Notes under the pieces: generated by a model
Databases searched by the model: none
What the model saw: the letters and a program-made list of their open reading frames with translations, nothing else
What the model was told of the DNA's origin: nothing
Program-made: the position numbers and the translations under genes
Shown here: positions 1 to 60,727 of the stretch, piece by piece
Layout: each line of letters starts with the position of its first letter
How positions within the stretch are numbered: the first letter of the stretch is position 1
DNA from: Deltaproteobacteria bacterium
GTDB taxonomy: Bacteria; Desulfobacterota; Desulfobaccia; Desulfobaccales; 0-14-0-80-60-11
Length of the DNA stretch: 60,727 bases
Reading direction: 5' to 3'
Assembly: GCA_030018495.1 (NCBI GenBank)
Contig: JASEFS010000021.1
Coordinates: 1-60,727 of the forward strand

Positions 1-200
1 GAGCGGGGTTGGGAAACGGGGCACGCTGGCCACCGCGCCCATCCTCGACTCTACGGTGTAGGAAAATACTCAGTGGCCTGATAAATCTCAAGCGTTAATG
101 CATGACTCTTTTGCCAAACTTTGAGATTGCGGAAATCCTGCATTTTGTCCTCAAAAGAAATGAATTTTAAAACTGATAGCTGATAGCTGATAGCTGATAG
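1..200. other. Left-edge intergenic stretch, no gene seen
   Basis: I see no convincing coding region here. A KorD-type gene is often followed directly by the alpha subunit of the oxidoreductase, but no such start is visible downstream of the ferredoxin within the window. The right end of the stretch is a heptamer array (173-203). Confidence 0.5.
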
Positions 201-203
201 CTA
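173..203. repeat. Heptamer array CTGATAG x4, running into a stop codon
   Basis: Four exact tandem copies of CTGATAG starting at 173, followed by CTA, which is the TAG stop codon of the minus-strand ferredoxin gene. One of nine period-7 arrays in the window. Confidence 0.9.
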
Positions 204-515
204 ATCCGCCTCCTCTTTGGGCTTCTCGGCCAAACACTCCCTCACGCTGATGGCGAAATCCGGACAGTGCAGTTCGCACCAGCCGCAGCCGGTGCAGCTT
301 TCGGCATCGGCCACCACCGGGTTGCCCTCTTCATCCAGGGAAAGGCACTTTCGGGGGCAAAAGGCCGCGCAGATGCCGCAGGCCTTGCACCAGGCGCGGT
401 AGATATCGATCTCAAAATGCTTTTTGGGCTCGGCCGCCTCAGGCCGGGGAGCGGCCTCCGGACTCGAGGGCTCGCTGCCTTTGGCGACTTTTTCGATTCG
501 GGTTCGATCAGGCAT
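201..515 (-). CDS. 2[4Fe-4S] ferredoxin, KorD/VorD-like delta subunit
   Basis: A 104-residue protein with a Pro/Glu/Ala-rich N-terminal arm (about residues 1-33) and two four-cysteine cluster motifs, CKACGICAAFCP and CTGCGWCELHCP. The spacing and the IDIYRAWCKACG-type sequence match the delta subunit of 2-oxoacid:ferredoxin oxidoreductases, which carries electrons from the catalytic subunits. Its ATG overlaps the stop of the upstream P-type ATPase (ATGCCTGA), so translation is probably coupled. No catalytic alpha, beta or gamma subunit is visible in the window, so it could be an orphan ferredoxin. Confidence 0.85.
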   Translation of the reverse strand: MPDRTRIEKVAKGSEPSSPEAAPRPEAAEPKKHFEIDIYRAWCKACGICAAFCPRKCLSLDEEGNPVVADAESCTGCGWCELHCPDFAISVRECLAEKPKEEAD

Positions 516-3447
516 ATTCAGCCATTGCCCTCCTGGCTTCGGCCCGGCGCTGGGCCCACCTTCTCAAGGCTTTGTCGATTTCCACCACCAGAATCACCGA
601 AACGCTGATCCCCAAAATCAAGGCCCAGTCGTAAAGGGTCAAGGGGCCGGTGCGGAAGACCCACTGTAAAGGAGGCGCGTAGATGAACGCCACTTGGGCC
701 AAGGTGGCGGCAAACAGGGCATAGAGCAAAAACGGATTGCTGAAAGGGCTGATGGTAAAAGCAGACTGGTATTCCGAGCGGCTGTTCCAGCATTGGAAGA
801 ACTGGAAAAAAACCATGGTGGTGACCGCCAGGGTGCGGGCATGGTCCACGCTGCCGCCGTTTTTGAGGCCGTACAGAAACATCGCCACCGTGCCCAGGGA
901 GATGAGGGACCCCACCAGAATAGTCCTTTGTACCAGCAGGAAGGACATGATGCCTTCTTTGGGGTCCCTGGGAGGACGCCGCTCGATGTCCTTTTCCCCG
1001 GGTTCGAAGGCCAGGGCCACATCCTGCAGGCCGTTGGTCACCAGGTTGATCCACAAGAGCTGGGCCGGCAGAAAAGGCAAGGGCAAGCCCATGATCACCG
1101 TGCCGATTATGGTCAGGATGGCGGCTATGCCGGTGGGGATGAGGAAAAACGTGACCTTGCGGATATTATCGAACACCACCCGGCCTTCTTTGACCGCGGC
1201 GAAAATACTGGCGAAATTGTCATCCGCGATGACCATGTCAGAGGCTTCCTTGGCCACATCGGTGCCGCTCTTGCCCATGGCCACGCCGATATGGGCGGCC
1301 TTCAGGGCCGGGGCGTCGTTGACGCCGTCACCGGTTACCGCCACGATCTCCCCGTGTTCCACCAACTGCTTGACAATGCGCAGCTTGTGCTCCGGCGCCA
1401 CCCGGGCGAAGACGTTTACCTTTTTCACCAGGCGGAACAAATCCTCGTCGCTCATCTCCTCCAATTGTCTGCCGGTGAGCACCCGGGCCGTTTCGGCTGC
1501 CTCGGCTCGGTGCACGATGGCCATGATGACATTTTTCACCAAGTTGAAAAACTCGGCATCGTCTTTGGGAATTTGGTGGTTTCTGGTTTCCTTCTTGGCA
1601 TCCTCCTTGACGATGCCGGCTTTCTCTGCCAAAGTGGCGGTCATTTCCGTGAAAAGCTCGAACAGTTCTTCGTCGCTCAACTCCTTTATATCACCGCGCT
1701 CCGCCCCCTTGCGGACATTGCCGATAATGCCCAGGTGCTTGGCAATGGCCTCCGCGGTGATGGCGTGATCGCCGGTTATCATCTTCACCTTGACCCCCGC
1801 CTTTTTGCAGCCGGCCACGGCCTCAACGGCCTCCGGCCGGGGAGGGTCCATCATCCCCTGCAGGCCGGCGAAAACCAGGTCTGTTTGCAGATCTTCGGCT
1901 TTCAACTCGCGGTAATCGGGGGGCATCTCCCGGTAAGCCATAGCCAGGACCCTAAGCCCGTCCCGGGCGAAGTTGTTGGCGATCTTGGGGATCTTCTGCC
2001 ACCGCACCCAGCCGGAGGGCTCCTCCTGTTTCATGCGGCAAGACAGGCAGATATCCAACAGTTTCTCCGGCGCGCCCTTGACGAAGATGTAATTTTTCCC
2101 CTCCCCGCGGTGCAAAGTGGCCATGTAGCCCCGCTCCGACTCAAAGGGAATTATGCCGATCTGGGGGTATTTTTCCTGTTCTTCCTCCGGGTCCAGTCCG
2201 GCCTTTATGGCCGACACCAGCAAGGCGCCTTCGGTGGGGTCCCCTTCCACGCGGTAGCGCCCCTCCTCTTCGTAGAGATGGGATTCATTACACAACATTC
2301 CGATGCGGAAAAGCATCTGCAGACCGGGGCTTTCTTTCGGGTCGACGGCCATCCACTGCTTGAGTATTTCCCCTTCGGGGTCATAGCCGGCCCCGGTGAG
2401 TTCATAGACGTCCTCGCCGTCATAAACCAGCTTCACCGTCATTTCATTTTTGGTGAGGGTGCCGGTCTTATCCGAGCAGATCACCGTAGTGCTTCCCAGG
2501 GTTTCCACCGCGGGCAGTTTACGGATGATGGCGTTGCGCCGGGCCATGCGCGCCACGCTGATGGCCAGGGTGATGGTTACTACGATGGGCAGGCCCTCAG
2601 GGATGGTGGCCACGGCTGCAGCCACCGCGGTCATGAACATGTCGCGGGGGCTTTCGCCCACCAGCAGACCCAAGCCGAACAGTACGCCCGCGGCAACCAG
2701 GATGACGAGCCCGATGATGTTGGCGAAGCGGTCAAATTTTTTCTGAAGCGGCGCCCGGGTGACCCCGATCTCCTTCACTTCTTCGGCAATGGTGCCCAGC
2801 TCTGAACGGGAGCCGGTTGCCACCACCACGCCCCGACCCCGGCCCGTAGCCACGATAGTCCCCATGAACACCATGTTTTTCTGATCCCCCGGCGTCAAAT
2901 GACCCTCCGCTTTGATGGGTTCCGGGGTTTTGTCCACCGGCAGGGATTCTCCCGTGAGGAGCGACTCGTCCACCCTCAATTCCACGGTCTTGATGAGCCT
3001 GAGGTCGGCCGGGACCTTGCCCCCCGACTCCAAAAGCACTACATCGCCGGGGACGAGTTCCTCGCTGTTGATCTCCTTTTCCCTGCCGTCCCGGATAACC
3101 CTGGCTTTGGGGACCACCATCCGCTTAAGGGCCCGGACGCTTTCTTCCGCCTTAAATTCCTGGAAATAGCCGACAATGGCGTTCAACAATATAACCGCCA
3201 GGATTACCCCCATGTCCTTGTATTCTTTTAGGAATCCAGTGACCACGGCGGCAAGCATCAGGATATAAATGAGAGGGCTGGCGAACTGATCCAGGATGAT
3301 TTTCAGCCGGCTGATGCCTTCGTCTTCGGCGAGCTTGTTGGGGCCGTACTCCTTCAGGCGGACGCCGATTTCCTCGTCTTTGAGGCCGTGCTCCGAGGTG
3401 CCCAGGCGGTCTAAAACTTCATTAATTTCCAGCTTGTACCAATCCAA
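508..3447 (-). CDS. P-type cation-transporting ATPase (type II)
   Basis: A 979-residue ATP-driven membrane cation pump. Visible in order: N-terminal actuator region; TGES loop (LLTGES); PEGLP in the fourth membrane segment; phosphorylation site DKTGTLT; GDGVNDAPALKAA hinge; a C-terminal membrane block. Start is TTG at 3447, preceded by GGAGG at good spacing. Two oddities: about 80 extra residues between KHLGI (about residue 565) and VLTGRQLEEMSDEDL (about 650), and the membrane-6 motif reads NLVTNG where calcium pumps usually have NLVTDG. The ion is therefore uncertain. It is translationally coupled to the ferredoxin downstream. Confidence 0.93.
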   Translation of the reverse strand: MDWYKLEINEVLDRLGTSEHGLKDEEIGVRLKEYGPNKLAEDEGISRLKIILDQFASPLIYILMLAAVVTGFLKEYKDMGVILAVILLNAIVGYFQEFKAEESVRALKRMVVPKARVIRDGREKEINSEELVPGDVVLLESGGKVPADLRLIKTVELRVDESLLTGESLPVDKTPEPIKAEGHLTPGDQKNMVFMGTIVATGRGRGVVVATGSRSELGTIAEEVKEIGVTRAPLQKKFDRFANIIGLVILVAAGVLFGLGLLVGESPRDMFMTAVAAAVATIPEGLPIVVTITLAISVARMARRNAIIRKLPAVETLGSTTVICSDKTGTLTKNEMTVKLVYDGEDVYELTGAGYDPEGEILKQWMAVDPKESPGLQMLFRIGMLCNESHLYEEEGRYRVEGDPTEGALLVSAIKAGLDPEEEQEKYPQIGIIPFESERGYMATLHRGEGKNYIFVKGAPEKLLDICLSCRMKQEEPSGWVRWQKIPKIANNFARDGLRVLAMAYREMPPDYRELKAEDLQTDLVFAGLQGMMDPPRPEAVEAVAGCKKAGVKVKMITGDHAITAEAIAKHLGIIGNVRKGAERGDIKELSDEELFELFTEMTATLAEKAGIVKEDAKKETRNHQIPKDDAEFFNLVKNVIMAIVHRAEAAETARVLTGRQLEEMSDEDLFRLVKKVNVFARVAPEHKLRIVKQLVEHGEIVAVTGDGVNDAPALKAAHIGVAMGKSGTDVAKEASDMVIADDNFASIFAAVKEGRVVFDNIRKVTFFLIPTGIAAILTIIGTVIMGLPLPFLPAQLLWINLVTNGLQDVALAFEPGEKDIERRPPRDPKEGIMSFLLVQRTILVGSLISLGTVAMFLYGLKNGGSVDHARTLAVTTMVFFQFFQCWNSRSEYQSAFTISPFSNPFLLYALFAATLAQVAFIYAPPLQWVFRTGPLTLYDWALILGISVSVILVVEIDKALRRWAQRRAEARRAMAEYA

Positions 3448-3590
3448 GTCAAACCTCCAGATGATCGTTATCTTTCAAATTTAGGCCTCGCCGGCGCCTT
3501 TGTCACGCGGGTCCGATTCGATTTTGCTGCTGGCCGATGCCTGCGATCAGAAACGATGATTCCGGAGATTATATTTTCCAGGGGCATATC

Positions 3591-4163
3591 CTATCCCTTT
3601 TGCCGCTTCAAAAAGTTTTGCAAAATATGAATCCCTTCGTTGGTCAGGATGGACTCGGGGTGAAACTGCACCCCGAAGATCGAGAATTCCCGGTGCCTGA
3701 GCCCCATGATTTCCCCCACCGCGGTTTGGGCCGATACCTGCAGGCAGTCCGGCAGGGAGTCCCGTTCCACGATGAGGGAATGGTAGCGGGTGGCCTCGAA
3801 GGGGGATGGGATGCCCTGAAAAACATCCTTGCCGTCATGATAGATCAAGGACGTTTTGCCGTGCATCAGGCGGGGGGACCGGACGATCCGGCCGCCGAAC
3901 GCCGCGCCGATGGCCTGGTGCCCCAGGCACACCCCCAGGATGGGGACCCGGCCGGCAAAGTGCCGGATGGCGGCCACGGAAATCCCCGCTTCGCCGGGGG
4001 AGCAGGGCCCGGGGGAGATGACCAGGTGCGTCAGGCCTACTCGCTCCAGGCCTTCCAAATCGACTTGGTCATTGCGGAATACCCGGACCTGCGACCCCAA
4101 CTGCCCCAGGTACTGGACTAGATTGTACGTGAACGAATCGTAATTATCTATCATTACTAACAT
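3591..4163 (-). CDS. trpG: Anthranilate synthase glutaminase (TrpG/PabA)
   Basis: A 190-residue class I glutamine amidotransferase: [11 protein letters not shown] start region, oxyanion strand [11 protein letters not shown], nucleophile motif GVCLGHQ and C-terminal FHPES with the catalytic His and Glu. It supplies ammonia from glutamine to the TrpE subunit for anthranilate, or to PabB for aminodeoxychorismate if shared. It lies downstream of trpE on the same strand, but about 480 bp of repeats separate them, unusual for such a pair. The start could be ATG 4163 or the internal ATG at 4154. Confidence 0.93.
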
Positions 4164-4176
4164 ATCAAGCCCCTTG

Positions 4177-4295
4177 GCTTTCAGCTTTCAGCTTTCAGCT
4201 CTCAGCAATCGGCTCTCAGCAGTCAGCGGTCAGCAGTCAGCAGTCAGAAGAAGCAAGCTGTAAGCTTAAAGCTTTAAGCAGTAAGCTTTAAGTAA
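4177..4295. repeat. Long drifting heptamer array upstream of trpG
   Basis: Seventeen consecutive 7-nt units in strict phase: GCTTTCA x3, GCTCTCA, GCAATCG, GCTCTCA, GCAGTCA-type units, then TAAGCTT/AAAGCTT-type units. The unit changes along the array but the 7-nt register does not slip. It sits in the trpE-trpG gap. Confidence 0.85.
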
Positions 4296-4477
4296 GGTGC
4301 GCCGCCCCTTGGGCTGTAAACATTGAGCCACAATCCTCGATCTTCAGCAGTTAGTGGTCAGCTATCGTTTAAACAATTATCCTTGTTTCTTCGCATTTGG
4401 CGGCGGCCGCCGGCCGCCCTGGGTTTGCCGGTCAGCTTCCCGGCCGGCGGGCCATGCCGGCACATTTTCCCTGGAGC

Positions 4478-4521
4478 GGCGTGATTCATCACGCCTTTTG
4501 AGGGCGCCATGAATGGCGCCC
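4478..4521. repeat. Tandem-hairpin repeat, copy 1
   Basis: Two adjacent perfect palindromes: GGCGTGATTCATCACGCC (4478-4495) and GGGCGCCATGAATGGCGCCC (4502-4521), then CCTACA. Related pairs lie near 14815-14856 and at 15744-15787. Confidence 0.8.
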
Positions 4522-4569
4522 CCTACAAATGGGTAGCACGATAGCCCGGGCAACCTTTTCACCCAAAAC

Positions 4570-4646
4570 CTGACCCCTGGCCCCTGCCCCCTGCCCCCTA
4601 ACCCCTGGCCCCTGATCCCCGGCCCCTGATCCCCGGCCCCTGCCTC
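4570..4646. repeat. Heptamer array abutting the trpE stop codon
   Basis: Eleven 7-nt units of the CTGGCCC / CTGCCCC / CTGATCC / CCGGCCC type in exact register. The array runs into the stop codon of trpE (complement of 4645-4647). Confidence 0.85.
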
Positions 4647-6123
4647 ACCAAAGTCCCTCTCCCGCCAGCTCCAGGGCCCGCATCAGGGCCATGGCCTTGT
4701 TCACGGTCTCCTGGTATTCCCGGCCGGGGTCGCTGTCGGCCACGATGCCCGCGCCCACCTGGAGGTAGACCCGCCCCTGGTGCACCGTAAAGCTCCGGAT
4801 AGTGATGCAGAAATCCATGTTGCCGGTAAAACCCAGGTATCCCACCGCGCCGGCATAAGGGCCCCGGCGGGTGGGCTCCAATTCCTCGATGATCTCCATG
4901 GCCCGCACTTTAGGCGCGCCGGTGACGGTGCCCGCGGGAAAGGTGGATTTGAGCAGGGATATGGCGTCCTGGTCCGGGGCCAGCCGCCCCTCCACCTGGG
5001 AAACAATGTGCATGACGTGAGAGTAGCGCTCCACCGTGAAGAGCTCCGGCACCCGGACGCTGCCGATTTCGGCCACTCGGCCCACGTCGTTTCTTCCCAA
5101 GTCCACCAGCATGATATGTTCGGCCCGCTCCTTGGGGTCGGCCAGGAGCTCTTCTTCCAGGGCCTGGTCCTCCTCCGGGGTTTTACCCCGGGGACGCGTG
5201 CCGGCAATGGGGCGGTAAACGATTTCCCGGTCTTCCAGACGCACCAGGATTTCGGGGGAGGCCCCCACCAGCTTGAGGTCGTCGCCCAGCTCCAGATAAA
5301 ACATATAGGGCGACGGGTTGATGCAGCGCAAAGCCCGGTAGAGGTCCAGGGAGTCGCCTTTAAGCGGCGTATTGAAACATTGGGACAACACCACCTGAAT
5401 GACGTCGCCCGCGGCGATGTACTCCTTGGAACGGACCACCATGGCTTCAAACTCTTCCCGGCTGAGGTTGGCGGCAAGCTTGACCCGCTCTCCCGGAGAG
5501 GAGGGCTCGGCCTGCGGCACCGGCTGGCGCAGGCGGCTGATGATGGCGTGGATGTCGGCCACGGCCTGGTCGTACTGCTCCTGCAAAGGCATGTCGTTGT
5601 CCCGGTGCACCAGGACCAGCACCTTGATGGTTTGCCGCAGGTTGTCGAAAATCAATAAATTGTCGGCCAGGATCAGGCGGGCTTCGGGCATGGCCAGCCG
5701 CGGGGTCAACTGCGGCAGGCGCTCGATATAGCGCACCATGTCATAGCCCAAAAAACCAACCAGGCCCCCCCAGAAACGGGGCAGGCCCTCCGCCGGCGCG
5801 GCGCTGAATTCCGTCAGCACCCGGCGCAGATGTTCAAAGGGCTCAAGGCCCGGGTCCAGGATTTCCAGAGTGCCCCGGCGCCTGAGGCTGGCTTCCTGGT
5901 CCTTGACCTGAAAGATCAAGGACGGCTTGAATCCGAGGAAACTAAAGCGCCCCCATTTTTCGCCGCCTTCCACGCTCTCCAAAAGAAAGGAAGGCTCCCG
6001 GTTCCTGAGCTTCTTGTAAGCCGACACCGGGGTTTCCAAGTCCCCTAAAATCTCCCGGTACACCGGGATGATATTGCCCTGCTGTGCGAGTTTGCGAAAT
6101 CCGGCAAAATCCGGCACCACCAT
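4645..6123 (-). CDS. trpE: Anthranilate synthase component I
   Basis: A 492-residue chorismate-utilising enzyme that makes anthranilate from chorismate and ammonia. It has an N-terminal regulatory/tryptophan-binding-type domain (LLESVEGGEKWGRFSFLG) and a C-terminal catalytic domain with IAGTRPRG, the DLGRNDVGRV motif, TFPAGTVTGAPK and GAVGYLGF, all typical of TrpE. Full length for the family. Start ATG 6123 is preceded by GGAG. A leader with two terminator hairpins lies upstream, suggesting transcription attenuation by tryptophan supply. PabB is the main alternative, but the leader favours trpE. Confidence 0.95.
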   Translation of the reverse strand: MVVPDFAGFRKLAQQGNIIPVYREILGDLETPVSAYKKLRNREPSFLLESVEGGEKWGRFSFLGFKPSLIFQVKDQEASLRRRGTLEILDPGLEPFEHLRRVLTEFSAAPAEGLPRFWGGLVGFLGYDMVRYIERLPQLTPRLAMPEARLILADNLLIFDNLRQTIKVLVLVHRDNDMPLQEQYDQAVADIHAIISRLRQPVPQAEPSSPGERVKLAANLSREEFEAMVVRSKEYIAAGDVIQVVLSQCFNTPLKGDSLDLYRALRCINPSPYMFYLELGDDLKLVGASPEILVRLEDREIVYRPIAGTRPRGKTPEEDQALEEELLADPKERAEHIMLVDLGRNDVGRVAEIGSVRVPELFTVERYSHVMHIVSQVEGRLAPDQDAISLLKSTFPAGTVTGAPKVRAMEIIEELEPTRRGPYAGAVGYLGFTGNMDFCITIRSFTVHQGRVYLQVGAGIVADSDPGREYQETVNKAMALMRALELAGEGLW

Positions 6124-6197
6124 AGGCTGCTCCGTCGGTTATAGTTTGATTCGGGGACAGGGGCTAACCGGCGCGGCCCCTGCCCTCCTATTTCGGG

Positions 6198-6251
6198 AGC
6201 ACAGGCATCTTGCCTGTGGAGTACAGGCTGGAAGCCAGTTCCTCCCGAGAT
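6198..6251. repeat. Composite two-hairpin repeat, copy 1
   Basis: Bounded by TCGGGAG and CTCCCGA and containing two stem-loops, CACAGGCATCTTGCCTGTG and an ACAGGCTGGAAGCC stem. The reverse complement aligns with the element at 13551-13607, so the same element occurs in opposite orientations. Confidence 0.8.
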
Positions 6252-6304
6252 AGTGAGATTCAGGAAAAGGCCGGGGATTTGACCCCTTGCCATCCCCAAT
6301 AACC

Positions 6305-6339
6305 AAAAAAGCCGTGCACCCTGTTCGGGCCACGGCTTT
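6305..6339 (-). terminator. Second hairpin in the trpE leader
   Basis: Nine-base-pair stem AAAGCCGTG / CACGGCTTT with a U-run on the minus-strand transcript. It lies between the main attenuator hairpin and trpE. Confidence 0.75.
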
Positions 6340-6348
6340 GCTTGCTTC

Positions 6349-6379
6349 AAAAAACCGGGGCCCCTCCGTGAGGGGCCCC
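6349..6379 (-). terminator. Attenuator-type terminator of the trp leader
   Basis: On the minus strand a perfect 9-bp stem GGGGCCCCT / AGGGGCCCC with loop CACGG is followed by GG and six T. The CCTCACGG segment of this hairpin is exactly complementary to CCGTGAGG about 35 nt upstream, which gives a mutually exclusive antiterminator. Confidence 0.8.
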
Positions 6380-6410
6380 AAAATTTAAACACCAGTCTGG
6401 CGGGCGCACC

Positions 6411-6461
6411 TCACGGCCTCAGGATACCACGCCACCAGCACCAGTTGCAGCCATTAATAAT
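6411..6461 (-). promoter_or_regulatory. trp leader with tryptophan-codon cluster
   Basis: Minus-strand reading gives Asn-Trp-Cys-Trp-Trp-Arg-Gly (TGG TGC TGG TGG at 6443-6432), ending at TGA (6413-6411) inside the antiterminator arm. This is the layout of a trp attenuation leader peptide. The Trp frame has no ATG, GTG or TTG between an upstream TAG and the Trp codons; only ATT/ATA could start it. A different frame has an ATG but no Trp codons. A perfect palindrome GCCATTA-T-TAATGGC (6450-6464) overlaps the leader start and could be an operator. Confidence 0.6.
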
Positions 6462-6475
6462 GGCATGAGATATTT

Positions 6476-6502
6476 TCTATACCACGGATTTATGTCTGTC
6501 AA
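6476..6502 (-). promoter_or_regulatory. Putative sigma-70 promoter for trpE
   Basis: TTGACA (complement of 6497-6502) and TATAGA (complement of 6476-6481) with a 15-bp spacer, slightly short. It would start transcription just before the leader. Confidence 0.5.
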
Positions 6503-6507
6503 TTAAT

Positions 6508-7569
6508 TTATGAAGTTTTTTGATGGTCTAAGTTCTTCCGGGAATCGGGAGGCGGCGCGTTTTCTCCCGGCGCTTCGGTGGTCACCGTCTCCGGCCGCCA
6601 CAATTTTTGTTCTTTGGTCTCCTCCTCGCGGTGCATGCAGGGCGAGAAGCCGCAGATAGGGCATACGGGCCGCTCGCAGGGGTCCAAGTGGATGAGGATG
6701 TCCGCACTGCCCTGGTAATGGGCGTTGAAAATGCGCTCCAATTCCTTGACTTCGCGGTGGGCTGCTTCCAGGGGCAGGTCCCGGGGGAGAATCAGGTGAA
6801 AGTCAATGAAGACTCCGCTTCCGGCCCGCCTGGCCCGGAGGCGGTGCACGTCGATCCAGAGCTCCTTGCGATGGGCCCGCAGGATGTCGGCGATTTCCTC
6901 CAGGAGGTCGGGGTCCGAGGCGTCCATGAGCCCGGCCGAAGATTCGTGCATCAACCGGGCCCCGATATGAAGGATATTCAAACCCACCAAAAGGGCCACT
7001 ACGCCGTCCAGCCAATACCAGCCGGTGAACAGGGCCACGGTCAGCCCCGCCAGGACGCCGACGGAGGTGTACACGTCGGTCAGGATGTGTTTGCCGTCCG
7101 CGACCAAGGCCAGGGAGCGGGTGCGGCGTCCCACCCGCACCAGTCCCGCGCCCAGGGCGAGATTCACCAAGCTTATACCCAAAAGCAGGAGCAGCCCCAC
7201 ATTCAGGTTGGGAAGTTCCTGAGGGGCGAAGAGACGGGACCAAGCCTGATAGAAGATGCCCAGGGCCGCCAGAACGATGAGGGCGCCTTCAAACCCTGCC
7301 GAAAAATACTCAATCTTGCCGTGGCCGTAGGGATGGGAGGGGTCCGGGCTCTTGGCCGCCAGGGAGATGCTCATGAGGGCAAAGGCCGAGGCCACCACGT
7401 TGATGATGGACTCCAGGGCATCGGAGAAGATGGCGGCGGAGCCGGTGAGCCAGTAAGCAAAAAATTTGCCGGCCATGAGAGCCGTGCCCGCCAGCAGGGA
7501 GACCAGAATGGCGATCAGACGCGTGCGCTGTTGTTCGAGGAATGCCGCTGGCAGGGACGCGGTCTCCAT
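6508..7569 (-). CDS. Cation diffusion facilitator family transporter
   Basis: A 353-residue inner-membrane divalent metal exporter. The membrane domain carries metal-site motifs SDALES (second segment) and HILTD (fifth), and HPYGHGKIEYFS between segments. A cytoplasmic regulatory domain follows (about residues 215-300). The C-terminal tail has a compact Cys/His cluster CERPVCPICGFSPCMH, not part of the standard fold, that may bind metal. Zn, Fe or Mn are plausible substrates; the sequence alone does not decide. Confidence 0.92.
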   Translation of the reverse strand: METASLPAAFLEQQRTRLIAILVSLLAGTALMAGKFFAYWLTGSAAIFSDALESIINVVASAFALMSISLAAKSPDPSHPYGHGKIEYFSAGFEGALIVLAALGIFYQAWSRLFAPQELPNLNVGLLLLLGISLVNLALGAGLVRVGRRTRSLALVADGKHILTDVYTSVGVLAGLTVALFTGWYWLDGVVALLVGLNILHIGARLMHESSAGLMDASDPDLLEEIADILRAHRKELWIDVHRLRARRAGSGVFIDFHLILPRDLPLEAAHREVKELERIFNAHYQGSADILIHLDPCERPVCPICGFSPCMHREEETKEQKLWRPETVTTEAPGENAPPPDSRKNLDHQKTS

Positions 7570-7607
7570 TACGCATCCTAAACGAAAATCAACCCCGAGG
7601 AATAGTC

Positions 7608-8261
7608 TTACAGCTTTGCCAGCCGTTTGGCCAAAACTTCGGCATTGAAGAAGAGGTCCTGAACTTCGGTGGGCGTCAGCCCCGCGCCTTGGGCCACGCG
7701 TTCGGCTTGGTCGCGGGTAATCAGGTCGCCGGGTGCGTGCGCGTCGGTGTTGACGACGAGGGCCGCGCCCGCTTCCCTGGCCGTCCTGACCACGTGGCCG
7801 TTGGTCAGGGAGTGGCCTTTGCGCGCCGAAATTTCCAGGAAAATGCCCCGCTCTTTTGCCAGGGCCGCTTCTTCCGAAGTGATGAGGCCGGGGTGGGACA
7901 GGATGTCAATGTCCGAGAGCAAAGCCGCCCTGTTGGTGCCCGGAGCCACCGGCTCTACCAGCGTCTCGCCGTGGACGACGATCAACGGCACGCCCAGTTG
8001 CCGGGCGCGTTTTACCAGATCGCGGATTTGGGCCGGCGGCACGTGGGTGAATTCCAGGCCGGGGATGAGGTAGGGCGGTTCGCCGTGGTTCAGGCTGTCA
8101 GCCGCGACCTTGAGCCGGGTGAAGACCTCTTCAAAATTTGAGGCATCCACGTGGTCGGTGATGCCCAGGTACCGGTAGCCCAAGACCTGGGCCCGGCGCC
8201 ACAGCTCCGCGGGAATGAGTTCGCCGTCGCTGTTTAAGGTGTGGGTGTGGAGGTCTATCAC
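7608..8261 (-). CDS. PHP-domain phosphoesterase (histidinol-phosphatase family)
   Basis: A roughly 217-residue PHP metallo-phosphoesterase with metal-ligand motifs DLHTHTLNSDGE at the N-terminus, ITDHVD, SHPGLI and NTDAHAPGD. Family members hydrolyse phosphate esters; the substrate here is unknown. I chose GTG 8261 because conservation begins at VIDLHTHT; the longer TTG start at 8300 would translate a heptamer array. That array begins 5 bp upstream of the GTG, so no ordinary ribosome-binding site is visible. Confidence 0.85.
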   Translation of the reverse strand: MIDLHTHTLNSDGELIPAELWRRAQVLGYRYLGITDHVDASNFEEVFTRLKVAADSLNHGEPPYLIPGLEFTHVPPAQIRDLVKRARQLGVPLIVVHGETLVEPVAPGTNRAALLSDIDILSHPGLITSEEAALAKERGIFLEISARKGHSLTNGHVVRTAREAGAALVVNTDAHAPGDLITRDQAERVAQGAGLTPTEVQDLFFNAEVLAKRLAKL

Positions 8262-8265
8262 TAGA

Positions 8266-8300
8266 GTGGCCGGTGGCCGGAGGCCAGTGATCAGGGCCAA
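8266..8300. repeat. Heptamer array immediately upstream of the PHP gene
   Basis: Five in-phase units: GTGGCCG, GTGGCCG, GAGGCCA, GTGATCA, GGGCCAA. It occupies the place where the Shine-Dalgarno sequence of the minus-strand PHP gene should be. Confidence 0.75.
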
Positions 8301-8324
8301 AAGTTTTCAGACGGAGCCTTAACT

Positions 8325-8352
8325 GGCCACTGACCACTAACCACTGACCACT
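8325..8352. repeat. Heptamer array entering the BFN stop codon
   Basis: Four units GGCCACT, GACCACT, AACCACT, GACCACT in register. The last overlaps the stop codon (8351-8353) of the minus-strand gene to its right. Confidence 0.8.
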
Positions 8353-8848
8353 ACATTTTATATTTGCCGAAATCCTCGGGGTCCAGGCTCTCCAGGATTT
8401 CGGTCCATTTCTTGCTTTCTTCGTTGGTGATGGCCTCCTGGGCAGAGAGGTCCACCCGCCGGGCCTTCTGAATCACCACGTCGGCCACGAAGATGGGGCA
8501 CTTGGCCCGCAAAGCCAGGGCTATGGCGTCGCTGGGCCGGGCGTCTATGGTGATCTCCTGGCCGTCCCGTATCAGATAGATAAGGGCGAAATAGGTGTTG
8601 TCCCTGAGATCGCAGACCTCCACCTTGATGATCTGGATGTCCATGGTTTCCATGATGTTCTTTAAAAGATCATGGGTCATGGGACGGGAAAACTTGATGT
8701 TTTCGAGTTCGCTGGCAATGGCCGTGGCCTCCAGCAAACCGATCCAGATGGGGACCGCCTTATCCGACTCCACATCCTTGAGAATCATGATGGGGCTGTT
8801 GGTAAAGGGGTCGATGGTCAAACCAGACACCACCATCTTCCGCAGCAT
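8351..8848 (-). CDS. Bifunctional nuclease (DUF151) family protein
   Basis: A 165-residue protein of the DUF151/BFN family: KMVVSGLTIDPFTNSPIMIL at the N-terminus, AVPIWIGLLEATAIA and the DARPSDAIALALR motif. Characterised plant and thermophile members are reported nucleases; the bacterial role is poorly defined. I placed the start at ATG 8848 because GAGGAGG lies 4 nt upstream; a longer frame to 8914 has no such site. It is downstream of miaB on the same strand. Confidence 0.9.
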   Translation of the reverse strand: MLRKMVVSGLTIDPFTNSPIMILKDVESDKAVPIWIGLLEATAIASELENIKFSRPMTHDLLKNIMETMDIQIIKVEVCDLRDNTYFALIYLIRDGQEITIDARPSDAIALALRAKCPIFVADVVIQKARRVDLSAQEAITNEESKKWTEILESLDPEDFGKYKM

Positions 8849-8886
8849 AATACCTCCTCGGAGCGCCGTTGCCGGTGTTTGTGCAA

Positions 8887-10218
8887 TTACCGGGCCGGCG
8901 CTTCCTGCACCCACCGCCCTTTCAGGGAATGGGGATGAGCCTCGGTGATCTCCACCATAGCCAAACGGCCCGCAAGCTCCTGAGGGCCGGTAAAGTTCAC
9001 CACCTGATTGGTCCGCAGCCGGCCGCAGAGCTGGCCGGCGGATTTTTTGCTTGGCCCTTCCACCAGAACTTCTTTGACCTGACCCAGCAGGCGTCGATGG
9101 GCCGCCAGGGTGAGCTCGTCCTGCACGGCCTGCAGCCGGCGCAGGCGCTCGGCCTTGACCGGCTCCGGCACCTGGTCGGGAAATTCAGCAGCCCTGGTAT
9201 TGGGACGGGGCGAATATTTGAAGGAGAAGGACTGACCGAAGCCTGCTTCCCGCATCAAAGCCAGGGTGTCTTGAAAATCCTCTTCCGTCTCACCGGGAAA
9301 GCCCACGATCAGGTCGGTGGACAGGTTGAGTTCAGGGCAGACCTGCTTCAGCCGCCCCACTTTGTCCAAATAATGCTCCCGGGTGTAGCGCCGGTTCATG
9401 GCTTTGAGAATCCGGTCAGAGCCTGACTGCACCGGCAGATGCAGGTGCTCGCACAAAGCCGGCAGTTCCCCGAAAGACTCAATGAGCTCGTCGGACAGGT
9501 CCTTGGGGTGCGAGGTGGCGAAGCGCAGGCGGGCCAAGCCGGGGAGCGCGGCCAGCCGCCTCACCAGTTCCATAAAGGTCACGGGTTCAGCCAAGCCCCG
9601 GCCGTAGGAATTGACATTCTGGCCCAGCAGCGTCACCTCTTTGCCGCCCGCGGCCAAAAAGCTCTTGACCTCCGCCTCGATGTCCGCCGGCTCCCGGCTG
9701 AATTCCCGGCCCCGCACATAAGGAACCACGCAGAAGCTGCAAAAGTTGTTGCAGCCCTGCATTATGGTCACCAGGGTCTGAACCCGGCCTGCCGGCCACT
9801 CGTGCCCGGGAGCTTCGGGGAAGCAGGACGACAGCCCGATGTCCACGGTGCGCTCCTGTTCGGCACGCTTGACCAATTCGGGCAGCCGGTAGATGCCGTG
9901 GGTGCCGAACACCAAGTCAAGGTGCGGTATGGCTTTGAGCAGCCGCTCGCCCTCCTGCTGGGCCACGCAGCCGCCCACCCCTATAATAAGTCCGGGCCGG
10001 CGCTTTTTAAAGGCTTTGAGGCGGCCGAGCAAGCTGAGCACCTTTTCCTCGGATTTGCGGCGAATGGCGCAGGTGTTGATGAGCAGCAGGTCGGCCTCCT
10101 CGGGCCGGTCAGTCAGGACGTAGTCCGCCGCCAGCACTCGGGCCATCTGTTCGGAATCGGCCACGTTCATCTGACAGCCGAAAGTCCTGATAGCTACTTT
10201 TTTCTTCAGGCCGCCCAT
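8887..10218 (-). CDS. miaB: tRNA-2-methylthio-N6-dimethylallyladenosine synthase
   Basis: A 443-residue radical-SAM methylthiotransferase that adds the methylthio group to i6A37 of tRNA. It has an N-terminal UPF0004 domain (TFGCQMNVADSE) with three cluster cysteines, the radical-SAM motif CNNFCSFC at about residue 155, HLPVQSGSD and a C-terminal TRAM domain. Length is normal. It heads the run miaB, BFN, PHP, CDF on the minus strand and is divergent from the rhomboid gene. Confidence 0.95.
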   Translation of the reverse strand: MGGLKKKVAIRTFGCQMNVADSEQMARVLAADYVLTDRPEEADLLLINTCAIRRKSEEKVLSLLGRLKAFKKRRPGLIIGVGGCVAQQEGERLLKAIPHLDLVFGTHGIYRLPELVKRAEQERTVDIGLSSCFPEAPGHEWPAGRVQTLVTIMQGCNNFCSFCVVPYVRGREFSREPADIEAEVKSFLAAGGKEVTLLGQNVNSYGRGLAEPVTFMELVRRLAALPGLARLRFATSHPKDLSDELIESFGELPALCEHLHLPVQSGSDRILKAMNRRYTREHYLDKVGRLKQVCPELNLSTDLIVGFPGETEEDFQDTLALMREAGFGQSFSFKYSPRPNTRAAEFPDQVPEPVKAERLRRLQAVQDELTLAAHRRLLGQVKEVLVEGPSKKSAGQLCGRLRTNQVVNFTGPQELAGRLAMVEITEAHPHSLKGRWVQEAPAR

Positions 10219-10332
10219 GGCTGTTATTTAATCTGAATTAAGCAACCTTGTCAACCTCACCCGCCTGCAGGCCCTTGGCCCTGGACAGCCGGACGCGACT
10301 CCGGTACAATGCGGGTCAAAATGACGCCGGTG

Positions 10333-10359
10333 AAGGGGCGGGCCGCCGGCCCGCCCCTT
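10333..10359. repeat. Perfect 12-bp GC hairpin between divergent genes
   Basis: AAGGGGCGGGCC and its exact complement with a 3-nt loop, in the gap between miaB and the rhomboid gene. Because the flanking genes diverge, it is not an obvious terminator; it may be another dispersed palindrome. Confidence 0.8.
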
Positions 10360-10393
10360 GGCCTGATTGCCTGACCAATCCCTGTAAATTCCC

Positions 10394-11134
10394 ATGATAC
10401 CTGTACGCGGCCCCGCCACCAGAGGAGGTTTGCCCTGGGTTACCCTGGGGCTTATCGCCGTGAATGCGGCGGTCTTCCTGTACACGCTGCACATCGGCCC
10501 GGAAGCCAGCCTTAATCTCTATTTCAAGGGCGGGGCGGTGCCCGCCAAATTGAGCCAACTCAAGCTCCTGAGCCTCTCCTCCCTGTGGCTTTTGGCCACC
10601 ATGTTCATTTCCCTTTTCCTGCACGCGGGCTGGGTGCATTTTATCGGCAACATGTGGTTCCTCTGGGTGTTCGGCGAAGCCCTGGAGGACGACTTGGGCC
10701 ACTGGCGGTATCTGGCCTTTTACCTGTTCGCCGGCTTTTTCGCTTGCCTGTTCCACGTGCTGGCGTCAAGCCGGCTTTCCGCGCCGCTGATCGGCGCCAG
10801 CGGCGCCATCGCCGGGGTCATGGGAGGCTATCTCATGCGACTGCCGCAAAGCCCCATCCTGACGCTGGTGTTTTGGCGCCTGCGCGTGGAAACCACCTAT
10901 TTCCCGGCCTTCGTCTGGCTGGTGGTTTGGGTGGGGCTGCAATTCCACGGCCTGCGCCAGGGCGGCGCCGTCGCCTGGGTGGCCCACCTGGGGGGCTTTT
11001 TTACGGGCCTGTTCGCGGTGCTGCTGTTTACCCCCTTGAAATCGGCCACCGCCAAGGCCAACCCCAAAAAGGGCAGGAGCAAGGCCAGGACCAGGGGCAA
11101 AAGCAAAGGCAAAGGCAAAGCCGGAAAAAAGTAA
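10394..11134 (+). CDS. Rhomboid-family intramembrane serine protease
   Basis: A 246-residue polytopic membrane protease. The catalytic serine is in GASGAIAG (about residue 137), the catalytic histidine in AHLGGF near the last segment, and the HAGWVHFIGNMWFLWVFG block is the conserved loop/second segment. The L1-loop region is present. The C-terminus is a short Lys/Arg-rich tail (KANPKKGRSKARTRGKSKG) that should stay in the cytoplasm. Substrate unknown. Confidence 0.92.
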   Translation: MIPVRGPATRGGLPWVTLGLIAVNAAVFLYTLHIGPEASLNLYFKGGAVPAKLSQLKLLSLSSLWLLATMFISLFLHAGWVHFIGNMWFLWVFGEALEDDLGHWRYLAFYLFAGFFACLFHVLASSRLSAPLIGASGAIAGVMGGYLMRLPQSPILTLVFWRLRVETTYFPAFVWLVVWVGLQFHGLRQGGAVAWVAHLGGFFTGLFAVLLFTPLKSATAKANPKKGRSKARTRGKSKGKGKAGKK

Positions 11135-11229
11135 CAGGCCTCTTGTTAATGGGCATCCCGAATTATTATTGTTAGAAAATAAAGTATTCCAATTTGAAAA
11201 GGCAAGGCGTCAGCGGTCTGGCCTTCTAG

Positions 11230-12036
11230 ATGAGAGCTTTAGACATGATCGAGAAAATCGGCAAAGTCGGGCGTCAAGCCGCGTTGGCCGCAGGCGCGGT
11301 CCTGCGCCTCAATTACCTCAAACCCCACGAGGTGCATTTAAAGGGGGTCATCGACCCGGTCACCGAGAGCGATCTGCAGGCGCAGGAAATCATCATCAAT
11401 CTGGTGCGGCAATATTTCCCGGACCATGGCTTTCTGGCCGAAGAAGAAGGCGCGGGCCAGGAGCGCAGGTCTTCGGCTGACAAGCAAAACCGCTGGATCA
11501 TCGACCCGCTGGACGGCACGGTGAATTACGCCCACGGGTTTCCCATGTTCTGCGTGTCCATTGCTTATGAAGCCGACGGCGAGCTGCAATATGGGGTAAT
11601 CTATGACCCCTTGCGGGATGAAGTCTTTGAGGCCCGAAAGGGCGCGGGGGCGCGGCTAAACGGCCAGCCCATCCAGGTCTCCCGGACTGAGAGCATGGAG
11701 CGCGGCCTCTTTGCCACCGGCTTCCCGTATGACATCCGGGAGCGTCTGCCGGAAACTTCAGCCCGCCTGAGCAGCATGCTGGCCCTCACCCAGGGCGTGC
11801 GCCGGGCCGGATCCGCCGCGCTGGACATGGCTTACGTGGCCTGCGGGCGGTTTGACGGCTTTTATGAAGAAAACCTGAAGCCATGGGACACCGCCGCAGG
11901 CCTGCTTATCGTCACCGAGGCCGGCGGCGTCATCACCACCTACGACGGCGGCCCTTACACCATTTTTTCACCCAACCTCGCGGCCAGCAACGGCAAATTG
12001 CACGCGGCCCTGCTGGCGGCCTTGAAAGTCCACTAA
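11230..12036 (+). CDS. Inositol monophosphatase family protein
   Basis: A 268-residue Mg-dependent phosphatase of the IMPase/FBPase superfamily. Metal-binding motifs: DPVTESD, FLAEEEG, WIIDPLDGTVNYAHG and the C-terminal WDTAAGLLIVTEAGG. Substrates in the family include inositol phosphates, fructose-1,6-bisphosphate and PAP. The start may be ATG 11230 or 11245. It is probably not in one transcript with the rhomboid gene, which ends 95 bp earlier. Confidence 0.92.
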   Translation: MRALDMIEKIGKVGRQAALAAGAVLRLNYLKPHEVHLKGVIDPVTESDLQAQEIIINLVRQYFPDHGFLAEEEGAGQERRSSADKQNRWIIDPLDGTVNYAHGFPMFCVSIAYEADGELQYGVIYDPLRDEVFEARKGAGARLNGQPIQVSRTESMERGLFATGFPYDIRERLPETSARLSSMLALTQGVRRAGSAALDMAYVACGRFDGFYEENLKPWDTAAGLLIVTEAGGVITTYDGGPYTIFSPNLAASNGKLHAALLAALKVH

Positions 12037-12129
12037 GACCCCTCTGCCCTGTTTTTTAAATATTCACCTGCTGACGCGCTTCAGCCGGTGAGGTATTTGG
12101 AGGAAGGCTCAAATAACTCAAATCCCTGG

Positions 12130-12182
12130 CGGCACAGGCGTTTCGCCTGTACCGGGCGCAGGCTGAGGCCTGCGGCTAGAGG
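12130..12182. repeat. Dispersed hairpins (GCACAGGCG type)
   Basis: Two stem-loops in tandem, CACAGGCGTTTCGCCTGT and GCAGGCTGAGGCCTGC. They resemble the composite repeats at 6198 and 13551 but are more divergent. Confidence 0.6.
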
Positions 12183-12259
12183 CTGTCGTCTTCCGGGTTG
12201 AGCCGGAATATGTTAAATCCTGGCCAACCGGTTAAGAACTTAACAACTAAAAAATCTCC

Positions 12260-13453
12260 ATGCAAAATTCTTTTGACCTGAAATTCAACCTGAAAATCCT
12301 CCTTATCCTGTCCTTCGGGCATCTGGTCACGGATATCTATCAGGGCGCGCTGCCGGCCATCCTGCCCTTTCTCAAGGAACGGCTGGCCCTGTCCTACACC
12401 ATGGCCGGGGTGATCCTGATGGCCGCGAATTTCACCTCCTCCATCCTGCAGCCCCTGTTCGGGTATTTTTCCGACCGCAAGGAAAAGGCCCTGCTGCTGC
12501 CGCTGGGCTGCCTGGCCGCGGGCGCGGGGCTGTCCCTGCTGTCGCTGCCCACCAATTTTGCCGCGGTTCTCGCTCTGGTGGTAATCAGCGGCCTGGGGGT
12601 GGCCGCGTATCATCCCGAGGGCTACAAAACCGCGTACTTTTTCACCGGCGCCCGACCGGCCACGGGCATGTCGGTGTTTTCCGTGGGCGGCAACCTGGGT
12701 CTGGCCCTGGGGCCGATAATCTCATTGGCGGTCATTGCGCATCTGGGCTTTGCGAGCCTGCCCGTCATGGCGGTTTTTGCCGTGCTGTCCGTGTCTCTTT
12801 TGGTGTTCACCTGGAGAACCCTGCACGCCGCCAAACCGCCGCCTAAAGCAAGCAGGCAGTCTGCCGGCGCGGTTCCGGCCGGCGCGTACCTCTCCCTCTT
12901 TCTGGTCATTGCCGCGGTGGTCATGCGGGCCTGGACCCAATTGGGGTTGATGACCTATATTCCTTTCTATTACATCGATTTTCTTAAAGGGGACCCCCTG
13001 TATTCCGGCACCCTGGTGTCCACCTTCCTGTTGGGCGGCGTGGCCGGTACCATTGCCGGGTCCGTGGCCGCGGACCGCTGGGGGCATAAGCGCTATCTGA
13101 TTTTTTCCATGCTCGCGGCCAGCCTGATTTTCCCTTTGATTTTTGCGGTTGAGGGGCCTTTGTTGTTCGCGGTGCTGGCCGCGGAGGGCATGGCCCTGAT
13201 CTCCTCCTTCACTGTTACCATCGTCATGGCCCAGCATCTCATGCCCAACAACCTGGGCATCGCCTCCGGGCTCATGGTGGGTTTCGCCATCGGCGCCGGC
13301 GGGCTGGGTGTCACACTTTTAGGGGTGGTGGCCGACCACTTCGGGGTGCCCGCGGCCCTCAAGTCCATAATGCTCCTGCCCTTGGCCGGCCTGGGTTTGA
13401 GCCTGATGATCCGCTATCCCCTTCCGGCCGCCAGTGAGACTCCCGGGACTTGA
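12260..13453 (+). CDS. MFS transporter, fosmidomycin-resistance (Fsr) type
   Basis: A 397-residue major facilitator with about twelve hydrophobic segments. The N-terminal half reads LSFGHLVTDIYQGALPAILP and GVAAYHPEGYKTAYFF, both typical of the Fsr-like branch, followed by a hydrophilic central loop (KPPPKASRQSAG). The role is probably export of a small compound; the substrate is not predictable. It stands alone between repeat-rich gaps. Confidence 0.88.
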   Translation: MQNSFDLKFNLKILLILSFGHLVTDIYQGALPAILPFLKERLALSYTMAGVILMAANFTSSILQPLFGYFSDRKEKALLLPLGCLAAGAGLSLLSLPTNFAAVLALVVISGLGVAAYHPEGYKTAYFFTGARPATGMSVFSVGGNLGLALGPIISLAVIAHLGFASLPVMAVFAVLSVSLLVFTWRTLHAAKPPPKASRQSAGAVPAGAYLSLFLVIAAVVMRAWTQLGLMTYIPFYYIDFLKGDPLYSGTLVSTFLLGGVAGTIAGSVAADRWGHKRYLIFSMLAASLIFPLIFAVEGPLLFAVLAAEGMALISSFTVTIVMAQHLMPNNLGIASGLMVGFAIGAGGLGVTLLGVVADHFGVPAALKSIMLLPLAGLGLSLMIRYPLPAASETPGT

Positions 13454-13550
13454 CCCTGGTTCGTTTTCTCACCTACAATGGCATCAGCTTTGCTTTTGGC
13501 GGAGGGGGCCAGGGGTCATAAATCCCTGCCCTTTCCCCCAAGCCCCCCTT

Positions 13551-13607
13551 CGGGAGCACAGGCTTCCAGCCTGTGCAAACACAGGACAAGATGCCTGTGT
13601 TCCCGAG
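13551..13607. repeat. Composite two-hairpin repeat, copy 2
   Basis: Bounded by TCGGGAG and TTCCCGA; contains stem-loops CACAGGCTTCCAGCCTGTG and a second CACAGG...CCTGTG stem. It is the inverted counterpart of 6198-6251, with the two hairpins in the opposite order. Confidence 0.8.
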
Positions 13608-13770
13608 TATGTATGAGGGGGTTGGGAGGGAAGCCAGAAGGGAGGCTTGCAGGGGGGGTTCGCGAACTACCCCAACAAGCCGGCGGTCCTCTCCTTGATC
13701 TAAATGTCGGTTGCTTTGAAAGGCGGCTCAGGTGGAGATGACCCTTAATTACCTGACGCCTTATCTGTTG

Positions 13771-13796
13771 GGCGGGAAAGCGCAGCGCATCCCGCC
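13771..13796. repeat. REP palindrome, copy remote from the RAYT gene
   Basis: The 26-nt imperfect palindrome GGCGGGAAAGCGCAGC...CCCGCC is identical to the copies around the transposase at 24.3-25.2 kb, about 10.6 kb away. Confidence 0.9.
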
Positions 13797-13853
13797 GGGC
13801 ATTAAGATGACACAGGTGAGGACAGTGTCTCCAACCCTTTTTGGTTTTGACCA

Positions 13854-14588
13854 ATGGCCTTAAACTTGTTCAAACCCTTGGGCAGTCTGCTGGATTTTTT
13901 TCTGCCGCGGCTATGTGTGTTCTGCCGCGGTGCGGTGTCTGAGGGGGCGGCCGCAGCGGTGTGCCAAGCGTGTCAAGACCAAATCCAATGGGTGGCAAGT
14001 CCCCTTTGTCTGCGGTGCGGCCGGGTCTTCGGCTCGAAGGAGGGGGCGGACCGTATTTGCGGGCTCTGTCAGAAGGAGCCCCCGCCCTTTGTCCGGGCTC
14101 GGGCCGCGGTCCTTTACGATGAAGACGGGCCCGCGGCTTCGGCCATCAAGCAGTTCAAGTACGGCCGCCGCATGGATATGCTGCCGGTGCTGCAGACCTG
14201 GCTGCGCACCCCGACGTTTCTGGAGCCGGCGGCTGCCGTCGACCTGCTGGTGCCGGTCCCCCTGCATAGCCGGCGCCTGAAGGAGCGGGGTTTCAATCAG
14301 GCCCTGCTGTTGGCCCGGGCCTTTCCCGACCAGCCGTTGGCCCGGGATGCCCTGGTGCGGGTGCGCCACACCGTCCCTCAATCCGGCCTCAACCCCAAGG
14401 AGCGCCGGGAAAACGTCAAAAGAGCCTTTGCCGTGCCCCGCGCTGAGCAAGTGAAGGGCAAGAAGATTATCCTGGTCGACGACGTCTACACCACCGGGGC
14501 CACGGTCAAGGAGTGCGCCAAGGTGCTCATGAAGGCGGGGGCTCGGGAAGTGCAGGTCCTTACTGTGGCCCGGGTGCGGTATGAGTGA
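13854..14588 (+). CDS. ComF family phosphoribosyltransferase-like protein
   Basis: A 244-residue protein with an N-terminal Cys-rich zinc-binding part (CVFCRGAV, CQACQ, CLRCGRVF, CGLCQKE) and a C-terminal type I phosphoribosyltransferase fold with the PRPP loop ILVDDVYTTGAT. ComF homologues contribute to DNA uptake in naturally competent bacteria, but most are simply conserved; no other competence genes are visible nearby. The stop codon is the first triplet of a heptamer array. Confidence 0.9.
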   Translation: MALNLFKPLGSLLDFFLPRLCVFCRGAVSEGAAAAVCQACQDQIQWVASPLCLRCGRVFGSKEGADRICGLCQKEPPPFVRARAAVLYDEDGPAASAIKQFKYGRRMDMLPVLQTWLRTPTFLEPAAAVDLLVPVPLHSRRLKERGFNQALLLARAFPDQPLARDALVRVRHTVPQSGLNPKERRENVKRAFAVPRAEQVKGKKIILVDDVYTTGATVKECAKVLMKAGAREVQVLTVARVRYE

Positions 14589-14655
14589 TCAGGGGCCAGG
14601 GGCCAGGGATTAGGGGATAAGAGTCAGGTTCTGGGTTCTGGGTTTTGGGTTCAGG
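14586..14655. repeat. Drifting heptamer array starting at the comF stop
   Basis: Ten in-phase units: TGATCAG, GGGCCAG x2, GGATTAG, GGGATAA, GAGTCAG, GTTCTGG x2, GTTTTGG, GTTCAGG. The first unit contains the TGA stop of the ComF gene. The unit changes from GGGCCAG to GTTCTGG with no loss of phase. Confidence 0.85.
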
Positions 14656-14764
14656 TTATAAAGGCCCAACGGCCCAATCATTTTGACGTAGGGGCGGGGT
14701 TTCCCCGCCCATGAGAGGATTCAGAGGAAATCGAGTTGCATGGTGCGCGGTGCGCACCCCACGA

Positions 14765-14799
14765 AAAGCTTAAAGCTTAAAGCTTACAGCTTAAGGCTT
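14765..14799. repeat. Heptamer array AAAGCTT x5
   Basis: Units AAAGCTT x3, ACAGCTT, AAGGCTT in exact register; the unit matches the tail of the array at 4177-4295. Confidence 0.85.
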
Positions 14800-14814
14800 A
14801 TGCAGGGCCGTCAT

Positions 14815-14856
14815 TCATGGCGCAACAAGGCTTGATGAATCACGCCGCTACAGGAA
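14815..14856. repeat. Tandem-hairpin repeat, degraded copy
   Basis: CATTCATGGCG followed by GGCTTGATGAATCACGCC and GCTACAGG; the same two centres (ATGAAT, GATGAATC) as at 4478 and 15744, with imperfect stems. Confidence 0.6.
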
Positions 14857-15024
14857 AAATGCGGCGGATTGCCGCCGACAGGGAGGCGGCAAGCATAGGG
14901 CGGCCCGCGGCCGCCGCACCCTATGCAAAAGATCAAAGTTCTCGAGCATTATGGGGCGCGGTTGCTTGAAAAATCCCGTTAAATTTTTCTTCCTTTCCCG
15001 CTGATTTTCCGCTAATCAAAGGGC

Positions 15025-15522
15025 ATGACTGCCTCCACTGCCGCCAAAATAATCAGCCGACCGGAGGCCGGCCGCTGGGTCAGGGGCATCCAGGCTGAAG
15101 GGAAAAAGGTGGTCTTCACCAACGGCTGCTTCGACCTCCTGCACGTCGGCCACGTGCAGTATTTGGAAGAGGCCCGCTCTCTCGGGGACGCGCTCATCGT
15201 GGCGGTGAACACCGACGACTCGGTGCGCCGCTTAAGCAAAGGCTCGGGCCGCCCTGTCAATCCCGAAGCCGATCGGGCCCGGGTGCTGGCGGCCCTGGCC
15301 TGCGTGGACCGGGTGGTGCTCTTCCCGGAGGACACGCCCCGGGAGATCATCGCCGAGCTTCAGCCGGACGTCCTGGTTAAGGGCGGCGACTATCGGCTGG
15401 AGGAAATCGTCGGCCGGGAAACGGTCCTGGCCCGGGGCGGCCGGGTCAAGGTCATCCCCTTCGTGCCCGGCTACTCCACCACCGCACTGCTGGCCCGCAT
15501 CCGGGAGAAAAGCCGAACCTGA
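15025..15522 (+). CDS. rfaE2: D-glycero-beta-D-manno-heptose 1-phosphate adenylyltransferase
   Basis: A 165-residue nucleotidyltransferase (cytidylyltransferase-like fold). The nucleotide-binding motif [17 protein letters not shown] lies at about residues 31-47, and [15 protein letters not shown] and PGYSTTALL follow as in RfaE2/HldE C-terminal domains. It makes ADP-heptose for lipopolysaccharide inner core. Here it is a stand-alone enzyme rather than fused to the kinase, and no other heptose gene is in the window. Confidence 0.92.
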
Positions 15523-15990
15523 GCCGGCGGAGAATTGTAAAATCACAAATTTCGCAAACTCCCAACAGTCTCTCTTGAGCTGGCGGCTCTCTCAAAACAT
15601 GAAAAGCGTCGGTGGCACAGGTGTCCTCACTTGCGCCAACTTAAGGCACGAGACCTCTGCTAAAGTGCCAAACGCTGCTGAGCCGCTTAAGAAAATGCCA
15701 AGGTGTTCTTATAAAAGCATTGATTAATTGAGATTTTTTTTCGGGGCGCAATTTATTGCGCCCTAAAGGGCTTGATGAATCAAGCCCCTACAGGACTTTC
15801 GCAAAGGGGTCTCAAATTGCAGCTTATTTATGTTTCTTCAGGATGACATAAACCTCAAGTTAGAAGGGCAGTCCCTCAGTCGGCCCAGGCATCTTTGGCC
15901 ACGTTCTTCATGCCTGCCGCCAGACAACCTTTTAAAGTTACCGACCTTCCTTTCCGATAAGAAGAAAAACCTCTGACGAAAGGTCCTGCC
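15523..15990. other. Intergenic region with hairpin repeats, no gene seen
   Basis: Includes GGTGGCACAGGTGTCCTCA near 15611, whose near-complement recurs around 56291-56312, and the tandem-hairpin repeat at 15744-15787. The right end leads into the small pilin gene. Confidence 0.6.
15744..15787. repeat. Tandem-hairpin repeat, best-preserved copy
   Basis: Perfect palindromes GGGCGCAATTTATTGCGCCC (15744-15763) and GGGCTTGATGAATCAAGCCC (15768-15787), then CTACAGG. Confidence 0.85.
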
Positions 15991-16164
15991 ATGATGCTTC
16001 CCGAAAAATGGTTGCGCTATGCCCTCGCTGAAGACGGCGCCAGCAGCGTGGAATACGGCCTCCTGATGGCGGGCATAGCCTTGGCCATCTTTGCTTCGGT
16101 CTTTTTCCTGGGGCAGGTAGTCGCTGACAGTTTTTTCAAACCGGCCGAAACCCTGATCCGCTGA
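15991..16164 (+). CDS. Flp family type IVb pilin, orphan
   Basis: A 57-residue ORF. The core EDGASSVEYGLLMAGIALAI is the hallmark of Flp/Fap pilins: a short leader, a Gly-Ala processing region with Glu and Tyr in the mature N-terminus, then one hydrophobic helix. Mature pilin would be assembled into tad-type fibres by CpaF/TadA-like machinery after cleavage by a prepilin peptidase. None of that machinery lies nearby, so the gene is isolated between rfaE2 and purL. Start ATG 15991 or the next ATG. Confidence 0.85.
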   Translation: MMLPEKWLRYALAEDGASSVEYGLLMAGIALAIFASVFFLGQVVADSFFKPAETLIR

Positions 16165-16398
16165 AAACAAGCTTTCCCGCCAATGATAGCGGCACCATAG
16201 CCGGGCGTCCCCGGTTCTCCTCCGCCTGCTTCTCGGCATCTTTGTCTTTTCCCCCGGCGTCCTATGCGATATAGTTCTTAAAGGCCGTTTTCGGTTTTTT
16301 TCGGTTTTCGGTTAAAAAAGCTGAATTATCAAGCCGTTGTAATATCCTTCAGTAACACGCAGGCAAAGCTCGTTAAACGGCCCGCGGGAAGGGACATT

Positions 16399-19383
16399 AT
16401 GGCAGTGCGTTTAGAGATCGGCTGGCGTCCGGAGCTTCCGGACGCGGAAGGCGAAGGCCTGAGGCGCAAGGCCCGGGAGTATTTCGGCATGCACCTCGAG
16501 CAGGCGCGCGTCCTGCGCCTCCTGATGCTGGACATGAACTTGACCCCTGAAGAATTGGAGGGCGTCCGCACCGAGGTCTTCACCAATCCGGTCACTCAAA
16601 TTTCCGGCTTCGCCCCCCTGGCCCGAGACTTTGACTGGGCCGTCTGGGTGGGCCTTAAGCCCGGAGTGCGCGACAACGCCGGCGCGGTGGCCCTGGAAGC
16701 CATTCAAACCTACCTCGGCCGGCCGCTGCCGCCGGGGTCTGGGGTTTTCACCTCCAGGCTGTTTTTGATCAGCGCCCCTGATCTGGCCAGGCCGGACCTC
16801 ATGAGGCTGGCCTCGGAGCTCCTGGCCAACGACCTGATTCAGGAATACCGGGTCTATGCCAAAGAGGAGTGGGATCCGGAAAACGGCGTGGGCCTAGTTC
16901 TCCCCAAGGTGTCCCTGGCGCACCAGCCGCACCTGGCGGCCCTGTCCATCTCGTCCCTGGAGGCCTTAAAAGAGCTGAGCGATCAAAGGCACCTCGCGCT
17001 GCGGGAGCAGGACCTGCCGATTATCCTTAATTACTTTGCCAGGCCCGAGGTGCAGGCCCGGCGCGCCCCGGCGGGACTGGGTCCTCCCACCGACGTGGAA
17101 TTGGAATACCTGGCCCAGGCCCGCAGCGATCACTGCAACCACAACACCTTCCGGGGCCGTTTCACTTATCGGGACCTGTCCACCGGCGAAGAGATGCTGG
17201 TGGACAACCCTTTTAAAACCTGCATTCAGGCCCCGACTTTGGAGATAGCCGGGGAAAAGCCCTGGGTGGTGTCCGTGTTGTGGGACAACGCCGGCGTGGG
17301 GGAATTCGACGACGAGTTCTGTTACGTCATCAAGGGGGAAACCCACAACTCTCCCTCCAACCTGGAGGCTTACGGCGGCTCCCTGACGGGCATCGTGGGG
17401 GTGTACCGGGACCCGCTGGGCACCGGCCGCAGCGCCAAGCTGATTGCGGGCATGTACGGCTTTTGCGTGGGCCCCCGCGACTACCCCGGACCCCTCAAGC
17501 CCCATCTGCATCCGCGCCGGCTCCTGGACGGCGTCATTGAAGGGGTGAAAGATGGCGGCAACAAGAGCGGCATCCCCACGGTGGCCGGGGCTCTGTACTT
17601 TGATAAAAGCTATCTGGGCAAGTGCCTGGTGTTCGTGGGCGCGGTGGGCCTCATGCCCAAGAGCGTCCAGGGGGCGCCCTGCTCCCGCAAAGAGGCCCGG
17701 CCCGGCGACCTGGTTTTCATGTGCGGCGGCAGGGTGGGCAAGGACGGCATCCACGGCGTCACCGCTTCGTCGGAGGTTTCCAGCCCCGGAACGCCCGCAG
17801 GCCACGTGCAGATCGGCGACCCCTACACCCAAAAGAAGATGCATGATTTCCTCCTGGAGGCCCGGGACCTGGGCCTGATCAATTTCATCACCGACTGCGG
17901 CGGCGGCGGTCTGTCTTCGGCTGTCGGCGAATCGGGCCAGCTGGCCGGCGGCGTGGAAGTGTGGCTGGAGAAGGTGCCGCTCAAGTACGCGGGGCTGGAC
18001 CCCTGGGAAATCTGGGTGTCTGAATCCCAGGAGCGCATGGTGGTAGGCCTCAGCCCTGAAAATCAACCCTTGTTTCAAAAGCTGGCGGCCAGGCACGAAG
18101 TGGAGGTAACCGCCATCGGCCGCTTTACTGATACCGGGCTCCTCAAAGTGAGCTATGAAGGGCAGGTTTGTGCGGACATTGACTTGGCTTTGCTGAGCGA
18201 AGATTTCCCGCCCTGGGAGTTCGAGGCCGAATGGCTGCCGCCTGCGGCGCGCCTCAGCGAGCCGGTGCTGGGGGACATCGGGGACCACGGCAGGCTGCTT
18301 CTGGCCATGCTGGACCGGCCCAACCTCTGTTCCCGGGAGTGGATTACCCGGCAATACGACCACGAGGTCCAGGGCGCCAGCGTGGTTAAGCCGCTGGTCG
18401 GCCGCGAGGCGAAAATCCCCGCGGATGCTGCGGTCCTGCGGCCCAGGCTGGACCGCGACAAAGGCCTGGCCTTGGGCCTGGCCTTGAATCCGGCCTACTC
18501 CCAAATCGATGCCTGGCACATGACCGCGGTGACCGTGGATGAGGCGGTGCGGCGGCTGCTGGCCGTGGGCGCGAGTCTGGCCCACATCGGCGGGGTGGAC
18601 AACTTTTGCTGGCCCAGCATTGAATACCACCCGGAGCGCAATCCGGACGGCAAGTTCAAGGCCGCGCAACTGGTGCGGGCCTGCCTGGCTCTGAAGGAGA
18701 TTTGCCTAAAGTACCGTATACCGCTTCTGTCCGGCAAGGACAGCATGTACGTGGACGGGGTGCATCCCGGGGCGTTCGGCGAAACCCACCGGGTGAGCGG
18801 GCTCCCCACCTTGTTTTTCACGACGGTCGGCCTGATCCCCGATTTGAGCCGGGTGCTGACGCCGGATCTGAAAAATGCCGGCGATCTGCTCTTCCTCATC
18901 GGCGACACCAAGCCCGAGCTTGGGGGCTCGGAGTTTTACGAACTGCTGGGGTACGTGGGCCGGAGCGTCCCTGAAGTCAGGGCCGGGGAATTTCTGGAGC
19001 GCTACCGGCTGCTGGAGCAGGCCGCGGCCGAAGGCCTGCTCGCCTCCTGCCGCGCCCTGGCCCGCGGCGGCCTGGGCGTGCACTTGGCCCTGGTCAGTCT
19101 GGCCGCGGGCCTGGGAGTGGAGGTGGATGTGGGCGCGGCGGCTCCCGACCACGCGGCCCACATCGCCTTGTATTCCGAGTCCGCCGGGCGCTTCCTGGTG
19201 AGCGCCGCGCCGGAGCATCGCCGCAGGCTGGAAGCCTTCTTCCAGGGGCAGCCCCTGGTATGTTTGGGGGAAGTGCGCCCGGATCGGACCTTTCTCGTCA
19301 AGAGAGGGGGCCGGACTCTGATGGAGATGCCGTTGAACGACCTGAAAGCAGCCTGGCAGCGGCGGTTCGGCGGATTGGTTTAA
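16399..19383 (+). CDS. purL: Phosphoribosylformylglycinamidine synthase
   Basis: A 994-residue enzyme for the fourth step of purine synthesis (FGAR to FGAM with ATP and ammonia). The N-terminal 200 residues are a PurS-like/linker part, followed by two AIR-synthase-like halves; RSDHCNHNTFRGRF and KGETHNSPSNLEAYGG are active-site motifs. It lacks the C-terminal glutaminase domain of the 1,300-residue gammaproteobacterial enzyme, so a separate PurQ must exist elsewhere. ATG 16399 is preceded by AAGGGA. Confidence 0.93.
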   Translation: MAVRLEIGWRPELPDAEGEGLRRKAREYFGMHLEQARVLRLLMLDMNLTPEELEGVRTEVFTNPVTQISGFAPLARDFDWAVWVGLKPGVRDNAGAVALEAIQTYLGRPLPPGSGVFTSRLFLISAPDLARPDLMRLASELLANDLIQEYRVYAKEEWDPENGVGLVLPKVSLAHQPHLAALSISSLEALKELSDQRHLALREQDLPIILNYFARPEVQARRAPAGLGPPTDVELEYLAQARSDHCNHNTFRGRFTYRDLSTGEEMLVDNPFKTCIQAPTLEIAGEKPWVVSVLWDNAGVGEFDDEFCYVIKGETHNSPSNLEAYGGSLTGIVGVYRDPLGTGRSAKLIAGMYGFCVGPRDYPGPLKPHLHPRRLLDGVIEGVKDGGNKSGIPTVAGALYFDKSYLGKCLVFVGAVGLMPKSVQGAPCSRKEARPGDLVFMCGGRVGKDGIHGVTASSEVSSPGTPAGHVQIGDPYTQKKMHDFLLEARDLGLINFITDCGGGGLSSAVGESGQLAGGVEVWLEKVPLKYAGLDPWEIWVSESQERMVVGLSPENQPLFQKLAARHEVEVTAIGRFTDTGLLKVSYEGQVCADIDLALLSEDFPPWEFEAEWLPPAARLSEPVLGDIGDHGRLLLAMLDRPNLCSREWITRQYDHEVQGASVVKPLVGREAKIPADAAVLRPRLDRDKGLALGLALNPAYSQIDAWHMTAVTVDEAVRRLLAVGASLAHIGGVDNFCWPSIEYHPERNPDGKFKAAQLVRACLALKEICLKYRIPLLSGKDSMYVDGVHPGAFGETHRVSGLPTLFFTTVGLIPDLSRVLTPDLKNAGDLLFLIGDTKPELGGSEFYELLGYVGRSVPEVRAGEFLERYRLLEQAAAEGLLASCRALARGGLGVHLALVSLAAGLGVEVDVGAAAPDHAAHIALYSESAGRFLVSAAPEHRRRLEAFFQGQPLVCLGEVRPDRTFLVKRGGRTLMEMPLNDLKAAWQRRFGGLV

Positions 19384-19488
19384 AGAGTTTTTGGTTTTTG
19401 ATCGAGCGCACAGACTGGAAAGCCTTTGCCACCATATTTTCATGTTATAATAATCAGATTCCATAACGTGGGAGATAAAGAAGAATCG

Positions 19489-19911
19489 ATGCACGCTGAA
19501 ATGCTCATCTTGCGGTTTTCCAAAGAGGTGGTGGACCAGCCCATAATTTACCGCCTGGTCAAGGATTACGATTTGGAGTTCAATTTGCTGAAGGCTACCA
19601 TCTACCCCCGCAAGGAAGGTATTATCGTAATGGAGCTCAAGGGGCATCCCAAGAATTTCCGCAAGGGCATCAAATACCTGCGGGATTCCGGGGTCAAGGT
19701 GCAGCGGGTGGCTCACGAGGTGCGGCGCAACGAGGAGCGCTGCTATCAGTGCGGCACCTGCACGGCTATTTGCCCCACCGGGGCCCTGTTTATCGAGCGG
19801 CCTGAAATGGGGGTGGGCTTCGACGCGGGCAAGTGCAGCGCCTGCGAGTTGTGCTGTTCGGTGTGCCCGGCCCGGGCCATGGAAGTGCGCCTGAACCAAT
19901 CCGCGATTTAA
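19489..19911 (+). CDS. NIL-domain 2[4Fe-4S] ferredoxin
   Basis: A 140-residue protein: N-terminal NIL domain (about residues 1-75, ending VKVQRVAHEVRR) and two cluster motifs, CYQCGTCTAICP and CSACELCCSVCP. NIL domains otherwise occur in methionine ABC transporters; the fusion to a ferredoxin is found in anaerobes and has been linked to sulfur metabolism, a family-level association. ATG 19489 was chosen over an upstream GTG because the NIL domain begins there. Confidence 0.88.
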   Translation: MHAEMLILRFSKEVVDQPIIYRLVKDYDLEFNLLKATIYPRKEGIIVMELKGHPKNFRKGIKYLRDSGVKVQRVAHEVRRNEERCYQCGTCTAICPTGALFIERPEMGVGFDAGKCSACELCCSVCPARAMEVRLNQSAI

Positions 19912-19924
19912 GCTTAGAAATCTT

Positions 19925-21034
19925 GTGCTGTACTTTTTCATCGGCTCTTATTCGGCCATTATTGCCTGCCTGTATTACTTCCTGCCCTTATATCTCAAAG
20001 GCACCCTGAACTTCTCGGGAGGGCAGATCGGCCTCTTGTACGGGGTCTTGAGCCTGAACTCCGTGCTGGTGGCCTTTCCGGTGGGAGTGACCGGCGACCG
20101 CTATCCGGCCAGGATTCTCACGCGTTTGGGCTTGCTGGGGACCGCGGCCAGCCTGCTGTTGCTGGGCCGGGCCGCACATTTCTGGCCTTTTCTGGCGGTG
20201 TTCTGGACCTTCGGCTTGAGCCTGCAGCTCTTCCGCCAATCCCTGGACATCATGCTCTTTAAAGACAATCCCGGCAATCAGGTGATGCGGTTCGGGAACT
20301 ATAATTTTTGGCGCATGGGCGGCATGACCTCGGGGATAATAGCGGGCGGCGTGCTCCTCACCTTTCTGGCTTTTCCCGAAACCCTTAATCTCTGGGCCTT
20401 GTTTTTGCTGCTCCTGTTGTTAGCCACGCTGCGCCTCCCCCTGACTCGGGGAGTGAGCACCCCCTTGCGGCAGTACGGTGAGGATTTTCTGAATCGGCAA
20501 GTGCTTTTCTTTTCGGCCTGGCTGTTTCTCTTCACCATGCATTGGGGCGCGGAAGGCACCAGCCTGAGCCTTTTCCTCCAAACCGCGCTGGGCTTGAGCC
20601 CCATGGGCATGGGCCTCTATATGTCCGGCGAATTTATGGTGGTGGCCTTGACAGCTTATTGCTACGGCAGGTTCTGGGACGGGCGCTGGCCGCCGTTGAC
20701 CTTTTTGATCCTGGCCCTGCTGACGTCGGGCCTGGGCCACATCTTCATGACCTACCCGTCGCTTCCCTGGTCCTTTGGCTGGCGCGCGGTGCACGGCGTG
20801 GGCGACGGGCTCATCATGATGCTCACCTATACCACCATCGCCAGGCTCTTTCACGTGGACCGGGTGGGCGGCAACTCCGGCCTGATATTGCTCACCTGCA
20901 CCCTGGGAACCTTCAGCGGCTCCCTGATCTACGGCCCCCTGGGAGCCGGTTTGGGCTACCACCTCCCCTTGATTATTTCCGGCTTTGTTTCCCTGGCTCT
21001 AATCCCGCTGGTATACATGGGATTGAAAGAATAG
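19925..21034 (+). CDS. MFS transporter
   Basis: A 369-residue major facilitator with about eleven to twelve hydrophobic segments and the loop motif GVTGDRYPARILTRLG between segments 2 and 3. Start GTG at 19925, 13 bp after the NIL ferredoxin, suggesting one transcript. No clear substrate. It faces the multicopper oxidase gene tail to tail. Confidence 0.85.
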   Translation: MLYFFIGSYSAIIACLYYFLPLYLKGTLNFSGGQIGLLYGVLSLNSVLVAFPVGVTGDRYPARILTRLGLLGTAASLLLLGRAAHFWPFLAVFWTFGLSLQLFRQSLDIMLFKDNPGNQVMRFGNYNFWRMGGMTSGIIAGGVLLTFLAFPETLNLWALFLLLLLLATLRLPLTRGVSTPLRQYGEDFLNRQVLFFSAWLFLFTMHWGAEGTSLSLFLQTALGLSPMGMGLYMSGEFMVVALTAYCYGRFWDGRWPPLTFLILALLTSGLGHIFMTYPSLPWSFGWRAVHGVGDGLIMMLTYTTIARLFHVDRVGGNSGLILLTCTLGTFSGSLIYGPLGAGLGYHLPLIISGFVSLALIPLVYMGLKE

Positions 21035-21110
21035 ATGAGAAGGCGGCCGGGAAAAGCGGGCGCCTCTTTTAACTAAACTGCCCTGTACCATCTACTTTCA
21101 AGGAACATAA

Positions 21111-21133
21111 AGGGGCGACACGCGGTCGCCCCT
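21111..21133. terminator. Hairpin between convergent genes
   Basis: Nine-base-pair perfect stem AGGGGCGAC / GTCGCCCCT with a 5-nt loop, between the MFS and multicopper oxidase stop codons. There is no strong T-run, so it may be a dispersed palindrome acting as a barrier. Confidence 0.5.
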
Positions 21134-21170
21134 ATGGTTCGCAATTTCCTTGATGGCACTTGAGTCCGGT

Positions 21171-22739
21171 CTAACCCATGCCCATTATATGCCACATGCC
21201 CATCATGCCGATGTCTTCGTGTTCCAGGATATGGCAGTGGAACATGGCCATGCCTGCATAATCCATAACCGGCACGAGCATGGTGACGCTGCCCCACTTG
21301 GGCACCAGCACCGTGTCTTTCCAGGCCGGCATGGCGGCATAGGCCGGATAAGAGGATGGCGCCCCGCTGATAGAGAGAATCTGGGCCGGATTGACGTGCT
21401 GGTGGAAGGGATGGTCCATGCCGCTGTCGTTGGTGATAGTCCAGATTTCATAGGTGTCTACGTTGGACATGATGGTGTACGGGGCCACGTCAAAATCCTG
21501 GCCGTTGATGTAGCCGTTGCCCATGCCCATGCTCAGGGCCAGCACATCGGTTTGAGCTATCTCAAGACTGTTGGGGTTAAGCCGTTGCGCGGCCGGGTTG
21601 ATGCTGGCGGGAATGGCGCCGCTTGCTCCTGAGCCGGTCACGCGCATGGTCAACAGGGTGATCTGCTCGGAGGTCATGTTGCCTCTCCAGGAATAGGCCA
21701 AGGAAAGGAATTTATAATCCCTTTTCGTAGTGCTTGCCTTTACCAGCACTTCAACACGTTCCCCCGGGGCCAAAAGAATCTGCGACCTGGCATAAGGCTT
21801 ATCCAGCAAATGGCCGTCCGCTCCCGCCAGGTAAAGGGTATGGCCTTCCAGACTCAGGAGATAGTGGCGCACATTGCTGGCGTTGAGCACGCGCCACCTT
21901 TGCACCTGTCCCGGCCGGATGGTCAAAACCGGATTAACCTGGCCGTTGACCATGACCGTGCTGCCCGACTTGCCGTGCATGTAATCGCTCATCATGGCGT
22001 GGGGCGAAGGGGCAGAGCCGCTCAAAGCGATGTCCTTGAGGACCATGATCTTGGTGTCCATGCCGCTGAACACGGTGAGATCGTCTTCCGTGATCAGGCA
22101 GCCTGCCAACCCGGCCCAATATTGCTCAGCTGAAACCCCGTGCTTGTGGGGATGATAGAAATTGAACGACCCGGCCCCCTGATTGGCCAGGTCATACTCG
22201 TGATTATACGTCTCGCCCGGCATTAAATCGTACATTACATAGTCGCCCGGCGGTTCAGGAGAGACATGCCAGCCATGGGTATGGAGGTTGGTAATGTTTT
22301 TCTGATAGCCGAGGAGGTTGGTCTGGCTGGTGTAAGGCAAGGAGTTGGTGAAATTAATTCTGACGATGTCATTCTGCCTTACGTTGATGGTGGGGCCGGG
22401 AAAGAAGCCGTGATAGTTGTGACTCGCATCACGGTAACCGTAAGTCATGAGGTTGGCGACAGTGCCGTTGATGTTTATCGGGGAGATCTGAGCTTCCAGA
22501 TTAACTGTAACCAGGTTGCCGTCTCTGGTTAGAGGCATAAGTTGAGGATTTGCAAATGGCGCCCCGGGCGGCGGATCGATGACCCCGCCTCCGCCCGTGC
22601 CGCCGCCGCCCCCCATTCCGCCACCGCCGCCCCCCATTCTCTGGGCCCAGGCCTCCACGCCACTGAGGCCGAGACAAGTGCCGGCCAAGCCCATGGAGGT
22701 GATTTTAAAGAACCTCCTTCGGGATAATTTCTTGTTCAT
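21171..22739 (-). CDS. Multicopper oxidase, Tat-exported
   Basis: A roughly 522-residue periplasmic laccase-like oxidase. The Tat signal is NKKLSRRRFFKI with a hydrophobic stretch, then a Gly/Met-rich linker (about residues 35-55). Copper ligands: HTHGWHV, YHPHKHG, HPFHQHVN and FHCHILEHEDIGMM, giving all type 1, 2 and 3 sites with Met as axial ligand. Family roles include copper(I) or metal oxidation and copper tolerance. Start ATG 22739 is preceded by GGAGGTG; the upstream GTG is less likely. The promoter side (22790-22860) is AT-rich. Confidence 0.93.
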   Translation of the reverse strand: MNKKLSRRRFFKITSMGLAGTCLGLSGVEAWAQRMGGGGGGMGGGGGTGGGGVIDPPPGAPFANPQLMPLTRDGNLVTVNLEAQISPININGTVANLMTYGYRDASHNYHGFFPGPTINVRQNDIVRINFTNSLPYTSQTNLLGYQKNITNLHTHGWHVSPEPPGDYVMYDLMPGETYNHEYDLANQGAGSFNFYHPHKHGVSAEQYWAGLAGCLITEDDLTVFSGMDTKIMVLKDIALSGSAPSPHAMMSDYMHGKSGSTVMVNGQVNPVLTIRPGQVQRWRVLNASNVRHYLLSLEGHTLYLAGADGHLLDKPYARSQILLAPGERVEVLVKASTTKRDYKFLSLAYSWRGNMTSEQITLLTMRVTGSGASGAIPASINPAAQRLNPNSLEIAQTDVLALSMGMGNGYINGQDFDVAPYTIMSNVDTYEIWTITNDSGMDHPFHQHVNPAQILSISGAPSSYPAYAAMPAWKDTVLVPKWGSVTMLVPVMDYAGMAMFHCHILEHEDIGMMGMWHIMGMG

Positions 22740-22872
22740 AGTCACCTCCACCCAGGCAGTGAGATAAAAACCTTTCTGGATACAACAATATGAAGATTTA
22801 TTTAAAAAAATAAATAGTAAGAAGTTACCAATTGGATATGAGTAAAGGTGCTTATTTTACAGGCAGGGACGA

Positions 22873-24234
22873 CTATGCCTTGGCCAGCAATGCCGCGTAA
22901 AAGCCGTCCAGGTTATCGTCTATCGGGGAGGTTCTGAAATAGCCGGGGCTTAACATGAAGAGACGGGCCGGGGCCGGCAGGAGGCTGGGGTCGAATACCA
23001 GGCGGAAGTCGGGATGCCTCTTGAGGAACCCGGCGATGAGCTTTTCGTTTTCGGCTGGCTCCGTAGTGCAGGTGATGTAGAGCAGATGCCCGCCGGTGCG
23101 CAGCAGGGGCGCGGCCTGGGCCAGCATGGCCCGCTGCCGGGGCGGGAAGGTGGCCAGGTCGGCTTCTTCCAGGCGGGTTTTGATTTCCGGGTGCCGGCGG
23201 ATAATCCCCAGGGCCGAGCAGGGCGCGTCGATGACAACGGCGTCAAAGCTTTGCTCTTGGAAGGGCAGAGGCTGGGAGGCATCGGCGAGAAGCGGTTGCA
23301 CCACGGCCGCGCCCCAGCGCCCGGCGGTGAGGCTCAGTTCTTTAAGCCGCCGCCGGTGGTAATCCACGGACACGATGTATCCCTGATTTTGCAGCCGCTC
23401 CGCCAAGTGGGTGGTTTTGCCGCCCCGGCCGGCCCCGATTTCCAGAACCCGCTGGCCCGGTATGAGGGGCAGAAGATACCCGGCCAGTTGCGCGGCCTCA
23501 TCCTGAAAAAGCCACAACCCTTCCCGGTAGGAGGGCAGACTTTGGGGCGGGCTTTCCAGGGAAATAATCTGTAAACCCGCCGGAGAAAAGCGGCACGCTT
23601 CGGTCCGGACGCCCTCCTTCTGCAGCCGGACTTGCAAGGCCGCGCGGTCGGTTTTCAGGGTGTTGGCCCGGATGGTCAGGGGCGGGATCTGGTTGTTGGC
23701 ATTCAGCCGGGCCAGGGTCTCCCTGGGACCGTAGCGCTTCAGCCAACGCTTGACCAGCCATTCCGGGTGCGCGGTGGCCAGACTCAGGCCCCGCACCCGG
23801 TCGGCCTCCACCGGCGGCAGGGGGCCTGGGCCTTCTTCGGCCAGGCGCCTCAGCAGCGCATTGATGTAACCCACGTGCTGGCGGGGCAGCCGCATGGCCT
23901 TGGCCAGGTTCACCATCTCCGACACCGCCGCGTGGTCCGGCACTTTATCCAGAAAGATCAACTGATAGGCCCCGACCCTGAGGATGATGAGGGCCAGGGG
24001 ATGCAGCTTGGCCAAGGGCAGGCGGGAAATGCGGGAAATGAAGTAATCGAGCTTGATTTGCCAGCGCTTGACACCTTGGACGAGCTCCAGGAGAAAGGCC
24101 CGCTCCACGCGGATGAGGCCGGGATGCCTTTTCAGGGCCGCGGCTAACAGGTCCTCCACGGATCGGTCCCGAGCTTCGGCCTCGGCCAGGATTTTGACGG
24201 CCAGCTCCCGGGCGCTGGGGGTTTTAGGAGACAT
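22873..24234 (-). CDS. rsmB: 16S rRNA (cytosine-967-C5)-methyltransferase
   Basis: A 453-residue methyltransferase of the Sun/RsmB family. A NusB-like RNA-binding domain (about 1-140) precedes a SAM-dependent domain with VLEIGAGRGGKTTHLAE, the active-site Cys motifs DAPCSALG and YITCTTEPAENE. It is the last gene of the def-fmt-DUF116-rsmB set but is cut off from DUF116 by a RAYT insertion. A second copy of its first 28 codons lies at 24973-25058. Confidence 0.93.
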   Translation of the reverse strand: MSPKTPSARELAVKILAEAEARDRSVEDLLAAALKRHPGLIRVERAFLLELVQGVKRWQIKLDYFISRISRLPLAKLHPLALIILRVGAYQLIFLDKVPDHAAVSEMVNLAKAMRLPRQHVGYINALLRRLAEEGPGPLPPVEADRVRGLSLATAHPEWLVKRWLKRYGPRETLARLNANNQIPPLTIRANTLKTDRAALQVRLQKEGVRTEACRFSPAGLQIISLESPPQSLPSYREGLWLFQDEAAQLAGYLLPLIPGQRVLEIGAGRGGKTTHLAERLQNQGYIVSVDYHRRRLKELSLTAGRWGAAVVQPLLADASQPLPFQEQSFDAVVIDAPCSALGIIRRHPEIKTRLEEADLATFPPRQRAMLAQAAPLLRTGGHLLYITCTTEPAENEKLIAGFLKRHPDFRLVFDPSLLPAPARLFMLSPGYFRTSPIDDNLDGFYAALLAKA

Positions 24235-24350
24235 GTTTAAGCAAGATATCAGATTTTAGGACAACCCTGCTTAATTTCATTGCGGAAATAGAGTATTTAT
24301 TTTGAAGCCAATGATTTTGGTAAGATAATTTTTTCTGGAAATTTCTGTAG

Positions 24351-24376
24351 GGCGGGAAAGCGCAGCGCATCCCGCC
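24351..24376. repeat. REP palindrome left of the RAYT gene
   Basis: GGCGGGAAAGCGCAGC...CCCGCC, 26 nt, 17 bp before the transposase start. An exact inverted copy follows the gene. Confidence 0.9.
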
Positions 24377-24392
24377 ATCTTGAATTGAAATC

Positions 24393-24920
24393 ATGCCCCG
24401 CTACCTACGCGCCGTGGTTCCTGGCGGCACCTTCTTTTTCACGGTCGCGCTCCTGGATCGCCGCCGGCAACTCCTGACCGAAAACATCGACCTGCTACGG
24501 AAGGCTTTCCAGGCGGCCCGCCGCCGCCGGCCATTTGCCATCGAAGCCATCGTGATTTTGCCCGATCACCTGCATTGCATCTGGACCCTGCCTCCCGGGG
24601 ACGCGGATTTCTCTACCCGCTGGCATGATATCAAAGCACGCTTTGCCGCCAAGATTCCACCCGGGGAACAACTTTCAGAAAGACGCCTGAAAAAGGGAGA
24701 ACGAGGCATTTGGCAGCGGCGTTTTTGGGAGCATGCCATCCGGGACGAGCGCGACTACCAGCGTCATGTGGATTACATCCACTACAATCCGGTAAAGCAC
24801 GGTCACGTTACGCGAGTCGCGGCTTGGCCTTATTCCAGCTTTCACCGGTTTGTGGGACGCGGCGTTTATACCATCGATTGGGCGGCCGATAATGATGTTC
24901 GGCGACTGGAGATGGAATGA
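24393..24920 (+). CDS. REP-associated tyrosine transposase (RAYT)
   Basis: A 175-residue single-strand DNA transposase-like protein of the IS200/IS605 (Y1) superfamily. The HUH-type motif is HLHCIW (about residue 62) and the tyrosine is in DYIHYNPVKHG (about residue 130). RAYTs nick REP hairpins and are thought to spread them, and are usually domesticated single copies. It is flanked by REP palindromes in inverted orientation and is on the strand opposite to the housekeeping operon it splits. Confidence 0.92.
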   Translation: MPRYLRAVVPGGTFFFTVALLDRRRQLLTENIDLLRKAFQAARRRRPFAIEAIVILPDHLHCIWTLPPGDADFSTRWHDIKARFAAKIPPGEQLSERRLKKGERGIWQRRFWEHAIRDERDYQRHVDYIHYNPVKHGHVTRVAAWPYSSFHRFVGRGVYTIDWAADNDVRRLEME

Positions 24921-24927
24921 TGTGAAA

Positions 24928-24953
24928 GGCGGGATGCGCTGCGCTTTCCCGCC
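24928..24953. repeat. REP palindrome right of the RAYT gene (inverted)
   Basis: Exact reverse complement of 24351-24376, 8 bp after the transposase stop, so gene plus REPs form a REP-rayt-REP unit. Confidence 0.9.
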
Positions 24954-24972
24954 CTACGGACTACGGACTATT

Positions 24973-25058
24973 AGGTCCTCCACGGATCGGTCCCGGGCTT
25001 CGGCCTCGGCCAGGATTTTGACGGTCAGCTCCCGGGCGCTGGGGGTTTTAGGAGACAT
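24973..25058 (-). pseudogene. Duplicated 5' end of rsmB
   Basis: This 86-bp segment matches 24149-24234, the first 28 codons of rsmB including ATG, with only two differences. It then runs out into unrelated sequence. It probably marks the position of rsmB before the insertion. Confidence 0.85.
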
Positions 25059-25169
25059 GAATAAACAAAAATATCAGATTTGAAGATAATTGAAATTTAC
25101 TTGCGGACAAATAGAATCTATCCGAAGTTAATGATTTTATTAATATAATTGTTCTGGAAATTTCTGTAG

Positions 25170-25195
25170 GGCGGGAAAGCGCAGCGCATCCCGCC
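25170..25195. repeat. REP palindrome in the duplicated segment
   Basis: Same 26-nt sequence and orientation as 24351-24376, upstream of the truncated transposase copy. Confidence 0.9.
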
Positions 25196-25211
25196 ATCTT
25201 GAATTGAAATC

Positions 25212-25328
25212 ATGCCCCGCTACCTACGCGCCGTGGTTCCTGGCGGCACCTTCTTTTTCACGGTCGCGCTCCTGGATCGCCGCCGGCAACCCCTGACCGA
25301 GAACGTCAAGAAGGAGTCTCTCAGGTGA
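25212..25328 (+). pseudogene. Truncated RAYT copy
   Basis: The first 30 or so codons match the intact transposase almost exactly, then diverge and stop (38 aa). Both catalytic motifs are missing, so it is inactive. Confidence 0.85.
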
Positions 25329-25377
25329 TATATGAGGCGCCAGCGGCTGTCAAGGCAATGGCAGGAAGCGCGAGGAA

Positions 25378-26208
25378 TTAGCCGGCAGATGGGGAAGAAA
25401 CGCCGGATGGGGAGCGGGGTTCAGGATTGGCAAGAAAAGTCTTCAAGGCCTCCTCCACCCGCTCCAGGTTCACCAGGGTGTCGAAGCAGGGGCCGTTGGG
25501 GCGGTAGTTGGTGATGCCGAACACGGGCAAGGGATAGCTGTCCTGGATGCCGCTGGACAGGTCGCGTTCGCAGGCCACCGCAATAATGAGCTTGGGACGG
25601 CGCTCCACCACGATGCGGCGGGCCAGCGTGCCGCCGGTGGCCACGGCCAAGCCCACGCCGTACTTGTCGGAGAGCTCTGCCAGGCCCTTGATAGGGCATT
25701 TGCCGCAGCGCTTGCAGTGGACCACGTTGCCGGTGATGCGGAACTGGCACTCGTGGAACTGGAGGCAGTGCGGCATCAGCAGGAGCAATTCATCAGCCGT
25801 GGCTTTGGGGTGCTGGGCCAAAAGAAGCTGGTTGTTTATTTCTATGAAAGAACGGCGCACCTGGTCCTTGTTGATCCCGAAGAGCCGCCCCACGCCTGTC
25901 ATAAGGGGCAAAAGCAGCTTGATCAGGACGCCCCGCAGATTCCTGGAGAAGGGCAGGTCCCGGCCCAGGGCCACGGTCAAGCCCAGAATGGCCACGGCCG
26001 CGAGTACGAACAGGAGCAGGCCCGCGAATAAAATGCCCAGGATGAGGGGCAGGCTCGGGTGAATGTTGACCAGCCCGACGTAGGGTACGACCCAAAGGAT
26101 GACCAGGAGAAGGGAGAACAGGAGGACGGTCACGGCCAGCAGGCCCAGGAATATGCGTTTCTGGGGCCGGAACGAGTTGCCCCCCTCCAGCAATTGTTCG
26201 TCCGCCAT
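25378..26208 (-). CDS. DUF116 domain protein
   Basis: A 276-residue membrane-anchored protein: two N-terminal hydrophobic segments (about 20-45 and 50-80), then a cytoplasmic DUF116 domain with conserved cysteines in LPHCLQFHECQFRIT, HCKRCGKCPIKG and VACERDLSSG. The CxxCxxC arrangement suggests a metal or Fe-S site; function is unknown. The ATG is 5 bp after the fmt stop, so it is cotranscribed with fmt and def. In related genomes rsmB follows directly, as inferred here too. Confidence 0.88.
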   Translation of the reverse strand: MADEQLLEGGNSFRPQKRIFLGLLAVTVLLFSLLLVILWVVPYVGLVNIHPSLPLILGILFAGLLLFVLAAVAILGLTVALGRDLPFSRNLRGVLIKLLLPLMTGVGRLFGINKDQVRRSFIEINNQLLLAQHPKATADELLLLMPHCLQFHECQFRITGNVVHCKRCGKCPIKGLAELSDKYGVGLAVATGGTLARRIVVERRPKLIIAVACERDLSSGIQDSYPLPVFGITNYRPNGPCFDTLVNLERVEEALKTFLANPEPRSPSGVSSPSAG

Positions 26209-26213
26209 AAGCC

Positions 26214-27107
26214 TTATTCCAAAGTTTCCCCGACAATAAGGTGGCCGCGTTGGAAATCGGCCACCGGCAGGCGTTTGTGCCCGGCCAGTTGCAGCTCTTT
26301 AACCGTAATGCTGCCCCGGCCGCAGGCGATTTCCAGGCCGTCAGGCTGCAAGCCCAGGACCTTTCCGGGAGCGCCTGATTGATTCCCGGAAGTCCTCAAG
26401 CGCGCTCCAAAAAGCTTCAGCCGCTGCCCTCTGAGAAAGGTATACGCGCCGGGCCTGGGGTCCAGCCCCCGGATCCAGCCGCACACTTCCTCCGCCGGCA
26501 GGTTCCAGTTCAAACGCCGCATCCCCGGGGTGATGGGCGGGGCGTAGGTAGCCCCCTCTTCCGGCTGGGGCTTTCTGATGGCCTTGCCCTGGCGCAGCAG
26601 TTCCAGGGCCTCAACCAAAAGCTCCGCGCCACGCTGAGCCAGCCGGGCCGCCAGGGTGCCGGCGTTGTCCTCTTCCCGGATGGCGACTTTATCTTGAAGA
26701 AAGATGGGGCCGGTGTCCACCTCGTAGGTTACCCACATGATGGTCACTCCCGTCTCTTTCTCCCCCCGGATCAGGGCCCAATTAACCGGCGCGGCCCCCC
26801 GGTACTTGGGCAGCAGAGAAGCATGCACGTTGAGAAACCCCACCGTGGGCAGGGCCAGCATCTCATGGGTGAGGATGCGGCCGTAGGCCGTGACCACCAT
26901 GAGTTCGGGCGCCAACTCCCGCAAAGCCGCCATAAATCCGGGGTCTTTGAGTTTAACCGGTTGAAGCACCCTGAGGCCATGGGCCAGGGCCAGCTCCTTT
27001 ACCGGCGACGGGCTCAACTTCTGGCCCCTGCCCCGGGGTTTGTCCGGCTGGGTGATGACCGCGATGACATCCTCCCCGGCCGCCAAAAGTTCCCTTAAAG
27101 TAGGCAC
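26214..27107 (-). CDS. fmt: Methionyl-tRNA formyltransferase
   Basis: Formylates initiator Met-tRNA. The catalytic motif NVHASLLPKYRGAAPVNWAL with Asn/His and the C-terminal RNA-binding domain are present. GTG 27107 is the first ordinary start, but it cuts off the family's conserved N-terminus: the frame upstream reads RVIFLGTPEFG (27108-27140) and stays open to 27239 with no ATG, GTG or TTG. The true protein probably begins near 27143 with an unusual start, or there is a sequence error. It follows def directly. Confidence 0.9.
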   Translation of the reverse strand: MPTLRELLAAGEDVIAVITQPDKPRGRGQKLSPSPVKELALAHGLRVLQPVKLKDPGFMAALRELAPELMVVTAYGRILTHEMLALPTVGFLNVHASLLPKYRGAAPVNWALIRGEKETGVTIMWVTYEVDTGPIFLQDKVAIREEDNAGTLAARLAQRGAELLVEALELLRQGKAIRKPQPEEGATYAPPITPGMRRLNWNLPAEEVCGWIRGLDPRPGAYTFLRGQRLKLFGARLRTSGNQSGAPGKVLGLQPDGLEIACGRGSITVKELQLAGHKRLPVADFQRGHLIVGETLE

Positions 27108-27154
27108 CCCGAATTCAGGCGTCCCCAGAAAGATGACGCGCCAGGGACCCTGCT

Positions 27155-27661
27155 TTACCTCTCCGCCGCTTGTTTCTTGAGCTTTCTTAAATAGATCCCC
27201 CGTTTTAACCGGCTGATGCGGTCGATGAAGAGTTTGCCGTTAAGATGGTCTATTTCGTGCTGCAAAACCACGGCTAACAGGCCTTCGGCTTCGATTTCCA
27301 GGGGCTTTCCCTCCCGATCGAAACCGGCCACGCAGATTTTTTTGCACCGCTTTACTTCCGCGGTATAATCCGGAATCGAGAGGCAGCCTTCGTTGTGGAT
27401 GATCTCCCCCTCGCAGGCGATGATGCGCGGGTTGAGCATGACGCGCAGTTCCGGCGAGCCGTCCCGCTGGGCCACGTCAAAAACAATGACCCGGCGCAGG
27501 TCTCCCACCTGGTTGGCGGCCAGCCCCAGCCCCGGGGCATGGTACATGGTGGCTGCCATATCATCGATAAAATATTGTAAATCGCCGTTAATATCGGCGA
27601 CTTCCTTGGCCTCGTGCAGCAGCACCGGGTCCGGATAAATGCGAATAGGTAAGATTGCCAT
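27155..27661 (-). CDS. def: Peptide deformylase
   Basis: A 168-residue metallo-hydrolase that removes the N-formyl group from new proteins. All three family motifs are present: GLGLAANQVG, EGCLSIP (metal Cys) and QHEIDHLNG (metal His pair and catalytic Glu). The C-terminal KLKKQAAER end overlaps the upstream open part of the fmt frame. First gene of the def-fmt-DUF116 operon. Confidence 0.96.
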   Translation of the reverse strand: MAILPIRIYPDPVLLHEAKEVADINGDLQYFIDDMAATMYHAPGLGLAANQVGDLRRVIVFDVAQRDGSPELRVMLNPRIIACEGEIIHNEGCLSIPDYTAEVKRCKKICVAGFDREGKPLEIEAEGLLAVVLQHEIDHLNGKLFIDRISRLKRGIYLRKLKKQAAER

Positions 27662-27837
27662 AATACGTAAGCTGATGAAATGTAATCGTATTATTTAATC
27701 GTAAGACTTTTAGGGAGGTTTTGCAAGGCTTGAGAAGGGATAAAGAATGAAGCGGCGAAAGTGGGAAAATAAACAGGGACGGCAGCAACGCCGCCGCCCC
27801 TGAAATGTTCCTTTAGCTTTTTAAACCCTTACCACCA

Positions 27838-28371
27838 TTACTCAGCAGCGGGGGTCAGGGCCATACTCAGGTCGAACTCACTGTCCTGCATATCAGGAGC
27901 TTCGCTCAGATCAGGGCCGGGGCCGAAACCCGGGCCGCCTGGACCGAAGCAGGCTCCCGGACCCATGCCCATGCCGCGCCCCATGCCTCTGCCGGGACCC
28001 ATGCCGCGGCCGAAGCCGAACCGGCCGAGTTCAGGCGCGATTTGCTTCATCTTGAGCCGCAAGGCCACGGACTTTTCCATCATCTGGTCTCTCAAGGCGT
28101 TCAGCTCCTTTTGCTTGGCCACAATGGCCTTTTCGTCGGGCTTCTCGGCCTTCCAGAGCTGAGCCATTTCCGCGCGCTTGACCCACATCTGCTTGCGCAG
28201 GTTGGCGGTGTCGTTCATGAACTGATGTTTCAGGTCAAATACCTGGGCCGCCTGTTCGGGGGTCAGGTTCATGCGGCCCCAGTTCCCGGGTCTGGCCCAA
28301 GAGGTTGCGGCCAGGGCCAGGGCGACCAGCAAGAAAACCGGGATCAGGATTTTCGGGTGAATTCGTCTCAT
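27838..28371 (-). CDS. Spy/CpxP/ZraP-like periplasmic protein
   Basis: A 177-residue secreted protein: signal peptide (about 1-26, ending SWA-RP), then a helical LTPEQAAQVFDLKHQF region like the LTxxQ motif of Spy/CpxP and zinc-resistance-associated proteins, and a Gly/Met/Pro/Arg-rich tail (about 118-155). The family acts as periplasmic chaperone or metal/stress buffer. Start ATG 28371 with AAGGAGA upstream. The tail could bind copper, an inference that fits the multicopper oxidase in the region. Confidence 0.75.
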   Translation of the reverse strand: MRRIHPKILIPVFLLVALALAATSWARPGNWGRMNLTPEQAAQVFDLKHQFMNDTANLRKQMWVKRAEMAQLWKAEKPDEKAIVAKQKELNALRDQMMEKSVALRLKMKQIAPELGRFGFGRGMGPGRGMGRGMGMGPGACFGPGGPGFGPGPDLSEAPDMQDSEFDLSMALTPAAE

Positions 28372-28519
28372 GTGTTATGCATCTCCTTATTTGGGTTTGA
28401 GGTTTAAGCCTGCTTTACCTTAATAAACCCAGGAGACGGGATTATCCGGCGCAAAAAAAATTTCACCCCAGGCCAGGCGCCTTAGTGACAGGCCTCTCGC
28501 CTGCACTGAGCCATCTTTT

Positions 28520-28861
28520 TCATCGGTCGTAGCGTTTGACGTCCAGGACCATCAGCGTCGGCTCCGGCGACTGGTCGACCACCTTGATCACCGCGGTGCC
28601 CCAGCCGCCGCGGCTCAGCAAAAAGCGCGGATAATACATGGTGGAGTTAGTGGAATGATTGTATTCCGAGGTGCCGCCGTTTACCCGCAAAACGTCTTTA
28701 TGTCCCGCCTGGCGCAGCGCCTCGGTGCAGGCCTTCATCTCCTGGTTGTCCAGCCGCCCCCGATTGACGCTGGCCTTGACCACCTCATGCTGCACTGACT
28801 GCTGCACCGAAGCGCAGCTCACAATAAAAAGCATGGCGAACAGCAAAGCGATTTTTTTCAT
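28520..28861 (-). CDS. Small lipoprotein, unknown function
   Basis: A 113-residue protein with a lipoprotein signal (lipobox IVSC at about residue 15). No family recognised; the mature part has YYPRFLLSRGGWGTAVIKVV and ends DVKRYDR. Start ATG 28861 with AAGGAGA at good spacing, so it is likely a real gene. Confidence 0.7.
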   Translation of the reverse strand: MKKIALLFAMLFIVSCASVQQSVQHEVVKASVNRGRLDNQEMKACTEALRQAGHKDVLRVNGGTSEYNHSTNSTMYYPRFLLSRGGWGTAVIKVVDQSPEPTLMVLDVKRYDR

Positions 28862-28975
28862 TTCTATTCTCCTTCTCCCCAGAAAATGACCGGCCCGATC
28901 GGCAAAAGAATATTCAAATCAGCCGGGACCCTGTAGTATATTACTTCAAAGGACGTGCCAGACAGGAGAAAGAAC

Positions 28976-29692
28976 ATGCCGGAATATGTCATTCATCCCC
29001 TGGTGGTGGGGCTGAACGAAACCGATCAGGGCGTCATGACCTACCTCAAGGGCTATGGTAAGCGTATTTATCTCCCCATTTACGTATTTTATTTGGAGGG
29101 CGGGCCGGAGAAGATTTTGGTGGACACAGGTTTGGAGCAGTTCATGGTGCCGCCGGGCGTGGCCGAAGAGTTGGGGCTGGAGATTCTGGAATTCGAAGAC
29201 GCTCTGGCCAAATACGATTTGCAGCCCGAAGACATCGATATCATCATCCATACGCACCTGCACAACGACCATTGCGAAAACGACTACAAGTGCACCAACG
29301 CCCGAGTGTTCGTGCAGAAGAAGGAATTGGAATTTTTCCGGAATCCCCACCCCATCGACCACCGCTACTTTCCCGACCTCCTGGACGATGTGGAGGTGGT
29401 GACGGTGGAGGGCGACCAGGAGATCGTGCCCGGCATCTCGGTGATGCTCACGCCGGGTCACACCCCCGGCGGCCAGTCGGTGGTGGTGAGCACCAAAAAA
29501 GGCCGGGCCGTGATTACGGGATTCTGCTGCAATGACCAAAATTTCCCTGCGAGCGGACCGATAGTCCCGCCCGGGGTGCATTTGGACCTGATTGAGGCGT
29601 ATGACAGCGTCCAGCGGGTTAAGGAGGCCGCGGATATTCTCATTCCGCTGCACGACCTGTCGGTGGGGCGACGGGACTCGATTCCGGAGTGA
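28976..29692 (+). CDS. N-acyl homoserine lactonase-like metallo-beta-lactamase fold protein
   Basis: A 238-residue two-metal hydrolase. The HTHLHNDH motif, DTG in the early strand, GHTPGGQS and the closing IPLHD match the AiiA-like lactonase branch. It may open lactones such as quorum signals, but the branch also contains other hydrolases. Start ATG 28976 with AGGAGA; the upstream GTG is unlikely. Confidence 0.82.
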   Translation: MPEYVIHPLVVGLNETDQGVMTYLKGYGKRIYLPIYVFYLEGGPEKILVDTGLEQFMVPPGVAEELGLEILEFEDALAKYDLQPEDIDIIIHTHLHNDHCENDYKCTNARVFVQKKELEFFRNPHPIDHRYFPDLLDDVEVVTVEGDQEIVPGISVMLTPGHTPGGQSVVVSTKKGRAVITGFCCNDQNFPASGPIVPPGVHLDLIEAYDSVQRVKEAADILIPLHDLSVGRRDSIPE

Positions 29693-29836
29693 AACAAAAG
29701 ATAGGAGGGTTTTTCAAGGCAAGATTCGTTGACTTGGCAAAAACAGGCATTATTGTTTGCCCAAGGAGATGGCGAAATTCACCTCGCCTCAGCAGAGTTT
29801 GGGTTTAGGCCTCAATATCACCAGGAGGTGGAGATT

Positions 29837-30097
29837 ATGAAAAGATTTGGAATCCTGCTCATCGTGGCAATGTTTGGTTGGGCTCTGGCCTGCGGCGGTG
29901 CGGAAGAGAAGAAGCCCCCTGCCCAAACCACGGCCCCGCCGGCGACGGCCGAGAAGGCCGCGCCTCCTGCTGCCCCGGAACATCCGAAAGCGGAGCCGGG
30001 AAAGCCGGAGCACCCCACTGCCGAAAAGCCCAAAGCCGAACACCCTGCGCCAGAGCAGGCCAAGCCGGAACATCCGAAGTCAGAACATCCGAAGTAA
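29837..30097 (+). CDS. Small lipoprotein with Glu-His-Pro-Lys repeats
   Basis: An 86-residue protein: signal peptide with lipobox (ALAC at about residue 19), then a low-complexity tail of PEHPK-, AEHPA- and KPEHPKSE-type repeats. Start ATG 29837 is preceded by AGGAGGTG. Function unknown; the His-rich charged tail may span the periplasm or bind metal. It is followed 46 bp later by a transglutaminase-like lipoprotein. Confidence 0.7.
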   Translation: MKRFGILLIVAMFGWALACGGAEEKKPPAQTTAPPATAEKAAPPAAPEHPKAEPGKPEHPTAEKPKAEHPAPEQAKPEHPKSEHPK

Positions 30098-30143
30098 TGT
30101 TTTGCTTTGCAATGCCACTTCACGACCCAGACAAGGAAGTTTT

Positions 30144-31496
30144 ATGAACTGGCGAACCATGCTGTCCGCCCTCGCGGCGGTATGGCTGGCGGTGGGATGC
30201 GGGCAATCAGAAGGACCGGCAGCGCCGGGAGCGTCCGGCCCGCCCGGGCCCGAAGTTTCGCCAACCGCTGCGATACAGACAGGCATTGAGAGGCACATCG
30301 CCGAGCAGGTGCGGCTGGGGGGAGGATATTTCAAGCTCCCCTTCCGCGATCGGGAACTCCGCCTCAATCTGGTGAAAGTCCACACCGAATACCTGTCCAA
30401 ACTTGGTCCCGGGCGCTACTTCGCCTGCGTGGACCTGGTGGATGTCAGCGGCGACGTCTATGACGTGGACTTCTTTCTAGGCGGGGAGCCGGATGCCATG
30501 CAGGTCACCGAAACCACCGTCCACAAGCTCAACGGCCAGCCTTTTTACGCCTGGGAGCAAAAAAGCGACGGCACCTGGCATCGCATCCCCATGGACAAGG
30601 CTTCAGAGAGCCACCTGGGAGTCCTCAAAGAGCGGGATGAGTTCGAATTCATTTACCGGGTCACTTTGCCCAAGATAAGCGAGCCTGCCCGCATGTGGCT
30701 GCCGCTGGCGACCTCGGATCGATTCCAGACAGTGGAGATAACCTCCATAAAGGCTCCGGGCAAGCAAAGTATCTTGCGAGAGAGCGAACACGGCAACCAG
30801 GTCTTGCTCCTGGAACTCGGAGTAAGAGACAGCGGCAAAACCGTGGAGATCCTCTACCAGGTTACGCGCCTGGAGAAAGCCGCGTACGCGGCTGAGATCC
30901 CTGACCCGGAAAAATACCTGAAGCCGGAGCGCTTGGTGCCGGTAAATGAAGATTTTCGGAGCCTCGCCCAGGAGGTTGTCCAAGGCAAGCAGGGAGACCT
31001 GATGCGGGCCCGGGCGCTTTACGACCATGTCATCGACCGCATGCGATATGCCAAGTACGGTGAAGGTTGGGGCAGGGGCAACGCAGTTTATGCCTGCAAC
31101 GCTCGCACCGGCAACTGCACGGACTTTCACTCCTACTTCATCGCCCTGGCCAGGGCGGCGGGCATCCCGGCGCGCTTCGCCATCGGCGCAGCCGTCCCTT
31201 CCGAGCGCAACGAGGGCGGGATAGACGGTTATCATTGCTGGGCGGAATTCTATGCCGACGGCAAATGGTGGCCGGTGGACATCAGCGAGGGCGACAAGTA
31301 TTCGAGTCTGGCCACCTATTACTTCGGCCACCACCCGGCCAACCGCTTTGAATTAAGCCGGGGCCGCGACCTTAGGATTGAACCGGGGCCTGCTTTAGGC
31401 CCGATAAACTTCCTGGCCTATCCCGTGCTGGAAGTAGGAGGTAATCCGGCCAAAGCAGCGGTGGAGTTCTCCTTTAACCGGCGCAGGCGCGGTTGA
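30144..31496 (+). CDS. Transglutaminase-domain lipoprotein
   Basis: A 450-residue exported protein. Lipobox AVGC at about residue 19; a beta-rich middle; a C-terminal transglutaminase-like domain with the Cys-His-Asp triad in RTGNCTDFHSYFIALARAAG, GYHCWAEFY and WWPVDIS. Such domains in bacteria are usually peptidases or amide-bond enzymes of the envelope. The start is ATG 30144 with GGAAG; the long upstream open frame only overlaps the neighbouring lipoprotein. Confidence 0.8.
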   Translation: MNWRTMLSALAAVWLAVGCGQSEGPAAPGASGPPGPEVSPTAAIQTGIERHIAEQVRLGGGYFKLPFRDRELRLNLVKVHTEYLSKLGPGRYFACVDLVDVSGDVYDVDFFLGGEPDAMQVTETTVHKLNGQPFYAWEQKSDGTWHRIPMDKASESHLGVLKERDEFEFIYRVTLPKISEPARMWLPLATSDRFQTVEITSIKAPGKQSILRESEHGNQVLLLELGVRDSGKTVEILYQVTRLEKAAYAAEIPDPEKYLKPERLVPVNEDFRSLAQEVVQGKQGDLMRARALYDHVIDRMRYAKYGEGWGRGNAVYACNARTGNCTDFHSYFIALARAAGIPARFAIGAAVPSERNEGGIDGYHCWAEFYADGKWWPVDISEGDKYSSLATYYFGHHPANRFELSRGRDLRIEPGPALGPINFLAYPVLEVGGNPAKAAVEFSFNRRRRG

Positions 31497-31623
31497 TTAA
31501 TGAATTTACAGGGGCAGGGTCCTGGGGAACAGGCACTCTGCCCTCAATTTTTCCGAGACTTGTGAACCGGTTAAAAATAATGTTTGAAGCGGCGGGTCGG
31601 GGAGTCTGAACCTTCACCTGTTC

Positions 31624-33267
31624 TTAAATCTCAAACTTTGCCGCAATGGGAATTCTGCGGCCCATGCCGAAGGCCTTGGAGGTGATTTTCAGGCCCGGGG
31701 CCGCCTGCCTCCGTTTGTATTCATTGGTGTCTATGGCCCGGATGACCCACCGCACCACCGCGGGGTCAAAGCCGCGGTCAACGATGTCCTGGAATGACTG
31801 GAACTCCACCAGGTAGAGCTGGATGATCTGGTCCAGAATGTCATAAGGGGGCAGGGTGTCCTGGTCTTTTTGATCGGGGCGCAGTTCCGCAGACGGGGCC
31901 TTGGTAAGGGTGGACTCCGGGATGATTTCGCCGTCCCGGTTAAGGTAGCGGGCCAGTTCATAGACCATGGTCTTGGGCACGTCAGCCAGCATGCTCAAGC
32001 CCCCGCTCATGTCGCCGTACAGGGTGCAGTAGCCCACCGCCAGCTCGCTTTTGTTGCCGGTGGACAGCACGATGTGGCCGAATTTGTTGGACAGGGCCAT
32101 CAGGATGTTGCCCCGGATGCGGGCCTGAATATTCTCCAGGGTGACGTCGATGGTGTCCACGTCGAAATGCCCCCGAAACGACTCCCGGTAACACTCATAG
32201 ATGGAAGTGATGGGGATGACCTTGAATTCAATGCCCAAATTGTCCGCCAGGACGCGGGAATCCCTCAGACTTTCCGGGGAGGAATACAGGGAAGGCATGG
32301 CCACCCCCAGGACGTTGTCCCGGCCCAGGGCCTTTACCGCCAGGGTGCAGACCACCGCGGAATCCACCCCGCCGGACAGGCCCACCACGGCCCGTTTGAA
32401 CCCGCACTTGCCTAAATAATCCCTGGTACCCAGCACCAGGGCCTCGCACACCGAGGCGATTTTTTCCTGGGGATCATACTTTCGAGGAGTTCCTGCCTCA
32501 TTAAGGTCTACCGTAAACACGGTTTCCTTGAACGCAGGCAAAATGGACAGCAGCTTCCCGGCCCTGTCAAAAGCCATGCTGCGGCCGTCAAAAATGAGCT
32601 CGTCGTTGCCGCCGATCTGGTTGACATAAAGGAAGGGCAGACCGAATTTTTCCGCGTGCCGGCGCATGAGGTTGTACCGGATTTCCTCTTTGCCCACCTG
32701 GTAAGGCGAGGCCGAAATGTTGATCAGGATGCTGGAGCCTTTTTCGGCCAGGACTGTCAACGGGTCGAAGTCATAGAGGCGCTGGCACCAGTTTTCCTCC
32801 TGGCACCAGGCGTCCTCGCAGATGGAGAGGCCCAGGGTTTCGCCCTTGAAGGACACCACCTCAACGGCCCCGGCCTGGTCGAAATAGCGGGTCTCGTCGA
32901 AGACGTCATAGGTCGGCAGCAGGGATTTATCCCGCTGAAAGACGGCCTCGCCCTGATGAAATAAAACCGCGGAGTTGTAAAGACCCTTGCCTTTGGCCCG
33001 GCCGGTGGGCCGGGGCGCGCCGACGATGAGGCCCAAATGAGGATGGCGGGCGGACAGCGCGGCCACTTCCTGCAGCCCTTGCTGAGTCCGTTCGATAAAG
33101 GCCGGTTTTTCCAGAAGGTCCCGGGGGGGATAGCCGGTTATATACAGTTCCGAAAAGATCACCAGGTCCGTGTCCGGAGGAACACCGGCCAGGGCCGCGG
33201 CGAGCTTTTCAATGTTTCCTGAGATATCTCCCACGGTGGGGTTGAGCTGGGCCAGGGCGATTTTCAT
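31624..33267 (-). CDS. nadE: NAD+ synthetase, glutamine-hydrolysing
   Basis: A 547-residue two-domain enzyme making NAD from deamido-NAD. The N-terminal nitrilase-type glutaminase has FSELYITGYPPRDLL (Glu) and LGLSICEDAWC (Cys). The C-terminal synthetase has the ATP loop GLSGGVDSAV and STGNKSELAVGYCTLYGD. Stands alone on the minus strand. Confidence 0.95.
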   Translation of the reverse strand: MKIALAQLNPTVGDISGNIEKLAAALAGVPPDTDLVIFSELYITGYPPRDLLEKPAFIERTQQGLQEVAALSARHPHLGLIVGAPRPTGRAKGKGLYNSAVLFHQGEAVFQRDKSLLPTYDVFDETRYFDQAGAVEVVSFKGETLGLSICEDAWCQEENWCQRLYDFDPLTVLAEKGSSILINISASPYQVGKEEIRYNLMRRHAEKFGLPFLYVNQIGGNDELIFDGRSMAFDRAGKLLSILPAFKETVFTVDLNEAGTPRKYDPQEKIASVCEALVLGTRDYLGKCGFKRAVVGLSGGVDSAVVCTLAVKALGRDNVLGVAMPSLYSSPESLRDSRVLADNLGIEFKVIPITSIYECYRESFRGHFDVDTIDVTLENIQARIRGNILMALSNKFGHIVLSTGNKSELAVGYCTLYGDMSGGLSMLADVPKTMVYELARYLNRDGEIIPESTLTKAPSAELRPDQKDQDTLPPYDILDQIIQLYLVEFQSFQDIVDRGFDPAVVRWVIRAIDTNEYKRRQAAPGLKITSKAFGMGRRIPIAAKFEI

Positions 33268-33644
33268 AAAGGCTCCGCGTCAAGCTGGGGATTGCCGCAG
33301 AAATTTAAGAGATATTAAGGATTTTAGCAGACTTTTCGGATGGATTCGAGTTCAGCTTCAGAGATATTGGAAAAAAAAAATCAGTCCCTGGGGAAAACCT
33401 AAATGTAGCGCCGCCGCGTTCGGCGGCCCCTTGAAACCGCCGGGCACGGCGGTTCTACCTCCGCCTCATTTAAACCCAGAAGTCAGAACCCAGAACCCAA
33501 AAATTAAAACTCATACACAGAACCAAAAGCCAAAAACCAAAAACCAAAACCATATTTACCCTGCCCTGCCCTACCCTATTCTTGACAGCTTTGGGGCAAA
33601 GGGATAAAAAACGGAAAGCTTGATAAGTTCAGGAGATAAGCCGC
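33268..33644. other. Intergenic region with heptamer array, no gene seen
   Basis: Contains a GCGCCGCC-type palindrome around 33404-33460 and the heptamer array at 33477-33553. No protein-like frame. Confidence 0.6.
33477..33553. repeat. Drifting heptamer array near paaK
   Basis: Eleven in-phase units: CAGAAGT, CAGAACC x2, CAAAAAT, TAAAACT, CATACAC, AGAACCA, AAAGCCA, AAAACCA x2, AAACCAT. Confidence 0.8.
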
Positions 33645-34931
33645 GTGTATTGGGATAAAGCCCTGGAAACCCTGAGCCCCGCCGATTTGCGGGACCTGCA
33701 ATTACAGCGCCTGCGGGAAACCCTCCGCCGGGCCGCAAACAGCCCTTTTTACCGGGAGCGCCTTGAGGAGGCCGGCCTGTCGGCGGACAACCTGAAAACT
33801 CTGGATGACTTGCGCCGCCTGCCCTTCACTACCAAGGACGACCTGCGCTCCCGCGGCAAAGAAATGCTTACCCGGCCCTTGAGCGACATGGTGCGCCTGC
33901 ACGCCTCTTCGGGCACCACCGGCCAGGCCACGGTGATCTATTACACCCGCCGGGATATCGAGGCCTGGGCGGATCTGCTGGCTCGCTCCATGTACATGAC
34001 CGGCCTGAGACCCGGGGACGTGTTTCAGAACATGATGGGCTACGGCTTGTTCACGGGCGGCCTGGGGTTTCATTACGGGGCCGAGCGCCTGGGCGCCCTG
34101 ACCATCCCCGCGGGGGCCGGCAACAGCAAGCGCCAGGTGCAGCTCATGCAGCAGTTCGCCACCACCGCGCTGCATATCATTCCCAGCTACGCCCTCTACC
34201 TGCTCAATACCTTCGCAGACCTGGGCGTGGACCCCAAGGGTCTGTCCCTCAAAATCGCGTTCGTCGGGGCCGAGCCCCACACCGAGGACATGCGGCGGCG
34301 CATTGAAGCCGCTTACGGCGTCAAGGCCTACAATTCCTACGGCCTTTCGGAAATGAACGGCCCGGGCGTGGCCTTCGAATGCCCGGAGCAAAACGGCATG
34401 CATGTTTGGGAGGATGCCTATCTCCTGGAAGTCATCGACCCCATGACCCTGGAACCCGCGCCGCCCGGCAAAGCGGGGGAATTGGTCTTTACCAATCTGA
34501 CCCGGGAAGGCATGCCGCTGTTGCGCTACCGCACCCGGGACTTGGCCTCGTTCAGCGACGAACCCTGCCCCTGCGGCCGCACCCATAGGCGCATCTCCCG
34601 CATCCAGGGCCGCACTGACGACATGATCATCATCAAAGGGGTCAACGTCTTTCCCATGCAGATCGAAAAGGTGCTCATGGCGCTCCCCGAGGTGCACACC
34701 AATTACCTGGTGGAACTTACCCGGGAGAATTTCAACGACCAGATGCACGTCAAGGTGGAAGTGCAGCAGGACTTCTTCCGGGAAGACCTGAAATACCTGA
34801 CAGGCTTGCGCAAGCGCATTACCGAAGCTCTGAAAAGCGAACTCCTGGTCACCCCCCTGGTGGAGCTGGTGGAACCCAACACCCTGCCCGCGGGTGAGGG
34901 CAAAGCGGTGCGCATTTTGGACAAACGTTAA
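33645..34931 (+). CDS. paaK: Phenylacetate-CoA ligase (AMP-forming)
   Basis: A 428-residue acyl-CoA synthetase activating phenylacetate or a related aryl acid. The adenylation motif ASSGTTGQATVIYYT, YNSYGLSEMNGPGVAFEC and the C-terminal RTDDMIIIKGVNVFP are typical of PaaK. Start GTG 33645 with AGGAGATA. In anaerobes PaaK copies serve aromatic degradation or indolepyruvate-derived acids; the substrate is not proven. Confidence 0.9.
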   Translation: MYWDKALETLSPADLRDLQLQRLRETLRRAANSPFYRERLEEAGLSADNLKTLDDLRRLPFTTKDDLRSRGKEMLTRPLSDMVRLHASSGTTGQATVIYYTRRDIEAWADLLARSMYMTGLRPGDVFQNMMGYGLFTGGLGFHYGAERLGALTIPAGAGNSKRQVQLMQQFATTALHIIPSYALYLLNTFADLGVDPKGLSLKIAFVGAEPHTEDMRRRIEAAYGVKAYNSYGLSEMNGPGVAFECPEQNGMHVWEDAYLLEVIDPMTLEPAPPGKAGELVFTNLTREGMPLLRYRTRDLASFSDEPCPCGRTHRRISRIQGRTDDMIIIKGVNVFPMQIEKVLMALPEVHTNYLVELTRENFNDQMHVKVEVQQDFFREDLKYLTGLRKRITEALKSELLVTPLVELVEPNTLPAGEGKAVRILDKR

Positions 34932-34934
34932 CGG

Positions 34935-34955
34935 CAGTGGTCAGGGGCCAGGAGT
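34935..34955. repeat. Short heptamer remnant after paaK
   Basis: Three units CAGTGGT, CAGGGGC, CAGGAGT in register, 3 bp after the paaK stop. Confidence 0.6.
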
Positions 34956-35063
34956 AAAACTATAAAGGTTGCGCATCGCGTACCCTAACAAAAGCAGCAT
35001 TAATTTTAAGAGGCGGGGTTTCCCCGCGCGCTGGCGCCTGTAAGCGGGAAGCCCGAGTTATTT

Positions 35064-35549
35064 ATGACCCAAATCATTTTGCAGCCCATCGGCCTCATTC
35101 ATTCGCCCTTCCAGGAGCCCCAAGGCACGCCCATTCAGCCGCTGGCGGCCCGGGACGTAGCCGGCGTGGTGGAAATTTTCCCGGAGTTCGTCCCAGGCCT
35201 TCGGGATCTGGAAGGATTCTCCCGCCTGATCCTGATCTACCACTTTCACTTGGCCAAGGCTTTTACCCTGCAAGTCAAGCCCTTTCTGGACAAAGAGGAT
35301 CGGGGCGTGTTTGCCACCCGGGCGCCGGCCCGGCCCTGCCCCATCGGCCTGTCCGTGGTCCGGTTGGACAAAATTGAGGGAAACCGGCTCCTGGTTCTGG
35401 ACGTGGACGTGGTAAACAACACGCCCCTTTTGGATATTAAGCCTTATGTGCCGCAGTTCGACAGCTTTCCTGAGGAAAAAATCGGCTGGATGACGGATAA
35501 AATCGGCAAACTGCCCGATGCCAAAGACGATGGCAGATTTGTGAAGTGA
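35064..35549 (+). CDS. trmO: tRNA (t6A37) N6-methyltransferase
   Basis: A 161-residue UPF0066/TsaA family protein. IGLIHSPFQEPQGTP at the N-terminus, FATRAPARPCPIGLSVVRL and LDIKPYVPQFDSF are the family signatures. E. coli TrmO methylates t6A37 in tRNA-Thr using SAM; archaeal and other family members may differ. Single domain. Confidence 0.88.
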   Translation: MTQIILQPIGLIHSPFQEPQGTPIQPLAARDVAGVVEIFPEFVPGLRDLEGFSRLILIYHFHLAKAFTLQVKPFLDKEDRGVFATRAPARPCPIGLSVVRLDKIEGNRLLVLDVDVVNNTPLLDIKPYVPQFDSFPEEKIGWMTDKIGKLPDAKDDGRFVK

Positions 35550-35625
35550 GGCGCGCACTGCGCACCGATAAGACTGGCAAATTCCGCAGATACCGCGCTG
35601 ATGGCAAAATTTTAAGGGACGTACC

Positions 35626-36594
35626 ATGACAAACCCCGAAAACGTGGCGGAACACATCTTGGCAGGTGACGTCAGGACCGCGGCCCGCCTCATGCGGGAC
35701 TTGGACGACGGCCGCCCCGCGGCCCGGGAAGTCTTGAAGCTTCTTTATCCCCACAGCGGCCGGGCCCATATTATCGGCATCACCGGCTCGCCGGGGGTGG
35801 GCAAGAGTACCCTTACCGACCGTCTGATCCAGCATTTGCGGGCCGTGGGCAAGACCGTTGGCGTGGTGGCCGTGGACCCCACCAGCCCCTTTTCGGGGGG
35901 CGCCATTTTGGGGGATCGCATCCGCATGCAGCGCCATGCCCTGGACGAGGGGGTATTCATCCGCTCCCTGGCCACCCGGGGCCATTTCGGAGGCCTCACC
36001 GCGTCGGCCCGGGCCGTAGTCACGGTGCTGGACGCCATGGGCAAGGACGTGATCCTGGTGGAGACCGTGGGGGTGGGCCAGGACGAAGTGGAGATCGCCG
36101 GCGCCGCGGACACCACCCTGGTGGTCACCGTGCCCGGTCTGGGCGACGACATCCAGGCCCTCAAAGCCGGCCTGCTGGAAGTGGCCGACCTTTTGGTGGT
36201 GAACAAAGCCGACCGGGAGGGCGCGGAGCGCACCTTTCGGGACCTGCTCACCATGATCGACATGCGGAGCGCCCAATCCGCGGGCGGTTGGCGGCCCAAG
36301 GTTTTTATGACCCAGGCCAAGGAGGACGAGGGCGTGACCGAGTTGCTGGCCGGTATTTGGGAACACCGCAATTTCCTCTCCAAGGACGGCGGCCTGGCCC
36401 TGCGGGCCGCCAGGGTGGAACGCGTGCGCCAGGAGTTCCTGGAGCTGCTGAGGGAGGGGGTCTACAACCGGCTGGTGCAGCAGTTAAGCCGGGAAGGCCT
36501 TATTAACAGGATAATCGAAGATATCTTGGACAAGCGCAGCGATCCGTATTCCGCCAGCGAAGCATTCATCAGGCAAACCCTCAATCAAAAATAG
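35626..36594 (+). CDS. meaB: Methylmalonyl-CoA mutase-associated GTPase
   Basis: A 322-residue G3E-family GTPase that protects and loads the B12-dependent mutase. Walker A is GSPGVGKSTL, the Walker B region VDPTSPFSGGAILGDR, then ETVGVGQDEVE and NKADREGA. The C-terminal helical dimer part is present. No mutase gene is within the window, so the partner must be encoded elsewhere. Confidence 0.93.
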   Translation: MTNPENVAEHILAGDVRTAARLMRDLDDGRPAAREVLKLLYPHSGRAHIIGITGSPGVGKSTLTDRLIQHLRAVGKTVGVVAVDPTSPFSGGAILGDRIRMQRHALDEGVFIRSLATRGHFGGLTASARAVVTVLDAMGKDVILVETVGVGQDEVEIAGAADTTLVVTVPGLGDDIQALKAGLLEVADLLVVNKADREGAERTFRDLLTMIDMRSAQSAGGWRPKVFMTQAKEDEGVTELLAGIWEHRNFLSKDGGLALRAARVERVRQEFLELLREGVYNRLVQQLSREGLINRIIEDILDKRSDPYSASEAFIRQTLNQK

Positions 36595-36767
36595 CTTACT
36601 CAGCCAACTCTCAGGCCCTTAGGCTCGGGCATAGTCGAGCCTGCCGCCAACGCTCTTCCTGCCTTGTTTCTCTCCAAGCCTGAGTGGCCGCCGCCCCTCT
36701 TGAAACTGTCTCAGACAAAACTTAAATAATTGTTATGAACGGCAGCACCAAGATAGAGGAAACAGCG

Positions 36768-37238
36768 ATGCAAATCGGCAGAATGCGGCGGTTTTGGGGC
36801 TCCCAAACCTCGGTGGGCATGGCCGGAATTTTGCAGAACTTGCAAAATATCATCGTTGTGGCCGTCTGCCTGCTGATGTTTTGGATTATGCTGGTGCAGA
36901 TCTATCAGACCAGCCTGGAAACACTGGAAACGAAAAACTTCCGCGCCATCGCGGGTCATCTTATTTATATCTTTGTTTTAATTGAGCTTTTCCGTTTGAT
37001 GATTTATTATCTGGAGGAGCAGCGCATCCTGCTGGGCTCCATCATTGAAGTGACCGTTGTCAGCATTCTCCGGGAAATCATCCTGGAGGGCGTGCTGAAC
37101 GTGAGCTTGGACCGGCTGCTGGGAGTGTGCGGTCTGATTCTCACCTTGACTCTGACGCTGGCTTTGTACCAGTACCTGGAAAAAGGACGGGCCAAGCTGG
37201 AGCAAATAACCATCCCCAAACCCGCGCCGCGGGCTTGA
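36768..37238 (+). CDS. psiE: PsiE family membrane protein
   Basis: A 156-residue inner-membrane protein with four predicted transmembrane helices and the LVQIYQTSLETLETKNFRA and LLGSIIEVTVVSILREIIL blocks of the phosphate-starvation-inducible PsiE family. The function is not known even in E. coli. ATG 36768 with AGAGGAAA is favoured over ATG 36735. Confidence 0.8.
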   Translation: MQIGRMRRFWGSQTSVGMAGILQNLQNIIVVAVCLLMFWIMLVQIYQTSLETLETKNFRAIAGHLIYIFVLIELFRLMIYYLEEQRILLGSIIEVTVVSILREIILEGVLNVSLDRLLGVCGLILTLTLTLALYQYLEKGRAKLEQITIPKPAPRA

Positions 37239-37243
37239 GAGGT

Positions 37244-38599
37244 TTATTCCGGCTTGCCGGGCTCCGCCGGGGCCTCCGGACGCCGGCGCACCGGGATGGT
37301 GAAGTAAAAAGTGGCCCCCCGGCCCGGCTGGGATTCCACCCAGATGCGCCCGCCGTGGCGCTCCACGATCTTTTTGCAGATGGCCAGGCCTATGCCGGTG
37401 CCGGGATATTCCTCCCGGGGGTGCAGGCGCTCAAACATCAGGAAGATGCGTTGGAAGTGCCTGGGGTCAATGCCGATGCCCTGGTCCCTTACGGAGAACC
37501 GCCATTCCCCGTTCAGACGCTCGGCCCCGATGTGCACCCGCGGTGGCTGGTCACCGCTGAACTTGAGGGCGTTGCCGATGAGGTTCTGGAATACCCTTTC
37601 CAGTTGAGCCCGGTCGGCCATGACTTCGGGCAGCGGCTCATGGGTGATTCTGGCCTTTTTCTTGTGGATGGTTGCTCCCAAATCCTTGAGCACCTGGTCC
37701 AGGACGGCGTTTGTGTCCACCAGGGCAAATTCTTTGCCCCGGGTTGTCACCCGGGAGAATTCCAGGATGTCTTTAATTTGCTGCTCCATGCGGCTGAGGC
37801 TTTCCAGGGCGCGGGCAATGAACTCGTTGGCCTTGGCGTCAAGCTTGTCACGATATCTCCGGGCCAGGAGTTGGACAAAGCCGGATGCCACGTGCAGCGG
37901 CTCCTGGAGGTCGTGGGAGACCAGATAGGCGAACTGCTCCAGGTCGGCATTGGAGCGGGCCAGTTCTTCGGCCTTTTGCAGCAGAAGTTCCTCCGCCCGT
38001 TTACGCTCCTCGATTTCCCGCTGCAGCTCCCGGTTGGCCAAGGCCAGTTCCTGGGTACGGGTCGCGACGCGCTGCTCCAGCTCTGCATAGGCCTTCTTGA
38101 GGGCGTCTTGGGCCTGCTTGACCTCGGTGATGTCCTCCATGGCCACCAGAATCATTTCGGGCCGCTTTTCGCCCTTCTGGATGAGCCGGGCATTCAAAAG
38201 CATGGTTTTTCGCCCTATGCCGGGGAAGTCTTGCTCCACCTCGAAATTGTCAAAAAAGGTGTTTTGCGGAATTATTTCTTCCAGGAGTTTCCGCAGTGCA
38301 GGAATATCCCACTGTTTATTGCCGAGGTCGTAAATGAAGCGCCTTTCGGTTTCTTCAGGAGTAACCTTGAAGGTGCGATAAAACGCGGGGTTGGCGGAAA
38401 CCACTTTTAAATCTCGGTCTAGCACCACCAGGGGCTCGCGCACGGTTTCCACGATACCCTGCACCAGCGCCAGGGACTCCCTGAGCGTCTCTTCCCGCTG
38501 CTCGTGCTGTTCCTCGGCAGCATGCAAGTTAGAAAGGTCCTGTTGCAGTTGCCGCACTTCGGCCAGGAGTTCTTCCCGGGATTTGGCTTCATCCTTCAT
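37244..38599 (-). CDS. PAS-domain sensor histidine kinase
   Basis: A 451-residue soluble two-component kinase with no transmembrane segment: N-terminal coiled coil (1-45), PAS domain (about 48-165), a second coiled coil (165-215), HisKA with AYLVSHDLQEPL (phospho-accepting His), and HATPase with NLIGNALKFS, DQGIGID and GTGIGLAI. No response regulator is adjacent, so the partner is unknown. Divergently transcribed from the diadenylate cyclase 86 bp away. Confidence 0.92.
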   Translation of the reverse strand: MKDEAKSREELLAEVRQLQQDLSNLHAAEEQHEQREETLRESLALVQGIVETVREPLVVLDRDLKVVSANPAFYRTFKVTPEETERRFIYDLGNKQWDIPALRKLLEEIIPQNTFFDNFEVEQDFPGIGRKTMLLNARLIQKGEKRPEMILVAMEDITEVKQAQDALKKAYAELEQRVATRTQELALANRELQREIEERKRAEELLLQKAEELARSNADLEQFAYLVSHDLQEPLHVASGFVQLLARRYRDKLDAKANEFIARALESLSRMEQQIKDILEFSRVTTRGKEFALVDTNAVLDQVLKDLGATIHKKKARITHEPLPEVMADRAQLERVFQNLIGNALKFSGDQPPRVHIGAERLNGEWRFSVRDQGIGIDPRHFQRIFLMFERLHPREEYPGTGIGLAICKKIVERHGGRIWVESQPGRGATFYFTIPVRRRPEAPAEPGKPE

Positions 38600-38685
38600 G
38601 GCGCGGTTTAAAGTTGCTGAGATTGAAAAATTAATCCTTGCTTGCGAAAATGGGGAAGTAAAATCCGTTTATAAATATAAAAACG

Positions 38686-39279
38686 ATGAAGCTGCCTGCA
38701 ACCAATCCTTTTGAAAAGGTCTGCGCCAAAAAGCGGGGCATTGACCGGTCCGTCCTGGAGAGCGTCATCAGCTTGGCTGTGGAGATAGCCCGGGAAGGAC
38801 GCGAGGGCCGCAAGATCGGTACCATGTTCACCGTTTTCGATGCCGAAGAAGTGCTTAAGCGCTCCAAATGCCTTATTCTGGATCCGCTGCAGGGCCATCC
38901 CGATCATGTCAAGCGCGTTGATAACCACGACATGCGGGAAACCGTCAAAGAGCTGGCCCAGTTGGACGGGGCCTTCGTGGTTGATGATAAGGGCGTGGTG
39001 GTCTCGGCCTGCCGCTATCTGAACGCCTCCTCGGAGGGGATCGAACTGCCCCTGGGTCTGGGGTCCCGCCATATGGCCGGGGCCTCCATCACCGGGGCGA
39101 CCAAGGCCGTGGCAGTGGTGGTATCGGAAAGCGCCATTGTCAGGGTGTTCGACAACGGCCATCTGGTCAGCGAAATTATCCCGGAAATCTGGATGCTGAA
39201 CCGCTACAGTCTGCACCTGACCCAGCCGTATGATGAGAGAACCGAAGAGCAGCTTACGGTAGTGAGCAAAGAAGAATGA
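38686..39279 (+). CDS. Diadenylate cyclase (soluble, single DAC domain)
   Basis: A 197-residue protein that would make c-di-AMP from two ATP. Visible DAC motifs are the catalytic DGAFVVDDKG (Asp-Gly-Ala) and the ATP-binding GSRHMAGASITGATKAVAVVVSES. It has neither the membrane helices of CdaA nor the long DisA C-terminus. The RHMA form resembles archaeal DacZ-type enzymes, an inference. Start ATG 38686 with no strong ribosome-binding site. A universal stress protein gene starts 19 bp after its stop. Confidence 0.82.
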   Translation: MKLPATNPFEKVCAKKRGIDRSVLESVISLAVEIAREGREGRKIGTMFTVFDAEEVLKRSKCLILDPLQGHPDHVKRVDNHDMRETVKELAQLDGAFVVDDKGVVVSACRYLNASSEGIELPLGLGSRHMAGASITGATKAVAVVVSESAIVRVFDNGHLVSEIIPEIWMLNRYSLHLTQPYDERTEEQLTVVSKEE

Positions 39280-39298
39280 TTGCCTGCCGGTGGCATTT

Positions 39299-40126
39299 AT
39301 GACGATTTTTCAGCGGGTAATGGTAGCCGTGGACGGCTCCCCGGCCAGCTTGTACGCCCTGGAGCAGGCTCTGCGGCTGGGCGGCGAGCTTGCCGCGATT
39401 GCTGTGGCGCCCAAGGCCTCTTACTCGGGACCGGGCGCCCCGCGGCAGGAGGTTGAAGACAAGGCTTTAGCCCAAGCCGCGGCCCTGGCCCGGGCCGCGG
39501 GCGTTTCCCTGAAAACTCTTTCCGACCAGGGGGAACCCCACGAACGCATCATTGCTGCTGCAGAACGCACCGGGAGCGACCTTATCGTGGTAGGTTTGAA
39601 GGGGAGGGACCTTCCCGCCGCGGCGCTCATGGGCAGCACTACGGCCCGGGTCATCGGCTTCAGCCCCGTGGATGTGCTGGTGGTGCCGGAGCAGGCCGCC
39701 GTCAGTTTATACAAGGTGCTGTTGCCCACGGACGGCTCCCGGTACAGTCAAAAAGCGGCGGGCCGGGCTCTGGAGATATGTGCCGCCCGCGGCGGCGAGC
39801 TTAAGGTGATTGCGGTCCTGGATGCACCGCCCGGCTTTATGGCGGCCGCGCCGGAGGCAGCCGCAGATTTGCTTGCCGGACTAAGAGATATTACCGCCGA
39901 AGTGCAGACCCGCGCCCAAAACCTGGGTCTTTCATGCCAGGCCGAAGTGCTGCAAGGGTCGGCCTTTCAGGCAATTACCTCGGAAGCCGCCAAGTGGCAG
40001 GCCGGCCTGATAGTCATGGGTTCCCACGGTCGCACCGGCTTGAAGCGCCTCCTCATGGGCAGCGTCACCGAGCGGGTCATCGGCTTCGCCCCCTGCCCGG
40101 TGCTGGTGGTCAAAGGCAGGGCCTGA
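39299..40126 (+). CDS. Tandem universal stress protein
   Basis: A 275-residue protein with two UspA domains. The first begins RVMVAVDGSPASLYAL and ends GSTTARVIGFSPVDVLVVPE; the second begins KVLLPTDGSRYSQKA and has the nucleotide-binding GSHGRTGLKRLLMGSVTERV. The second repeat fits ATP-binding USPs. Close linkage to the diadenylate cyclase suggests a shared nucleotide-signalling role; USP domains of some KdpD kinases bind c-di-AMP (family knowledge). Confidence 0.88.
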   Translation: MTIFQRVMVAVDGSPASLYALEQALRLGGELAAIAVAPKASYSGPGAPRQEVEDKALAQAAALARAAGVSLKTLSDQGEPHERIIAAAERTGSDLIVVGLKGRDLPAAALMGSTTARVIGFSPVDVLVVPEQAAVSLYKVLLPTDGSRYSQKAAGRALEICAARGGELKVIAVLDAPPGFMAAAPEAAADLLAGLRDITAEVQTRAQNLGLSCQAEVLQGSAFQAITSEAAKWQAGLIVMGSHGRTGLKRLLMGSVTERVIGFAPCPVLVVKGRA

Positions 40127-40243
40127 CCCTTTGGCCGGGACGCTGCAATAGACGTTTCCTCGCCGCCGCGGCAGATAAACAGTTGACCTTTAAGGGGCGG
40201 GTGGTTATAAATTTAAAGGAAATTTGCTTCGCCATTGCAACGC

Positions 40244-40320
40244 GCGCCCATAGCTCAGCTGGACAGAGCAACGGACTACGAATCCGTGTGTCGGGAGTTC
40301 GAATCTCTCTGGGCGCGCCA
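40244..40320 (+). tRNA. tRNA-Arg (ACG), CCA encoded
   Basis: 77 nt folding as a cloverleaf: acceptor GCGCCCA / TGGGCGC, D-stem GCTC/GAGC, anticodon stem ACGGA/TCCGT with loop CTACGAA (anticodon ACG), T-arm with TTCGAAT, discriminator G, then CCA. Followed by a terminator. Confidence 0.95.
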
Positions 40321-40698
40321 GTGATTTCAAGGGGTTAGGCCAAAAAGCTTGCCCCTTTTTTTGTGGTATGCACATAGTGTGCACGCTTGCAGAATAAAGG
40401 GGTAAAAAAGTGGAGTTGTGGGCTTGTGCTGCATATGGTAAGAGCATTTTTAAAATTCTTCTCTGGCCGAACCGATAAGGGAAGAAGGAGGACGACATTC
40501 AAAGACAGGGGTTTAAATCCCCCCGCCAGCCTCAATAATTTCAGGGGGTTGAACTTAGCAAGCGCAAGAAGAATTGTTGACATATCCCAAATTAATCATT
40601 AATGTATAGTTGAGCGGTGAGACCTATGCAGGTCCTTGGGGCAGGGTTCTTCCATCGGTAGAACAAACCTCGGGACCATGGCCTGCAAGGCACGCTCT
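40321..40698. other. Region after tRNA-Arg with tRNA-like 3' fragment
   Basis: Holds a small palindrome TGCACA-TAG-TGTGCA (40369-40383) and, near 40500-40533, a T-arm-like segment (GACAGGGGTTTAAATCCCC...) resembling the 3' end of a tRNA or tmRNA without its 5' half. Such fragments are typical of integration sites. No integrase is seen. Confidence 0.4.
40329..40362 (+). terminator. Terminator after tRNA-Arg
   Basis: AAGGGG pairing with CCCCTT, followed by a run of seven T in total. Confidence 0.75.
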
Positions 40699-41367
40699 TT
40701 ATTTTTTGGGCGGTAAGTAGACATCATCATAGCGGACCTTTCCCCGGAAGATTTCATACCAGGTCGGGTCTTCCCGTTCATACTTACGAAAAATACCCCA
40801 ACTAAAGAGGTCTGCCGCTTGAAGGCAAAAATTATCTGAAGAAATTTCATGAGTAATCCTTAGCCGAACTTTTGGAGGTATTCGTTCTCCTATCTGGCGC
40901 TTTATATAGCGATTAAATTCCTGAATTTGGGCGCTCCTTTTTCTCTTATCCAAGACAAGATTAACGGCTTCATCGGCGCTTTCAAAAGGAAGCTGTTCAA
41001 GGATAAGGCGGGCGAGATAATTATAAAGCCGTTCTTTTTGGTTCTGTAATTCCGGAAAAAGCCGATCTTTGTTTAAAGTGAGGGCATAAATTCCGAAATG
41101 CACACCGGCTACCTGGCGGAAGAAGTATTCTTTAATATTAAGAGTGGTCGCGCTCCCCTTCAGTTCCTGAACAATTCTTTTCCTTTTCCTTTTTGGATTC
41201 AACTTACGTTTAATGGTTTTTTGAACCGCCAGGGCTACGGTTCGGTGCCTGGTGCTGGTGCTTATGGCCAGGATGCAGATTGTAAAAAATCTGGATCGGC
41301 CCCTTCTATCCGGACTAAATCCCAGGTCGCCGCTTTCGTCTAAATAAAGAAACCAAGGGCCAGCCAT
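40699..41367 (-). CDS. DUF3800 domain protein
   Basis: A 222-residue protein starting FLYLDESGDLGF, the DUF3800 signature, with a C-terminal LQAADLFSWG as in the family, predicted RNase H-like fold. Function is unknown; members are often in mobile or defence-type islands. Codon use and base composition are visibly less GC-rich than neighbours, suggesting transfer. It lies 380 bp after tRNA-Arg. Confidence 0.85.
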   Translation of the reverse strand: MAGPWFLYLDESGDLGFSPDRRGRSRFFTICILAISTSTRHRTVALAVQKTIKRKLNPKRKRKRIVQELKGSATTLNIKEYFFRQVAGVHFGIYALTLNKDRLFPELQNQKERLYNYLARLILEQLPFESADEAVNLVLDKRKRSAQIQEFNRYIKRQIGERIPPKVRLRITHEISSDNFCLQAADLFSWGIFRKYEREDPTWYEIFRGKVRYDDVYLPPKK

Positions 41368-41478
41368 GGCTCATAAGTATTGCAAGTCATTTAAGATTTT
41401 TCAAGAGAAGATCGGATCGCTTTATGGCCGCTGGCAGATCTTTTTCAATCAGCGCCTCTTAGCTAAGGAGCACCTATT

Positions 41479-42690
41479 TTGAAAAGCAAACTCCTAAATA
41501 AACTTTTTTTTGCTCTGGCGCTGGTGTTTGTGCTTGCCGTTTCCGCACCCGCCGAGGCGGGGAAGTTTAACACCGGCTGGTGGTGCCGCATAAGCGAAGT
41601 TGATGCCGCAACCTTGGCATCGTGGGCCGGCCAGGGCCAAACAATGGTCCTGGTCTATAATTGCCACGTCGCCCCCGGCAGTATGATAACGAGATTTCTT
41701 GATGCAGCCGGGGCAACCGGCATAAAGGTAATCATCGGCCTCACCCCGGTTTGGGAAATATCTGCCTCACAATTGGCTGCCATCGTTAATACCCACAAAC
41801 ATCATCCCGCCTTGTATGCCTGGTATCTTGCCGATGAGCCCGAACTGAACACCGGCAAGGACGTGCATTATTTGCTGGCGGTAAATCCCGGTTATTACCG
41901 GGTTATCAAAGCCAACGACCCAAAGCATCCGGTCCTGATAAGCTTTAATTATCCCTACAACGCGGCAATTTGGCATAAATGCCGCCGCTATTACGATGTT
42001 TGCGACATAATCGGCGTGCACGATTACGCCAAATATGCCGGTGATCCGGGGCCATGGCATCTTGGCGAAGCTCAAACCCAATACGACATGTGGAAGCAAC
42101 TTGCCGCGGATGCGAAAGCCCACGGCAAAGACATGATGGCTACTTGCCAGGGTATGAGCGGCGGCTCCTACGGGGTAATGTCATACGCTGAGCTGAAACA
42201 TTCAGCTTTCACCGCGGTTATAAACGGAATTGACAAAATTCTTTATTGGATGTGGAAGCCCGGATTCGGCTTTGTCAATGACGCCACCACGTTAAAAAGT
42301 GTGCAATCAATGGTTGCGGAGCTGAATGGCGTTGCAGATGAAATGAAAAACGGGCATACCTTCAGCCCGGCCATAAGAGTCAACAAAGGCCCCGACGAAC
42401 TGGCCTATCGCTACGGCGTACATGGCAGGAATCATGTTATCGCCGCGGTCAATATCAAAGGCCGGGGCAGACGCCACGGAGGCGGCGACCCGTTGAGCGG
42501 GGTTGCCTTTACGCTCCCCGAGGGCGTGGATGCCGCTTCGGTAAACGTCTTGTACGAGAACCGCTCCCTTCCCGTCAAGAACCGGCGGTTCACCGATAAT
42601 TTCACCAAGTACCAGGTGCACCTCTATCAATTTACCAGTGCCCCGCCGCGCCATACCGCTCCCTCTGCCGGCATAACCGCGCCCCGCTGA
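41479..42690 (+). CDS. Secreted glycosidase-like TIM-barrel protein
   Basis: A 403-residue exported protein: signal peptide (about 1-27, cleavage after AEA), then a probable TIM barrel. The YAWYLADEPELNTG motif carries an acidic residue pair where glycosidases place their acid/base, and IIGVHDYAKYAG and ILYWMWKPGFGF resemble later barrel strands. A small beta domain may end the protein. Start TTG 41479 with AAGGAG. The catalytic function is likely but not proven. Confidence 0.65.
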   Translation: MKSKLLNKLFFALALVFVLAVSAPAEAGKFNTGWWCRISEVDAATLASWAGQGQTMVLVYNCHVAPGSMITRFLDAAGATGIKVIIGLTPVWEISASQLAAIVNTHKHHPALYAWYLADEPELNTGKDVHYLLAVNPGYYRVIKANDPKHPVLISFNYPYNAAIWHKCRRYYDVCDIIGVHDYAKYAGDPGPWHLGEAQTQYDMWKQLAADAKAHGKDMMATCQGMSGGSYGVMSYAELKHSAFTAVINGIDKILYWMWKPGFGFVNDATTLKSVQSMVAELNGVADEMKNGHTFSPAIRVNKGPDELAYRYGVHGRNHVIAAVNIKGRGRRHGGGDPLSGVAFTLPEGVDAASVNVLYENRSLPVKNRRFTDNFTKYQVHLYQFTSAPPRHTAPSAGITAPR

Positions 42691-42870
42691 TCCGAACCTC
42701 GCTGAAGGCGCCGATGATTTCCAAGGGCCTGGCCAAAGAGCCCCGCCCCTTCCGGGTTGCCCTGTGCAAGCCCAAGCACGCATAGGCCCACAAAATCCCA
42801 AAATATCCTCAGGCAACCCCATTCTCGGGTAAGTCAGTCCTGATTTTTGTGACATTTGGAAAATTTCTTT

Positions 42871-42900
42871 TTGACAGTATCTGAGCAAGTAACATATCGT
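42871..42900 (+). promoter_or_regulatory. Putative sigma-70 promoter for the polysaccharide cluster
   Basis: TTGACA (42871-42876), then TATCGT (42895-42900) with an 18-bp spacer or ATATCG with 17 bp. It would give a leader of about 420 nt before the epimerase gene. Confidence 0.55.
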
Positions 42901-43047
42901 TATCCCATCTACCGTTAGCGCAGGGAGGCGCTTACCGTGCTGCCTGCAATAATCAAAAGCAAACTTGAGCTTGTTCCGTTGGTAACCGAAACGGGGCCCG
43001 CCACGGCCTCAAATGCCATGTAACCAGTTAATATTTCTTATCATTTA

Positions 43048-43069
43048 GTCGATTACCCATGTAATCGAC
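43048..43069. promoter_or_regulatory. Operator-like perfect palindrome
   Basis: GTCGATTAC-CCAT-GTAATCGAC, 9-bp perfect arms with a 4-nt centre. It is inside the presumed leader, so it could be a repressor site or an RNA hairpin. Confidence 0.6.
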
Positions 43070-43324
43070 CGGTGTGAGGTTTGTTCCGAGTTTGATGAAC
43101 TCACTGCCTTTGCATTTCCCTCGCCGCAGTCTCACAAGTCGGTTTTCCTCCGTCATTTTTAAAAGGAAGCCATAACTGCACACCGGCCGGAAAAGCCGGC
43201 GCCACGAAATTTCATAAGTCGATCTTTTTTGCTTCGCGAACTCAAAAGCTGTTTTAAACCATCAGGCCGCAGCGGGTATCGCAATCCGGTGAGGAGTTTT
43301 TACCAAGGGAGGGAGGCTCATAAG

Positions 43325-44302
43325 ATGAGAGCATTGGTTACAGGAGGCGCCGGATTTATCGGCTCACACTTGGCCGAAGCTTTGTTGGAGCTGGGGTGGT
43401 CCGTGGAGGTAATCGATGATCTCTCCACCGGGGGCATAGAAAATATCGTTTCCTTAAAAGATCACCCCCGCTTTTCCTATGTTCTGGATAGCGTGAGGAA
43501 CCGGCGTTTGATGCTGGAGCTGGTGGACCGGGCCGATATGGTTTTCCATTTGGCTGCGGCCGTCGGGGTCAGGCTCATTGTGGAGCAGCCCGTATGGACC
43601 ATCGAGACCAACATCAAATGCACCGAAATCGTCCTGGAGCTGTGCTCCCGAAAACACAAGCCGGTCCTCATCGCGTCTACCTCCGAGGTTTATGGCAAGC
43701 TGAACCGGGCCAAATTCAGCGAAGACGACAATTTGGTGTTAGGGCCCACTTCCAAGGCCCGCTGGTGCTACGCCGCGTCCAAGATCATCGACGAGTTTCT
43801 GGCCAAGGCCTATTATGCTGAGAAAAAATTGCCCGCCGTGGTGGTGCGCCTCTTCAATACCATCGGCCCGCGTCAGTCCGGGGAGTACGGCATGGTGGTG
43901 CCCCGCTTCGTCCAGCAGGCTCTGGAGAATCAACCCATAACCATCTATGGGGATGGCTCCCAGCGCCGCTCCTTCACCTGGGTGGGTGATGTGGTCCAGG
44001 CCATGATCACTCTGATCCAGCAGCCCGGTGCCTACGGCGAGGTCTTTAACATCGGCCATACCAAGGAAATCTCCATTTATAACCTGGCATCACTGGTGAA
44101 AGATTTGACCCTGAGTCAATCCGAAGTGATTTTTGTGCCTTATGAGGAGGCTTACCAGCCCGGCTTTGAGGATATGGGCCGGAGGCTTCCGGACATCTCC
44201 AAGGTCCAGAAGCTGATCGGTTACCGGCCCAACCTTGACCTGCCAGAAATGCTGCATCGGATCATCGAATATCAGCGCACCAGGATCAAGGCCGCCGCAT
44301 GA
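43325..44302 (+). CDS. NAD-dependent sugar epimerase/dehydratase (SDR)
   Basis: A 325-residue extended SDR. NAD-binding VTGGAGFIGSHL at the N-terminus and the catalytic YAASK (Tyr-Lys) with TSEVYG upstream. It acts on a nucleotide sugar, as UDP-sugar epimerase or dehydratase; the exact substrate is not clear. Start ATG 43325 with GGGAGG. First gene of the cluster; its stop overlaps the next start by 4 nt. Confidence 0.88.
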   Translation: MRALVTGGAGFIGSHLAEALLELGWSVEVIDDLSTGGIENIVSLKDHPRFSYVLDSVRNRRLMLELVDRADMVFHLAAAVGVRLIVEQPVWTIETNIKCTEIVLELCSRKHKPVLIASTSEVYGKLNRAKFSEDDNLVLGPTSKARWCYAASKIIDEFLAKAYYAEKKLPAVVVRLFNTIGPRQSGEYGMVVPRFVQQALENQPITIYGDGSQRRSFTWVGDVVQAMITLIQQPGAYGEVFNIGHTKEISIYNLASLVKDLTLSQSEVIFVPYEEAYQPGFEDMGRRLPDISKVQKLIGYRPNLDLPEMLHRIIEYQRTRIKAAA

Positions 44303-45426
44303 CCCGGAAAATCCTATTGGTCACCGGTATTTTCCCGCCTGACATCGGCGGTCCGGCCACCTATGTGCCCCGGATTGCGGAAGCCCTGACTCAAAGAGGG
44401 CATCAAATTACCGTGATCACCTTAAGCGAACGCCTGGAGCATGACGATTCCTCCTTTCCCTTCAAGGTCATCAGGCTGCCCCGGCGCCTGGCCAAGCCTC
44501 TGCGCCGGTTCAAAGCCATCCGGACCATCCTGGCCGCGGGCCGAAGCGCCGATGTTATCTTTGTTAACGGCTTGCCTCTGGAAGCGGTGCTGGCCAACAT
44601 GGGTTTGCGAAGACCTTTGGTCATGAAGGTGGTGGGTGACCTGGCTTGGGAGCGGGCAAATCAGAGGGGGTGGATTACAGAGAACTTTGAAGATTTCCAA
44701 CGGCAGCGCTACGGTCTCATAATAGAGGGCCTGAAAGCGCTGCGCTCCTGGTGGACCCGGCAAGCCGACCGGGTTATCGTCCCCAGCCATTATTTGGGCC
44801 GCTGGGTGGCCGCCTGGGGGGTGCCGGAGGAGAAAATCGCGGTCATCTATAACGCCGTGGAGCCTATCAACGGCATTAAGCCTGTCCCTGTTTCCTTGAC
44901 TACACCTTTAAAGGCGGTCACCGTGGGCCGCCTCATATCTTTGAAGAGAATCGACCAAGTCATCGAAGTCTTGGCGCGGATGGCGGACCTGGGACTCATC
45001 ATTATCGGCGATGGCCCGGAAAGGCACAAACTGGAAAGCCTGGGCCAGAGATTGGCAGTAAATGATCGCCTCGTTTTCGCCGGACAGAGAACCAGGCAGG
45101 AGACCTTTTCCCTGATGGCGGCCGCCGACCTCTTTATCCTGAACTCTGCTTATGAGGGCCTGCCCCATGTGGTCCTGGAGGCTTTGAACCTGGGCCTGCC
45201 GGTGGTGGCCACCGCGGTGGGAGGCACCCCGGAAGTTGTTCATCACAGGAAAAACGGCTTGTTGATCAGGCCCGGAGACGCCGAGGGGTTGCGAAAAGCC
45301 GTGCAAGACATTTCACAGGTCCCAGAGCGGCAATCTCTCTCCCGAGGCATCAAGCGGTCGCTTAAGCCTTTTGCCTTTCAGCAGATGCTGGACCGCACCG
45401 AATGCTTGTTGTCCAACCCGTACTGA
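44299..45426 (+). CDS. Family-4 glycosyltransferase
   Basis: A 375-residue GT-B fold enzyme: GIFPPDIGGPATYVPRIAEAL at the acceptor domain and the C-terminal SAYEGLPHVVLEALNLGLPVVA with the E-x7-E donor motif. Adds a sugar to a lipid-linked glycan on the cytoplasmic face. ATGA overlap with the SDR gene shows translational coupling. Confidence 0.9.
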   Translation: MTRKILLVTGIFPPDIGGPATYVPRIAEALTQRGHQITVITLSERLEHDDSSFPFKVIRLPRRLAKPLRRFKAIRTILAAGRSADVIFVNGLPLEAVLANMGLRRPLVMKVVGDLAWERANQRGWITENFEDFQRQRYGLIIEGLKALRSWWTRQADRVIVPSHYLGRWVAAWGVPEEKIAVIYNAVEPINGIKPVPVSLTTPLKAVTVGRLISLKRIDQVIEVLARMADLGLIIIGDGPERHKLESLGQRLAVNDRLVFAGQRTRQETFSLMAAADLFILNSAYEGLPHVVLEALNLGLPVVATAVGGTPEVVHHRKNGLLIRPGDAEGLRKAVQDISQVPERQSLSRGIKRSLKPFAFQQMLDRTECLLSNPY

Positions 45427-45451
45427 TGAGCTCCCGATCTTTTCTTAAGAA

Positions 45452-46855
45452 ATGAGCTTGCAGAGCAACGTACAAGCCAACTTCCTTATTAGAGCGGCGG
45501 CCAGTTTAAAGCATCCGCTGGTCAGCGATATCAGTTGCTTAACGGCAGCTCAATATGTTGCGGCGGGCTTGGGCCTTCTTGCCACTGCTCTGGCAGCCAG
45601 GGCGTTGGGTCCGGCGGATTTCGGCAAATTCGCCCTGATTACCGCGTATCCGATTTTGCTCTGGTCTGCAATGAGCGTTAAATCCGTGTCGATAACTACG
45701 AGATACTTGTCCGGTTTTAAGGCCCAGGGGCGCGAGAGCCAGTTGAGGGGCATGTGCAAGCTGGGATACAGCCTGGATCTGATGCTTGCCTGCCTGGTCC
45801 TGGTCGTTGTCAGCCTGACCGGCTGGTGGGTGGCCCAATCCTTTTATAACTTGCCGCGGTCGGCGTGGCTGATGAGCCTTTTTGCCGCGTCCTTCCCTCC
45901 GGCTTCTCTCAGGGGGACCAGCCAGGCAGTTCTGTCCGTCTACTCCCGCTTCCGCTTGCTGGCAGGTTTCCAGTTGCTTGACCCGGGCCTTACCCTGTTC
46001 CTGGTTGCGGTCTTTCTTTTGTCCGGCTTTGGAGTAGCCGGGGTGATTGTTGCCCATGCCCTGGGACAGGCGGCAGCGGGACTTGCCCTGATGCTGGCCG
46101 CGACCAGGGTCCTTCATCAGCATGGCCTGGGCTTCTGGTGGCAGGGTTCTGTTTCAAGCCTCGGTTGTTTGCGGCGGGAAATCAGCGCCTTTTTCGGTTG
46201 GAATTTCCTGGCCGTCACCTTAAACGGCTTGCTCAACCAGGCGCCGATAATGGCGTTGGGAAGCCTGCGAGGGCCGATCGAAGCCGGCCACTATCGCCTT
46301 GCTTTCAGCTTGATGACCGTGGGCTCCTACCTTGAGGCCTCCATGGGCCGGGTGACCTACCCGCTCCTTTCCGCCCGTTGGGCCGCGGGTGAGCGGGAAA
46401 GTATCAAAAACTCCTTATGGCGCTGGACTCTCAGGGGCGGTTTGCCGATAAGCCTTCTCCTTTTACTCTCTATACCTGTTTTACCATCTCTTATCCCCAT
46501 TGTTTTCGGTCAGGTGTATTCGCCAGTGATCGAAGCAATCCAAATAATGATGGTGGCCGCCGCAGTCAGCGTCCTCTTCTTCTGGGTGACAAATTTCTAC
46601 TATGCCTCCGGACGGATCGGCTTGTGGACCAAGGCTGTTCTTATCAATACCGTCCTGGTTCTCGCGCTGGGCTGGTTCAGCATTCAGCATTGGGGCTTTC
46701 TGGGCATGGCCGCGGTATTCACCCTCGGCAAATCGGCGTTCACCTTATTGCTGGCCGGGAATACCTTGATTTTCCCCGGGCATCAAGATGGTGCAAGTGA
46801 TGACATCTGTAACACCGTTGAAAAGAGCCGAAGGGGCCATGATCGACTGTTCTAG
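45452..46855 (+). CDS. Wzx-type polysaccharide flippase
   Basis: A 467-residue protein with about twelve to fourteen hydrophobic helices, opening AAQYVAAGLGLLATALAARALGP as in MOP-superfamily flippases. It would flip lipid-linked repeat units across the inner membrane in the Wzx/Wzy pathway. Confidence 0.88.
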   Translation: MSLQSNVQANFLIRAAASLKHPLVSDISCLTAAQYVAAGLGLLATALAARALGPADFGKFALITAYPILLWSAMSVKSVSITTRYLSGFKAQGRESQLRGMCKLGYSLDLMLACLVLVVVSLTGWWVAQSFYNLPRSAWLMSLFAASFPPASLRGTSQAVLSVYSRFRLLAGFQLLDPGLTLFLVAVFLLSGFGVAGVIVAHALGQAAAGLALMLAATRVLHQHGLGFWWQGSVSSLGCLRREISAFFGWNFLAVTLNGLLNQAPIMALGSLRGPIEAGHYRLAFSLMTVGSYLEASMGRVTYPLLSARWAAGERESIKNSLWRWTLRGGLPISLLLLLSIPVLPSLIPIVFGQVYSPVIEAIQIMMVAAAVSVLFFWVTNFYYASGRIGLWTKAVLINTVLVLALGWFSIQHWGFLGMAAVFTLGKSAFTLLLAGNTLIFPGHQDGASDDICNTVEKSRRGHDRLF

Positions 46856-46872
46856 AAGAAAGCAATTAAATT

Positions 46873-48039
46873 ATGCGAGTTTGCTTCCTGGGCGGCACCC
46901 GCTACAGTCAGCCTCTTGAGGCTACCGCGGAGAAAAAATTCCGGGCCTTGGCCTCCCTAGGGGAGATGCAGGTGGTGGGGTTTGCCTCGGACCACAGGCC
47001 CCGGGCCTTCACTGAGCAGGCCCGGTTTTATCTACTACCCCGGCTGCCGTCGCCGGCCTGGCGCTATGCTTTATTTTTTGCCGCGGCTCCCCTTCTGGCC
47101 CTCTGGTGCATTCTGCGGCATGGAGCCCGGATTTTGGTGGCCCAAAGCCCCCATGAAGGCGCAGCCGCGGCCCTGGCCAAAATCCTGGCCGGCATCCTGG
47201 GCCGCAAGGCGGCCCTCATCGTGGAAAGCCACGGCGACTTTGAGGCGTCGCTATTCATGCAGCGCCGGGTCTCCCTGGCCTCCGTTTATCGCTTGCTCAT
47301 GCGGTGCACCGCCCGGTTTGCTTTGGCCCAAGCCGACGCTTTGCGGGCCGTCTCCAACTCCACCCGGCGACAATTGGAGCAGTGGGCCCCGCGGCAGCCG
47401 ATCGAGCAGTTTCCGACCTGGACAGACATCGAAGCATTTCGGCAAGCAGGTTCCCGGAAAGCATCTTCCGGAGCCGGCGGAACGATCTTGTATGCCGGAG
47501 CGTTGATCCCCCGCAAAGGGGTGCATTTCCTCATAGAGGCCTTTGCCAAGCTGCAGCGGGAATTTCCCGATGCCAGGCTTTGTATCGTCGGGAACGCGGA
47601 AAATCAGGAGTATGCCGCCGGCCTCAAGGACCAGGCCTTGAGGCTGGGTTTGGACGGCAGGGTGACTTTTTTGGACAGCCTGCCCCAGAGGCAGTTGGCC
47701 GCGCTGATGGCCCAAGCCGAGGTGTTTGTCCTGCCCTCCGAATCAGAGGGCCTGGGACGGGTAATTTTCGAGGCCATGGCCGCTGGCACCCCCGCCATCG
47801 GCAGTCGGGTGGGAGGCATCCCCGAAATGATCCAAGACGGGGTCACCGGCTTTTTGGTGCCCCCCGGGGATGCCGGCGCCCTGGCTCAACGGCTCCGCTG
47901 GATTTTTCAGCATCCCAAACAAACCCGCAAAATGGGGAAACAGGCCCGGGCCTTCGCCCAGGAATTTTTCTCGCCGCAAAAATATGTGCGGCATTATGCC
48001 AGGCTCTTTCACCTGGCCTCTCAAGCCCTGGACCGGTAG
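46873..48039 (+). CDS. Family-4 glycosyltransferase
   Basis: A 388-residue GT-B enzyme. Donor-site motif in PSESEGLGRVIFEAMAAGTPAIG and GVTGFLVPPGDAGAL. Probably cotranscribed, 17 bp after wzx. Substrate not predictable. Confidence 0.9.
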   Translation: MRVCFLGGTRYSQPLEATAEKKFRALASLGEMQVVGFASDHRPRAFTEQARFYLLPRLPSPAWRYALFFAAAPLLALWCILRHGARILVAQSPHEGAAAALAKILAGILGRKAALIVESHGDFEASLFMQRRVSLASVYRLLMRCTARFALAQADALRAVSNSTRRQLEQWAPRQPIEQFPTWTDIEAFRQAGSRKASSGAGGTILYAGALIPRKGVHFLIEAFAKLQREFPDARLCIVGNAENQEYAAGLKDQALRLGLDGRVTFLDSLPQRQLAALMAQAEVFVLPSESEGLGRVIFEAMAAGTPAIGSRVGGIPEMIQDGVTGFLVPPGDAGALAQRLRWIFQHPKQTRKMGKQARAFAQEFFSPQKYVRHYARLFHLASQALDR

Positions 48040-48041
48040 TC

Positions 48042-49106
48042 ATGCGCCTTCTCTGGTTTAACCTGGCCACCGACCTGGATGACCCCATTCTTGGCTTCAC
48101 CAGCGCCTGGATCCGGGCTGTGGCCCGGCGGGTGGAAGCCGTGCACGTCATCACCATGCGGGCCGGGCGGCTGGAATTTCCTGAAAACGTGCGGGTCTAT
48201 TCAGTGGGGAAGGAAAAAGGCTACAGCGAGAGCCGGCGGGTGCTGGAGTTCTATCGCCATCTGCGCGGCATCATCAAATATCAAGGCATTGAAGCCTGTT
48301 TTTCTCACATGATTCCCATTTTCAGCATCATGGCCGCGCCTCTCCTCAAGGTGCGGGGCATTCCTCTGGCCACCTGGTATGCGCACCCCAGCCTGACACC
48401 GACCTTGAGGCTGGCCCATCACCTTTCGGACCGGATGGTGGCCAGCTTAGCCGCAGCCTACCCCTATCGCCCGGATAAACTGGCAGTGATCGGCCAAGGG
48501 ATTGACACCGACCGGTTCAGCCCCAACGGCGTCAAACCCGCAAAGCCGCCGATAATCCTCTGCGTGGGCCGCCTGTCGCGGGTGAAGGACCACCCTACCC
48601 TGCTGCGGGCCGCGGCCCTCTTGCGGGAGCGCTGGGGCCGGCCCTTCCGGGTGGTCATTGTCGGCGGACCAGCCCGGCCCCAGGATGAGGAGTATGTCAA
48701 ATCATTACATAAACTGAGGCGGGAGCTGAACCTGCTGGATTTAGTGAAATTTCATCCTGCTGTTCCGGCCGTGCACCTGCCGTTTTGGTACCGGCGGGCC
48801 GCGGTGCATGTGAACCTGACCCCCTGCGGTTTCGGCGACAAGGTGGCCCTGGAGGCCATGAGCTGCGGCGTTCCCTGTGTACTGGCTAATGAGGGTTTCA
48901 GAAGGACCCTGGGGGAGTATGGGGATTTGCTGCTGTTTGCCTATCAAGACCCGGAAGATTTGACGCAAAAACTCCAATTTTTTCTTACGGCATCAAAGAG
49001 CGAAAGACAAAGGCTCGGCTTGTATCTGCGCCGACAGGTTGTTGAACAGCATAGTTTGGCCGATTTGGCGGAAAAGTTGATCGCCGTTTTGCGTGAGGTT
49101 CAGTAA
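48042..49106 (+). CDS. Glycosyltransferase (GT-B, family 4-like)
   Basis: A 354-residue enzyme starting MRLLWFNLATDLDDPIL, with PIILCVGRLSRVKDHPTLLRA in the donor domain and NLTPCGFGDKVALEAMSCG for the E-x7-E region. Starts 2 bp after the preceding stop. A frame open for 738 nt further upstream is just the shadow of the previous gene. Confidence 0.88.
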   Translation: MRLLWFNLATDLDDPILGFTSAWIRAVARRVEAVHVITMRAGRLEFPENVRVYSVGKEKGYSESRRVLEFYRHLRGIIKYQGIEACFSHMIPIFSIMAAPLLKVRGIPLATWYAHPSLTPTLRLAHHLSDRMVASLAAAYPYRPDKLAVIGQGIDTDRFSPNGVKPAKPPIILCVGRLSRVKDHPTLLRAAALLRERWGRPFRVVIVGGPARPQDEEYVKSLHKLRRELNLLDLVKFHPAVPAVHLPFWYRRAAVHVNLTPCGFGDKVALEAMSCGVPCVLANEGFRRTLGEYGDLLLFAYQDPEDLTQKLQFFLTASKSERQRLGLYLRRQVVEQHSLADLAEKLIAVLREVQ

Positions 49107-49134
49107 TAGAATAGGTTGCGGCGGAGAATAGCTT

Positions 49135-50508
49135 TTGGATTATTGGTTATTTCCATTAGAGGTTGATTTGCTAATTATACTTCTAATCACCTTGCTTTCA
49201 ATCATCACCCCGAATTGGTTCTTATTAATAATAGCCATACCGTTTGTCATAATTTTATCTTATGAAAACATTTTGCCTTTTGCTTTATCAATAAACGGCG
49301 CTGATATTTATTTTTATGATATTATGTTGATAGTAATTTTTTATAAAATAATTATGGAAAAATTATCAAAGAATCAGGAAGTCATTATATATGAATTGTA
49401 TAAAGCTATTTTATATTTTATTTCATCTTTATTAGTTGCCATAATGATTGCATATTATAACTTTGGAGAAAAATTGTTCATCCCGGAAATAATATCTTAT
49501 TTAAGATTATTATCGCAAATTTTAGTTTTGTTTTTAACCACGGAATCTTTGAAAACAGCCGAAGATATTTCTATCGGCAGTAAGAGCATAGATTGTATCG
49601 GCTATATAATTGCGGGTTTGATTTATCTTAATATAGGTCTTTTTAGGATGGGGATTACCATCGGCGAGGTTCAGAATTCCGCTCAGATAGTACGTTATTT
49701 CGGTTTAATCGGCGATTCAACAGGTTTTCTTTTGCTTTTCTTTATTATCAGGCAAATATTATTTAAAAATATTATTGGCATTGTTTATTTTGTCGGAGCT
49801 TTGTTCGCTACCGGGACACGCGGCTGCGTTGTTGCATTGTTAATCAGTTTGCTGCTAATTGCCATGTATAATTATGAAACTATTCTAAATAAAAGAACAT
49901 TATTAATTTCTATTTTCACCCTTCTCCTATCGATGTTTATTTTTTATTTTACGGATTTGGGGGGTATGCGAACCAGATTTATCGAGACTGCGCTGTGGGA
50001 TAGCGGGTCAAAGCAACGGCTGCTGACCATGAAACTGGGCGTGCAAATTTTTGCAGATAATCCTGTAGTTGGCGTAGGTTACACCGGCTTCCGTTTCATT
50101 GCCGAAAAATATGAAGCTGAAGGAAAGTTCCGGATGGGAAAAGGGGACTTTACCAAAAATTACACCGCCACCGTTAGTAATCAGTTCCTGCAAGTGGCCG
50201 CGGACGGAGGACTTCTGGCGCTGTTTAGCTTTCTATGGTTGATGAGAATTGCGCTGCTTACCCTTAAATCTGCCAAAGACCATGCCTGTGCCGATCAAAA
50301 AGAATTTTTTGAAGCCGGCTATCTCTGGCTTCTGACTCTGCTCATCGGCGCCCAAACCGCCTGCTGGATGTTGCCGAGTTCATTGATAAGCTACTTGTTA
50401 TGGGTCATCTTGGGCTCCGCCTTGGCCTCCATAAAGTCGGCAATACCGGCGCCGAGCCGAGGTCTCAGGCAGTTTCCCAGGATTATTTATCAGATGAAAT
50501 CAACCTGA
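49135..50508 (+). CDS. O-antigen polymerase/ligase-like membrane protein (Wzy)
   Basis: A 457-residue polytopic membrane protein with about ten to twelve helices and a large periplasmic loop near residues 285-350, the usual layout of O-antigen polymerases. Start TTG 49135 with GGAGAA. The first about 850 bp are strongly AT-rich, with codons such as ATA, TTA and AAT; from roughly 49990 on the gene returns to GC-rich codons. Such a change inside one ORF suggests a recombinant. Confidence 0.82.
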   Translation: MDYWLFPLEVDLLIILLITLLSIITPNWFLLIIAIPFVIILSYENILPFALSINGADIYFYDIMLIVIFYKIIMEKLSKNQEVIIYELYKAILYFISSLLVAIMIAYYNFGEKLFIPEIISYLRLLSQILVLFLTTESLKTAEDISIGSKSIDCIGYIIAGLIYLNIGLFRMGITIGEVQNSAQIVRYFGLIGDSTGFLLLFFIIRQILFKNIIGIVYFVGALFATGTRGCVVALLISLLLIAMYNYETILNKRTLLISIFTLLLSMFIFYFTDLGGMRTRFIETALWDSGSKQRLLTMKLGVQIFADNPVVGVGYTGFRFIAEKYEAEGKFRMGKGDFTKNYTATVSNQFLQVAADGGLLALFSFLWLMRIALLTLKSAKDHACADQKEFFEAGYLWLLTLLIGAQTACWMLPSSLISYLLWVILGSALASIKSAIPAPSRGLRQFPRIIYQMKST

Positions 50509-50524
50509 TCAGGAAACAACGTCA

Positions 50525-51661
50525 TTGAGGCAACCTTTGGCAAAAAGTGGGCCGCTCAAAGTTTTACACCTCATCAACACCCTCTCAGCCGGGGGTGCGG
50601 AGTTGCATCTCCTGACCCTGTGCCGGCACCAAAAGCGCCTGGGGCTTGAGGTTACCGTTGCCTGTCTGCGGGAGCAGGTCCGGGACAGCCGTTCCCTGCG
50701 GCCCGATTTTGAGCAGGCCGGCATCCGGGTGATCGACCTGCGGGCCCGCAGCCGATACAACTGGCAGTTTCTGGCCCGCACCCCCCTGCTCCTGCGCCGG
50801 GAAAGGTTCGACCTCCTCCATACTCACCTGCCCCGGGCGGACCTGGCAGGGCTGGCGGCAAAATTAATTGCCCCTGAAATCACTTGGGTCTGTTCGGTGC
50901 ACGGCATGTACAAGTCCTGGTCAGGAAACCGAATCCTGTTCCTGTTCAGCCGCGTCTGGGGCCGTGCTGATGCCATGATTGCCGTTTCCCATGCGGTCAA
51001 GGACTGGCTTGAGCAAGAGCGGTGCCTCCCCCCGGAAAAGGTCGCGGTGATCCGTTACGGCATTGAGCCAGCCCATTTTTCCCCAGCAAAAGCAAGACAA
51101 AGAAAGCGAAACGGCAGCGCCGTCATCGGCAGCCTCGGACGGCTTGAATACCGCAAGGGACATCATATCCTGATTGAAGCCATGCCGTTGATACTCCGGC
51201 AAGAGCCCAGGGCCCGTCTCCTGATTGCCGGCCATGATCCTGAAGGCTACGGCCGGACCCTTAAAGACGTTATCAGACAACTGGGCCTCCGGGAGCAGGT
51301 GGCCCTGGCGGGCTTCCAACGCGATGTGCCGGGCTTCCTTAAATCGATAGATGTCTTTGCCTTTGCTTCCCTTTCGGAAGGCTTCGGCCAAGTGCTCATT
51401 GAGGCCATGGCCGCGGGCAGGCCGGTGGTGGCCACCCGCATCCCCCCGCTCACGGAGATCGTCCGGGACGGCGAAACCGGTCTGCTGGCCGACATGAATG
51501 ACCCCCATGCCTTTGCCCAGGGCATTATCAGACTGTTGCGGAACCCGGAAAAGGCCGAGCAATTGGGCAAGGCAGGAATGCGAAGAGTGCAGCGATTTTT
51601 CTCAGCCGAGCGGATGAGCCGGGAGACCTTCCGGCTTTATAAGCGCGTTTTGGATCAGTAG
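50525..51661 (+). CDS. Family-4 glycosyltransferase
   Basis: A 378-residue GT-B enzyme: LINTLSAGGAELHLLTL at the N-terminus and SLSEGFGQVLIEAMAAGRPVVA in the donor domain. Start TTG 50525, 16 bp after wzy. Confidence 0.9.
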   Translation: MRQPLAKSGPLKVLHLINTLSAGGAELHLLTLCRHQKRLGLEVTVACLREQVRDSRSLRPDFEQAGIRVIDLRARSRYNWQFLARTPLLLRRERFDLLHTHLPRADLAGLAAKLIAPEITWVCSVHGMYKSWSGNRILFLFSRVWGRADAMIAVSHAVKDWLEQERCLPPEKVAVIRYGIEPAHFSPAKARQRKRNGSAVIGSLGRLEYRKGHHILIEAMPLILRQEPRARLLIAGHDPEGYGRTLKDVIRQLGLREQVALAGFQRDVPGFLKSIDVFAFASLSEGFGQVLIEAMAAGRPVVATRIPPLTEIVRDGETGLLADMNDPHAFAQGIIRLLRNPEKAEQLGKAGMRRVQRFFSAERMSRETFRLYKRVLDQ

Positions 51662-51699
51662 CGAAAATCCAGTCTCCCGCCGAATTCCCTGATTTAAAG

Positions 51700-52908
51700 A
51701 TGAATCCGTTTCCCCAGCCGATCCGGGTGATGCGCATTATTACCAGGCTCATCATCGGAGGTCCCACCATCCAGGCGGTGAATCTCAATGCGGCCCTCAA
51801 TGGCGGCGCCTATCAGTCTCTCCTGGTAACAGGAAAGGGAGGGAAGGATGAGAGCGACCAGCGGAGTCTGGCCCTCCAGCGAGGCATTTCGGTATCATTG
51901 ATTCCGGAGTTGGGTCGCGACATCTCTCCAAAATGTGATCTGGCCGCGCTTTGGAAGCTCTATCGCCTCATGCGCCTTAAACGGCCGCATATCGTTCATA
52001 CCCATACCGCCAAGGCCGGCTTTTTGGGGCGACTGGCGGCCCGGCTGGCCCGGGTGCCGGTGGTCTGCCACACTTTTCATGGCCATTGCCTTAACGGTTA
52101 TTTCAACGCCGCCGCCAATCGCGTCTTGCGGGTTCTGGAGCGATGCGCAGCCCGTTTGACTGACAGGCTGATTACTCTCAGTCCCGCTTTGAAAAGAGAG
52201 CTGGTCGCCCTGGGGGTGGCGGAGCCGGAGCATGTCGCGGTGATTCCGCTAGGCTTGGATTTGCAGGCCTTTGCCTGTCAGGAGCGCCTTAGAGGCGTTT
52301 TCCGGCGTGAGTTAGGCCTGAAGGACGATGCCCGGCTAATCGGGATGGTGGGTCGCCTGGTAAAGATCAAGAATGTGCCGCTGCTGCTGCAGGCTGCAGC
52401 AAGACTGAAAGACAGGCTGCCGAACCTGCACGTGGCAATAATCGGTGATGGCGAGGAACGCCCGAATCTGGAAAAGCAGTGCCGGCAACTCAACCTCGAG
52501 GAACTGGTGCACTTCACCGGCTGGCGCCACGACCTCCCTCAGATTTATGCTGATCTTGACGCGGCGTTGATAACTTCGGACAACGAAGGAACCCCCGTAT
52601 CCCTGATTGAGGCCATGGCTTCGGGTTGCCCGGTGGTCTCCACCCGGGTGGGAGGCGTGCCGGATCTGCTGGAGGAGGGCCGCCTCGGTCTCCTGGTTCC
52701 GCCTCGGGATGCAGAAACCCTGGCCAGGGCCATTCTGTACTTACTGCAAAACAAGAAGGAAACCCTTGCCAGGGCCGCATCCGCCCGCAGCCGGGTCATC
52801 CAGAAGTGCACCACAGAGCGATTGGTGTCTGACATTGAGTCTCTTTATCGGCAATTGCTTTCAGCCAAGTTAACCCGAACCGACAGCAAGAGGATGACGT
52901 GGTCCTGA
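51700..52908 (+). CDS. Family-4 glycosyltransferase
   Basis: A 402-residue GT-B enzyme: RIITRLIIGGPTIQAVNL, IVHTHTAKAGFLGRLAARL, and TSDNEGTPVSLIEAMASGCPVV. This sequence type is often seen as the first sugar-adding transferase after the WecA-like enzyme; here it lies directly before the WecA hybrid, whose GTG start overlaps its 3' end. Confidence 0.9.
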   Translation: MNPFPQPIRVMRIITRLIIGGPTIQAVNLNAALNGGAYQSLLVTGKGGKDESDQRSLALQRGISVSLIPELGRDISPKCDLAALWKLYRLMRLKRPHIVHTHTAKAGFLGRLAARLARVPVVCHTFHGHCLNGYFNAAANRVLRVLERCAARLTDRLITLSPALKRELVALGVAEPEHVAVIPLGLDLQAFACQERLRGVFRRELGLKDDARLIGMVGRLVKIKNVPLLLQAAARLKDRLPNLHVAIIGDGEERPNLEKQCRQLNLEELVHFTGWRHDLPQIYADLDAALITSDNEGTPVSLIEAMASGCPVVSTRVGGVPDLLEEGRLGLLVPPRDAETLARAILYLLQNKKETLARAASARSRVIQKCTTERLVSDIESLYRQLLSAKLTRTDSKRMTWS

Positions 52909-54875
52909 CACCTCTTGAGCTGGCTGTGCTGTTTCTTATCGTCCTGGCCCTTTCGGCGGCAGGCACGGGAGGTGTCCGGTATCTGGCGAAAAAAGCCGGA
53001 TGGATGGCCCTGCCGCGCCCCGACCGCTGGCATAAAAAACCCACAGCCCTGCACGGGGGGGTGGGATTTTGCCCCGTCTTCCTCCTCGGCGCGTTATTCG
53101 TGTTGGGAAAAAGATTTTACGCTTCGCCTTTTGACGGGATATACCCTCCGGTTTTTTCAGCAGAAGTAAGACTCGCTCTGGCCATGCTGCTGGGCTCCTT
53201 ATTCATGTTTGGCTTCGGCTTTTTTGATGACTTGAAGAATTTTAGACCGAGAGTCAAGCTTACGGCCCAAATCATGGTCGCCAGCCTGGTTATTTTTGCC
53301 GGAGGCATTTTTCCGGTAACAGGGAACAAGATTTTTGATATTCCGTTTACCTATTTTTGGTATATCGGCATCATCAATGCCGTAAATTTGCTGGACGGCA
53401 TGGATGGCCTGGCTTCCGGCGTCGCCGCCCTGATAATGGCGGCTCTCGTCATAATGGCGATAAATACAAACGGCGCGCTCGCCGACACTCCGGTCATACC
53501 CCTGGGATTGATATTTATCGCGTCTCTTTTGGGATTTTGGCTTCATAATCGGCATCCCGCAGCCATTTTCATGGGAGATTCAGGGAGCCAGTTTATCGGT
53601 TTTGTGCTGGCAACTTTGGCCATGCCTACTGACCTGAATAACTTTTCAGTCCCAAACAATGATTTTATGTTGGCATCCCTGCTGACCCCGGCCATCCCCA
53701 TAACTCTGTTAGCCGTGCCTATCTTTGACACCAGTCTGGTAACTTTGAGCCGCCTTATTAGGAGACAAAGCCCATCTCATGGCGGCACAGATCACTCTTT
53801 TTATCGTTTGATTTATTTAGGCTTGCCCGAGACGCGCACCGTTTGGCTCTTTTATGGCTTGACCGCCGTTAGCGGCATGATTGCCATTACGCTGCAGGAG
53901 TTCCCCCGCCAGGGTCTCCCGATCTTCATGATTTTTTGCTTGTTTTTGCTCTTTTCCGGCATTTATCTGGAAAAAATAGAAGTTCATGATGAGAATAAGG
54001 GGCAAGTCAAACCAGTTCTCCATGCCAATAATTTAAGCGGTTGGCGCGAGGTCTTTACTGTTCTGCTCGATGTGCTGCTCGTCATAATTTGCTTTTATTC
54101 AGCCTATCTCTTGCGCAATGGAGGAGTTCTTTCCCCCTCACAGGAGGAAGCGGTTTTTCAAGCCCTGCCCATTGTAGTCATTTCAAGCCTGTCGGTGCAG
54201 TTTTTGTTCAAAACGTATCATTATCTCTGGCGCATGTTTTCCGTAGCCGACCTCCCTACTTTTTCGGCCTCAGCCTTCGGCTCAGCCTTAATGAGTATGG
54301 CTATGGTGACCTTGACCTGGCGATTCGGCGAGGGTCATTCGCGTTCGGCTTTCATAATTTTCGGGGTGCTGCTTTTATTCACTCAGGTGGGGGCCAGGCT
54401 TGCCTTCAGAATTCTGGATATTTTCTTCCTCTGCAAGTGCAGAAACTCTTCGGCTTCAAAATTAACGGCGGTACTGATTTATGGAGCGGGGAAAGCAGGC
54501 AAGCTGCTTTTTGAAGAAATTTTGGACAACCCCGAAATGAAAGCGTTTTATGTGGCAGGGTTTGCGGATGATGATCCCGACCTGGACAGAAAAATTCTTT
54601 GCGGGGTCACGATTATGCCTCCTGAGGCCTGGTCATCCAAGGCGTGGGACCAACCGCCGGAAATCTGGGTATCGTCCCGATCCATACCCAACCGTCGAAT
54701 AGCTCAATTCCTGAATCAATGGGCTGGAAAAAAGCCAACGGTTAAGCGGCTGTGCTTGCAAATAAACCCCGCTGCCCTTACAATCTCCTCAAGTGCGCCT
54801 GAGCGTAACACGAGGCTGGGACACAAAGATATCGGGGTGCCGTCTTTACAGCCCCAGGCAATGAAGAACAACTAA
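52899..54875 (+). CDS. WecA-like phosphoglycosyl transferase fused to a CapD/WbpM N-terminal half
   Basis: A 658-residue membrane protein. Residues 1-about 345: MraY/WecA-type polyprenyl-phosphate sugar-1-phosphate transferase with DD and NLLDGMDGLASG, FMGDSGSQFIGF and the HGGTDHSFYRL motif. About 360-515: four hydrophobic segments like the membrane part of WbpM/CapD. About 525-600: a Rossmann domain with YGAGKAGKLL as in the CapD CoA-binding-like domain. The catalytic SDR half of WbpM is missing. Likely initiates glycan synthesis. Start GTG 52899. Confidence 0.85.
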   Translation: MVLTPLELAVLFLIVLALSAAGTGGVRYLAKKAGWMALPRPDRWHKKPTALHGGVGFCPVFLLGALFVLGKRFYASPFDGIYPPVFSAEVRLALAMLLGSLFMFGFGFFDDLKNFRPRVKLTAQIMVASLVIFAGGIFPVTGNKIFDIPFTYFWYIGIINAVNLLDGMDGLASGVAALIMAALVIMAINTNGALADTPVIPLGLIFIASLLGFWLHNRHPAAIFMGDSGSQFIGFVLATLAMPTDLNNFSVPNNDFMLASLLTPAIPITLLAVPIFDTSLVTLSRLIRRQSPSHGGTDHSFYRLIYLGLPETRTVWLFYGLTAVSGMIAITLQEFPRQGLPIFMIFCLFLLFSGIYLEKIEVHDENKGQVKPVLHANNLSGWREVFTVLLDVLLVIICFYSAYLLRNGGVLSPSQEEAVFQALPIVVISSLSVQFLFKTYHYLWRMFSVADLPTFSASAFGSALMSMAMVTLTWRFGEGHSRSAFIIFGVLLLFTQVGARLAFRILDIFFLCKCRNSSASKLTAVLIYGAGKAGKLLFEEILDNPEMKAFYVAGFADDDPDLDRKILCGVTIMPPEAWSSKAWDQPPEIWVSSRSIPNRRIAQFLNQWAGKKPTVKRLCLQINPAALTISSSAPERNTRLGHKDIGVPSLQPQAMKNN

Positions 54876-54892
54876 CGGCTGCCGGATAAACA

Positions 54893-56209
54893 ATGGATTT
54901 AATGGCCAAAATCAAGAATAAGGAAGCCCTGGTGGGCATCATCGGCCTGGGTTACGTGGGCCTGCCCCTGGTGCTGCGTTTCGGTGAAGTGGGCTTTCCG
55001 GTGCTGGGTTTTGATAGCGACCCCCGCAAGGTGGAAATGCTCAACCGGGGCGAATCCTACATCAAGCACATTTCCGCGGCCAAATTGACCGAATTGGTGA
55101 GACCCCAAGAGGATCAGCCCCGATTTGCCGCCACTCACGACATGGGCCGATTGGGGGAGCCCGACGTTCTTATCATCTGCGTCCCTACCCCCTTAACTCC
55201 CAGACGTGAACCGGACTTGCGGCACGTGGAGAGCACCACCCGGCTCATTGCCGCCACCCTGCGGCCGGGACAGCTGATTTCCCTGGAGTCAACTACCTAT
55301 CCAGGCACCACCGCAGAGTTGGTGCTGCCCGTTTTGGCCGAAAAATTGACGGTCGGCCGGGATTTTTACCTGGTGTTTTCGCCGGAGCGGGAAGATCCGG
55401 GGAACCCTGATTTTGACGTGAAGTCCATCCCCAAAGTGGTGGGCGGCATCACTCCGGCCTGCCTGGAGCTTGGCGCGGCTCTTTACGCCCAGGTGGTGAA
55501 TCAGGTGGTGACGGTCTCATCCACTCAGGCCGCGGAAATGAGCAAGCTTTTGGAGAATATCTACCGGGCGGTCAATATAGCCCTGATAAACGAGCTTAAA
55601 ATCCTTTGCCTGCGCATGGGACTGGACATCTTTGAGATCATCGAGGCCTCCAAGACCAAGCCTTTCGGCTTCCAGCCCTTTTATCCCGGGCCCGGCTTGG
55701 GCGGCCACTGCATTCCCATAGACCCGTTCTACCTGACCTGGAAGGCCAGGGAATACGACTTCTCCACCCGCTTCATCGAACTGGCCGGAGAAATCAACAC
55801 CAGCATGCCGTACTTCGTGGTGGACCGGGCCGCCGAAGCCTTGAATTCGCAGGGCAAGCCCCTGAAGAATTCCCGGATTCTCGTTTTGGGCATTGCTTAT
55901 AAAAAGGACGTGGACGACAACCGGGAATCCCCGGCAGTGAAAATCATCGACATCCTGAAGCAAAGAGGGGCCGCGGTGAGCTACCATGACCCCCACATCC
56001 CCCGCTGTTCCGGCATGCGCCACTATCCCGACCTGGACATGAAGTCCGTTCCCCTCACCGACGAGACCTTAAGCCAGGCGGATCTGGTACTGCTGGTGAC
56101 CGACCATTCGGATTACGACCTCGACCTGATCGCTTCCCGGGCGCGCCTCATTTTAGATACGAGAAACGCTTTCAAAGGGCATAAAGCCAGTCATATCTTT
56201 AAAGCTTAG
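54893..56209 (+). CDS. Nucleotide sugar dehydrogenase (UDP-sugar 6-dehydrogenase family)
   Basis: A 438-residue NAD-dependent enzyme. N-terminal GIIGLGYVGLPLVL, VPTPL, and catalytic Cys in GPGLGGHCIPIDPFY; the C-terminal domain ends with LILDTRN. Family members make UDP-GlcA or UDP-GlcNAcA/ManNAcA; the GHCIPIDPF form resembles the N-acetylhexosamine group (WbpA/WecC), an inference. Last gene of the cluster. Confidence 0.9.
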   Translation: MDLMAKIKNKEALVGIIGLGYVGLPLVLRFGEVGFPVLGFDSDPRKVEMLNRGESYIKHISAAKLTELVRPQEDQPRFAATHDMGRLGEPDVLIICVPTPLTPRREPDLRHVESTTRLIAATLRPGQLISLESTTYPGTTAELVLPVLAEKLTVGRDFYLVFSPEREDPGNPDFDVKSIPKVVGGITPACLELGAALYAQVVNQVVTVSSTQAAEMSKLLENIYRAVNIALINELKILCLRMGLDIFEIIEASKTKPFGFQPFYPGPGLGGHCIPIDPFYLTWKAREYDFSTRFIELAGEINTSMPYFVVDRAAEALNSQGKPLKNSRILVLGIAYKKDVDDNRESPAVKIIDILKQRGAAVSYHDPHIPRCSGMRHYPDLDMKSVPLTDETLSQADLVLLVTDHSDYDLDLIASRARLILDTRNAFKGHKASHIFKA

Positions 56210-56365
56210 TACATATTGTTCGACCTTTGCGCCTTGCCGTCTCAGCGAGAGGAAAAATATTTCACGCAAAGGTGCCAGAACGCACAGATGAGGACACCTG
56301 TGCCGCCACCCCTTTTATGAGAAGCTAACGGCTAATGAGCGACTGTCCTGCAAAGCAAGATTTCG

Positions 56366-58054
56366 TCAGCTCAACTCCACCTCAATATTTGGTGATATCT
56401 CCAGCGCCACTTCCAATTTTGCGCCCATTTCAATTTCCACAGTAAGGGGATTGGCCGGCGCATAGGGGCTTAAGGCAATATCCAAGTCCATCTTCCGGTT
56501 AATATCAAGTATATCCCTATAGGTCTGATACCCCGCCTTCTCGATGGTCAGGGTGTGGGGGGTGTGCAGGCCCCTGGTCAAATAGCCCCGGCTCACCATC
56601 TCATCCTCATGGTAAGGCCCGATGCTTTGCTGCCCCACCACCGCCTCGGTAGGCCACAGAACCCGGGAAGTGATTTCCCCGGCATTGAACTTGCCGTTCT
56701 CGTCCGTAAGCCCGGAGGCTACCGTATTTCCCCCCGAGTCCTTGATGGTCACCTGAGCCCCCGCCAAAGGCCCGTTGCCCTGGTCTGAAACCCTCAGAAC
56801 CAGGGTGTTCTTGAAGGTGAAGTGCCCGCCCAACTGCAAGGGGTATTGAAGCAACTGTATCCAGGGCTTGTTGTCCGTCTGCTGGTGGGAGAGGAAAGTG
56901 CCGTCTATGATGGTCCCGACGTATTGAGTGCCCCAACGCAAATCCTGGGTGCTGTGGGTGACGACCGGCTCCCTCACGGTCTTGCCGTCGGCCTTCCAGT
57001 AGCTGAAATTTATGCCGGGAGTCATCGTCACCTTGGGCTTGGACAAGCCCTCCAGGTAAGGGAACAGACCGGCGAACCGGCAGCCTTCAATGGGGATGCC
57101 GGCCCCCTCTGTAAATACCCATTCGCCGTAACCGAAATCACATTCCAGCATTTCCGAGTCGGCGGAGAAGTAAAAGGAAGGAGGATAATAATTGTCTCCC
57201 CAGCCCCCCGTCCTGCCGTCCCAGGTCTCCCCGCCCCGGATGGTTCTCAGGCCGTAGCCCTTGATTTTGCCTAAAATGGTGCTGGCCATGTCGTAAGTGC
57301 CGTGCCCCACGATGGTAAAGAGCCGCCCCATGTGGGCGTCCTTGACGTTGTTCTTGTCCCCGAAAACCAGGGTGGCAAGAGAGGTGGCGGTGAACGTGCC
57401 GTAGATGATGAGAGCGCCGGCATACTTGCTGCGGAAGTAAGCCGTCTGGTTGCTCGTGCCGTTGCTGCCGATGACGATGTTGGCGTGGACGAGCCAGGAA
57501 GTGCTTTCCTGCTTTTCCGAGTTGAAGTTTATCTTGCCGTCAATCAAGGCCGGTCGGATGATGCCCCACCCGCCCGACAAGTCCGCCTGATACAGGTCCC
57601 ACATGGTCACGGGTGAGGCCTCCGTGCCGCCCCACACGAACAGGATGGGCAGCCCCTGCACGAAGTCGGGCATCAAGCCTTTGTAGGCGCTGGCGTTGTC
57701 ATAGACATAGGGCAGGCTCAGGGGCTTCCAGATATAGCCGTTGGCGTTGGACAGGCAGACAAGCTCCTTGTCTCCGAAGTTGTTGGCGGTGCTCACCAGC
57801 ACGTAATAGCGGTTGGCCCCGCTCACCGGATCGCAGTTTAGCTGCACCTTCTTATTTACGTCCGTGGTGGTCACTTGCACGGTGGCCGACCTGGGGGAGA
57901 GGGCGTGACAGCGGCAAGTGCCTGACTCGAAGTATTTCCCGGCCACGATTTTGAAGTAATACGTGGTGTTGGGTGCAAGATTGCCGCCTTCCAACAAAGT
58001 CGCTTGCACGTTCTGAGGCTGGGCCAGGGTGAGCAAGCTGAAAGAGCCGGGCAT
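56366..58054 (-). CDS. Phage-tail-like or secreted structural protein, unknown
   Basis: A 562-residue protein not assigned to a family. N-terminal FN3-like region (NTTYYFKIVAGKYF), central beta-rich Gly/Asn/Thr segments and a C-terminal carboxypeptidase-regulatory-like domain (AGAQVTIKDSGGNTVASGL). The ATG overlaps the stop of the preceding gene (TAATG), so the two are coupled. It reads like a tail-fibre or adhesive cell-surface protein. No signal peptide is visible. Confidence 0.6.
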   Translation of the reverse strand: MPGSFSLLTLAQPQNVQATLLEGGNLAPNTTYYFKIVAGKYFESGTCRCHALSPRSATVQVTTTDVNKKVQLNCDPVSGANRYYVLVSTANNFGDKELVCLSNANGYIWKPLSLPYVYDNASAYKGLMPDFVQGLPILFVWGGTEASPVTMWDLYQADLSGGWGIIRPALIDGKINFNSEKQESTSWLVHANIVIGSNGTSNQTAYFRSKYAGALIIYGTFTATSLATLVFGDKNNVKDAHMGRLFTIVGHGTYDMASTILGKIKGYGLRTIRGGETWDGRTGGWGDNYYPPSFYFSADSEMLECDFGYGEWVFTEGAGIPIEGCRFAGLFPYLEGLSKPKVTMTPGINFSYWKADGKTVREPVVTHSTQDLRWGTQYVGTIIDGTFLSHQQTDNKPWIQLLQYPLQLGGHFTFKNTLVLRVSDQGNGPLAGAQVTIKDSGGNTVASGLTDENGKFNAGEITSRVLWPTEAVVGQQSIGPYHEDEMVSRGYLTRGLHTPHTLTIEKAGYQTYRDILDINRKMDLDIALSPYAPANPLTVEIEMGAKLEVALEISPNIEVELS

Positions 58055-58548
58055 TATATACTCTCCAGTTCCGCCAGTTCTTCCCGCCGCCTGAGCAGGT
58101 CGGCCTGGACCTGTTCAGCCCCGCTTACGATTGAAGCATGGCTGTTCCAGAACGCGAGAGTATCCATATCGGGCATGGTCTTGGGTTTAGGAAGGGAATT
58201 TAGCTGCACGGCAAGTCGGGCCGCTTGCGCCTGTTTTTGCGTTTTAAAAGCTTCCCATTCTTCACCGGCCCAGGCCTGTAGGGGATTTTGGGCCAGAAGC
58301 AACCGGGAGCCGTCGGCCAGGCGCAAAATACCGCCGTTTAAAGCGTGGATATGCCGGTCGCCGTTGATGAAAAAATCCCATTCCTTCGGCGGCGTTTCTT
58401 CAGCGGCCCGGCGCACAGCCGCCTTGATGAGGTTTTTTTGGGCCGCGGTCAATTGTCCTGAAGCGTCAATCTGCGCCTCCAGCAAAATAAAAATGCGCCG
58501 GAGCCATTCTTTTACCAAGCTTAAGCGGACTTCGTTAGTGATATTCAT
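58054..58548 (-). CDS. Hypothetical protein, phage-module-like
   Basis: A 164-residue soluble helical protein. No family recognised. The tight coupling to the larger protein and lack of signal peptide suggest a virion or tail assembly role. Start ATG 58548 with GGAG. Confidence 0.6.
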   Translation of the reverse strand: MNITNEVRLSLVKEWLRRIFILLEAQIDASGQLTAAQKNLIKAAVRRAAEETPPKEWDFFINGDRHIHALNGGILRLADGSRLLLAQNPLQAWAGEEWEAFKTQKQAQAARLAVQLNSLPKPKTMPDMDTLAFWNSHASIVSGAEQVQADLLRRREELAELESI

Positions 58549-58552
58549 GGCA

Positions 58553-58822
58553 ACTCCATTCGGTTTTATTCTATTTTTGCCAAACTGCCCGGCTGAACCC
58601 CCGCTGCCTGACTTGCTTCCGCCTCCTTTTGCTGGAGATCCCGGTGGAAATCCGAAAGTTGCAAGGCAGCGTCTCCTCCGCTTCCTTAGGAGAAATGCTT
58701 ATAGTTAAATCCCGAAATCCTCCAGCACATCTGCTAACACTGGCACAAAAGCTGAACCGGCTCCGGCGCCGGCTTCTTGTTGCGGCAAAAAAAAAAATAG
58801 CCCGCATAATCAAAATGATCAT
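58553..58822 (-). pseudogene. Possible decayed small phage gene(s)
   Basis: Protein-like sequence changes frame along this stretch: MIILIMRAIFFF, then after an 11-T run LPQQEAGAGAGSAFVPVLAD in the +1 frame, then LTISISPKEAEETLP in the first frame, then LQLSDFHRDLQQKEAEAS in a third, ending at TAA just before the 164-residue gene. That fits a frameshifted gene in the same phage-like module. Confidence 0.35.
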
Positions 58823-58957
58823 GCCGAATTAATCATTTCGTTTATAGATTTTCCCTCTAATCTATTCTAAGGCTAGTCTGGTCAAGTCACTTGATTAAAG
58901 CCCGGCCTGAAGGTCGGGCGATAAAAAAAATCAGGCCGCCGAAACCGGCCCCTCCGA
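58823..58957. other. Intergenic with hairpin, no gene seen
   Basis: Contains GCCCGGCC-TGAA-GGTCGGGC (58899-58918) followed by a run of A, a terminator-like or dispersed hairpin. Confidence 0.5.
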
Positions 58958-59203
58958 ATGATTATGGTTAACCAGATAACTCCTGATGTGCCCTACTCCG
59001 AAGATTCAAATCTCTTTTGTCCGGTCGCGGAAACAGAGGTGGAGGTCTCCATTGACTGGTTCCCTTATTCTGTCGGCTTTGAGGATCCCATCGGATTCAG
59101 GTGTAGCGGGCAGTCGTTGTGCGGGATAGAAAATTGTCTCGGCAATACGGAATGCCCCTATGACTACTACCGGCGCAGGTTACGTCGACGCAGGTGGCTG
59201 TGA
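58958..59203 (+). CDS. Small Cys-rich protein, unknown
   Basis: An 81-residue ORF with CP, CSGQSLCG, CLGNTECP and a C-terminal basic tail RRRLRRRRWL. The five to six cysteines suggest a small metal-binding protein. No ribosome-binding site is obvious before ATG 58958 or 58964, so start and reality are uncertain. No family recognised. Confidence 0.5.
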   Translation: MIMVNQITPDVPYSEDSNLFCPVAETEVEVSIDWFPYSVGFEDPIGFRCSGQSLCGIENCLGNTECPYDYYRRRLRRRRWL

Positions 59204-59340
59204 AGGCGTAATTTCGCCAAAGCCGCATTCGGGACGGCGAGAGAGGCGGCCCCGCGACCGGGGAGCCGCTCCATAGCGCCTTCCCTTTGGCGAAGTCACT
59301 GGTGGAGGCGGAGGAAGCCGTTCCGTGGCGTAATATAGAT
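59204..59340. other. Structured inverted-repeat region
   Basis: Outer 10-bp arms TTCGCCAAAG (59213-59222) and CTTTGGCGAA (59285-59294) enclose a GC-rich inner stem (GCGGC-CCCG...CGGG-GAGCCGC). GGCGTAAT occurs on both sides (59205, 59327). It could be a structured RNA, a bidirectional terminator or a dispersed repeat. Confidence 0.5.
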
Positions 59341-59344
59341 TCTT

Positions 59345-59497
59345 TTAAAATCCTTCCCGCTCAGGCCGGCAGCGATATTTTGTGTTGACCTGTTTGAGAA
59401 AAAGCTCTTTCATGGCATCCATGAAGGAACTGCCTTGAATATCTTCCGTTTTGCCGCAACTGCCGCATCTGATTATTTGCTTAAATTCGGCAGCACA
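59345..59497 (-). CDS. Zinc-ribbon-like small ORF without normal start
   Basis: About 50 residues with IIRCGSCGK and, later, YRCRPE; protein-like with a CxxC pair. The frame has no ATG, GTG or TTG after the upstream TGA (59498-59500), so it may be a decayed gene or use a rare start. Confidence 0.35.
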   Translation of the reverse strand, partial: CAAEFKQIIRCGSCGKTEDIQGSSFMDAMKELFLKQVNTKYRCRPEREGF

Positions 59498-59786
59498 TCA
59501 GGGGCGGGTGACTTGAATTATGCAAATCTGCCGCTGGTTATGTAGGCGGCCAGAGTACTTTCCTCTAAACATTATTGTCATTTGTGCGGATTGATTCTTT
59601 ATTTTTTTTGAGCTAATTAAAAAGAAACCGCTCTACCAAGATCCGTTCCCTTCCCCAACGCCGAACCCTCTCCCCCCTCTGCAGGGTTCGGCGTTCTCTT
59701 TATGAACTCTGTCCCTGCTATTGATGAAAGTGTTTTTTCTTGTTGCGCCAAAACCATGCAAAGATTTCCGGTTGACGCTTTCGATA
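59498..59786. other. Intergenic stretch, hairpin near 59643-59697
   Basis: GAACCCT...AGGGTTC and ACGCCGAAC...GTTCGGCGT arms pair across a short gap (about 59657-59695), a candidate terminator or dispersed repeat. No gene seen. Confidence 0.5.
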
Positions 59787-60497
59787 TCAGTCAGACACCC
59801 GATACTGCCAATAAGAGTGGTCTCTGTAGTAAAACCTGTCGTTATACAGGTTGAACACGGTTTTGAGCCAGAGCCAGCCCAGCCGGCTGTAACCCATGTG
59901 CCGGAAGCGGCGGTTAGGGGCAAGGACCGCGCCGGGGACATGGCCGAAACGGTTTCTGGGCAACTGTTTGGTAAGAAACACATCTTCGGCATAGAGAATT
60001 CTGGCATCAAATCCCCCCAGCTCCAGGAATTTTTGTCTTTCAAACAGGAGAAACATGCCGGTCCCGAAACCCATCAGCCGGGCGGTGGTATTCAAAGTAA
60101 AATAGAAGGCTTGGTCAAGGAAAATACCGGTCTTGCAAAGGATGTTGGTGGTGGCGGCATGCCAGCCGTAGTGTTTAAGATAAGCCAGGGTCCTTCTTAT
60201 CATTGTCCGCCGGACAAAAATGTCCGCATCGATAAAAAGAATATACGGGGTAGTGGCCAAATGGGCGCCGTTGTTGCGCCCGACGCTCGGTGTGCCCCCC
60301 GGGATGACCTCCAGGTCAAGCCTGCCTTTGAAAGATTCAGCCAGACGGCGGGTGCCATCGGTGCTGCCGGCGTCGGCCACCAGGACCCTGGTGGCCGCCA
60401 TGCAGGGATAATCCTGGTCTATCAGGGAATTTAGGAGAGTGCCGAGATATTTCTCCTCATTCTTGGTCGGTATTATGATGGTCAGTTCCTTCTGCAT
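59787..60497 (-). CDS. Family-2 glycosyltransferase
   Basis: A 236-residue GT-A enzyme starting MQKELTIIIPTKNEEKYLG; DAGSTDGT, the DADIF metal motif and EDVFLTKQLP follow. No transmembrane helices beyond a C-terminal hydrophobic patch. I chose ATG 60497 because GGAGA lies 8 nt upstream; ATG 60533 is possible. It is opposite in strand to the polysaccharide cluster and may add a side sugar. Confidence 0.85.
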   Translation of the reverse strand: MQKELTIIIPTKNEEKYLGTLLNSLIDQDYPCMAATRVLVADAGSTDGTRRLAESFKGRLDLEVIPGGTPSVGRNNGAHLATTPYILFIDADIFVRRTMIRRTLAYLKHYGWHAATTNILCKTGIFLDQAFYFTLNTTARLMGFGTGMFLLFERQKFLELGGFDARILYAEDVFLTKQLPRNRFGHVPGAVLAPNRRFRHMGYSRLGWLWLKTVFNLYNDRFYYRDHSYWQYRVSD

Positions 60498-60727
60498 TTC
60501 AGGTTTCTCCAAGGTGCTTTTTAATGTTGGCACAGGCCGCAGCTATTTGCAAGAAAGGCAAGCCCTGGCCGCATATCGAAGTAATAATGGACTTCTCAAC
60601 TGTGCCTCATCTGAAGGATTTTTGCCGAAGGAGAAATCAATTGAGGGAGAGCTCTCTTATTAAAATATTCTATATAAATGAAAGGGAATTAAGTAAAATT
60701 TCTTTATAATTTCTTGACTTAAAATTT
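60498..60727. other. Right-edge stretch, no firm gene
   Basis: An AT-rich end with a 61-residue frame on the plus strand (60524-60709) that I cannot support. TTGACT near the edge could be a -35 element of a gene beyond the window. Confidence 0.4.

Follow-up and report, generated by a model that had tools for sequence, protein, structure and literature searches.

The DNA analysed here, a 60,727-nucleotide window of a deltaproteobacterial contig (JASEFS010000021.1), encodes a diadenylate cyclase (DAC) followed by a tandem universal stress protein (USP; Table 1). Judged by its sequence, the former is a compact single-domain DAC of the DacZ/CdaZ clade, and probably acts as an accessory, stress-linked source of c-di-AMP beside CdaA; the USP would be an ATP-type stress protein and not a receptor of this nucleotide. 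We consider the DAC to be the more interesting half of the pair, being a compact DacZ-type variant around which stress genes recur. Knowledge of c-di-AMP comes mainly from Gram-positive bacteria, cyanobacteria and euryarchaea. The two observations with which the initial annotation had begun, a soluble DAC carrying an RHMA-type motif (PF02457 at 65 bits, GSRHMAGA) and a two-domain USP 19 bp further downstream (stop at 39279, ATG at 39299, two PF00582 domains), were both confirmed. The USP gene has an in-frame GTG at 39290 as an alternative start. No terminator was predicted in the gap between the two genes, where the scan gave nothing above chance, and the single weak promoter-like match found between the kinase and DAC genes did not exceed chance either.

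Table 1. Features of the DAC locus, in window coordinates.
Feature	Position	Strand	Evidence
PsiE-family membrane protein gene	36735-37238	+	PF06146, 42 bits
Divergent PAS-HisKA-HATPase_c sensor kinase gene, 451 aa	37244-38599	-	Pfam
Intergenic region of the divergent kinase/DAC pair, 86 bp	38600-38685	.	Promoter scan
DAC gene, ATG start, 197 aa	38686-39279	+	ORF; PF02457, 65.1 bits (cut-off 27 bits)
Gap from DAC stop to USP ATG, 19 bp	39280-39298	+	Sequence
Tandem (two-domain) USP gene	39299-40126	+	Two PF00582 domains (E 1e-58); tandem USP fold

The best curated match of the DAC is the archaeal DacZ model NF041371 (E 8e-40), CdaA and CdaM reaching only 4e-5. The alignment covers positions 122-268 of the 270 of the model, i.e., the C-terminal DAC domain only, and scores 136.9 bits, below the equivalog cut-off of 430. 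Over 149 aa, the protein is 40% identical to the haloarchaeal DacZ of Haladaptatus. It shares the DAC domain, a non-Arg third residue of the RHx motif and SES with archaeal DacZ/CdaZ and the long bacterial forms (290-340 aa), but lacks their N-terminal PK_C-like domain and begins at about model position 122. With CdaA/DacA, DisA, CdaS and CdaM, it has in common the PF02457 fold and the DGA/RH catalytic core, whereas it carries RHM and SES in place of their RHR and SEE, and is devoid of transmembrane or helix-hairpin-helix domains. The hallmarks of CdaA, namely N-terminal transmembrane helices, RHR and a CdaR partner, are likewise absent. The CdaA of the same genome reads RHRAA, haloarchaeal DacZ GTRHHAA, long bacterial DacZ RH[M/V/L/I]AA, and the compact clade RH[M/V/L]A, mostly RHMAA; a non-Arg third residue therefore marks the whole DacZ side that was sampled. 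In an AlphaFold model (mean pLDDT 85), which includes an extra C-terminal beta hairpin, the best-ranking PDB structures are without exception DACs of the CdaA/DisA/DacM type (query-normalised TM scores of 0.47-0.57). A PDB sequence search with the single protein gave no match, while a profile search did.

Compared with the DGA and GxRHRxA motifs, the protein (LDGAFVV and GSRHMAGA) keeps DGA (residues 94-96) and the R and H of RHR, with Met as the third residue (SRHMA, 127-131), and has SES at 147-149. Replacement of the second Arg of RHR and of the second Glu of SEE could be taken as a sign of degeneration, whereby the fold would have been kept to bind ATP or c-di-AMP after synthesis was lost, and broken or frameshifted copies do occur in relatives (L026). 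We regard such a loss as quite improbable. The catalytic Asp, Gly, Ser/Thr, Arg, His and Ser are retained together with family and fold, and the core residues are invariant across 43 sequences. The same or equivalent replacements are found in DacZ relatives, including haloarchaeal DacZ, a family that produces c-di-AMP in vivo in Haloferax volcanii (PMC6741144). In CdaA of Listeria monocytogenes, the motif residues listed for the active site are Thr, Arg and His, the second Arg being absent from the list (PMC7288161).

Across the 84,980 species genomes scanned, 203 relatives of the compact DAC were found, many of them in metagenome bins; they are scattered over about 10 bacterial phyla as read from record titles, including Desulfobacterota, Actinomycetota (Rubrobacter), Chloroflexota, KSB1, Acidobacteriota, Planctomycetota and Elusimicrobiota. 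A quick tree places the compact forms, with several phyla scattered among them, on a single branch (SH-aLRT 96) that is distinct from the long bacterial DacZ. Among 395 Desulfobacterota genomes, 18 encode a compact DAC, 66 a long DacZ-type protein and none both (3 expected, P 0.03). Bacterial members of the DacZ branch were already noted by Braun et al. (2019), who predicted a PK_C-like N-terminal fold for them (PMC6741144); the compact form differs in lacking it.

The association with stress is drawn from the neighbourhoods of these relatives, as no HSP20 gene lies near the DAC of the window. Neighbour counts were made over 93 distinct loci, many from metagenome bins and with shared ancestry ignored, and are thus to be read as enrichment and not as exact probabilities. 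HSP20 accounts for 18 genes in 11 of the 93 loci, from at least five phyla, where 1.0 gene was expected from the 199 HSP20 genes present in 192 Mb. Loci in which HSP20 stands beside a compact DAC include L021/L030, L045, L059, L065, L066, L078, L091, L170 and L177. A literature search for a link between diadenylate cyclases and small heat-shock proteins gave nothing on point. Histidine kinases were found within two genes of the DAC in 18 of the 93 loci, representing 21 of 347 near genes vs. 2 of 396 distant genes (p 7e-6), or 9 of 261 vs. 1 of 305 once Rubrobacterales are set aside (p 0.007). In Rubrobacterales, a kinase with a cyclic-nucleotide-binding domain is encoded directly upstream of the DAC, and a related kinase occurs in Bryobacterales. 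Such kinases adjoin or lie near the compact DAC in L049, L062, L064, L095, L098 and L107 (Rubrobacterales) and in L106 (Bryobacterales); DUF924 and MFS transporter genes often follow the DAC in Rubrobacterales. Finally, a DHH/DHHA1 phosphoesterase gene directly precedes the compact DAC in three KSB1 loci and in Pyrinomonas (L065, L066, L079, L090). This arrangement likely represents a synthesis-degradation pair, and it fits an active synthase.

Ion transporters are the other candidate partners. The DAC could work chiefly with them, leaving its stress-gene neighbours incidental, as might be suggested by the haloarchaeal dacZ-mscS2 operon (PMC6741144), by a c-di-AMP riboswitch located ahead of a KimA-like gene in the genome under study, and by an Na+/H+ exchanger gene found directly upstream of a paralogous DAC both in this genome (G000 contig C44) and in CG07, the pair being kept at 77% identity across two genera. 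This role in cation homeostasis appears unlikely, considering that the DAC of the window has no adjacent ion transporter, that exchangers adjoin the DAC in only 2 of the 93 loci, and that the enrichment of HSP20 is far stronger. The paralogous compact DAC of these pairs (63% identity) lies 34-38 bp behind the exchanger gene (L025:5520-7360 on C44; L105:63-1872), and in L105 the pair is followed by an MFS transporter gene and by the gene of a single-domain USP. In a third genome, the exchanger-type paralogue is frameshifted (L026:6444-6978, G016 C58), either as a decaying copy or through an assembly error.

In the window itself, a regulatory candidate is the divergent PAS kinase, for which the initial annotation had suggested control shared with the DAC. 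A full-length orthologue (64% identity) was recovered in only one of the nine related genomes searched (G016). In that genome, it again lies divergently, 1.5 kb from a compact DAC, together with PsiE (position -4 in L030) and three HSP20 genes. The PAS kinase is plausibly part of the same locus as the DAC, and since G016 again has both this kinase and PsiE close to its DAC, the idea of shared control has some support. A broader and more tentative proposal, which we would rate as rather unlikely, is that the compact DacZ clade constitutes a horizontally spread c-di-AMP synthase without a regulatory domain, dedicated to proteostasis and stress loci and switched by neighbouring sensor kinases (PAS kinases in Desulfobaccales, cyclic-nucleotide-domain kinases in Rubrobacterales and Acidobacteriota), so as to produce a heat- or envelope-stress signal separate from that of CdaA.

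The initial annotation had also cast the USP as the receptor of the c-di-AMP made next to it, a signal that it would then relay. The two genes are adjacent on the same strand, and KdpD-type USP domains, marked by the motif (A/G/C)xSxSx2N(Y/F) and the lack of a Walker A motif, can bind c-di-AMP (PMC8214093). The KdpD motif is absent from both domains of the USP, whereas the Walker-type ATP motif G-x2-G-x9-GS is complete in each (GLKGRDLPAAALMGS and GSHGRTGLKRLLMGS, at residues 102 and 244 when counted from the GTG), in agreement with the G-x2-G-x9-G(S/T) of ATP-type USPs (UspFG). Moreover, the loop of ATP-type USPs has been argued to clash with c-di-AMP (PMC8214093), and the stand-alone USPs that were assayed in Staphylococcus aureus did not bind it (PMC4686210). 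The USP of the window has the USP fold in common with the KdpD receptors of S. aureus, but is a stand-alone tandem protein with an ATP motif in both domains. The best matches of its AlphaFold model (mean pLDDT 85) are tandem USPs, including 3loq and the ATP-bound TTHA0350 (3ab8). It shares two USP domains and the overall fold with tandem ATP-binding USPs (TTHA0350, Af 3loq, Rv2623 and UspE), while being only ~21-27% identical to the solved structures.

Genomic context points the same way. Conservation of the pair across genomes had been set beforehand as a test of the receptor idea, and a profile built from the USPs of the genome itself detected a USP within two genes of the DAC in 3 of the 93 loci, as an immediate neighbour only in the window. 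USP domains near DACs amounted to 5 vs. 2.4 expected from the 2.5 USP domains per Mb measured in 46 of the locus genomes, which is not significant (P 0.09), and, given the ~20 USP genes of the genome, a chance USP neighbour for the DAC is ~1% likely. The closest homologues of the tandem USP (47-51%) are common in the class, including in genomes without a compact DAC, and in G026, G027 and G028 they are sited away from it. A different, single-domain USP is encoded two genes downstream of the paralogous DAC in two relatives, in the orders antiporter-DAC-MFS-USP (L105) and DAC-MFS-USP (L026), so that proximity to a USP arose twice in the DAC family; this recurrence speaks in favour of a receptor. 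Overall, a maker-receptor relationship retains a very slim chance. The motifs, the lack of conservation and the background counts all led to the receptor role being rejected for the USP. Conservation of the DAC-USP pair was sought without success, both over the 93 loci and within the class. Most likely, the tandem USP would be a stress protein that binds ATP and is co-transcribed with the DAC.

Several other components of c-di-AMP signalling are predicted in the genome, which encodes two compact DACs. CdaA and a CdaR/YbbR-like neighbour lie on contig C63, away from the window. The genome also has genes for four RCK_C proteins and for an 824-aa 7TM-HD protein (PgpH-type). No GdpP was recognized among the DHH matches of the genome, which by inspection correspond to RecJ and a CBS/CCA-type protein. 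A single c-di-AMP riboswitch (RF00379, 98.8 bits; G000 C33:25800-25937, minus strand, L205) was found ~310 nt upstream of an APC permease gene that is KimA-like by sequence inspection only.

From these elements, a scheme can be proposed for the DAC as an accessory synthase. Without the N-terminal pyruvate-kinase-C-like domain, which it lost or never had, the protein would most likely self-associate through its DAC domain and, as its family and residues suggest, condense two ATP into c-di-AMP. It would supply this nucleotide under stress-linked control alongside the housekeeping CdaA, the link to stress being carried over from its relatives. Since the DAC itself lacks a sensory domain, control must stem from expression, oligomeric state or a partner, and would probably be local, through transcription or a neighbouring sensor kinase. 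The c-di-AMP pool would be removed by PgpH and read by the riboswitch that precedes the KimA-like permease gene, and possibly by the RCK_C proteins; we infer this wiring from the predicted components.

Downstream of the gene pair, at 40244-41367, lie a tRNA-Arg(acg) gene and, after it, AT-richer DNA (44% GC). No second copy of the 3' end of the tRNA, sought in the window as a mark of integration, was found. This stretch is possibly a small island, and its minus strand carries an ORF (40699-41367) whose product appears DUF3800-like by eye.
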